The notes below the pieces were generated by a model, which did not search any database, was not told the DNA's origin, and saw only the letters and a program-made list of their open reading frames with translations. Position numbers and translations under genes: made by a program. Of a DNA stretch of 37,100 bases, positions 1-37,100 are shown piece by piece (the stretch's first letter is position 1; every line of letters starts with the position of its first letter). Origin of the DNA: Candidatus Tayloriibacteriota bacterium (GTDB taxonomy: Bacteria > Patescibacteriota > Minisyncoccia > Phycocordibacterales > PALSA-1337); assembly GCA_903839695.1 (NCBI GenBank), contig CAIMDI010000031.1, positions 1-37,100 of the forward strand. Direction: 5' to 3'.

Positions 1-54
1 ATTAAGTTATAATAAAAATAATTATTAATATGATAAAATTATAATTACTAAAAT

Positions 55-84
55 TTGCCAGTTAACCTATTCTCATGTAATACT
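55..84 (+). promoter_or_regulatory. Probable topA promoter
   Basis: A -35-like TTGCCA (55-60) is followed after 18 nt by AATACT (79-84), which has an extended-10 TGT directly in front. Transcription would start about 7 nt later, only 2-3 nt before the topA ATG at 94. A second perfect TATAAT at 40-45 is an alternative but has no clear -35. Prediction by eye only. Confidence 0.45.
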
Positions 85-93
85 AGACTGAAC

Positions 94-2379
94 ATGAAAT
101 TACTTATCGTTGAGTCACCAGCAAAAGCAAAAACCATTTCCAAATATTTGGATGGCAAATATACTGTAAAAGCATCAATCGGACATATTAGAGATTTACC
201 AAAAAGCAATAAAAAAGCCATTGATATAGAAGGTGGTTTTATTCCCCATTATGAGATTTCTCCAGGAAAAGAAAAAGTAGTTCAAGAAATACGTGAACTT
301 GCAGATAAGGCAGAAGAAGTAATATTGGCGACTGACCCCGACCGTGAAGGAGAAGCTATTGCTTGGCATATTGCTGAAGCTGCAAATTTGAAAAACCCTA
401 AGCGTGTTGTTTTCCACGAAATCACTGAAGAAGCGGTAAAAGAAGCAATGAATCACCCTCGAGGCATAGATGAAAATCTTCGAATGGCACAAGAAGCAAG
501 AAGAGTACTCGATAGACTTGTGGGATATGATCTTTCAGGCTTAATTTGGAAAAAAGTACGCTACGGACTTTCTGCGGGCCGTGTCCAATCCCCCGCTCTT
601 AGAATAATAATGGAGCGCGAAAGAGAAATACGCGCCTTTATTTCTCATGCATTTTGGGTAATAACAGCAGAAACAACAACTACAGGTTCCACAAAAATAC
701 CATTAACTTTGACATGTTCTGAGGAGCCAACAGATTTTAAAATTGTAGAAAATATACTTAAACTTGGAAAAGAAAATCCTTGGCATGTAACTGAAGTAAA
801 TGAAAGCACTATGAAGCGTTCTCCGAAAGCACCTTTTATTACTTCTACATTACAACAGGCTGCTAGTTCAAGACTTGGCTTCACACCATCACGCACAATG
901 CAAATAGCACAAAGGCTTTATGAATCTGGACATATCACATATATGAGAACAGATAGCACGAACTTGAGCCAAGTTGCTCTCGCTCAAATAGCCAAAGTTG
1001 TTGAAAAAAAATATGGCAAAAATTATTTAGAATTCAGAACTTATACAAAGAAAAGTAAAAACGCTCAAGAAGCTCACGAAGCTATTCGTCCATCTCATTT
1101 TGAAATTGAAAAAGCAGGAATGAATGAAGAACAAAAATTACTTTATAGATTGATTTGGGAAAGAACAGTAGCCTCTCAAATGGCCGATGCAGAAATGCTA
1201 AGAACAAAAATTACTGCGAACATAAAGACAGAAAACCCTGCCGACAAAATTCCGGAATTCCAAGCAAATGGCTCTCGAGTAGTATTTCCAGGATGGCTAA
1301 AGGGTGATCCAGATGGCGCAGGTGAAGACGTTGAATTGCCAAAAGTTTCAAATGGGGAATTATTGAATTTACGTGAAATAAAAAGTGAAGAAAAAGCTAC
1401 ACAACCACCTGGTCGCTATAGTGAAGCAGGATTGATCAAAGAGCTAGAAAAAAGAGGAATTGGTCGTCCTTCAACTTACGCTTCTATTATACGTACAATA
1501 GAAGAAAGAGGTTATGTTGAAAAGGAAAACAAAGCATTAAAACCCACAGACACTGGTGATGTAGTTTCTTCATTCCTTGAAGCAAATTTCATGCATTATA
1601 TAAATGATACATTTACAGCAGAGATGGAAGACTCGCTAGATGATATTGCAAATGGTGATAAAGAATACGCCACAACATTAAAAAAGTTTTATATTCCTTT
1701 TGCAAAAGAAATAAAAGTATTAGAAAAAGAAGCAAAGATTACAAATCTTGGTGAAGCTGATGCAAAATACAAATGTCCAAAGTGCGGTTCAAATATGATT
1801 ATCAAACTCGGAAGAAATGGTAAATTCCTATCTTGTTCTACTTATCCAGACTGTGAAGGTGCTTTAATGATGGATGGTACAGAAATAAAAAAAGACGAGC
1901 CAATAGGAAATGATCCTGTTACAGGTCTACCAATTTTTGTACTTGTTGGAAAGTATGGACCTTATGTACAACTTGGAGCCTATGAACCAAAAGTAAAAAA
2001 GATTCCCGGAGAAAAAAAGCCTCGCAGAAAGAAGGGTGATCCAAAACCAGAAAAAGCACCGAAGCCACTAAAGCCTCGCATGTCATCAATACCAAAAGGT
2101 ATGGATATTTCAAAAGTTACAGTAGCAGATGCAGTAAAATATTTGAGTTTACCTCGAGTACTCGGTGTCTTCCCTGCAACTGGTAAGAACATCACAGCAA
2201 ACATCGGCCGCTTCGGACCGTACATAGTTCAAGATAGTGATTTTAGATCATTGAAGATAAAGGATGGTGATAATCCTTATGACATTACACTTGAACGTGC
2301 AATAGATATATTGAGTAAACCAAAGCCAGAGCGAAAAGGACGATGGGCAAAGAAACCTGCGACAGAAGCTGCTAAATAA
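94..2379 (+). CDS. topA: DNA topoisomerase I (type IA)
   Basis: Relaxes negatively supercoiled DNA by cutting and rejoining one strand. The N-terminal Toprim domain begins MKLLIVESPAKAKTI, with the metal-binding DPDREGE near residue 81. The catalytic tyrosine lies in ITYMRTDS (about Tyr283). A four-cysteine zinc ribbon (CPKCG...CSTYPDCEG) sits near residue 565, followed by a basic Lys/Pro-rich linker and a second C-terminal repeat containing RFGPYI. The 761 residues are normal for bacterial TopA. The frame is open upstream to a TTG at 55, but homology starts at the ATG at 94 and that TTG is better read as a -35 box. There is no Shine-Dalgarno motif. The gene is convergent with parB, 18 bp away, with no obvious terminator between them. 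Confidence 0.95.
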   Translation: MKLLIVESPAKAKTISKYLDGKYTVKASIGHIRDLPKSNKKAIDIEGGFIPHYEISPGKEKVVQEIRELADKAEEVILATDPDREGEAIAWHIAEAANLKNPKRVVFHEITEEAVKEAMNHPRGIDENLRMAQEARRVLDRLVGYDLSGLIWKKVRYGLSAGRVQSPALRIIMEREREIRAFISHAFWVITAETTTTGSTKIPLTLTCSEEPTDFKIVENILKLGKENPWHVTEVNESTMKRSPKAPFITSTLQQAASSRLGFTPSRTMQIAQRLYESGHITYMRTDSTNLSQVALAQIAKVVEKKYGKNYLEFRTYTKKSKNAQEAHEAIRPSHFEIEKAGMNEEQKLLYRLIWERTVASQMADAEMLRTKITANIKTENPADKIPEFQANGSRVVFPGWLKGDPDGAGEDVELPKVSNGELLNLREIKSEEKATQPPGRYSEAGLIKELEKRGIGRPSTYASIIRTIEERGYVEKENKALKPTDTGDVVSSFLEANFMHYINDTFTAEMEDSLDDIANGDKEYATTLKKFYIPFAKEIKVLEKEAKITNLGEADAKYKCPKCGSNMIIKLGRNGKFLSCSTYPDCEGALMMDGTEIKKDEPIGNDPVTGLPIFVLVGKYGPYVQLGAYEPKVKKIPGEKKPRRKKGDPKPEKAPKPLKPRMSSIPKGMDISKVTVADAVKYLSLPRVLGVFPATGKNITANIGRFGPYIVQDSDFRSLKIKDGDNPYDITLERAIDILSKPKPERKGRWAKKPATEAAK

Positions 2380-2397
2380 ATTTTCTATTAGATAAAA

Positions 2398-3405
2398 TTA
2401 AACCCCAAAATTCTTAACTGAATACAAATCCTCTGTATTTTCTTCTTCTACTATTTCTGCTGGAGCTCTATCATCTACTGGTTTTCCTTCTTCTTCTGGA
2501 GCTACTTCACCAACTTGCAATGGTGTAGCATTTGAAATAGCATCTTCAGCCTTACCTGAAACTGCTACCGCGGCTATTCCTTGTGCAGAAATTTTCTCAA
2601 GAAAATTCCTTATATCATCAGCAGTGAAATAATCTATAGTGATTCTTCCTCCATTTTCTCGCTTTTCGATAGAAACTCGAGTACCAAGACTTTCTTTTAA
2701 CTTATTTTCCATTTCTATAAGTTCTGGATCTATAAGTGACTTCTTGCGCACCTTGTCCTGTGCGATCTTTCTAGCATAAGCTTCTGCTTCACGCACTGTA
2801 AGTTTCTTGAATATTATTTCTTTAAACAATGTCAATTGCTCCTCTGGTTTATCAATCAACATTAGAAGCGGTCTTGTATGTCCCTCTGAAAGTTTTCCTT
2901 CTGAAAGCCCGTTTAGTATTTCTTCTGGCAAAGACAAAATACGCATTGTGTTTGAAACATATTCCCTACTCTTTCCAACCTTTTCTGCGATTTGAATATG
3001 CTTCATGCCGAATTCCTTTGCTAGACGATCAAATGCACGGGCACGATCAACAGAATTTATATCCTCTCTCTGAAGATTTTCTATAATAGCAAGCTCGAGT
3101 TTCATCTTGTCGCTTTCCTCACCATTTCGTATAAGCGCTGGGACTTGCTGTAGTCCAGCCATCTTTGATGCACGAAGACGCCTCTCTCCGGCAATGAGTT
3201 CGTATTCAACACCCAATCCCCCATCCTCCTTAACAAATTCTTTACGAGTAACAACAAGAGGTTGCAAAACTCCGTACATGCGAATTGATTCTGAAAGATC
3301 TTTTAGACGTGCCTCATCAAAGTCCCTTCGTGGTTGATAGGGATTTGGTTTTATTTTTTCTACTTCTATCCAAAATATTGAATCTCCAAAAAATTGTGAT
3401 GACAT
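2398..3405 (-). CDS. parB: ParB/Spo0J-family chromosome partition protein
   Basis: A 335-residue ParB-type DNA-binding CTPase, expected to load at parS sites and spread near the origin. The ParB N-terminal domain carries NPYQPRR near residue 21 and the GERR box at 73-76 inside ELIAGERRLRASK, followed by ENLQRED. A helix-turn-helix lies around 133-160 (IAEKVGKSREYVSNTMRIL). The C-terminus is acidic (roughly residues 295-335) instead of ending in a clear dimerisation helix. No parA lies beside it in this window and no canonical parS palindrome was seen, so partner and site must be elsewhere. A TAAAAT box sits 6 nt before the ATG, and no ribosome-binding site is seen. Confidence 0.9.
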   Translation of the reverse strand: MSSQFFGDSIFWIEVEKIKPNPYQPRRDFDEARLKDLSESIRMYGVLQPLVVTRKEFVKEDGGLGVEYELIAGERRLRASKMAGLQQVPALIRNGEESDKMKLELAIIENLQREDINSVDRARAFDRLAKEFGMKHIQIAEKVGKSREYVSNTMRILSLPEEILNGLSEGKLSEGHTRPLLMLIDKPEEQLTLFKEIIFKKLTVREAEAYARKIAQDKVRKKSLIDPELIEMENKLKESLGTRVSIEKRENGGRITIDYFTADDIRNFLEKISAQGIAAVAVSGKAEDAISNATPLQVGEVAPEEEGKPVDDRAPAEIVEEENTEDLYSVKNFGV

Positions 3406-3411
3406 GCTTGT

Positions 3412-3441
3412 ATTTTATCCCATAATTGATTTTCCTGCCAG
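3412..3441 (-). promoter_or_regulatory. Probable parB promoter
   Basis: On the minus strand CTGGCA (3441-3436), an 18-nt spacer and TAAAAT (3417-3412) precede the parB ATG by 6 nt, predicting a leaderless transcript. The 59-bp gap to tRNA-Leu must also hold the divergent tRNA promoter. Confidence 0.4.
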
Positions 3442-3464
3442 ATTTAGTAGACTATGTAAGTAAT

Positions 3465-3546
3465 GCCGAAGTGGCGGAATTGGTATACGCACACGACTCA
3501 AAATCGTGCGGGGCAACCCATGAGAGTTCAAGTCTCTCCTTCGGCA
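3465..3546 (+). tRNA. tRNA-Leu (anticodon CAA)
   Basis: Type II tRNA of 82 nt. The acceptor GCCGAAG pairs with CTTCGGC, with discriminator A at 3546. The anticodon stem CACGA/TCGTG encloses CTCAAAA, giving anticodon CAA (UUG codons). A long variable arm and GTTCAAG-type T loop are present. CCA is not encoded. A36-A37-A38 is the signature recognised by MiaA, whose gene begins four bases downstream. Confidence 0.96.
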
Positions 3547-3550
3547 CAGA

Positions 3551-4414
3551 ATGAAAAGTAAAATAAAAGTAGTATGTATTGTCGGACCCACAGCTACCGG
3601 CAAAAGTGACTTTGCTGTTGCATACGCTCTCGAGCATAATGGCGAAGTTATTTCTGCTGATTCAAGACAAGTATATATAGGTATGGATATTGGCACAGGA
3701 AAAATCACAACCGAAGAAATGAAAGGAGTTCCACATCATTTACTTGATATTGCCGATCCTAAAAAACAATTCAATGTTGCTCAGTACAAAAAACTTGCTC
3801 AAGAAGCTATTACAGATATTTCTAGTCGTTGCAAGCTGCCAATTATCTGCGGAGGTACTGGTTTCTACATTGATGCAGTTATTAATAATATTTCATATCC
3901 AGATGTACCGCATGATAAGGAGCTCAGAAAAAATCTTGATAAAATGAATGTTGATGCGCTTTTTATTTTACTTAAAAAATTGGATAAAAAGTTTGCGCTT
4001 TCTTTAAATAATTCTGAAATAAATAACAAGCAGAGATTAATTAGATCAATAGAGATCGCTACTGCTCTCGGCAAGATCCCCAAGGTGACTAAAAATCAGT
4101 CAGATTATGATGTGAAGTGGATAGGGTTAAATTATCCTTATGAAAAACCAAAAGAAAGGATTCATATTCGTTTGTTGAAGCGCCTTGATGCGGGCATGAT
4201 AGAGGAAATTGAAAAGCTTCACAAAAATGGATTATCGTGGAAAAAGTTGGATGGATTTGGACTTGAATATAGATTTATTTCAAGATATTTACGCAAGCAA
4301 ATTACAAAAGAAGAAATGATAAAATTGCTCGAAATTGAGATTTGTCATTATGCCAAGAGACAAATGGTATGGTTTAAGAAAAATAGAAAAATTGAGTGGG
4401 TTATTAATAGCTAG
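3551..4414 (+). CDS. miaA: tRNA dimethylallyltransferase
   Basis: Transfers a dimethylallyl group to N6 of A37 in tRNAs that read UNN codons. The P-loop GPTATGKSD is at residues 12-20, followed by SADSRQVY with the family's catalytic Asp, MDIGTGK, and GGTGFYID. The C-terminal RQMVWFKK matches the conserved RQxxWF motif. At 287 residues it is slightly shorter than the usual ~300. The ATG lies four bases after tRNA-Leu(CAA), so tRNA and enzyme are probably co-transcribed. All three tRNAs in this window have A36-A37-A38 and are plausible substrates. Confidence 0.95.
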   Translation: MKSKIKVVCIVGPTATGKSDFAVAYALEHNGEVISADSRQVYIGMDIGTGKITTEEMKGVPHHLLDIADPKKQFNVAQYKKLAQEAITDISSRCKLPIICGGTGFYIDAVINNISYPDVPHDKELRKNLDKMNVDALFILLKKLDKKFALSLNNSEINNKQRLIRSIEIATALGKIPKVTKNQSDYDVKWIGLNYPYEKPKERIHIRLLKRLDAGMIEEIEKLHKNGLSWKKLDGFGLEYRFISRYLRKQITKEEMIKLLEIEICHYAKRQMVWFKKNRKIEWVINS

Positions 4415-4438
4415 TCAGAAATTCTTACAAATTATTTG

Positions 4439-4509
4439 CGGGAGATGGAGGAATCGAACCCCCGTCAGAGATTTTGGAGATCCCTGTTTTACCACTAAAC
4501 TAATCTCCC
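4439..4509 (-). tRNA. tRNA-Trp (anticodon CCA)
   Basis: Reading the minus strand, GGGAGAT pairs with ATCTCCC, with discriminator G. The anticodon arm GGGAT-CTCCAAA-ATCTC gives anticodon CCA. The T arm contains GGTTCGATTCC. CCA is not encoded at the 3' end. It lies downstream of rpmG but beyond that gene's terminator, so it probably has its own promoter. Confidence 0.95.
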
Positions 4510-4557
4510 TTCTATTCTCAAACACCCTATTACTATACCAATATTTAGACATAAAGC

Positions 4558-4579
4558 AAAAAGCCCCGAAGGGCCTTTT
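4558..4579 (-). terminator. rpmG rho-independent terminator
   Basis: On the minus strand GCCC-TTCG-GGGC forms a UUCG-capped hairpin flanked by A and T runs (ends in TTTTT). It lies 14 bp after the rpmG stop. Confidence 0.8.
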
Positions 4580-4592
4580 ACTATTTGTTTGA

Positions 4593-4748
4593 CTATTTCT
4601 TTGCTTCCTTGAAAGTTACATGCTTTCGAAGTTTTTTACTGAACTTCTTTAGCTCTATTTTACGCTCTACTTTCTTCTTGTTTTTTCGAGACATGTATAC
4701 TTCTCCTGTCTCTTTGTTTTTTAATTGTATAAGTTGAATCTGTGACAT
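4593..4748 (-). CDS. rpmG: Ribosomal protein bL33
   Basis: A 51-residue basic protein of the large ribosomal subunit. It starts MSQIQLIQLKNKETGEVY and ends KFSKKLRKHVTFKEAKK, matching the bL33 pattern: beta-strand N-terminus, then LKKF.P/S..RKHV.FKE.K. The zinc-binding cysteines of C+ L33 proteins are absent, so it is the zinc-free type. It has a strong own promoter (see 4758-4786) and terminator (4558-4579), so it is a single-gene unit. No Shine-Dalgarno motif is present and the predicted leader is only 2-3 nt. Confidence 0.92.
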   Translation of the reverse strand: MSQIQLIQLKNKETGEVYMSRKNKKKVERKIELKKFSKKLRKHVTFKEAKK

Positions 4749-4757
4749 AGTTGCAAT

Positions 4758-4786
4758 ACTATATACTATTTATAGAAAAAGGGCAA
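4758..4786 (-). promoter_or_regulatory. rpmG promoter
   Basis: On the minus strand TTGCCC (4786-4781), a 17-nt spacer and TATAGT (4763-4758) form a good sigma-70-type promoter. The ATG follows the -10 by 9 nt. Confidence 0.65.
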
Positions 4787-4859
4787 ATTTGTTTTAAATT
4801 ATCAGTATTTGCATTATAAGTCTAAAATTATTTTATTATTTGAAAAAATTGGCAAAATT

Positions 4860-4895
4860 TAACCGCCTAGATGTCCGAAGACTTCTAAGCGGTTA
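4860..4895 (-). terminator. Long hairpin terminator of the GC-rich insert
   Basis: An imperfect 15-bp stem: AACCGC pairs with GCGGTT, TAGA with TCTA, and GTC with GAC. On the minus strand it is capped by TTCG and the C/A mismatch becomes a G-U pair, so the minus orientation is favoured. It lies 18 bp after the stop of the gene at 4914 and is followed by AAATTTT, a weak T-tract. Confidence 0.65.
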
Positions 4896-4913
4896 GTTTG
4901 AATTATGCGCGAC

Positions 4914-6014
4914 TTATTGTGGCGCACTCACAGGTGTTCCAAGTCCACCACCATTCTCTTGACCGTCGGTGACTTCCCACCAACTAGCAGAGACGTCGAT
5001 TCCTTCCGGTACTGAATGGTACATTCCTGGTGGGAAAGTGTACAACACAGAATCACTGCCCGCAGGGACCGTAATGGTGAATTTGAAGTTATCACCGATA
5101 CGCGTGACAGTGTAATATCTCGCAGATCCAACCGCTGACGATACCTTGATCCGAGTGGTCGTCGTAACTGTGTAATTGGCAATGAGCAGCGGCACAACCC
5201 CTAAGGTTTTAGCCCCATCCACCGGCTTATATGTGAAGAGCCAATGAAACATTTCTGTAGGGTTGTTAGCGAAATCACGAACATCCTCACTGTCACGCAA
5301 AGAAACCTTGATCGAGAGAATTGACAGTGATTGCTTCACTCCAAAACTGTGGAGATCGTACATGCACTGTTCTGTTTCAGAAACGCCATTATTGGCGAAT
5401 TCCAAACACAGATTTACTTCCCCCGCATCTACGGAACGGAAGTAGAATCCCTCTCTCTGCCATACAGACAATGATCTCTTGTATGGCCAACCCCAACTAT
5501 TGGTTTCCACAATCCAAGCGGCGGTCACTCCTGATGCAGGGATAAAAATTTCCCCCATCAGATTCATGCTTGGAGTGGCCTGTTCGGATGGTAGACGCCA
5601 ATTTGTACCATCATACTCTGCTCTCCCTCCTACAAAGCCACGGAATAATTGCTGATTGATACCATTAGGCAAGAGATTGTAGAGACCGAGATTGACATAC
5701 GTCATACTTCCCGGTACTGGCGTTTTGATCTCGAAGGTTGAACCAGATATGGCCCTAGCCATGGCTGTGAGCGAAGGCGCCCCAGTGTAGGTGAAAGCTC
5801 GTGTTACCGACTTACTCCCTTCCTCTGGATTGCCGGTTGCCTCATGCCACACATTGACATTTATCATATTAACCCGCTTGATGGCCCACGAGGCCAGAGC
5901 AGCACGGTTTGTCAAAAAGGAAAGATCTGCGGGGGCCTGAGCTTGCGCCATCCCACAGAATGCCATGAGTGCCATAACCACAAATGTGGCAACGATTTTC
6001 AATTTATTATTCAT
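4914..6014 (-). CDS. Exported protein of unknown function
   Basis: A 366-residue protein I do not recognise. The N-terminus is a classic Sec signal peptide: MNNKLK, a hydrophobic stretch (residues 8-19), and a likely signal peptidase I site after AQA near residue 26. The mature part is rich in Thr, Ser, Val, Gly and aromatic residues with no transmembrane segment, suggesting a secreted, mostly beta-structured protein. A TVTTTTRIKVS stretch occurs around residue 290. It is much GC-richer than its neighbours and, unlike them, has a Shine-Dalgarno-like GAGGAAG (6022-6016) just before ATG. It follows the anchored protein at 6055 by 40 bp, so the two probably form an operon. Composition suggests horizontal origin. 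Confidence 0.75.
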   Translation of the reverse strand: MNNKLKIVATFVVMALMAFCGMAQAQAPADLSFLTNRAALASWAIKRVNMINVNVWHEATGNPEEGSKSVTRAFTYTGAPSLTAMARAISGSTFEIKTPVPGSMTYVNLGLYNLLPNGINQQLFRGFVGGRAEYDGTNWRLPSEQATPSMNLMGEIFIPASGVTAAWIVETNSWGWPYKRSLSVWQREGFYFRSVDAGEVNLCLEFANNGVSETEQCMYDLHSFGVKQSLSILSIKVSLRDSEDVRDFANNPTEMFHWLFTYKPVDGAKTLGVVPLLIANYTVTTTTRIKVSSAVGSARYYTVTRIGDNFKFTITVPAGSDSVLYTFPPGMYHSVPEGIDVSASWWEVTDGQENGGGLGTPVSAPQ

Positions 6015-6039
6015 ACTTCCTCACTATTTTACTAATTTT

Positions 6040-6065
6040 GTTTACCGAGTTTGTTTACCGAGTTT
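6040..6065. repeat. 13-bp tandem duplication
   Basis: GTTTACCGAGTTT occurs twice back to back (6040-6052 and 6053-6065). The copies span the stop codon of the upstream minus-strand gene, so the second copy repeats its last codons and stop just downstream. It looks like a recent slippage duplication. Confidence 0.85.
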
Positions 6066-6363
6066 TGCTGCTTCCATTTCCGTATCCCAACTTGAAATCC
6101 TCAAAATTGAGGACCAAGGTGTTGTTCGTATTGAACTTCACAGCGACGACCGGCGTCGTTGTGTTCGTGTCTGTGATTTTTATTTCCCCAGATACGATAT
6201 TTGTCACCAACACCACATTAGTGATGATGGTCGTAACCGTCTGAACAACAGGTTCAGACGGTTTTTTATCGGCTTCAAGCCCCGTGAGGAGCCAACTGCC
6301 GATAACCAACCCCATCACCAAACTTATGGTGATGAGAAAACACACCTTCCAACGATTTTGCAT
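6055..6363 (-). CDS. Small membrane-anchored protein of unknown function
   Basis: A 102-residue protein. The frame is open to 6408, but the ATG at 6363 (MQNRWKVCFLITISL) directly precedes the transmembrane segment and is preferred. The upstream stretch would overlap an operator-like inverted repeat. One N-terminal membrane helix spans roughly residues 7-28, followed by an external Thr/Val/Asn-rich domain (TDTNTTTPVV), consistent with a surface-exposed anchor protein. It is GC-richer than the flanking chromosome and lies 40 bp upstream of the exported protein at 4914-6014. No family is recognised. A plus-oriented terminator-like hairpin lies within its coding sequence (6235-6267). Confidence 0.6.
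   Translation of the reverse strand: MQNRWKVCFLITISLVMGLVIGSWLLTGLEADKKPSEPVVQTVTTIITNVVLVTNIVSGEIKITDTNTTTPVVAVKFNTNNTLVLNFEDFKLGYGNGSSKTR
6235..6267 (+). terminator. Terminator-like hairpin inside a minus-strand gene
   Basis: AACCGTCTGAAC and GTTCAGACGGTT form a perfect 12-bp stem with a 5-nt loop (AACAG). It is followed on the plus strand by a T-tract (6262-6267). The form is textbook rho-independent, but it lies antisense within the gene at 6055-6363 and no plus-strand gene ends here. Confidence 0.6.
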
Positions 6364-6405
6364 AATTGATTCTCTCTTTCTTCCTTTCAATGACTCACTA
6401 AATAC

Positions 6406-6422
6406 CACATCAGCCTGATGTG
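6406..6422. promoter_or_regulatory. Operator-like inverted repeat
   Basis: CACATCAG-C-CTGATGTG is a perfect 8-bp inverted repeat with a 1-nt centre. It lies 43 bp upstream of the insert's first gene and next to a minus-strand TTGACA (6442-6437). It could be a binding site for a dimeric regulator; no candidate regulator gene is adjacent. Confidence 0.45.
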
Positions 6423-6558
6423 ATACTCTATTGCTTTGTCAAAGGTCGGAAAAGAGGCGTTTTTTTGTTTTGCCCCTTTTTGTTAACTTCGCAAACCCTA
6501 TCACAAAATGGTTTATATGTCAATAGCATATAATTGATCTTAGGCATACAATATATTC

Positions 6559-7692
6559 GTGAAAAGATTGATTAAAAAACTCATTAAAATAGGTAAAAAT
6601 ACCCCCAAACCCCTGATCAATATCTCAGTGTCGAGATCAGCCATATTAAACAATATAAATCAGTTTAAAAAGCTAAAACCAGGATGTGATATTGCTCCAG
6701 TACTTAAAAGTAATGCATATGGACATGGATTATCATTGATAGCGAATGAAATAAAAAATGAGAAAATCCCCTTCTTTATAATTGACTCATATTTCGAAGC
6801 TTGTGCATTAAGAAATGAAAATATCTATAATCCATTATTAATTATCGGGTATTCTTCGACAGATGCTATTCTCAATAACTATTTAAAAGAAATCATATTT
6901 ACAATATCTAGTATCGACGCATTAAAAGAGCTTTCCAAAGACATAAAAAGAAAGACAAATATTCACATAAAGATTGATACTGGAATGAATAGACAAGGAA
7001 TATCTACAATTGAAAAAGATGAAGCTACAATGATAATCAAAAATAATAAAAATATTATTTTACAGGGTATTTGTTCTCATTTCTCGGACGCTGACGGAAT
7101 TGATCAAAATCATACAAAAATGCAAATACGAAATTGGAATGAACAGGTTGAGTACTTTAGAAAACAATTCCCAAATTTAAAATACTGGCACATAAGCGCA
7201 ACTGCAGGTCATATATTTAATGATGTTGAATCAAATATAACTAGACTTGGAATTGGTCTTTATGGCTTAACAAATATTTCAAATCTTCAATTAAAACCAG
7301 CTCTTGAAATGAAAACAATAATTACAAATATAAAGAAAATAAAAACTGGTGACAAAGTTGGATATAACAATACATTTAATGCTAAAGAAGAAATGACCAT
7401 AGCAACAATACCAGCTGGATATAATGAAGGCATCGATAGAAGACTATCAAATAACGGTTTTGTAAAAATATCAAATACTTTTTGTCCAATAATAGGACGT
7501 GTAAGTATGAATATCACAACCATAGATATAAGCAAAATCAAATATCCAAAAATTGGTGATGAAGTAATAGTGTTAAGTGCAAATAAAAAAGACAAAAATT
7601 CTATCGAAAATATAGCAAAAGAATGCAATACAATTCCCTATGAAATAGCCGTTCATATTCCACAGTATTTGAGAAGAGATATTGTGTTGTAA
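6559..7692 (+). CDS. alr: Alanine racemase
   Basis: Interconverts L- and D-alanine with PLP, supplying D-Ala for peptidoglycan. The PLP lysine is Lys50 in APVLKSNAYGHG. The opposing catalytic tyrosine is Tyr269 in KVGYNNTF. MNRQGI, GYNEGIDRR and GRVSMN match the fold-III barrel and C-terminal beta domain, although the usual GRVSMD aspartate is Asn here. The length (377 residues) is normal. The start is a GTG; a TACAAT box ends only 6 nt upstream (6547-6552) and there is no ribosome-binding site. It is followed by a strong shared terminator. With the VanY-like peptidase at 28714 it indicates a peptidoglycan wall. Confidence 0.93.
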   Translation: MKRLIKKLIKIGKNTPKPLINISVSRSAILNNINQFKKLKPGCDIAPVLKSNAYGHGLSLIANEIKNEKIPFFIIDSYFEACALRNENIYNPLLIIGYSSTDAILNNYLKEIIFTISSIDALKELSKDIKRKTNIHIKIDTGMNRQGISTIEKDEATMIIKNNKNIILQGICSHFSDADGIDQNHTKMQIRNWNEQVEYFRKQFPNLKYWHISATAGHIFNDVESNITRLGIGLYGLTNISNLQLKPALEMKTIITNIKKIKTGDKVGYNNTFNAKEEMTIATIPAGYNEGIDRRLSNNGFVKISNTFCPIIGRVSMNITTIDISKIKYPKIGDEVIVLSANKKDKNSIENIAKECNTIPYEIAVHIPQYLRRDIVL

Positions 7693-7713
7693 ATCTTTAC
7701 AGAACAAATTAAT

Positions 7714-7745
7714 AGCAAAAAACCCGCATTGCGGGTTTTTTTGCT
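7714..7745. terminator. Bidirectional terminator between alr and tRNA-Tyr
   Basis: AAAAAACCCGC-ATT-GCGGGTTTTTTT is a near-perfect stem with A and T runs on both sides. It can end alr on the plus strand and tRNA-Tyr on the minus strand. Confidence 0.9.
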
Positions 7746-7746
7746 G

Positions 7747-7828
7747 TGCGCCGGGCTGGACTCGAACCAGCGATGCCCGAAGGCCGGAGATTTACAGTCT
7801 CCTGGAATAGCCACTATCCGACCGGCGC
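7747..7828 (-). tRNA. tRNA-Tyr (anticodon GTA)
   Basis: An 82-nt type II tRNA. The acceptor GCGCCGG pairs with CCGGCGC, with discriminator A. The anticodon arm GGAGA-CTGTAAA-TCTCC gives anticodon GTA. The long variable arm contains GGCC-TTCG-GGC. The T arm is CTGGTTCGAGTCCAG. CCA is not encoded. Confidence 0.96.
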
Positions 7829-7861
7829 AAAAATGTACTATCCTCTTAGAGTCTAGCAAAT

Positions 7862-10543
7862 TTATTTTACTTCTTCAACCTGAGCAGACAAAACTAACTT
7901 ACTTTCTGATCTTTTCTTCTTTTTAACATCAAAGATGAATTCATCACCCTTTAGGCTAACTGATATATTTCCACCCTTAATGACACCTTGAGAAATCATA
8001 AGTGAAGCAACAGGTGTAAGAATTTTATTTTGAATTAGTCTCTTTAATGGTCTAGCTCCGTACTGAGGATTGTAACCTTCTATTGCTAAATACGACAAAA
8101 TCTCAGGAGACACAGTTAAACCAATTTCCTTTGTCTTTAATCTTTCTGAAACAATTTCAACCTGAATTTTTACAATTTTTTCTATAGATTCCTTACTCAA
8201 AATATCAAAAAGAATAATATCGTCTATTCTGTTTAGAAATTCTGGGCGGAAATAATCTTTCAAACTAGACATAACTTTATTTTTTACATCATCATAATTT
8301 TGTTTTTCTGAATTATCATTTATTGATGAAAAACCAATCTTCTCCATTTTTTCTATAAATTGAGCACCGATATTTGAAGTCATAATAATAACTGTGTTTT
8401 TGAAATTAACAGTTCTTCCCTTTGAATCAGTCAAACGACCATTATCAAGAACTTGCAGAAGAATATTAAATACCTCTGGATGTGCTTTTTCTATTTCATC
8501 AAAAAGAATTACAGAATATGGTCTGCGTCTAACCAATTCAGTCAAACCGCCACCTTCATCGTGTCCAACATAACCTGGGGGAGCCCCAATGAGCTTTGAA
8601 ACTGAATGCTTTTCCATAAACTCTGACATATCAACACGAATCAATGCTTTATCATCATTAAACAAAAATTCTGCTAAGGATTTCGTGAGCTCAGTTTTTC
8701 CAACTCCTGTAGGTCCAAGGAAAATAAATGAACCAATTGGTCTTTGTGGATCTGCTATACCGGCTCTTGATCTTTTTATGGTATCTGATATTTTCTTTAC
8801 AGCCTCATCTTGACCAACCAGTCTTTTCTTTAATGTATCCTCCATTTTCGAAAGTTTTTCCGCCTCCTCTTCAATCATTTTTGTAATTGGAATACCAGTC
8901 CAACGCGCTACAACTTCTGCTATATCTTGCTCTGTTATTTCTTCTTTCAAAATTCTTCTTGAAGATTGGAGTTTTTTTAATCTTTTGTTTTTAGTATCAA
9001 GATTCTTTTCTAAATCAGGAATTTTACCATAGCGAATTTCTGCTGCTTTAGAAAGATCAGAACGAGCTTCTGCTGCTTCTGCTTCAATACGAAATATCTC
9101 AAGATCTTTTTTAATCTTTTTAATATCTGTTATAGTCTCTTTTTCATTTGTCCATTTTAATTCAAGTTCTGATGTATTTTCTTTGTAATTTGCAATTTCC
9201 TCCTCAATTTTGTGAGTTCTAATTTTAGCTTCTTTATTTGTTTCTTTTTTCAAAGCTTCTCTTTCTATTTCCAATCTCATTATCTTTCTTCTTGTTTCTT
9301 CTAGCAAAGGAGGCATATTTTCAAGAGAAATTTTTAAGGCCGAAGCAGCCTCGTCTATCAAATCAACTGTTTTATCTGGTAAAAATCTGTCTGAAATATA
9401 TCTACTAGAAAGATTTACAGCCGCTACAATGGCATCATCTGTAATGCGAACACCGTGAAATAATTCATACTTTTCTTTTAATCCACGTAAAATAGCTATA
9501 GCATCTTCTATAGAAGGCTCATTTACATATACTGGTTGGAAACGGCGCGTTAGAGCTGGATCTTTTTCTATATGCTTTTGATATTCTCGAAGAGTTGTTG
9601 CGCCAATAGCTCTTAATTCACCACGCGATAAAGCTGGCTTAAGCATATTTGAAGCGTCCATTGACCCCTCAGAGGCACCAGCACCAACTATAGTATGTAT
9701 TTCGTCTATAAATAAAATAATTTTACCATCAGCCCTTTCAACTTCTTTTAAAATATTTTTTAATCTTTCCTCAAATTCACCTCGATATTTTGTACCTGCA
9801 ATAAGCGAGCCAAGATCTAGTGATATTAGTTCTTTATCTTTTAATGATTCTGGAATATCGCCTTGTGCCATTCTTATAGCAAGACCCTCAACTATTGCTG
9901 TTTTTCCCACTCCAGCCTCACCTATAAGTATAGGATTATTTTTTGTTCGTCTAGAGAGGATTTGTATTATGCGAAGAATTTCATTATCTCTACCGATAAC
10001 AGGATCGAGTTTATTTTCTTTAGCAAGTTTTGTTAAACTTCTGGCATATTTTGAAAGAGTGCGAAATTGTTTTGGTTTCTGTTCAATAACAAAATTTGAT
10101 GTCTTAAATTCTTCGATTATTTTTATAACACTTGCTCTGTCTATTTTAAATCTTATTAGAATATCCTTTGTAGGACCATTTGAATCAAAAAGAGCAACAA
10201 AAAGATGTTCAGTAGAAATAAATTCATCCTTAAGACTAGCAGCTATTTTCCCAGCATTTTCTAATACTGTTCCAAGTTCAGGTGTAATGTAAATTTGATA
10301 CGTCGGTGACAATGTTTTTCCAGCTTCAGGAGATTCTATGTATTCAAGTATAAGATCCGTAAGGAGCATAGTATCTATCTCTAATTTATCTAAAATAGAA
10401 GCAACCATACTCTCTTCTTGTAAGATGAGAGCGCACATTAAATGCATTGGATTAACATGATTCATTCCCCTTTCTATCACCAATTCATGAGAACGGCGTA
10501 GGGCTTCCTTTGCTTTAGTTGTAAAATTATTTAATGGAGGCAT
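7862..10543 (-). CDS. clpB: ClpB-type AAA+ disaggregase with a ClpC-like IGF loop
   Basis: An 893-residue Hsp100 protein that threads polypeptides through a hexameric pore. The order is Clp N-domain (1-145), first AAA+ module with Walker A GEAGVGKT (208-215), a long coiled-coil M domain (about 410-540) with the ClpB hallmark YGKIPDLE (505-512), ARWTGIP, second AAA+ module with GPTGVGKT (610-617), and the D2-small domain. The long M domain identifies ClpB. Unlike classical ClpB, the D2 module has IGF at about 736-738, where ClpC/ClpA carry the ClpP-docking loop. It could therefore feed a protease. The C-terminus is Lys/Glu-rich. The gene follows the cysteine desulfurase by 43 bp; the gap holds a 12-bp palindrome containing TATAAT. 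No CIRCE or clear CtsR site was seen. Confidence 0.92.
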
Positions 10544-10567
10544 TGTATAAATATGATATTAGGCAAT

Positions 10568-10579
10568 GCATTATAATGC
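10568..10579. promoter_or_regulatory. Palindrome with -10-like core upstream of clpB
   Basis: GCATTATAATGC is a perfect 12-bp palindrome in the 43-bp gap upstream of clpB. It contains TATAAT on both strands, so it may be a -10 element, an operator, or chance in AT-rich DNA. Confidence 0.3.
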
Positions 10580-10586
10580 TTTTCTT

Positions 10587-11651
10587 CTACTTTTGCAATA
10601 TTTGTGTTATAACTTTTAATACGCTTTTTAAATCCCCCTTAGTTGTGTTTCTACCAAAAGAAAATCTAATAGAATTTTTTGAATTTGCACCAATTTCTCT
10701 TAATACATAGGATTCATCTTCGTCCTTTAAACACGCACTTTTTGTTGAACATTCAATACCTCGAGCGTCTAATTGTAATACAAAAAACTCACTATCAATA
10801 TCTGGAATTGAAACATTTAATATATGTGGACTAAAATGGTCAAGATCACCATTAACTCTTATTCTCTGATCAATTTTTAATAATTCATTTATAAAATATT
10901 CTTTCAATTCAGAAATTCTTGCGGTTTCCTTTTCTCTTATTTTTTCATTAAATTCTATAGCATATGCAAGACCCATTATGCCCGGTAGATTTGCTGTACC
11001 TGGACGATTTATGTCAATAGTTCCTCGTCTAGCATATAACATACCCACACCTCTTGGACCATAAATCTTATGTCCATCTAGGGAAATAAAATCAACTCCA
11101 AGTTTTTCAACATATATAGGCAAATGTACTATGGCTTGGCAAGCATCTGTATGTAGTAAAGGAAATTGTCCACCAAAATTCTTTCTAGCATCACGAACGA
11201 TTTTTGCAATTTCAGCCAGTGGCTCTATGGTTCCTATTTCATTATTTACAAGCATAACTGAAACAAGAGTGGTTTCTGTTGTAATAGATTTTTTGAGAAA
11301 TTCTAAATCAATCATTCCATTGTTATCTACTGGAATATGCGTGGCTTCTATAGGATTCATTACAGAAGAATGTTCAATAGAACTTATAATAATATGTCTA
11401 TTTATTTTATTTTGTAATACAAGATTATTTGATTCTGTGCCACCAGAAGTAAAGAAAATTTCATCAGAATGCGCATGCAAAACATTTGCTATTCTTTCTT
11501 TAGCATCATCAATAGCTCTTTTGGAACTAACAGCTGAAGAGTAAAAAGACTGAGGATTGGAATACTCTGCAGTAGAATATTTATTTATTTGTTTCATTAC
11601 CCCTTTGTCGATAGGAGTAAGAGAAGCATAATCTAGATAAATTTTTTTCAT
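10587..11651 (-). CDS. Cysteine desulfurase (NifS/IscS family)
   Basis: A PLP enzyme that removes sulfur from cysteine as a persulfide for Fe-S clusters or tRNA thiolation. The aminotransferase class V fold is visible: FTSGGTESNN (68-77), IEHSSV, HTDACQA (167-173), and the PLP lysine Lys195 in DGHKIYGP. The catalytic cysteine is Cys307 in CSTKSACL, on the short-loop pattern of IscS/NifS rather than SufS. At 354 residues it is slightly shorter than IscS (~400). No iscU, iscR or mnmA lies next to it, so the acceptor cannot be inferred. It could be IscS or NifS-like; the symbol is left open. Confidence 0.9.
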   Translation of the reverse strand: MKKIYLDYASLTPIDKGVMKQINKYSTAEYSNPQSFYSSAVSSKRAIDDAKERIANVLHAHSDEIFFTSGGTESNNLVLQNKINRHIIISSIEHSSVMNPIEATHIPVDNNGMIDLEFLKKSITTETTLVSVMLVNNEIGTIEPLAEIAKIVRDARKNFGGQFPLLHTDACQAIVHLPIYVEKLGVDFISLDGHKIYGPRGVGMLYARRGTIDINRPGTANLPGIMGLAYAIEFNEKIREKETARISELKEYFINELLKIDQRIRVNGDLDHFSPHILNVSIPDIDSEFFVLQLDARGIECSTKSACLKDEDESYVLREIGANSKNSIRFSFGRNTTKGDLKSVLKVITQILQK

Positions 11652-11749
11652 TGTTTTTTAAGTTATACATAAAATATATAGGAAAATCAAACATAAGTCG
11701 AGATTAACTTGTAACGGTTTAAACATTTCCCCCTAAATTAAAAATGGTA

Positions 11750-11755
11750 TATAAT
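11750..11755 (+). promoter_or_regulatory. -10 box of the 11763 gene
   Basis: A perfect TATAAT, seven bases before the ATG at 11763 and with no clear -35. The position predicts a transcript that begins at or within a base or two of the start codon. Confidence 0.5.
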
Positions 11756-11762
11756 CCTAGTT

Positions 11763-12242
11763 ATGAATATTCCAACAGATTATATATCAATTTTACTTAT
11801 TATTTTAATTGTCATTGTACTGATTCTAACTGGCTTTGTTATATATTTAAATAAAAAATTAAAGAAATTCCTCATTGGATCTTCATCTACAAATTTGGAC
11901 GACTCCATAAAAAACATACATAAATCCATAACTGAATTAGAAAAATTTCGTATTGATTTAGAAAAATACCTTACTTCAGTTGAAAAAAGAATAAAGAAAA
12001 GTGTTCAAGCTATTCAAACCATACGTTTTAACCCTTTCAAAGGCAATGGCTCTGGAGGAAATCAAAGCTTTGCCACAACTTTCTTGAGCGAGGAAAATGA
12101 CGGGGTAGTTATTTCCAGTCTATATTCTAGAGAAAATGTAAGTGTTTATTCTAAACCAATTAAAAATGGTTCTTCTGAATATGAACTTTCTGATGAAGAA
12201 AAAGAGTCAGTTGAAGAAGCAAAAAAAATAATAAAAAATTAA
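11763..12242 (+). CDS. Small membrane protein of unknown function
   Basis: A 159-residue protein with one N-terminal transmembrane helix (about residues 7-29, strongly Ile/Leu/Val-rich). A charged, probably helical or coiled-coil region (about 45-85) follows, then a low-complexity Gly/Asn/Ser segment and an acidic tail (DEEKESVEEAKKIIKN). No signal peptidase motif is visible, so it probably stays anchored with a long cytoplasmic part. Six bases separate it from the methyltransferase, so they are co-transcribed. No family is recognised. Confidence 0.75.
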   Translation: MNIPTDYISILLIILIVIVLILTGFVIYLNKKLKKFLIGSSSTNLDDSIKNIHKSITELEKFRIDLEKYLTSVEKRIKKSVQAIQTIRFNPFKGNGSGGNQSFATTFLSEENDGVVISSLYSRENVSVYSKPIKNGSSEYELSDEEKESVEEAKKIIKN

Positions 12243-12248
12243 AACAAA

Positions 12249-14334
<2,086 letters not shown>

Positions 14335-14378
14335 TAAAAAGTAATATATTGGCATAGATAAAATCATAATTAAAAACA

Positions 14379-14411
14379 AAAAAAGCTCAGCTGATCAAAC
14401 TGGGCTTTTTT
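14379..14411 (+). terminator. Enolase terminator
   Basis: AAAAAAGCTCAG, a 9-nt loop and CTGGGCTTTTTT form a stem with one G-U pair on the plus strand. On the minus strand that pair becomes an A/C mismatch, so the plus orientation is favoured. It lies 44 bp after the eno stop. Confidence 0.85.
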
Positions 14412-14672
14412 GTTATCCTACATTCGACACTAGCATTATGCTTGTGTTGGTGGTGTAGAAGGAACTGGCTTCTTTGTCTCTGCCATAATATTTTTTGCTC
14501 AGGTTGATTAGCTCCTGTGCGTGGTAAATTGTACACCCGTTTCAAGCCTCAAAGAGGTTTGCTCATAAATTTGACAGTTGGTCAAAAGGCTGGCTAGTTC
14601 GAGCAATATCCATCGTACTTCCGTGGTATGGTCTAATTTTATAAAAATAATAAAACACTTGTAGATACTTGT
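14412..14672. other. Unexplained GC-elevated non-coding stretch
   Basis: This 261-bp region lies between the enolase terminator and the stop of the minus-strand nuclease. It is visibly GC-richer than its surroundings and holds several local hairpins: CAAGCCTC/GAGGTTTG around an AAA loop (14543-14561, better on the plus strand), TTTGAC/GTCAAA, and ACACTAGCA/TGCTTGTGT. A 16-codon micro-ORF on the minus strand (14486-14436, MAETKKPVPSTPPTQA) has no ribosome-binding site. I looked for tmRNA, RNase P and SRP signatures and found none. It may be an unrecognised RNA, the 3' UTR of the long minus operon, or a gene remnant. Confidence 0.4.
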
Positions 14673-15515
14673 CTATAGAGTAATATATAAATCTTGCCAT
14701 TCGCCAGGACCGACATACTCAGCCTCCCCTTTTAATATTTTTTCAAATGGTTGGCAAGCAAAACACCCTTTTTCTCCTCTAGGACAATCAAATTCTTTAT
14801 TTTCTCTGGCTTTTTTTACACTTTTAGCAACCTTAATTACTTTGTCAAAGGATTCATTTATATCAGGTAATTCTACTAACTTTGGTTTATCATCTTTATC
14901 TAAATACCAATAACTAGCACCATTTACTTTTCTCTTCTGAAGATTATTTAATAGCAATTGATAAATTGGTAATTGTAATGAATCTTCATTCTCCTCATTT
15001 TTTCCTGTTTTAAAATCAAGCACATGAACACCATCATCCTTTTCTGAATATTGAAGCCAGTCTATCTTTCCACATAAAATAATATTATCTTCCTCTGAAA
15101 GAAAATAATTTGGTGGCATTCCGTTTTTTCCTTCTTTTAATTTTACTGTTTTTAGCAAAAGAGGCTCCATGTTTTCCTTAACTCTTTTTATCATTGCCAA
15201 TCCCCTTTCTTTTGCATCATTTTCCTCATTCAAATTTAAAAAACCTCCTTTTTTACCAGAAAATCTTTGCCAAACTTTTTCAAATTGATCAAAAACTGGA
15301 ATAATATTTCTATCTTCTGCTTTATAATTTCCTAGACCCTCGACAACTTCATGAACCGCAGAACCCAAAGACAATGCAGGAGTGACTATACCCATTTTTC
15401 TTTTAGTTTTAGGGTCTTTGTATATATTTTTTAAATAATAAGCACGTGGACATTTAAGAAAATCGCCCATAGATGAATGAGATACCCAAACAGAATTGTA
15501 CTTATCATTTGGCAT
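14673..15515 (-). CDS. PD-(D/E)XK nuclease, RecB/Cas4-like with probable Fe-S cluster
   Basis: A 280-residue RecB-family nuclease. Motifs in order are SHSSMGDFLKCPRAYYL (first cluster cysteine, near residue 22), GSAVHEVVEG (motif I histidine), LCGKIDWLQ (metal-binding Asp) and VLDFKTGK (D and K of the catalytic core). QLPIYQLLL is the typical Q-x6-Y helix. Three further cysteines in CPRGEKGCFACQPF near the C-terminus could join the N-terminal one in a 4Fe-4S cluster, as in Cas4 and AddB. No cas genes or CRISPR array lie in the window, so a DNA repair role is more likely. It is the last gene of the minus-strand operon, 27 bp after the cyclophilin. Confidence 0.85.
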   Translation of the reverse strand: MPNDKYNSVWVSHSSMGDFLKCPRAYYLKNIYKDPKTKRKMGIVTPALSLGSAVHEVVEGLGNYKAEDRNIIPVFDQFEKVWQRFSGKKGGFLNLNEENDAKERGLAMIKRVKENMEPLLLKTVKLKEGKNGMPPNYFLSEEDNIILCGKIDWLQYSEKDDGVHVLDFKTGKNEENEDSLQLPIYQLLLNNLQKRKVNGASYWYLDKDDKPKLVELPDINESFDKVIKVAKSVKKARENKEFDCPRGEKGCFACQPFEKILKGEAEYVGPGEWQDLYITL

Positions 15516-15542
15516 ATTTAGTTTTAAATATTTTACTATAAA

Positions 15543-16199
15543 CTATTTCTTCTCAGAAACACTTACACTTTTCATTACTATATTATTTACCGGCTTATCA
15601 TCAGCAGAAACTGGAGTGCTTGCTATTGCATCAACTACTTCTAATCCTGATATAACTCGTCCAAAAATAGTGTATGCATTTGGAAGTGGCTTATCTTGAT
15701 GCATTATGAAAAACTGACTACCATTTGTATTTGGTCCAGCATTCGCCATAGCTACAACCCCTCTCTTATATCCATTTTTATATGAATCTGTAGCTGAATT
15801 TAACTCATCATTGAAAGTATAACCTGGGCCTCCACGACCTGTTCCTGTTGGGTCACCTCCTTGAATCATGAAATCCTTTATAACTCTATGGAAAATAACA
15901 TCTTTATAAAATCCTTTATTTGCTAAAGTTATAAAATTATTTACTGTATTTGGTGCGTCTGAATCATATGTTTCAAATACTATATTTCCTTTGTTAGTTT
16001 CAATTGTTATTGTATGCATATTGTTTTTTGTTGGTGTTATTTGTGCTGTTGGTAATTCTTTTGTTGATAATGTACTTGTATTTACTCCTGTTGTTTGAAC
16101 GACAATAGGTTCTACTTTTTCGGATGATGGAAGAATAAAATAAATTCCTACTAATAAAGTTGCCACTAATATAATAATTATGTATATATTTTTATTCAT
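15543..16199 (-). CDS. Membrane-anchored cyclophilin-type peptidyl-prolyl isomerase
   Basis: A 218-residue cyclophilin that catalyses cis-trans isomerisation at proline. An N-terminal membrane helix (about residues 4-24) anchors it, and a linker rich in Thr/Ser leads to the catalytic domain from about residue 62. FHRVIKDFMIQGGDP contains the active-site Arg, Phe and Gln, and the domain continues with GTGRGGPGY, MANAGPNTNGSQFFI, and FGRVISGLEVVDAI. The anchor suggests folding of exported proteins at the outer membrane face. The gene starts 2 bp after nrnA, so it is operon-borne. Confidence 0.92.
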   Translation of the reverse strand: MNKNIYIIIILVATLLVGIYFILPSSEKVEPIVVQTTGVNTSTLSTKELPTAQITPTKNNMHTITIETNKGNIVFETYDSDAPNTVNNFITLANKGFYKDVIFHRVIKDFMIQGGDPTGTGRGGPGYTFNDELNSATDSYKNGYKRGVVAMANAGPNTNGSQFFIMHQDKPLPNAYTIFGRVISGLEVVDAIASTPVSADDKPVNNIVMKSVSVSEKK

Positions 16200-16201
16200 G
16201 A

Positions 16202-17206
16202 TTATAGATTGTATATTATTTTTGTTGTTTCCACCACTTTATTAATAGCTTCATTCATGGTCATATTTAGTCTAACCCCTGCTGCTGCTTTGTGACCACC
16301 TCCGCCCAAAGCCACCGCAAGTCTAGAAACATCATATTTATTTTCATCTCTGGTTCTAAAGCTTACTTTAACAATATTTTGTTCAGTTTCAATCATACAC
16401 GCACCAATATAATATCCTTCTACTGATTTAATTTCATTTGAAATATTTGAAGAATATATTTCTTCTTTATTTATATTATTTTTGGTTATTTGATCAAAAT
16501 TTACTGATGCAATAACCAATATACCATTATAATATTCAGTTATAGATGAAATCGCTAAACCATCAAATATTAAAGCACTTTTACTTTTACTATTATTCAT
16601 AGTAAATATTGTCTTTGCAAATTCTGGAGCAAGTTCAGTAAGTTCAGATACAATATCGAAAGTTTTGTAGTCTGTATTACCATACTGAAAACCACCAGTA
16701 TCTGTATATATACCCATGAAAAGATTTAGGGCAATATCATGGGTGATTTTTATATTCATTTCCTTTAACAAATCAAATATCATTTGAGCTGTTGCTGGAT
16801 ACGATGCATCAATACAGTTTATATGACCGTAGCCAACATTACTTGCATGATGATCTATAACAATCACCTTCATATTTTCTGGAAAAATAACTTCTTTCAA
16901 AAAAGAAATCATACCTTTAGAGGAAGCATCTTGTGAAATAAAAAGATCGTAATCAGCCGTATTTATTTCTCCGTATGACTTTTTGACTATAGTTTCAACA
17001 CCAGGAAATTCAAAAGCTTTGGGTATTTCATTATCACCTTGTATTAAGGTTACTTTTTTGCCCAAACTTTCTAAAGCAAATTTCATAGCTAAAGCAGACC
17101 CTACACTATCAGGGTCTGGAGAAGGATGACAATGCAATAAAATACTCTTTGCTTTATTTATTTCTTCAAGAATTATCGGTGCAGATTTTTTGACTATTTC
17201 TGTCAT
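16202..17206 (-). CDS. DHH/DHHA1 phosphoesterase, NrnA-like
   Basis: A 334-residue DHH-family phosphoesterase, probably a nanoRNase/pAp phosphatase or cyclic-dinucleotide hydrolase. The N-terminal DHH domain carries the metal motifs HPSPDPDSVGSAL (near 24-36) and VIDHHASN. The C-terminal DHHA1 domain ends with GGGGHKAAAGVRL. There are no membrane, GGDEF or PAS segments, so it is the short soluble form. The gene sits one base after the Gmad2 gene and two bases before the cyclophilin. Substrate cannot be decided from sequence. Confidence 0.88.
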   Translation of the reverse strand: MTEIVKKSAPIILEEINKAKSILLHCHPSPDPDSVGSALAMKFALESLGKKVTLIQGDNEIPKAFEFPGVETIVKKSYGEINTADYDLFISQDASSKGMISFLKEVIFPENMKVIVIDHHASNVGYGHINCIDASYPATAQMIFDLLKEMNIKITHDIALNLFMGIYTDTGGFQYGNTDYKTFDIVSELTELAPEFAKTIFTMNNSKSKSALIFDGLAISSITEYYNGILVIASVNFDQITKNNINKEEIYSSNISNEIKSVEGYYIGACMIETEQNIVKVSFRTRDENKYDVSRLAVALGGGGHKAAAGVRLNMTMNEAINKVVETTKIIYNL

Positions 17207-17207
17207 A

Positions 17208-17621
17208 TTATTTAAAAATTACTGGTACTTGATAAGAATCAACTTCGTTTTTTAATATTAATAACCCATTTTTTCCACTCATAGGTTTATTGAACTCCAT
17301 ATTTCCCAAGAATTTTGAGAAATCATCTTTGGAAGCTTCTCCTTGAATTGATGCATGGCCCTCGGCAAGAGTATTGTTATTTTCATCATTCAACAATAAA
17401 AGAAAATTACCATCAGTAAACCAACTACTTTTTGCCTTACCAGAAACACTTAATGGTGATGAGATTTTTGAGTCCTTAATAGGAGAGATAACAAATATAG
17501 ATTCAGTATTTACACCAACAGACAAAACAGATAATTTTTTATTATTTGAAGAATAATAAACAGATACTATTATAATAGCAATAAAAATTAAAACTGATGT
17601 GATTATAATAATTTTTTTCAT
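17208..17621 (-). CDS. Membrane-anchored Gmad2-like immunoglobulin-fold protein
   Basis: A 137-residue protein with an N-terminal transmembrane or signal-anchor segment (about residues 3-24). A single extracytoplasmic beta domain follows. The pattern VISPIKDSKISSPLSVSGKA, then FLLLLNDENNNTLAEG and a closing YQVPVIF strand, resembles the Gmad2 immunoglobulin-like domain (PF10648). The function of this domain is unknown; it occurs in envelope and spore-germination-associated proteins. It starts 5 bp after the GH130 gene. The family call is by eye. Confidence 0.65.
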   Translation of the reverse strand: MKKIIIITSVLIFIAIIIVSVYYSSNNKKLSVLSVGVNTESIFVISPIKDSKISSPLSVSGKAKSSWFTDGNFLLLLNDENNNTLAEGHASIQGEASKDDFSKFLGNMEFNKPMSGKNGLLILKNEVDSYQVPVIFK

Positions 17622-17626
17622 GTAGA

Positions 17627-19573
17627 TTAAACTGAAAGTATTTCAAAAAGATCCTTTAATTTTATATTTGCAACACCTACAAATGTATCGGCTTGTCCAT
17701 AGTATATATACACAATATCATCTTTAACCACCGCACCGCAAGGAAAAACAACATTATTTACTTGTCCTATTCTCTCATATTCAGTTTCTGGTTCAAAAAT
17801 AGGATATGAAGTTCTTGCTATAACATCTTCAATATTTGTATAACTCAATAAAGCAGCACCCACTCTATAGACTTTATCATCTCCTATTCCATGATACAAA
17901 AGCAACCATCCATATTTTGTTTTTATAGGTGGCATAGCTATGCCCACCTTTTGACTATCCCACATTCCTGGTCTAGGTCTAAGAATTATTTTATCTATAT
18001 AATTATTTCTATTTAAAAATTCTAATGTAGATGAATAGTCTACACAAATAGAATGATTTACTCTATGAATAAGGGCGTATTTATTTTTTATTTTTTCTGG
18101 AAAAAGTGCGCCGTCTTTGTCGTCGATATTATCATTACTTATTAGTATTGGATTTGACCATTTCCATATTCCATTTGATAAATCAGATACAGAAATAGAA
18201 GTCAAAGCTATACGCGGTTTGTCTATTCCATTGTATGCAGTATAAATCATATAAACTCTATCATTAATAAGTGTTAGTCTAGGATCTTCACATCCAGAAT
18301 TTCCATTTGGTATTCTCTTTTCTTCAAATGATGCTCTTGGGGTATAAACAGGTTGCGGTCCTCTTACTTTAATATTTTTCATATCATATGACTCAGCATA
18401 CCCAACTACCGAAGTATTATCCTCCGACATAGCACGATATAAAATATACAAAGTATCTTTGATCTTTATAGCTGCAGGATTGAAAACAGCTCTTGATTCC
18501 CAAGGATGGTCTGATCTAGGTGATAATATTGGGTCATTGAATATTCTTTTAAAAGTATGCGAACCTTTATAATTTGATATCTTTTTGTGAATATCTTTTG
18601 AATCAAAAAAATTCATTGATGCAAGCAAACCTATAAATGACATTTCAGCATAAGCACAAACGGTGTCAGCACCACCATAATACACAGTCAATAAATCACC
18701 ATTCAAAACGGCTCCAGAAGGAAAAATAACATTCTTTACTGTACCATTTTTTTCATAATCTTCTTCGGGTACAAGAAAAGGAGTTTTTGTTTGTGCTATA
18801 ACTTTTTGCGGATCTTTTAAATCCAATAAAACAGCGCCAATACCAAAAATTTTATCATTCTCAGTAAAATAATTTTTTATATGTGAATAAATCAATAACC
18901 AACCAAATGGTGTTTTTATCGGCGGTGCACCAATTTCCACCTGTTCAGAATCTTTTCTAGGTATCTGTAATGAGTGACTGTCTACAGTTTTGTGCCATTC
19001 ATTCCATTTATTTTCACTCCACATATCTTCAATTTTTGAAAATCTGGCTATTGATATCTTGGCTAGATTGCCGTTATCAGTATGCGCAGCAAAAATTACT
19101 ACATATTGTCCATCTATTTTTTCTGGAAATAATGACATCGCTTTTGCATTGAAAGGTGTCACTAAATGTCTTTCTTCAATAGTTTTTAAATCCTTACTAA
19201 TAGCAACAGCTACTTTAATTCCCTCTCCTCTAAAAGGAAAAAGACTTATGGCGGTGTAAAATATATAGTATTTATTATTTATATAATTTACTCTAGGATC
19301 TTCGCAACCAAAACGCTCCCAAGGTTCTTGAGGAACGATAAGTTGACCTTGAACATTCCATTTACCAGAAGAACTTTCTATTGCTTTCCCAATAGTTGAA
19401 AGTGAAAATGTTGTAGACTCAAATTTCTTAGGAATTGACTGGGCTCTAAAAAGCAAAATTTTACTTTTACCTTTTTTAATTGGACAACCATTAAAAGTAG
19501 AATAGGCTTGCCATTCATTTTCTAGACTAGGCTTAATAATTGGGTTATTTTTTGACCTTTTTACAGATATCAT
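17627..19573 (-). CDS. Tandem double GH130 mannoside phosphorylase-like protein
   Basis: A 648-residue cytoplasmic protein made of two complete five-bladed GH130 propellers (about 1-322 and 341-648). GH130 enzymes act on beta-mannosides, most by reversible phosphorolysis releasing Man-1-P. Each half has the family pattern: an NDPIL/NNPII opening, CEDPR (90-94 and 428-432), LFPEKI, PPIKT-GWLL-Y, a GA-LL segment, YE--G-V-NV-FP-GAV, and a YYG-AD end. The second half is closest to the consensus, with WESRAVFNPAA near 358. The first has AYSTFNG instead and may be altered. There is no signal peptide. It lies 15 bp downstream of a second GH130 gene, in an operon with a PMM-like HAD protein and a mannose-6-P-isomerase-like cupin. 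Phosphorylase versus hydrolase cannot be settled by eye. Confidence 0.85.
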   Translation of the reverse strand: MISVKRSKNNPIIKPSLENEWQAYSTFNGCPIKKGKSKILLFRAQSIPKKFESTTFSLSTIGKAIESSSGKWNVQGQLIVPQEPWERFGCEDPRVNYINNKYYIFYTAISLFPFRGEGIKVAVAISKDLKTIEERHLVTPFNAKAMSLFPEKIDGQYVVIFAAHTDNGNLAKISIARFSKIEDMWSENKWNEWHKTVDSHSLQIPRKDSEQVEIGAPPIKTPFGWLLIYSHIKNYFTENDKIFGIGAVLLDLKDPQKVIAQTKTPFLVPEEDYEKNGTVKNVIFPSGAVLNGDLLTVYYGGADTVCAYAEMSFIGLLASMNFFDSKDIHKKISNYKGSHTFKRIFNDPILSPRSDHPWESRAVFNPAAIKIKDTLYILYRAMSEDNTSVVGYAESYDMKNIKVRGPQPVYTPRASFEEKRIPNGNSGCEDPRLTLINDRVYMIYTAYNGIDKPRIALTSISVSDLSNGIWKWSNPILISNDNIDDKDGALFPEKIKNKYALIHRVNHSICVDYSSTLEFLNRNNYIDKIILRPRPGMWDSQKVGIAMPPIKTKYGWLLLYHGIGDDKVYRVGAALLSYTNIEDVIARTSYPIFEPETEYERIGQVNNVVFPCGAVVKDDIVYIYYGQADTFVGVANIKLKDLFEILSV

Positions 19574-19588
19574 TTAGAAATTAATTAA

Positions 19589-21388
19589 TTAATTTAGTTT
19601 TTTAAAAATTTCTTCTATTGGTGAAGATGCCATACAAACATGTTTATCTCCACCTCCATAATATACAAACAAAATATCATTTTTTATTACCGCCCCACAA
19701 GAATATACTACACCTGGTTTCCAATCATTTTCATACCACATTTCTGGCTCTAAAATAGGTTCTTTTGATCTGGCTATAACTTTTTGAGGATCTTTTAAAT
19801 CAAGTAATAATGCTCCTAGTTTGTATTTATTTGGATCTCTATGATCCATTGCGTGATATAGAACAAGCCAACCCTTTTTTGTTTTTAGAGGTGGAGGACC
19901 AACACCACGAACCCAAGTATCCCAACCTTTCTTTGTTGAATCTTGTTTGAATTCACTTTTTATAGTATGTTTTGCTTTTTCCAAATCCTCCAATTTATCT
20001 ACCAAATCAACTTGCACCTTAGGAGAAATACTATGTAAAATAGCAAATTTACCTTTAATCTTTTCTGGGAAAAGAACCCAGTTTTTATTTATTTGATTTG
20101 GTGGTGAAATCAAAATAGGTTTACTCCATTTCCACTTTTTATCAAAAAAATCTTTTTCACTAATAGAAACTGCAGCTATACGTATAAAATCCCATCCGTC
20201 GAAAGCATTGAAGGTAATATAAATTCTTCCGTCAATTCTTACAGCTCTAGGGTCCTCACAACCACCCCAACTTCCACCAGATGGATAAAGTTTTGGATTA
20301 TAAATTTTTATTACTTTATCTCTATTTCTAGGGTCACCCAATGCAAAAATTGGTACATCTAATCTTCCATTAAAATGTATTCCATCTTCACTGTAGCCAT
20401 AGCCAAGTCTTGAAACTCCATCAAATCCAATAGCTCTGTAAATCAAATGTATATGACCATTATCATCAATAAGAGTTGCTGGGTTAAATATAGCTTCACT
20501 TTCCCATTTATTTTCTGAATGTGGAGATATGATCGGATTTTTTTTATGTCTTTCTAGTACAGTTGCATTAACGGGTATATGAATAGACAAATCTTTTTCA
20601 GAAAGGCTAACAGTAATTATTGAATTATTTATACTAAAGTAGAAAAATAAATTATCATCTTTTACAATCATTCCCAATGTCTCACAAATATTATTTTTTG
20701 AAAACCAGGCTTCACTTTTCCAAATAGGATCTCTTGAACGCCAAACTATTCTATTTGTATCTTTTTTATCAAAAATAACCAAACCAATACTAGGCTTATA
20801 ACAATCTTTTTCAAAAATTAATGATTCATAAAAAACCAATATACCCTTATCGGAAGTATAAATACCTATCAATTTTATTGTGTCTTTATCAAAACAATCA
20901 TGTCTATTTGTAAACAATAAAGAATCATTTTCCTCCCATACCTCCAAATCCTTAGATTTTAAGCTTTTTATAAAGACACCTCCTTCATAAGCAATTTTTA
21001 CTTTATTTGCTTTTTCTTCAGACAGAATTATAAACTCAGAATTATTTGCAACTAAACTCTCGGAAACAACCTCCCATTCATACTTGTCTCTATATTCAGC
21101 AATTGTCCTATATTTTTTTTGTTTAAATTCACGAATATAAGTAACCAGAATCTTTTTACCAATATATGAAAAACGGAAATTACTGCAATGATCTGCATTA
21201 TGATTTACTATTCCATTCGAAAATACAACTTCTTCGTAATCAGTATTAAAAACTATACCATCATCACTCCATGATATTCTAAAATGACTATTTTTTGTGG
21301 AGCTTTTTTCTAATAAACCGATTCTGCCTTTAAATATAAATGTTCCCAGTAAAGCTCCTTTCGAAATGCTTTTTTTATGCACGACCAT
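19589..21388 (-). CDS. GH130-like protein with a degenerate N-terminal propeller
   Basis: A 599-residue protein. The C-terminal half (about 280-599) is a canonical GH130 domain: KNPIISPHSENKWESEAIFNP, LIYRA, CEDPR at 377-381, LFPEKIKGKFAILH, a PPPLKTKKGWLVLYH stretch, GALLLDLKDPQKVIARS and YYGGGD. The N-terminal ~275 residues look like a decayed copy. The stretch IGLVIFDKKDTNRIVWRS (201-218) aligns with GALLLDLKDPQKVIARS, but CEDPR is missing. It may bind glycans or serve in dimerisation. There is no signal peptide. The start overlaps the end of the cupin gene by 14 bp, implying translational coupling. With the 17627 gene the operon encodes four propeller units. Confidence 0.85.
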   Translation of the reverse strand: MVVHKKSISKGALLGTFIFKGRIGLLEKSSTKNSHFRISWSDDGIVFNTDYEEVVFSNGIVNHNADHCSNFRFSYIGKKILVTYIREFKQKKYRTIAEYRDKYEWEVVSESLVANNSEFIILSEEKANKVKIAYEGGVFIKSLKSKDLEVWEENDSLLFTNRHDCFDKDTIKLIGIYTSDKGILVFYESLIFEKDCYKPSIGLVIFDKKDTNRIVWRSRDPIWKSEAWFSKNNICETLGMIVKDDNLFFYFSINNSIITVSLSEKDLSIHIPVNATVLERHKKNPIISPHSENKWESEAIFNPATLIDDNGHIHLIYRAIGFDGVSRLGYGYSEDGIHFNGRLDVPIFALGDPRNRDKVIKIYNPKLYPSGGSWGGCEDPRAVRIDGRIYITFNAFDGWDFIRIAAVSISEKDFFDKKWKWSKPILISPPNQINKNWVLFPEKIKGKFAILHSISPKVQVDLVDKLEDLEKAKHTIKSEFKQDSTKKGWDTWVRGVGPPPLKTKKGWLVLYHAMDHRDPNKYKLGALLLDLKDPQKVIARSKEPILEPEMWYENDWKPGVVYSCGAVIKNDILFVYYGGGDKHVCMASSPIEEIFKKLN

Positions 21389-21716
21389 ATTTGTCTTTTA
21401 TTCTTACGATATCATTTTCATCAAAATCACCGAATGAAATCTCGAGGACTTCAACCTCGTCATCGATAGCTTTGATTTGATGTTTAATACCCTCTGAAAT
21501 TTCAAATTCATCACCTGTCTTTGCGGGAATTTCACTATCACCAATTACAACATGCGGATTACCTTTTATTATTTTCCAAAACTCCTTTCTGTGAGAGTGA
21601 AATTGAAGTGATAATTCTTGATTTGGAAGTACAGTTAAAATCTTTACCGTCGATAATTCGTTATGAGTATATTCTACAAAATTACCCCACGGTCGAATAT
21701 CTTTTATCTTCTTCAT
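21375..21716 (-). CDS. Cupin, mannose-6-phosphate isomerase type II-like
   Basis: A 113-residue single cupin domain similar to the C-terminal isomerase domain of ManC. Visible are IRPWGNFVEYT at the start, TVKILTVLPNQELSLQFHSHR with the metal histidines, EFWKIIKG, and EISEGIKHQI with the third histidine. It could interconvert Man-6-P and Fru-6-P. The frame is open to an ATG at 21734, but MKKIKDIRPWG is the usual family start. The gene then overlaps the upstream PMM-like gene by 35 bp. There is no guanylyltransferase domain, so GDP-mannose synthesis is not implied. A regulatory or non-enzymatic cupin cannot be excluded. Confidence 0.8.
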   Translation of the reverse strand: MKKIKDIRPWGNFVEYTHNELSTVKILTVLPNQELSLQFHSHRKEFWKIIKGNPHVVIGDSEIPAKTGDEFEISEGIKHQIKAIDDEVEVLEISFGDFDENDIVRIKDKYGRA

Positions 21717-22500
21717 ATGACTGAAGTATAGCACGGAGATGATTGATTGTGTCCTGTGGATTACTAACCATTTCGCAAACTACCCCTGTCTCTTTTACAA
21801 TCTCATCATTACCTCCCGGATACAGAGCATCACCATAAAAAAACAGTTGATTTTTCTCTATTTTCTCAACTTTTTTATCAATAACCAATAACTCCATGAA
21901 TTTGTTTATTGCAAATGCCTTATTTTGACCTTTTTTTGTTATATCAATAGAAGTTGTACCTCCAATTCTGACTTCACATTCTGGCAACAATGGATCAATA
22001 AAAGCCTTAATCTTCTTTCTAATTTCTTGATTTCTATCCCATTTTTCCTTCAATTCCAGCGGTGCCTTTTGTCCTAATGCAGAAAAAGTGACCTGCGCAC
22101 CACGATTTTCTATTTTATGACCATATCTTAATGAATTTATCCAAGTTTCTTTTAAGTTAAAGTCAATCTCAACTTGTTTCAAAATCGAAATAATTTTATT
22201 TGCTTCATTTTCAGAAAAATTCTCCTCGTATTGAACAATCCATTTACCTTCTTTATACACCTCTAAAGAGGCGCCATTTTGTGGAAAAACGTAAAGATTA
22301 CTTAAATTTGTGTTCTCCTGAGGTAAATATTTTAGAAATTGAAGTTGAAATTGCTCTTTTGAGGCACCTGACACTACAGCAATTGGAAAAAAATTTAATA
22401 AAGCAGAAATCATAGTAGCCATATCTGTTTCTAAATGAGATTTGCTTGGTGCTAATGTACCGTCCAAATCAAAGGCTAATGCTTTAGGTATTTTTTCCAT
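21682..22500 (-). CDS. HAD hydrolase resembling eukaryotic-type phosphomannomutase
   Basis: A 272-residue HAD-IIB protein. The nucleophile motif is FDLDGTLAPSKSHLE (about residues 10-24), with motif II in VVSGAS. GGTSIDITKKGQNKAFAI is the cap-core region, followed by the metal motif FFYGDALYPGGND. GD-x-PGGND and the DxDGT(L/T)xP opening are the pattern of eukaryote-like PMM (Man-6-P to Man-1-P) more than of Cof phosphatases. The gene heads the operon with the cupin and GH130 proteins, which supports a phosphomannomutase role. A TAATAT box lies 6 nt before the ATG. A sugar phosphatase is the alternative. Confidence 0.8.
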   Translation of the reverse strand: MEKIPKALAFDLDGTLAPSKSHLETDMATMISALLNFFPIAVVSGASKEQFQLQFLKYLPQENTNLSNLYVFPQNGASLEVYKEGKWIVQYEENFSENEANKIISILKQVEIDFNLKETWINSLRYGHKIENRGAQVTFSALGQKAPLELKEKWDRNQEIRKKIKAFIDPLLPECEVRIGGTTSIDITKKGQNKAFAINKFMELLVIDKKVEKIEKNQLFFYGDALYPGGNDEIVKETGVVCEMVSNPQDTINHLRAILQSYEEDKRYSTVG

Positions 22501-22582
22501 ATATTTATATTAAGTATTTATTTTAATATTATTTTCTATTTGGGCATTATATCATAGACTTTGATATACTAATTGCAATTAA

Positions 22583-23170
22583 ATGGAGTCAATTATTCAA
22601 AACATAGTAATCTGGATTGATTCATCAAAATATGTCTTATTATTTATAGGATGTATTTTTGAGGGGCCAATTATAATGATTTCCTCAGGATTCTTATATG
22701 GAACTGGACAATTTGATTTTCTTCCAATGTATTTGTCTTTAGTATTTGGCGATTTTACTGCGGATATCGGTTGGTATTGTTTTGGCAGATTTGGCACAAG
22801 AAAAACGATTGTAAAATATGGACATTATATTGGAGTGACCGCAGAAATACTAGAAAAAGTAGAAAATAAATTTAAACTTTATCATCAAAAGATTTTAATT
22901 ATATCCAAGTTAACAATGGGTCTAGGTTTTGCTTTTATTGTTCTTATCGTGGCAGGTATATCTAAAGTTCCATTTAAAAACTACGTGATTCTAAATCTAA
23001 TTGGTGGTTTCATTTGGACTGGAATTTTAGTTTGTGCAGGATTTTTCTTTGGAAATATTTACAATTTAATTTCAGGACCTATAAAATATGTATTTGTTAG
23101 TGTATTATTAATCATCTTTATTTATATAATCAGATATATTAATCGCTATTTTAAATCAAAAGAAATATAA
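22583..23170 (+). CDS. DedA-family membrane protein
   Basis: A 195-residue integral membrane protein of the DedA/SNARE-associated (VTT) family, whose members include undecaprenyl-phosphate and phospholipid translocases. Several hydrophobic helices are visible. The family pattern is GTGQFDFLPMYLSLVFGDFTADIGWYCFGRFGT with the G-x-x-x-D-x-x-WY signature near residue 60, then KLTMGLGFAFIVLIVAGIS, where the usual RF-P--R is only loosely kept. The start ATG is 12 nt after TATACT. It begins a plus-strand run with a GT4, an alpha/beta hydrolase and a PAP2_C protein, hinting at an envelope-lipid role. Confidence 0.82.
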   Translation: MESIIQNIVIWIDSSKYVLLFIGCIFEGPIIMISSGFLYGTGQFDFLPMYLSLVFGDFTADIGWYCFGRFGTRKTIVKYGHYIGVTAEILEKVENKFKLYHQKILIISKLTMGLGFAFIVLIVAGISKVPFKNYVILNLIGGFIWTGILVCAGFFFGNIYNLISGPIKYVFVSVLLIIFIYIIRYINRYFKSKEI

Positions 23171-23177
23171 TAGTCCA

Positions 23178-24377
23178 ATGAATCAAGAAAATACAAAAAA
23201 ACTGAGGATTGCAATGGCATGTGATCCTATTACAGATTATATTGCTGGTGTTTTTGTTTCCACATTGAGACTTTCAGAACGTTTAAAAAATAAGGGGCAT
23301 CATATAGTTTTTATTGCATCAAAATCTCCTCATAGTGCAAATATACATGAACACAAAGGAATGAAAATTTATCGTTTCAGATCATTATTATTACCAAAAA
23401 CAGAAAATAGATTTAGGCTTGCATTCCCTACTTTTTCAGAAGTTAAAAATATACTAATAAAAGAAAAAATTGATATTCTTCATGTTTTATTACCTACACC
23501 ACTTGCATTTATATCGATAACCGCCGCAAAGTCACTTGGCATAAAAGTTGTCATACACTCTCACGCCCAACCAGAAAATACCACCTCAAATATACCAGCA
23601 ATAGCAGGTAAGGCTATTATAAACAAACTTATAGGAATATATTTTTTCTGGCTTTACAAAAAAGCTGACATACTTATATATCCAACTGAATTCGCCAAAA
23701 GTATATTTAATGAGCACAATAAAACTATACCAAATATGGTTATAAGTAATGGAGTGGACACAGAAATATTTCGAAAAGTTGATCATAAAAAAATATTTGA
23801 AATATGGAATTTACCAGCAAAAACAAAAAATATTTTATATGTTGGAAGACTTCATCCAGAAAAAAATATTGAGACATTGATAAAATCAATGACATATATT
23901 TTAAGTAGGAACAATAATATTCATCTACATATTGTTGGACCAGGTTATCAAAAAGAGGAATTAAAGAAACTTGCTTCTGATTTAAATATTTCTAGGAATG
24001 TGACTTTTATGGGAAAAGTAACAGAAGAAGAATTGGTTATGGCCTACAATGCTTGTACAGTTTTTGTTCTTCCATCGATAGCAGAACTAGAAGGTATGGT
24101 TGTTCTTGAGGCTATGGCTTGTGGTAAGCCGATAATTATATCTAATTCAAAAGAAAACGCATCTCGTTTTTTTGTTGCAGATAATGGATTATTATTTGAA
24201 ACAAAAGATAGCAAAGATTTATCAAATCAAATTTTAAAAATCATTAATGATCAAGAGACTTTAGACAGAATGAGTATAAAAAGTTTTGAAATAAGCAAAA
24301 ATTTTGATATAAACAATAGTGTTATTAAGTTAGAGCAATTATATTATTCACTTCTACAAATCACTAATATAAAATGA
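23178..24377 (+). CDS. GT4-family glycosyltransferase
   Basis: A 399-residue retaining GT-B glycosyltransferase. The N-terminal acceptor domain starts LRIAMACDPITDYIAGVFV, like diacylglycerol glycosyl- and mannosyl-transferases. The C-terminal nucleotide-sugar domain has NILYVGRLHPEKNIETLI, HIVGPGY, and the E-x7-E signature in AELEGMVVLEAMACGKP. There is no membrane helix, so the enzyme is cytoplasmic or peripheral. It ends in a 4-bp ATGA overlap with the next gene. Sugar and acceptor are unknown. Given the neighbouring DedA and PAP2_C genes, a lipid acceptor is plausible, and mannose is possible from the operon upstream. Confidence 0.88.
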   Translation: MNQENTKKLRIAMACDPITDYIAGVFVSTLRLSERLKNKGHHIVFIASKSPHSANIHEHKGMKIYRFRSLLLPKTENRFRLAFPTFSEVKNILIKEKIDILHVLLPTPLAFISITAAKSLGIKVVIHSHAQPENTTSNIPAIAGKAIINKLIGIYFFWLYKKADILIYPTEFAKSIFNEHNKTIPNMVISNGVDTEIFRKVDHKKIFEIWNLPAKTKNILYVGRLHPEKNIETLIKSMTYILSRNNNIHLHIVGPGYQKEELKKLASDLNISRNVTFMGKVTEEELVMAYNACTVFVLPSIAELEGMVVLEAMACGKPIIISNSKENASRFFVADNGLLFETKDSKDLSNQILKIINDQETLDRMSIKSFEISKNFDINNSVIKLEQLYYSLLQITNIK

Positions 24378-25177
24378 AAGAATATTTTTTCAAAGAAAGA
24401 GGAATTTACTATAGAAAAAATGAGTATAATTCAAATAAAAAAACATTGGTTTTTGTTCATGGAGTATCCGGTAGTTCATCTGCATGGATACCTTATGAAA
24501 ATAAATTTGAAAATGATTACAATATACTCACATTAGACCTACGTGGTCATGGTAAATCACAAAAACCAACAAGTTATGAGGACTATAAAATAGAGTTATT
24601 TGCTGAAGATATATATTTATTAATAAAAAACATAAACATTGATAATGTTATTTTTATTAGCCATTCATTTGGTAGTGTTATTGCTTTATCATTTCTAGAC
24701 AAATATCAAAGCACAGTCAACAAAGTGATATTATTAAGTCCACAATATTCTATAAACAATATATTATCAGCTAAGATTGTTAAACCAATAATCTTTGGCC
24801 TTTCAAGCATATTACCTAAATTAAAAAATAGTAAAAATGGTATTCATATAGATTACACAAAGTACAAAAATAGTGGTGATTGGAATATTCCTAGAACCAT
24901 AGCAGATGTAAAAAATACTGGGCTCAGAGTTTATCTATATTGTGCAAAGCAAACATATTTATTTAATGGAGAAAAAATATTGGATAAAATTACAATACCA
25001 GTACTAATAGTTCATGGAAGAAAAGACACTATATTTCCAGTAAAATACGTATTTGACATAGCCCAAAAAATAAAGAACTCAAAAATACAAATAATCGAGC
25101 ACACTAACCATATTTTAGTTCTAAATAACTTTCCAGAAGTTTCTGAATTAATTAGTAATTTTATTGCTGAAAACTAA
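24374..25177 (+). CDS. Alpha/beta hydrolase
   Basis: A 267-residue alpha/beta-fold hydrolase. The oxyanion motif is VHGVSGSSSAW (about 28-38), followed by DLRGHGKS, the nucleophile Ser98 in ISHSFGSV, the acid Asp218 in VHGRKDTIFP, and His246 in EHTNHILV. The triad is complete, so it should be active as an esterase or lipase-like enzyme. There is no signal peptide. It is translationally coupled to the glycosyltransferase by ATGA overlap. Substrate is unknown. Confidence 0.88.
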   Translation: MKEYFFKERGIYYRKNEYNSNKKTLVFVHGVSGSSSAWIPYENKFENDYNILTLDLRGHGKSQKPTSYEDYKIELFAEDIYLLIKNINIDNVIFISHSFGSVIALSFLDKYQSTVNKVILLSPQYSINNILSAKIVKPIIFGLSSILPKLKNSKNGIHIDYTKYKNSGDWNIPRTIADVKNTGLRVYLYCAKQTYLFNGEKILDKITIPVLIVHGRKDTIFPVKYVFDIAQKIKNSKIQIIEHTNHILVLNNFPEVSELISNFIAEN

Positions 25178-25211
25178 ATATTTACATGTATGTTACAATA
25201 AACTCATAAAC

Positions 25212-25850
25212 ATGAGACCTGATTTTAATAAGTATAAAATATATTTGCACGATAAAAATTTCCTAATATCCTTTTTTTCTTCTCTTCTTTTCTTAATTAT
25301 TGCCTTAATAATTAATTTCATTGCTGGAACATACGCACAAGAAAGTGTTAGTAATCCCGTAACTGACATTATTTTAAGCAATACGAGAGTTTATGATTTA
25401 GATTTTATTTTCATTTACGGTACTTATGTTTTTTGGATATTTTTTATTTATATATCTATTGCAAAGCCACAAAGACTTCCCTTTACTCTAAAAAGCATTG
25501 CTTTATTTACTATTATTCGTGCCTTGTTCATAAGCATGACACATATAAACCAATTTCCTAATCATCTATTATTAGACCCAAACAGTTTTATAAATTACTT
25601 TACTTTTGGAGGTGATTTATTCTTTTCAGGTCATACAGGAATTCCATTTTTACTAGCGCTAATATATTGGGAAAGTAAACATATGCGTTATATGTTTATT
25701 ACAATTTCAATTATATTTGCAATTACTGTCTTACTGTCACATCTACATTATACGATTGACGTATTTTCTGCTTTTTTTATAACATACACCATATATCATA
25801 TAGCGATATATTTTTTCAAGAAAGATTTAAATTTATTCAACGAAAGTTAG
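25212..25850 (+). CDS. PAP2_C (sphingomyelin-synthase-like) membrane phosphatase/transferase
   Basis: A 212-residue multi-helix membrane protein. The C-terminal half matches PAP2_C: GGDLFFSGHTGIPFLL with His141, and SHLHYTIDVFSAF with His179 and Asp183, the catalytic H-H-D triad of sphingomyelin-synthase-type lipid phosphatases/phosphotransferases. The first PAP2 motif (K-x6-RP) is absent, as expected for this branch. The frame is open to a TTG at 25164, but MRPDFNKYK at 25212 fits better: a TACAAT box with TGT lies 12 nt upstream. The stop overlaps the stop end of the convergent helicase gene by 18 bp. Confidence 0.82.
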   Translation: MRPDFNKYKIYLHDKNFLISFFSSLLFLIIALIINFIAGTYAQESVSNPVTDIILSNTRVYDLDFIFIYGTYVFWIFFIYISIAKPQRLPFTLKSIALFTIIRALFISMTHINQFPNHLLLDPNSFINYFTFGGDLFFSGHTGIPFLLALIYWESKHMRYMFITISIIFAITVLLSHLHYTIDVFSAFFITYTIYHIAIYFFKKDLNLFNES

Positions 25851-27062
25851 AGCTTTACCTTTTTTATTTGCTCGTCCTGTTCTTCCGATACGATGAACAT
25901 AGTCATCATAAGTTGCTGGAATATCAAAATTTATAACATGACTCACATCAGGAATATCTAATCCTCTTGCTGCCACATCAGTAGCTACCAATATTTGAAC
26001 AACATTTTCCTTAAAACCTTTCAAAGCTCTTTGTCTTTGACTATGATTCTTGTCTCCGTGTATTGATTCTGCCTTAAAACCTTTTTCAATTAATGCTCTA
26101 GAAAGCTTTTCAACTCCATGTTTTGTTCTTCCGAAAATAAGTACTTTGGTAAAGTCTTCTTTTGCTAGTAATTCTCTTAAAACATCTATTTTATTTAAAC
26201 CACGAGAAACACGGACAATATCTTGCTCAACATTTTTTGAAGTATCTCTTGTTTTAACAGAAATTCTAACTGGCTCATGCAGGAATTCTCCAATCATCTT
26301 TTCAATTTCAGTTGAAAGAGTAGCTGAGAAAAATAGAGTATGTCTTGGCTTGGGCATACCAGCCATAAGGAAACGCATATCATTAACAAATCCCATGTCC
26401 AACATTCTATCTGCTTCGTCTAATACAATAGTTGAAAATTGATTCAAATAAATTGCTTTTCTTTCGATAAGGTCCTTTAAACGTCCAGGTGTTCCTATAA
26501 TAAATTCATTTGTATATCTAAGCTCTGATAATTGCTTTCCAATATATGCTCCTCCTACACAACATACAGAAAAAATTTTCATACCCTTAGTAAATCCGAT
26601 AAGTTCATTCTGAATTTGAATTGCCAATTCACGAGTAGGTACGACAATTAATACTTTAGTTTTTCTATTCTTTAATACTTTGTCTATAAGAGGAATAAGA
26701 AAAGCTGCTGTTTTTCCTGTACCTGTATTTGCAATACCAACAATATCTTGTCCCTTAAGAATATGAGGAATAGACCTATCTTGAATAGGAGTTGGGGTTA
26801 TATAACCTTTAGAAATAATTGCTGTTTTTAACACATCTTCGATAATAAAATCGGCGAATTTGTGCTCAGGAATGAAATTTTCAACTTCCTCAGTAACAGT
26901 TGCTTTATTTATAAAACGAGAATGGGAAATATTTTCACCTTTTGGTCCTCGGTTATGTGATCTACTTTTATTATTAAATTTGCCAAAACGAGCTTGTGGT
27001 CGTTGATTAAATCGTCCATTTGATCGAGATTGCGTACCTGAATTTGATTGTTTTCTATACAT
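25833..27062 (-). CDS. DEAD-box RNA helicase
   Basis: A 409-residue ATP-dependent RNA helicase. Motifs in order: Q motif (ITPTPIQ), I (ANTGTGKTA), Ia (PTRELAIQ), Ib (GTPGRL), II (DEAD), III (SAT), IV-V (HGDKNHSQRQR, ATDVAARGLDIP) and VI (HRIGRTGR). The first ~50 residues are a basic Arg/Asn/Gly-rich tail likely to bind RNA. The protein stops 14 residues after motif VI, so it is a minimal RhlE/RhlB-like core lacking the usual C-terminal extension. A TTGACA-17-TATTAT promoter precedes it. A cold-shock or ribosome-assembly role is usual for the family. Confidence 0.94.
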   Translation of the reverse strand: MYRKQSNSGTQSRSNGRFNQRPQARFGKFNNKSRSHNRGPKGENISHSRFINKATVTEEVENFIPEHKFADFIIEDVLKTAIISKGYITPTPIQDRSIPHILKGQDIVGIANTGTGKTAAFLIPLIDKVLKNRKTKVLIVVPTRELAIQIQNELIGFTKGMKIFSVCCVGGAYIGKQLSELRYTNEFIIGTPGRLKDLIERKAIYLNQFSTIVLDEADRMLDMGFVNDMRFLMAGMPKPRHTLFFSATLSTEIEKMIGEFLHEPVRISVKTRDTSKNVEQDIVRVSRGLNKIDVLRELLAKEDFTKVLIFGRTKHGVEKLSRALIEKGFKAESIHGDKNHSQRQRALKGFKENVVQILVATDVAARGLDIPDVSHVINFDIPATYDDYVHRIGRTGRANKKGKALTFVE

Positions 27063-27077
27063 AATTTATAGTATATA

Positions 27078-27106
27078 ATAATATATTAAAATCATAAAAG
27101 TGTCAA
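27078..27106 (-). promoter_or_regulatory. DEAD-box helicase promoter
   Basis: On the minus strand TTGACA (27106-27101), a 17-nt spacer and TATTAT (27083-27078) form the best sigma-70-type promoter in the window. A second -10-like TATACT (27075-27070) lies 7 nt before the ATG. Confidence 0.65.
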
Positions 27107-27216
27107 GTTTGTTTAATTAATGCATCATTATATCTACTTTTCTGCTATTATTACTGAAGATCAACACTAGCCAATCACGGCTTAAAGGTCGTTGACAAAA
27201 AGAAAGGAAAAAAAGC

Positions 27217-28629
27217 ATGTTCTATCCTAAAATCATTCAGGGTGGTATGGGTGTCGCTATATCTGGCTGGGAACTAGTCCGTGCAGTATCACTATACAGT
27301 AAACCAGGAAAAGAAGTTCTTGGTACTGGTTCTGGTACAGCTGCAGACAGAATATTGGCAAATCTGCTCAAACAAGGTGGAAAAAAAGCAGATGAAATCT
27401 GTCGGGTTTTGAGAAACTCAAACATAGCTGTAATACGGGAGATGGGAGAAAGAATTATTGAAAAATACTTCAAGAAAATCTCTCAGGGAATCCCCGTCTT
27501 TACAGTTACACCGTCACGGTCATTGATTGAATTGACCATTTGTGCAAATTACGCATTCGTCACGCTTGCAAAAGAGGGGCACTCAAACCCTGTAAGCATG
27601 AACTATCTTGAGAAAATCGCAATGCCCCATCTATTCGCAATTTATGGAGCAATGCTCGCGGAGGTTGATTTCATCACAATGGGTGCTGGAATTGTTTTAC
27701 AAATACCTGCAGTATTCAACGCATATCTTAATGGAACAGAGGCAATATACAAAATTCCAGTAATAGGTAGCGAAGATTACACAATGAGATTTGATCCGGA
27801 AGCCTTTTTCGTTAAAAAGATCAAATTGAATAAAAAACCAGGATTCCTTCCCATAGTCGCCTCAAATACTTTGGCAAAAATGCTTGCAAAGAAATTGCCA
27901 GGGGAAATATATGGCTTCGTGGTAGAGGAAGATACAGCGGGTGGTCACAATGCCCCTCCAAGGGACAAAGTTACCAAAATATACGACGAGAGAGATAGGG
28001 TAAATTATCAAGAATTAAGCGAGCTTGGATTACCCTTCTGGATTGGTGGTTCTTATGCATCACCAGATGGCCTAAAAAGGGCAATCGAACTCGGAGCGAA
28101 AGGAATACAAGTTGGTTCAATATTCGCACTATCAGAGGATTCGGGCATGGATCCAGAAATCCGAAGGAAAATAAGGAAGCTGGGATTCAATGGAGAGTTG
28201 AAAGTTATCACTGACATGCGTGCGTCGCCTACAGGTTTCCCCTTCAAGGTGGCAAATATACCCGGAACTGTTTCCGAGCATATCATCTACGAAGAAAGGC
28301 AACGTGTATGTGATCAGAGTGCATTGGTCTCCCTATACAAGAGACCAGACGGTAGCATCGGTTACAGATGTGCAAGCGAACCAGTAGACGATTATGTCCG
28401 CAAGGGCGGTAAAATCGAGGACGCTGACGGAAGAAAGTGCATTTGTAATGGACTTCTTATGCTTGCTGGTTTACAGCAAGTGGATAATGTCGGAGAACCT
28501 ATGATCGTCACATTGGGTGATGATACAAAGTTCTTGCAATCCCTGATGGAAAATCAGGATTCAGTATACGGGGCAGAGAATGCATTAGACTACTTATTTG
28601 GAGGAGCATGCATAACTTATGAAAAATAA
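27217..28629 (+). CDS. Nitronate monooxygenase / 2-nitropropane dioxygenase-like flavoprotein
   Basis: A 470-residue FMN TIM-barrel protein of the NMO/PfaD superfamily. It opens PKIIQGGMGVAISGWELVRAVS, then has GTGSGTAADR, EEDTAGGHNAPPRD (the AGGH motif near 248-251), GLPFWIGGSYASPDGLK, and GAKGIQVGS (phosphate binding). A cysteine-bearing C-terminal region (RCASEPVDDYVRKGG, GRKCICNGLL) extends it beyond classical NMO (~320-350 residues). It is GC-richer than its neighbours, and a Shine-Dalgarno-like AAAGGA lies about 9 nt before ATG, which is rare here. A likely -10 (TGCTATTAT) lies near 27140. It has its own terminator. Transfer from another genome is plausible. The real substrate is unknown. 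Confidence 0.85.
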   Translation: MFYPKIIQGGMGVAISGWELVRAVSLYSKPGKEVLGTGSGTAADRILANLLKQGGKKADEICRVLRNSNIAVIREMGERIIEKYFKKISQGIPVFTVTPSRSLIELTICANYAFVTLAKEGHSNPVSMNYLEKIAMPHLFAIYGAMLAEVDFITMGAGIVLQIPAVFNAYLNGTEAIYKIPVIGSEDYTMRFDPEAFFVKKIKLNKKPGFLPIVASNTLAKMLAKKLPGEIYGFVVEEDTAGGHNAPPRDKVTKIYDERDRVNYQELSELGLPFWIGGSYASPDGLKRAIELGAKGIQVGSIFALSEDSGMDPEIRRKIRKLGFNGELKVITDMRASPTGFPFKVANIPGTVSEHIIYEERQRVCDQSALVSLYKRPDGSIGYRCASEPVDDYVRKGGKIEDADGRKCICNGLLMLAGLQQVDNVGEPMIVTLGDDTKFLQSLMENQDSVYGAENALDYLFGGACITYEK

Positions 28630-28642
28630 TGAGAAAATCGCG

Positions 28643-28681
28643 CAACCGTCTTGGCTTACACCCAATGACGGTTGTTTTTTT
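28643..28681 (+). terminator. Terminator of the nitronate monooxygenase-like gene
   Basis: CAACCGTC pairs with GACGGTTG, with an inner TTGG/CCAA helix. A run of seven or more T follows directly. Confidence 0.9.
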
Positions 28682-28713
28682 ACTTAATCCTACATTGTGT
28701 TAACATATATCAC

Positions 28714-29649
28714 ATGGACAAAAAAAATATAACTGAAAGACTTGTAAAAACCAAGTATTTACTCGAATCAATGATAGGTATAATAATCATCATTACCATA
28801 ATTTCTACTTATGTATTAGTAAGATTCAATCAAGTCTCAAACACAGTTTTGAGCTTATCAAATCAATTAAATTCACTGGAAAACAAATTTGCATCAACCA
28901 CAAGTGATTTACGTACAAACATAAACAAAAATCATGATGCATTAACAACAGCCATAAACCAGGAGCAACAAAATGTAGGAAATATTGAACAAAAACTAGG
29001 AAATTACAGCCAACAAGTCGGTGATGTATCAAATACCGTAAGTACATTACAAAAGTTAAGCAAAACTGATCCTGAATTACTTATAAAATATTCCAAAGTA
29101 TTTTTCTTAAATGAAAATTATGCCCCATCAAGACTTTCTGAAATCCCAGAACAATACAAATATTCTAATACAAAAATATTAAAAATAAATTCTCAAGTTT
29201 TGCCATATTTACAAAGAATGATTGAGGATGCCAAAAATGCAAATAATTTACTTTATGTATATTCTGCATTCAGATCTTTCAATGAACAGAAATCCCTTAA
29301 AGGCCAATACTCAATTGTATATGGTTCAGGATCAGCAAATTCATTTTCAGCAGATCAAGGATATTCTGAGCATCAACTTGGAACAACTATAGATTTTATA
29401 ACCCCAGGACTTGGAGGAAATTTAGATGGATTTGATACCACAGAGTCATATAAATGGCTATTAAACAATGCGTATCGTTATGGTTATATATTATCATATC
29501 CCAAAAATAATAAATTCTACGTTTTTGAGCCTTGGCATTGGAGATTCATAGGAATAAAACTTGCTACTGATCTACACAATCAAGGAAAGAGTTTTTATGA
29601 TATGGATCAGAGAGATATTGATGAATATTTAGTTTCTGTTTTTGATTAA
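28714..29649 (+). CDS. Membrane-anchored D,D-carboxypeptidase, VanY (M15B) family
   Basis: A 311-residue peptidase expected to trim the terminal D-Ala of peptidoglycan stem peptides. A membrane helix (about residues 20-40) anchors it. A coiled-coil spacer (about 40-115, with SLSNQLNSLENKF) leads to the VanY domain. The zinc site is visible as SEHQLGTTIDF (His and Asp) and EPWHWRFIG (Glu and His), with YSAFRSFNEQ upstream. The frame is open to 28672, but that part overlaps the previous terminator. The ATG at 28714 lies 7 nt after TAACAT preceded by TGT. It complements alr in wall metabolism. Confidence 0.9.
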   Translation: MDKKNITERLVKTKYLLESMIGIIIIITIISTYVLVRFNQVSNTVLSLSNQLNSLENKFASTTSDLRTNINKNHDALTTAINQEQQNVGNIEQKLGNYSQQVGDVSNTVSTLQKLSKTDPELLIKYSKVFFLNENYAPSRLSEIPEQYKYSNTKILKINSQVLPYLQRMIEDAKNANNLLYVYSAFRSFNEQKSLKGQYSIVYGSGSANSFSADQGYSEHQLGTTIDFITPGLGGNLDGFDTTESYKWLLNNAYRYGYILSYPKNNKFYVFEPWHWRFIGIKLATDLHNQGKSFYDMDQRDIDEYLVSVFD

Positions 29650-29653
29650 TCAA

Positions 29654-30922
29654 ATGAATAATGAATTATATGACATTGCAATAATAGGCGGAGGACCAGC
29701 TGGCATGATGGCTGCCGGTAGAGCTGCAGAAATTGGAGGAAAAAATAATTTAAAAGTAATTCTCATTGAAAAAAATCCTTCTCTAGGAGCCAAACTTCTA
29801 ATAACTGGAGGTGGTAGATGTAATATCACAAATGCACAATTTGATATTAGAACATTCTTAAGTAAATACAAAGACAGTGACAAATTTCTATTTTCAGCTT
29901 TTTCTCAATTTGATGTAAAAAAGACAATTGAATTTTTTAATGAAAAAGGAATGGCCACAAAAACTGAAGCTGGTAATCGTGTATTTCCTGAAAGCGATAA
30001 ATCTCAATCTGTTTTAAATGTACTTGTAGATTATATGAGGAAAGGAAATGTTGAGATTCTAACAAATGCAGATGTTATAGGATTTGAAAAAGAAAATAAA
30101 TTAATAAATTGTATAAATCTCAAGAATGGTAAAAAAATATATGCTAAAAAATATATACTTGCAACAGGTGGCACATCTAGACCAGAAACTGGTTCAACTG
30201 GTGATGGATTTAAATGGTTAAAAGAACTTGGTCACAATATTATACCTTCAGACAATGCTCTTGTGCCTATTATGATTGCTGATCAATGGGTAAAAGACGC
30301 GCAAGGCGTTACCCTTCAGGATATCAAACTTACAACTTTCCAAAATAATCAAAAACAAGAATCACATAAAGGCCGACTACTTTTTACACATTTTGGCCTA
30401 AGCGGTCCTACAATATTGAATATGAGCAAAGACATTGGCGAATTATTAAAATATGGTGAGGTTGAAATACGCCTTGATTTATTACCATCTTTTGATCATG
30501 GAATGATGAATTCTAGACTTCAAGAATTATTTAAAATTGATGATAAAAAAATGATAAAAAATTCTCTCAATACATTAGTGCCATCTGCATTAGTCGAAAC
30601 CATTCTACGACTATCATTAATTGATGCCAATAAACAAAATAACAGCATTACAAGAGAAGAAAGAATGAGACTTATTGAAATAATAAAAGCATTATCAATG
30701 CAAGTAAGTGGTTTGCTAGGTGCTGATAAAGCAATTGTTTCTTCAGGAGGAGTGGATCTAACAGAAGTAGATTTTAAAACAATGCAATCAAAATTAATAC
30801 CCAATCTATACCTTATCGGTGATATTTTAAATATAGATAGACCATCAGGTGGTTATAGTCTGCAATTATGTTGGACAACAGGATATGTCGCAGGAAATAA
30901 TACTATAAATGAAGAACTTTAG
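29654..30922 (+). CDS. FAD-dependent oxidoreductase, HI0933/BaiN-like
   Basis: A 422-residue flavoprotein. The N-terminal Rossmann motif is IAIIGGGPAGMMAAGRAAE. LIEKNPSLGAKLLITGGGRCNITN is the family signature, followed by FPESDKSQSV, ATGGTSRPETGSTGDG, and the C-terminal FAD motif YLIGDILNIDRPSGGYSLQ with WTTGYVAG. The length matches the HI0933 family, whose physiological role is mostly unknown; BaiN acts on bile acids in gut clostridia, which should not be assumed here. The ATG at 29654 is chosen because an earlier in-frame codon (29642) overlaps vanY. It is probably co-transcribed with vanY. Confidence 0.88.
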   Translation: MNNELYDIAIIGGGPAGMMAAGRAAEIGGKNNLKVILIEKNPSLGAKLLITGGGRCNITNAQFDIRTFLSKYKDSDKFLFSAFSQFDVKKTIEFFNEKGMATKTEAGNRVFPESDKSQSVLNVLVDYMRKGNVEILTNADVIGFEKENKLINCINLKNGKKIYAKKYILATGGTSRPETGSTGDGFKWLKELGHNIIPSDNALVPIMIADQWVKDAQGVTLQDIKLTTFQNNQKQESHKGRLLFTHFGLSGPTILNMSKDIGELLKYGEVEIRLDLLPSFDHGMMNSRLQELFKIDDKKMIKNSLNTLVPSALVETILRLSLIDANKQNNSITREERMRLIEIIKALSMQVSGLLGADKAIVSSGGVDLTEVDFKTMQSKLIPNLYLIGDILNIDRPSGGYSLQLCWTTGYVAGNNTINEEL

Positions 30923-30961
30923 AAAATATTTTTTATCATCATATGCAAATCATCTTAAGTA

Positions 30962-30989
30962 TTGACTTTAAAAAATACTGCGCTAATAT
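30962..30989 (+). promoter_or_regulatory. Putative promoter of the 30996 small RNA
   Basis: TTGACT (30962-30967), a 16-nt spacer and TAATAT (30984-30989); alternative -10 boxes TATATA and TATAAG overlap. A start near 30996 coincides with the first base-paired helix of the RNA. Confidence 0.5.
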
Positions 30990-30995
30990 ATAAGT

Positions 30996-31080
30996 GTGTC
31001 TGCGGGTCGTCAGACCTATCTGGCCAATTTTGAGCTAGAGACAGGCACATTAAAGTACGCCACCATGTGTGGCGTTTTTT
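30996..31080 (+). ncRNA. Candidate stand-alone structured small RNA
   Basis: An ~85-nt unit between convergent genes, with its own promoter and terminator and no ORF. It folds as a three-way junction. The closing helix TGTCT (30997-31001) pairs with AGACA (31039-31043), and GTG pairs with CAC across a 2-nt GG bulge. Inside are GGTC-GTCA-GACC (31005-31016) and TGGC/GCTA (31021-31037, 9-nt loop). A linker then leads to the terminator at 31057. No downstream plus-strand gene exists, so it is not a riboswitch leader. I do not recognise a known RNA family. Confidence 0.5.
31057..31080 (+). terminator. Terminator of the small RNA
   Basis: ACGCCAC-CATGT-GTGGCGT is a perfect 7-bp stem followed by TTTTTT. 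It is oriented with the plus strand and lies 134 bp after the flavoprotein stop. Confidence 0.85.
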
Positions 31081-31171
31081 AATACCTGATTATCGTCTAA
31101 AAAATGGTATTAAAAAATATTGATGTAACCTCTAATGGTCACATTATAACAAAATATTTGAATATGTTAAA

Positions 31172-32638
31172 TCATCCTTCCAAATCCAAAGTTTCATCTA
31201 TTCTTATTTTCTCAACAAACTCTGGCACGTGTGATACCAATATCATGGCACCTTTATAATTATTTAATGCTTCTGCTATAAGTGGAAGATGACGAAAATT
31301 TATATGATTTGTTGGCTCATCTAGAATAAGTAGACCTGGTCTCTCTAATACTAATCGAGCAAAAGCGACAAGACCTTTTTGTCCTTCTGATAAACTACCT
31401 ATCTTTGTATTTATGACATCACTTGTTATTAGAAAACTTGCAGCCACAGATCTCATTTCTTCTTCTCCAGCGTCTCTGCCTGCATCTTTTATAACATTCA
31501 TCAATGAATCAAAAACTGTATCATCAAAATTTAATGTAGAAAAATCCTGTCTGTAATACCCTAGCCTAATATCTGATGCAATCAAAGCACCGCTTTTGGG
31601 TCCACGCTCTGCAATACTTTGTAATAATGTGCTCTTGCCAATACCATTTGGTCCTTTTAACAATAAATGTGTATTTCTTTTTAAGGATATATTTGTTTTA
31701 CGATTTGTAGCTTTGTGATTGATAATAACTTTATATGAATTTATTTTAATTATTTCTCCAACTAACTCCGGTTGTGAAGGTATTTCAAAAGGTCTAATTG
31801 TTTTATCCTCTTTTCTTACATCAACTTTTTCTTCCTCTAATTCTTCTGCTTTCTCTCGCATTCTCTTTGCTACTAAACGCATTTGACCTCCCTTTTGTGC
31901 AAAAAAGTTTGCTTTGTCTTTATTCTCTTGAATCTCCTTTGCAAGTTGCGCATTTTTCATATTCTCCTTTTCAATACGAGCCTTGATTTGTTCCACAACA
32001 TCAAAATAGTTTCCAAAATATTGCTCAATCCCTCTTGTATACACATCGAGGTAAAGCACTCCGTCAGAAAATGAATTCAAAAAATCTGCATCATGCGATA
32101 TAACCATCACAGTTTTTTTATAATTCTTCAAAAAATCAGTAAGATGTTGAATACCAGCTTTATCTAAATTATTTGTAGGCTCATCTAGTAAAAGTAAATC
32201 TGGATCCTGAATAATTGCAGATGCCAATAATAATCTCGCTTGTTGTCCTCCAGAAAATGATCTTATGATTCTATCGTGTGGTGCTTTAAAATTTACTATC
32301 TCTAATACTTCATCAATTTTGACATCAATATCATAAATCTTTTTATTAAAACTCTTTTCAAAAAACTCACGCATTGTTAAATCCAAATGATCACGAGCAA
32401 TTACCTGTTTAGCGATAGCTATTGAAACTCCATTTGAAATATTAATTTCTCCAGATTCAGGTTTAGAGACACCTGTTATTAAACCAAAAATAGTACTCTT
32501 TCCAGCACCATTTTGACCCATTAATGTGACTTTCATTCCCCTACGCAAAGAAAAAGACACATCCTTTAAAATAGGCTTATTGTGGCCATATTCAAATGAA
32601 ACTTCATCAAAACTAAGGATAGTATCGCTTTTTGACAT
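31172..32638 (-). CDS. ABC-F family ATPase
   Basis: An ABC-F protein of 488 residues with two ATP-binding cassettes and no membrane domain. Such proteins act on the ribosome, as translation factors or antibiotic-protection proteins. Cassette 1: GQNGAGKST, SFSGGQQARLLLA, DLLLLDEPTNNLD. The charged inter-domain linker (about 225-310, rich in Lys/Glu, with FAQKGGQMRLVAKRMREK) has the LVAKRMREK-like basic helix. Cassette 2: GPNGIGKST, SLSEGQKGLVAFA, LLILDEPTNHI. The frame is open to 32686, but the ATG at 32638 (MSKSDTILSF) fits the family and lies 7 nt after TATATT with TGT. The subclass cannot be assigned safely. Confidence 0.9.
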   Translation of the reverse strand: MSKSDTILSFDEVSFEYGHNKPILKDVSFSLRRGMKVTLMGQNGAGKSTIFGLITGVSKPESGEINISNGVSIAIAKQVIARDHLDLTMREFFEKSFNKKIYDIDVKIDEVLEIVNFKAPHDRIIRSFSGGQQARLLLASAIIQDPDLLLLDEPTNNLDKAGIQHLTDFLKNYKKTVMVISHDADFLNSFSDGVLYLDVYTRGIEQYFGNYFDVVEQIKARIEKENMKNAQLAKEIQENKDKANFFAQKGGQMRLVAKRMREKAEELEEEKVDVRKEDKTIRPFEIPSQPELVGEIIKINSYKVIINHKATNRKTNISLKRNTHLLLKGPNGIGKSTLLQSIAERGPKSGALIASDIRLGYYRQDFSTLNFDDTVFDSLMNVIKDAGRDAGEEEMRSVAASFLITSDVINTKIGSLSEGQKGLVAFARLVLERPGLLILDEPTNHINFRHLPLIAEALNNYKGAMILVSHVPEFVEKIRIDETLDLEG

Positions 32639-32729
32639 GGACATGAATATAACACATAAAGTTATATAAACAAACAAAACTCCCACTTTAGAGGATTTTG
32701 TTATTGTTTGTTAATATTTTTTATAAAAA

Positions 32730-32852
32730 CTATCTCTTTCCCTTTTTTGCCTTTTTCTCAGCTAGACGAGCGTGCTTTATAGCTAAACGCTTTTTCGTCT
32801 TATGGGAACGGGAAGTCTTCATATTTGTACTTGCACTTTGTCTTTTTGCCAT
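32730..32852 (-). CDS. Small highly basic protein, possibly ribosome-associated
   Basis: A 40-residue protein starting MAKRQSASTNMKTSRSH and ending in a run of Lys/Arg (AEKKAKKGKR). More than a third of residues are Lys or Arg, with no hydrophobic core, as in small ribosomal proteins or nucleic-acid-binding tails. It does not match bL32, bL34, bS21 or bTHX by eye. TATACT lies 6 nt before the ATG, the same promoter-start geometry as the clear genes here, which supports it as real. It is a stand-alone gene between the ABC-F gene and the sigma-factor operon. Confidence 0.6.
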   Translation of the reverse strand: MAKRQSASTNMKTSRSHKTKKRLAIKHARLAEKKAKKGKR

Positions 32853-32902
32853 TTCATTAGTATACACTATTTTATTTAAGTATAATACCCATCAAAAGAA
32901 AA

Positions 32903-33694
32903 TTACCATCTCCATATTTCTTTTACATCAAAAGTATTTGAATCATGTGTTTTACCAAAAATCCTTATCTCATCTCCAACACTAATACAACCTGTAAAAT
33001 ACAGCAAGGTATCATCAGTTTTTATATTCCATTTTTTATTGTGAAAATCAGATATTTCAATACTTATTTTATTGCTTAAGTGTGGAACATCATAAACGTT
33101 TTTTGGATTGATACAAATATTATCTTCAGATATGTATGTAATTTTTCCAGAAAGTAAACCTCTATCGGGCTGACTCCATACTGTCATTTTTGTTTTAAAA
33201 TGTTGAGAATAATATGGTATATTATTTACAACAATTTTTTCTAAAAACTCATTTACATTGTAATAGTAAAATATTAATGCCAACAAGATCAATACAGCAA
33301 TAGTAGCATGTGTAGCCTTAAACAAGACTCTGTAGCTGTAATTAGTCTTAGCAAAACAATACCTAGCCAGTAATGACATGGAAATGAATACAGCCAACCA
33401 AAACATGCAACAAAGAAAATATCTTACACCATCTATATAAACCCCAGCTCTTTCAAGTAGATCGGTATTTGTGTCAAAAACACAATAAATAAAAATACTA
33501 AGAATTAAACTTGCAATAATAACTAATATTAAATATTTAAACCAATTAATTAAATCCTTAAAAACTAATTTCCATTTTGGTATTGGTTCTATTTTATTTT
33601 TAGCAATTTTATTTAGTATTTTAGACTCAAAACCTGAATGTAAAATACTATTTTCGCCTTTATTTTCTATACTATTTTGATTTTTATTCTTCAT
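32903..33694 (-). CDS. Membrane protein co-encoded with the ECF sigma factor, possible anti-sigma
   Basis: A 263-residue protein. An N-terminal cytoplasmic segment of ~50 polar residues (EPIPKWKLVFKDLINWF at its end) is followed by three predicted membrane helices (about 53-73, 91-111, 128-145). The C-terminal ~100-residue domain is beta-rich (SGKITYISEDNICINPKN, GDEIRIFGKT). It overlaps the sigma gene by ATGA, so the two are translationally coupled. That arrangement is typical of sigma/anti-sigma pairs. No zinc-binding HxxxCxxC motif is present, so it would be a non-ZAS type. The function is inferred from context alone. Confidence 0.65.
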   Translation of the reverse strand: MKNKNQNSIENKGENSILHSGFESKILNKIAKNKIEPIPKWKLVFKDLINWFKYLILVIIASLILSIFIYCVFDTNTDLLERAGVYIDGVRYFLCCMFWLAVFISMSLLARYCFAKTNYSYRVLFKATHATIAVLILLALIFYYYNVNEFLEKIVVNNIPYYSQHFKTKMTVWSQPDRGLLSGKITYISEDNICINPKNVYDVPHLSNKISIEISDFHNKKWNIKTDDTLLYFTGCISVGDEIRIFGKTHDSNTFDVKEIWRW

Positions 33695-34305
33695 TTATTT
33701 TTTAAATCTAATTTTGAAACAGAAAGCATTTTTTTAAATTCTTCCTTTGCTCTATGTATTAATGTTGCCACTGTTCCCATCGGTATTTCAAGAATGTCGG
33801 ATATTTCACTGTAATTTTTTTCTTCTATATATTTAAGTAATAAAACTGTCCTATACCTCTCATTAATCGATTGTAGAATCGAAGATACATGTATTTTCAT
33901 TAAATCATCATCCAGCTCCTTCAAAAAGTCCATAGAACTATCTGGAATACTATGAATAAAATCATCATCCTGATCAGCTTGTATAATAATACTTTTTCTT
34001 TTTGAGCTACGCAAATAGTCTATTGCCTCATTATGAGTAATTCTATATATCCACGATGAAAATGATAAATTACTATCAAAATCGTTTAAATGTCTATATG
34101 CTTTTATAAATACATTTTGAAGTACATCCTCAATTTCATCAGGCAATAAGCCAGATAATCTGTAAATATATCTACTTAATTTTAGATAATATCTATTCAT
34201 TATCTGACCAAATATTTCAGGATTTTTTAAGGTCATAGAAACAAGCTCATTATCATTTTTTAAATGAAGTAAATCACCCTCAGGTGTTGTGTGTTTCAAG
34301 ATCAT
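33691..34305 (-). CDS. ECF-type RNA polymerase sigma factor
   Basis: A 204-residue sigma-70 family protein with regions 2 and 4. Region 2 reads YYLKLSRYIYRLSG, then EDVLQNVFIKAYRHL, and SSWIYRITHNEAIDYLR, which binds the -10 and core polymerase. Region 4 near the C-terminus is YSEISDILEIPMGTVATLIHRAKEEFKK, a helix-turn-helix for the -35. The ~60-residue linker is acidic (IQADQDDDFIHSIPD). TATACT lies 6 nt before the ATG; a CGTCGGGGGC stretch just upstream could belong to an autoregulated promoter. It overlaps its membrane partner by 4 bp. The signal and target genes are unknown. Confidence 0.93.
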   Translation of the reverse strand: MILKHTTPEGDLLHLKNDNELVSMTLKNPEIFGQIMNRYYLKLSRYIYRLSGLLPDEIEDVLQNVFIKAYRHLNDFDSNLSFSSWIYRITHNEAIDYLRSSKRKSIIIQADQDDDFIHSIPDSSMDFLKELDDDLMKIHVSSILQSINERYRTVLLLKYIEEKNYSEISDILEIPMGTVATLIHRAKEEFKKMLSVSKLDLKNK

Positions 34306-34371
34306 AAAGAAAGTATAGCCCCCGACGCAAGAAAAAATAATGCCCTAGAGTAGAATTATACTACAATATAC

Positions 34372-34479
34372 TACAATTATAGTACGTATTCATGTATATT
34401 TTTCTTTCAAAAAATTAAACCACAAAATTAGATCAAAAAGTGAAAGAAAAATATAATTCCATACGTAGTAAATATTGTA
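34372..34479. repeat. Long imperfect inverted repeat
   Basis: Three paired blocks lie around a 31-nt loop. The inner stem is a perfect 15-bp match (34395-34409 with 34441-34455). A 5/5 internal loop separates it from TACGTAT/ATACGTA (34383-34389 with 34461-34467). An outer TACAAT/ATTGTA (34372-34377 with 34474-34479) completes it. In total 28 bp pair over 108 nt. It could be an RNA hairpin, a DNA cruciform, or a miniature-element remnant. Confidence 0.7.
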
Positions 34480-34726
34480 AGTGTATGTAGAATAGTTTAG
34501 GATGGTCGACTAAACATAGTGAAAATCTACTTCCACTATACCAAATAATTTAAGCAATTAAATTAATACTTATGACATAAATAAAATAACAAATAAAAAA
34601 ACAATTTATCTATTTTTTAAATTATATTTTAACACCTTATTCAAACAAAACTTTTCATAAAAGTGAACAAGTAAATAAAATATAATTTAGAAAAATAGTC
34701 ATAATTTATAGCACAAAAAGATATAA

Positions 34727-34766
34727 AAAAAGAAAATGACTGGCCTACTCCAGTCATTTTCTTTTT
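34727..34766 (-). terminator. Terminator of the frr-rseP-nitroreductase unit
   Basis: A perfect 17-bp stem (34727-34743 with 34750-34766) with a 6-nt loop, GACTGG pairing with CCAGTC at the top. A/T runs flank both sides, so it could act in either direction. It lies 11 bp after the nitroreductase stop. Confidence 0.9.
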
Positions 34767-34777
34767 AAACTTTAATT

Positions 34778-35413
34778 TTACTTTACTTCTATAACCACTT
34801 CCTCTTTTGAATATCTAACTTTTTTATCTAAAGCGTGAGCATCATCTATAGATCTGAAACCTATTGCTGCCGCCACTTTTGATTCTAATCCCATTTTGTC
34901 TAGTCCCAATATTTCATCAAATTTACCATTATCAAAACCTTCCATAGGTCCTACATCAATATTATTTGCCGCTGCGCCTGCTACAAGTACACCTAAAGCG
35001 ATGTATATCTGTCTAGTTGCCCATTCTACCCTTTGCTCTGGTGTTTTGTTTACCAATGAACCTTTTATCATATCTGCAAAACCTTTTAGAGCGTCAATTG
35101 GCATATTTCTAATAGAAGCTACAGATGACATATATTTGTCGATTAGAGTATCGTCAATATTTTTTTCTACTGCAAATATTATGAGATGAGATGCATCAAC
35201 AAATTTTTCTTGTCCATATCCAGATTCCTTTAACTTTTGGCGTATTTCAGGATTACTAACGACTATAAACTTCCATGGCTGAAGTCCGTATGATGATGGA
35301 GAAAGTATTATGGATTGAAGTAATTCATCAAACTGAGCGTCTGTTAATTTTTTGTTTGTATCAAACTTATTCACTGAATAGCGCCACTTCATTGATTCAA
35401 TTAAATTTGTCAT
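34778..35413 (-). CDS. NAD(P)H-dependent nitroreductase family protein
   Basis: A 211-residue FMN-dependent nitroreductase of the NfsB/dihydropteridine-reductase type. It starts IESMKWRYSVNKFD with the R-S-V FMN-phosphate motif. SPSSYGLQPWKFIVV binds flavin, and ALGVLVAGAAANNIDVGPMEGF and the end AAAIGFRS are family-typical. The length is normal. It can reduce nitro compounds or quinones; the natural substrate is unknown. It lies 15 bp after rseP as the last gene before a strong terminator, so it is probably part of the frr-rseP unit. Confidence 0.92.
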   Translation of the reverse strand: MTNLIESMKWRYSVNKFDTNKKLTDAQFDELLQSIILSPSSYGLQPWKFIVVSNPEIRQKLKESGYGQEKFVDASHLIIFAVEKNIDDTLIDKYMSSVASIRNMPIDALKGFADMIKGSLVNKTPEQRVEWATRQIYIALGVLVAGAAANNIDVGPMEGFDNGKFDEILGLDKMGLESKVAAAIGFRSIDDAHALDKKVRYSKEEVVIEVK

Positions 35414-35428
35414 ATTTTATTTTAATTA

Positions 35429-36502
35429 TTATTTAATAAACAACCTAACTATATCTCTATATGTTACCACAATCATAAGTAATATAAGTAAACTAAAACC
35501 AATTGCATTTATGGTATTTGCTATTATTGGTTTTATAGGTCTTCTAATAATAGCTTCGATTATTACAAAGAATATTCTTCCACCATCTAATGCTGGGAAC
35601 GGCATCATGTTTAAAACACCAAGATTTATAGAAATAATAGCTGTAAACATAATCAAATACGTAAAGCCCAACTTATATGCATCTCCTACTAGACCAGCAA
35701 TACCCACAGGGCCAGTGACTGAAGATAATTTAGCTGTACCTTTAAATATGCCCGTTACTAAATCATATAATCCTGAAAAAGTAATTTCTATAGTATGTTT
35801 TGTAAATCTAAAACTTTCCAAAAATGCTTTGTGAATAGGTAATCTAAGAGTGGCAACATTATCCATTGCAATTCCAATAGCGTATTTCCCTTCTACTATT
35901 CCATTTTCAGCAATTATTTTTGTTGTTATTTCCTCTGCCCCTCTTTTGTATTTTAAATTGACTCCATTTGTAGTACTTTCATTTATACTTTTCTGAACTT
36001 CCTCAACATTTGAAGCAAGTAGCTGGTCGCCACCTTTTAATCCCGCCTTTTCAGCTGGAGATCCAGGACTGACATAAGTAATCATGATATGCGCGTCTTT
36101 CATTTTATCTTTAAATTCTGGATAACTATCTACAGATGTCGTAACTCCAATACTAAATGCAAAAGTAATAAGTAACCATGCAAAAATAAAATTAAAGAAA
36201 ATACCCGCAAATAAAACAGCGATTTGCTCTAATTTTGATTTGTGAACAAAACTTCTAGATTTATCCTCACCATTTATGGATTCATCGTCTGGATTTTCTC
36301 CAAAAATTTTTACATAACCTCCGAATGGTATTAGGTTCAAACCATATGTTGTTTCTCCGTATTTTTTTGAAAATATTTTAGGACCAAAACCTATTGCGAA
36401 TGCGTCTACTCTAATTCCGCACCATCTAGCCACCAAGAAATGACCTAATTCATGTACAAAAATTAATATTGCTAATACAATCAAAAAAATAATTATTGTC
36501 AT
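35429..36502 (-). CDS. rseP: Site-2 protease RseP
   Basis: A 357-residue intramembrane zinc metalloprotease. HELGH at residues 17-21 within the first membrane helix supplies the zinc ligands, and NMMPFPALDGGR near the C-terminus supplies the third. One PDZ domain lies between (YVSPGSPAEKAGLKGGDQLLA). At least four hydrophobic helices are visible. Family members cleave membrane anti-sigma factors after a first cut; here the ECF sigma/membrane pair at 32903-34305 is a possible target. It starts 8 bp after frr, a common neighbour of rseP in bacteria. Confidence 0.95.
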   Translation of the reverse strand: MTIIIFLIVLAILIFVHELGHFLVARWCGIRVDAFAIGFGPKIFSKKYGETTYGLNLIPFGGYVKIFGENPDDESINGEDKSRSFVHKSKLEQIAVLFAGIFFNFIFAWLLITFAFSIGVTTSVDSYPEFKDKMKDAHIMITYVSPGSPAEKAGLKGGDQLLASNVEEVQKSINESTTNGVNLKYKRGAEEITTKIIAENGIVEGKYAIGIAMDNVATLRLPIHKAFLESFRFTKHTIEITFSGLYDLVTGIFKGTAKLSSVTGPVGIAGLVGDAYKLGFTYLIMFTAIISINLGVLNMMPFPALDGGRIFFVIIEAIIRRPIKPIIANTINAIGFSLLILLMIVVTYRDIVRLFIK

Positions 36503-36510
36503 TTAATATA

Positions 36511-37062
36511 TTATGATATTATTTCCTTTTCCTTCTTTGAATAAAGATCATCCAGCTTTTTATTTGCTTCATCAACAAATTTCTGAATTTCTTTTTCATG
36601 TCTAAACACCTCATCTTTACCCAATCCACCAGCTTTCTCTTTTGCCTTTAAATCTTTCATAACTTCATCTCTGTGTAAACGAATTTGTTTCTTACCCTCT
36701 TCCAATCTTTCTTTTGCTAGTTTTACTATAGACAATCTACTCTCTGAAGTAAGCTCAGGAAAGTTTATTCTTAAACCTTTATCATCCACAGAAACAGAAA
36801 CACCGAGATTTGATAGAGAAATAGCTTTTTCAATTTCCTTTGACTGTGAAAGATCCCAAGGAACAATTCTTAATGTTCTGGGTCCTTCAGTCATAACACT
36901 TCCCACTTGGGCCAATGGCGCTGGAACTCCGTATGACTCAACTTTGACCCCGTCCAAAATACCTGGGTTAGCTTGACCAGTTCTGATATTTGATAATTCT
37001 TTTTTAATCCACTCCTCTGTACCTGATAATGACTTTTTAAATTTTGAAAAATCGTATGACAT
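36511..37062 (-). CDS. frr: Ribosome recycling factor
   Basis: A 183-residue RRF that, with EF-G, splits the post-termination ribosome. The signature is visible: LSNIRTGQANPGILDGVKV near residues 23-42, YGVPAPLAQVGSV, PWDLSQSKEIEKAI, and the closing helix with KEKAGGLGKDEVFRHEKEIQK. The length is normal. TGC-TATAAT ends 6 nt before the ATG and there is no Shine-Dalgarno motif, predicting a leaderless mRNA. It is the first gene of an frr-rseP-nitroreductase unit. The usual pyrH, tsf and rpsB genes are not within the 38 bp left to the window edge. Confidence 0.97.
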   Translation of the reverse strand: MSYDFSKFKKSLSGTEEWIKKELSNIRTGQANPGILDGVKVESYGVPAPLAQVGSVMTEGPRTLRIVPWDLSQSKEIEKAISLSNLGVSVSVDDKGLRINFPELTSESRLSIVKLAKERLEEGKKQIRLHRDEVMKDLKAKEKAGGLGKDEVFRHEKEIQKFVDEANKKLDDLYSKKEKEIIS

Positions 37063-37068
37063 ACCTGT

Positions 37069-37077
37069 ATTATAGCA
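37069..37077 (-). promoter_or_regulatory. frr extended -10 promoter
   Basis: TGC (37077-37075) directly precedes a perfect TATAAT (37074-37069) on the minus strand. The frr ATG lies 6 nt beyond. A -35 would lie at the AT-rich window edge and is not clear. Confidence 0.6.
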
Positions 37078-37100
37078 TAAAAATTTTTATATAAAAGAAA

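Follow-up and report, generated by a model that had tools for sequence, protein, structure and literature searches.

A structured RNA and a convergent LPD3-like protein gene form a two-gene module in Patescibacteria, with a probable role as RNA antitoxin and toxin

An RNA gene between two convergent genes

The window, by which we mean the whole stretch of 37,100 nucleotides analysed here, contains two convergent genes, one for a flavoprotein and one for an ABC-F ATPase, and between them lies a compact unit that a sequence-only reading had described as a stand-alone structured small RNA. That reading had proposed promoter-like boxes, a three-way junction and a strong terminator in a segment that is richer in GC than its surroundings, carries no ORF on its own strand and resembles no recognised RNA class, and our analysis bears out this anatomy. 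What it had overlooked is that the opposite strand at 31050-31097 retains the final 16 codons of a partner gene that has otherwise been deleted. The features are as follows.

29642-30922 (+), flavoprotein gene
30962-30967 (+), -35 box of the RNA promoter, TTGACT, followed by a 16-nt spacer
30984-30989 (+), -10 box of the RNA promoter, TAATAT (9/12 matches over both boxes)
30993-31051 (+), three-way-junction RNA core of ~58-60 nt, based on fold, covariance-model match and covariation
30993-31002/31042-31051 (+), helix P1
31004-31008/31013-31017 (+), helix P2
31019-31026/31031-31039 (+), helix P3
31057-31081 (+), intrinsic terminator: a 7-bp GC-rich hairpin (31057-31075), then a T run
31050-31097 (-), partner-gene remnant, an LPD3-like C-terminus: last 15 codons, DDNQVLKNATHGGVL, plus the stop codon
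31097-31098, junction of a 568-bp deletion, from BLAST of the window against the sister genome
31098-31164 (-), what is left of the DNA that lay 5' of the deleted partner gene, sharing 91% identity with the sister genome
31172-32686 (-), ABC-F ATPase gene

The RNA segment has a predicted minimum free energy of -37.6 kcal/mol (z = -3.3), and none of 200 shuffles was equally stable. Its GC content of 0.53 exceeds both that of the intergenic DNA on either side (0.21-0.22) and that of the whole window (0.33), and no ORF was found on the + strand of the unit. For the window and seven related loci, a search of the Rfam covariance models (riboswitches, tRNA, SRP, 6S and others) gave no match at the gathering score, and relaxing the threshold to E up to 10 brought in chance matches only. 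The promoter boxes taken alone are within chance, with 19 promoter-like sites found and 15.5 expected; the window promoter gains weight because a better promoter is kept at the same place in homologues. A score of at least 9/12 occurs in 56 of 83 homologue upstream regions, compared with ~12 in shuffles, and in 51 of the 83 a -10 box ends immediately 5' of the RNA. A terminator stands 3' of the RNA in 75 of these 83 homologues, compared with ~2 in shuffles, and in the window it overlies the codons left at the 3' end of the deleted gene.

A covarying RNA family

A DNA search returned four close homologues from the same GTDB family, 81-95% identical, in which the RNA core is almost invariant and the neighbouring genes differ. 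Two covariance models were used: R1, which describes the 60-nt core in the window and these four relatives with the terminator excluded, and R2, a broader model of 77 sequences. The window itself is matched at 30991-31053 (covariance model, 68.6 bits, E 2e-18). Among 397 genomes from the order, R1 finds matches in 31, spread across many families; a few of the weakest look like chance. R2 finds matches in 17 of 380 genomes sampled phylum-wide. The RNA is patchy, being present in ~4-8% of genomes, and the named genome records are nearly all Parcubacteria/Patescibacteria, their lineages being Nomura-, Kaiser-, Yanofsky-, Taylor-, Zambryski-, Staskawicz-, Falkow-, Magasanik- and Peregrinibacteria. 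Searches of the open-access literature turned up neither this RNA nor any RNA antitoxin from Patescibacteria.

Covariation in relatives, which the sequence-only reading had put forward as a check, is present as compensatory changes in all three helices. In the 77-sequence alignment, standard pairs make up 93.8% of the cells, both partners have changed in 19 of 22 pairs, and the covariation score reaches 0.273 where shuffles give 0.159, none of 500 shuffles scoring as high; sliding the pairing partners abolishes the signal. Since this alignment was fitted to the model, we repeated the analysis with MAFFT and RNAalifold, which for 55 sequences gave the same junction, with compensatory changes in 12 of 17 pairs. 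G-U cells outnumber A-C cells by 101 to 18, and thus the + strand of the window is the functional RNA strand. The two outcomes named beforehand as counting against an RNA here were a match to a known family and a lack of conservation and covariation; what we found is no known-family match, with conservation and covariation both present.

The family falls into four or more sequence groups, A (that of the window), B, C and D, which are quite different in sequence and share one architecture, group D showing compensatory changes of its own. Sequence variation is concentrated in the P3 loop, and no variable guide segment was seen. Only one locus (L084:1433-1561) has a second adjacent RNA copy, the two lying in tandem, and no partner protein was found there.

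A protein partner encoded tail-to-tail

Three of the four close relatives have a 180-aa ORF whose 3' end points towards the RNA. The arrangement is a general one: most genomes with the RNA encode, tail-to-tail with it, a single-domain protein of 130-187 aa that is related to phage LPD3 domains. All four divergent RNA groups have this same kind of partner. The association was approached from both sides. In the protein-first sample, genome contigs were searched with group C proteins and no RNA information, which yielded 57 loci; R1, which contains group A RNAs only, matches 53 of them, in 52 cases on the opposite strand and convergent. Among 48 intact partner genes, 47 have the RNA directly downstream (45 by R1; L122 and L130 by R2), the sole exception lying in a Mucilaginibacter genome in which R2 finds no RNA. 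The RNA-first sample comprised the 30 R1 matches at E up to 1e-3 from the order-wide search of 397 genomes: 19 have an intact partner gene, four have a truncated gene or remnant (the window, L067, L068 and L080) and seven have none. More loci with a broken gene and an intact RNA exist, for example L119, L145, L146 and L155. In other words, loss of the protein is tolerated and loss of the RNA is almost never seen, which is the pattern expected of a toxin and its antidote. That the RNA is a real, structured gene, and that it belongs to an RNA family and a two-gene module, we hold with very high confidence.

Three individual loci deserve a description of their own. The exceptional gene in Mucilaginibacter pankratovii, a Bacteroidota isolate (L139:2980-3417), encodes a closely similar LPD3-like protein (~50% identical) with an altered C-terminus, and is possibly a recent transfer. 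At L119 the partner gene is apparently interrupted by an insertion, with a transposase-like ORF fragment beside its N-terminal piece, and the RNA is intact. At L039 an LPD3-like gene has no recognisable RNA, and a HicB-like antitoxin gene occupies the convergent position.

What kind of protein is the partner? Its match to Pfam LPD3 (PF18798) is weak, with a best E of 2e-5 and 25.3 bits against a curated cut-off of 27 bits. An AlphaFold model (pLDDT 92.8) finds its best viral-model matches, in BFVD, among LPD3 and other polyvalent phage proteins (probability 0.97-1.0), and searches of the PDB by sequence and by fold gave no match. Four residues are invariant across groups, namely Gly, His, Arg and Ser (G40, H43, R52 and S134 in L100); in the model the His lies in a helix and the Ser in the last strand, with a four-stranded sheet at the C-terminus. 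These residues and the strand order fit the BECR pattern of a His in an N-terminal helix and a Ser/Thr in a C-terminal strand, but no solved BECR fold matches, and a marginal match to PBECR2 appears in only one of 48 members (E 0.066). PADLOC gives only a weak match, to model PDC-M04B, and the protein was not found in plasmids, isolated phages or IMG/VR. As no solved structure matches the model, we infer an RNase fold from topology and residues only, and on that footing we somewhat favour the partner being an RNase toxin.

The window copy as a natural deletion

The sister genome G004 (L006) reveals what the window has lost. By BLAST, window positions 30961-31098 correspond to L006rc 1477-1615 and positions 31097-31164 to L006rc 2184-2251, so that two pieces adjoining in the window are 568 bp apart in the sister genome. 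The deletion took the promoter region of the partner gene and 494 of its 543 bp; the remnant DDNQVLKNATHGGVL corresponds to DDNEVLKNATQGDVL of the intact sister gene, each followed by the stop codon. The RNA, its promoter and its terminator are all intact despite the deletion. The earlier description of a stand-alone RNA therefore holds for the window copy, which now is alone, but only as an orphan made by deletion of its partner gene, and it does not hold elsewhere, where the RNA and a convergently encoded LPD3-like protein together make up a two-gene module. Judged from sequence, the window copy would be an orphan antitoxin whose toxin gene is gone.

The same genome contains a second orphan RNA, of group C type (G000:C30:20682-20749; L095, L172), which has a promoter and a terminator and no partner gene nearby. 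It also retains one LPD3-like gene with a divergent convergent RNA (L061; G000:C10:63887-64168), and thus one possibly complete module and two orphans coexist there.

Phage-borne copies of the RNA

An exact-pattern scan of IMG/VR found the RNA in five contigs (L174-L178), all confirmed by R2, including the helices outside the pattern. Because L174 is nearly identical to L175, and L176 to L177, each pair coming from different samples, the five represent three tailed-phage lineages; RNA-carrying lineages are few, three or four. Two further candidates were left out, L228, which matches the pattern and not the model, and L227, a weak match with a shortened P1. A pattern for group A/B RNAs gave 48 exact matches in IMG/VR, none of which the model confirmed, and a group D pattern gave none.

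The contexts of these copies differ. In L174/L175 the RNA lies just 5' of the gene preceding that for the terminase large subunit, and a search for the host of this phage gave no relative in 287 genomes. In L178, a contig with terminase and portal genes, it has promoter-like boxes of its own; the nearest relatives of the L178 terminase are in Patescibacteria genomes (E 1e-94 to 1e-100), compared with E 1e-23 for known phages. In L176/L177 the RNA takes the place of a tRNA, directly flanked by tRNA-Lys and tRNA-Gly, within an array of 18 tRNA genes (L176:629-2257) that precedes the genes for endolysin, terminase and portal protein. The examined stretches of the five contigs yielded no LPD3-like ORF. 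Retention of the RNA by a phage that lacks the protein suggests that the RNA acts in trans against the protein. Phages carry tRNAs as a defence against tRNA cleavage, and the placement within a tRNA array is therefore a hint, which we offer as conjecture, that the toxin's target is tRNA; we regard this as possible but rather doubtful.

What the RNA might do

We think it probable that the RNA is the antitoxin of an LPD3-like toxin, the two forming a module widespread in Patescibacteria. The LPD3-like protein would be the toxin, probably a metal-independent RNase with the invariant His and Ser in its active site. The folded RNA would bind the protein directly and in trans, masking the active site much as ToxI does that of ToxN. 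Once the RNA is lost, as might happen in an infected cell whose transcription a phage has switched off, the toxin would be set free, and the RNA copies in phages would be antidotes that defuse it. Phage copies consisting of the RNA only, together with the absence of pairing to mRNA start sites described below, are consistent with an RNA that inhibits the protein directly.

Counting against this reading are the Mucilaginibacter protein, for which R2 detects no RNA, the small number of phage lineages with the RNA, and the contrast between a single convergent RNA and the upstream repeats of the type III antitoxins described so far. Several other explanations have to be weighed against this one. 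A type I-like antitoxin would pair with the toxin mRNA through overlapping 3' ends and block or degrade it, as in convergent Bacillus pairs, and here, too, the genes are convergent and have terminators that lie between them or overlap them; 3' overlap is frequent among the type I pairs of Gram-positive bacteria (PMC8167048). The conserved, covarying part of our RNA, however, is a three-way junction outside the coding overlap. Cognate pairing to toxin start regions is not preferred either (-19.7 versus -19.5 kcal/mol, and better in 23 of 47 cases), many partner mRNAs look leaderless, the phage copies come without a toxin 3' end, and the presumed toxin is a folded protein of 150 aa instead of a membrane peptide. 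We consider this mechanism unlikely; the short 3' overlap may play a role, but it leaves the conserved junction and the phage copies unexplained. Equally improbable, in our estimate, is an RNA that serves as cofactor or guide of an RNA-dependent effector or RNA-binding protein instead of inhibiting it: near-obligate pairing and co-diversified RNA groups would fit any dedicated ribonucleoprotein, but 11 of 30 RNA copies lack an intact protein and these, like the phage copies, are left unexplained, and the variation, mainly in the P3 loop, includes no variable guide segment.

Orphan copies in varied contexts might instead suggest a regulatory or housekeeping RNA of the host that simply happens to be found often beside the partner gene. 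Patchy presence argues against a housekeeping role, and the adjacency in 47 of 48 cases excludes coincidence, which makes this reading very unlikely. As for the view that the flavoprotein operon's terminator is all there is, a terminator is indeed present downstream of the flavoprotein gene, but the covarying 60-nt core, the RNA's own promoter and the different upstream genes in relatives speak so strongly for a separate RNA that we reject this view on the conserved core and give it almost no weight. We thus return to the antitoxin of an LPD3-like toxin as our preferred explanation. More tentatively, and with belief somewhat short of even, we envisage a phylum-wide RNA-antitoxin defence of Patescibacteria with a new, probably tRNA-cleaving toxin family, answered by antitoxin RNAs that phages carry, in one lineage within a tRNA array beside replacement tRNAs.

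Comparison with known systems

Type III systems (ToxIN, CptIN and TenpIN) resemble the module in several respects: the protein is a proposed endoRNase, the antitoxin is a structured RNA, RNA and protein co-diversify, and phage-borne mimics are known, phage phiTE carrying a pseudo-ToxI RNA against ToxIN (PMC3475682). The differences are also clear. The antitoxins of known type III systems consist of tandem repeats encoded ahead of the toxin gene, on the same strand and in one operon, whereas here a single RNA unit is convergent and has its own promoter. Type III antitoxins form an H-type pseudoknot, whereas covariation supports a three-way junction here, with extra tertiary pairs possible, and the LPD3-type protein has no detected relation to ToxN or to toxins of the AbiQ, CptN or TenpN type (PDB, sequence and fold). 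Type I pairs with 3' overlap (TxpA/RatA and BsrG/SR4) share with the module convergent RNA and toxin genes and a common terminator region, but their toxins are membrane peptides and not a folded domain of 150 aa, and in our case the conserved part of the RNA lies outside the overlap and no start-site pairing was found.

On the protein side, the likeness to LPD3 (large polyvalent protein-associated domain 3) consists of the weak sequence match and of best structural matches in phage polyvalent proteins, whereas ours is a bacterial protein that stands alone and has an RNA partner of its own. PBECR/BECR RNases (colicin D/E5, RelE, EndoU and barnase) likewise have the His in a helix, the Ser in the last strand and a four-stranded C-terminal sheet, but without a fold match to a solved BECR protein. 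Given these comparisons (PMC8167048, PMC5086642), we do not file the module as a member of a known system. It would be a type III-like RNA-antitoxin system that is set apart by its new toxin family, by an RNA that forms one unit without repeats and by the convergence of the two genes.

Outlook

Patescibacteria are a very large and almost uncultivated group, and their non-coding RNAs and anti-phage biology are nearly unknown. The module adds a well-bounded RNA family for which a protein partner, a usable covariance model and counterparts in phages are at hand. If the proposed roles are true, they would assign a function to LPD3, a domain so far without one that phages also incorporate into polyvalent proteins, and would extend protein-binding RNA antitoxins beyond ToxN-like toxins.
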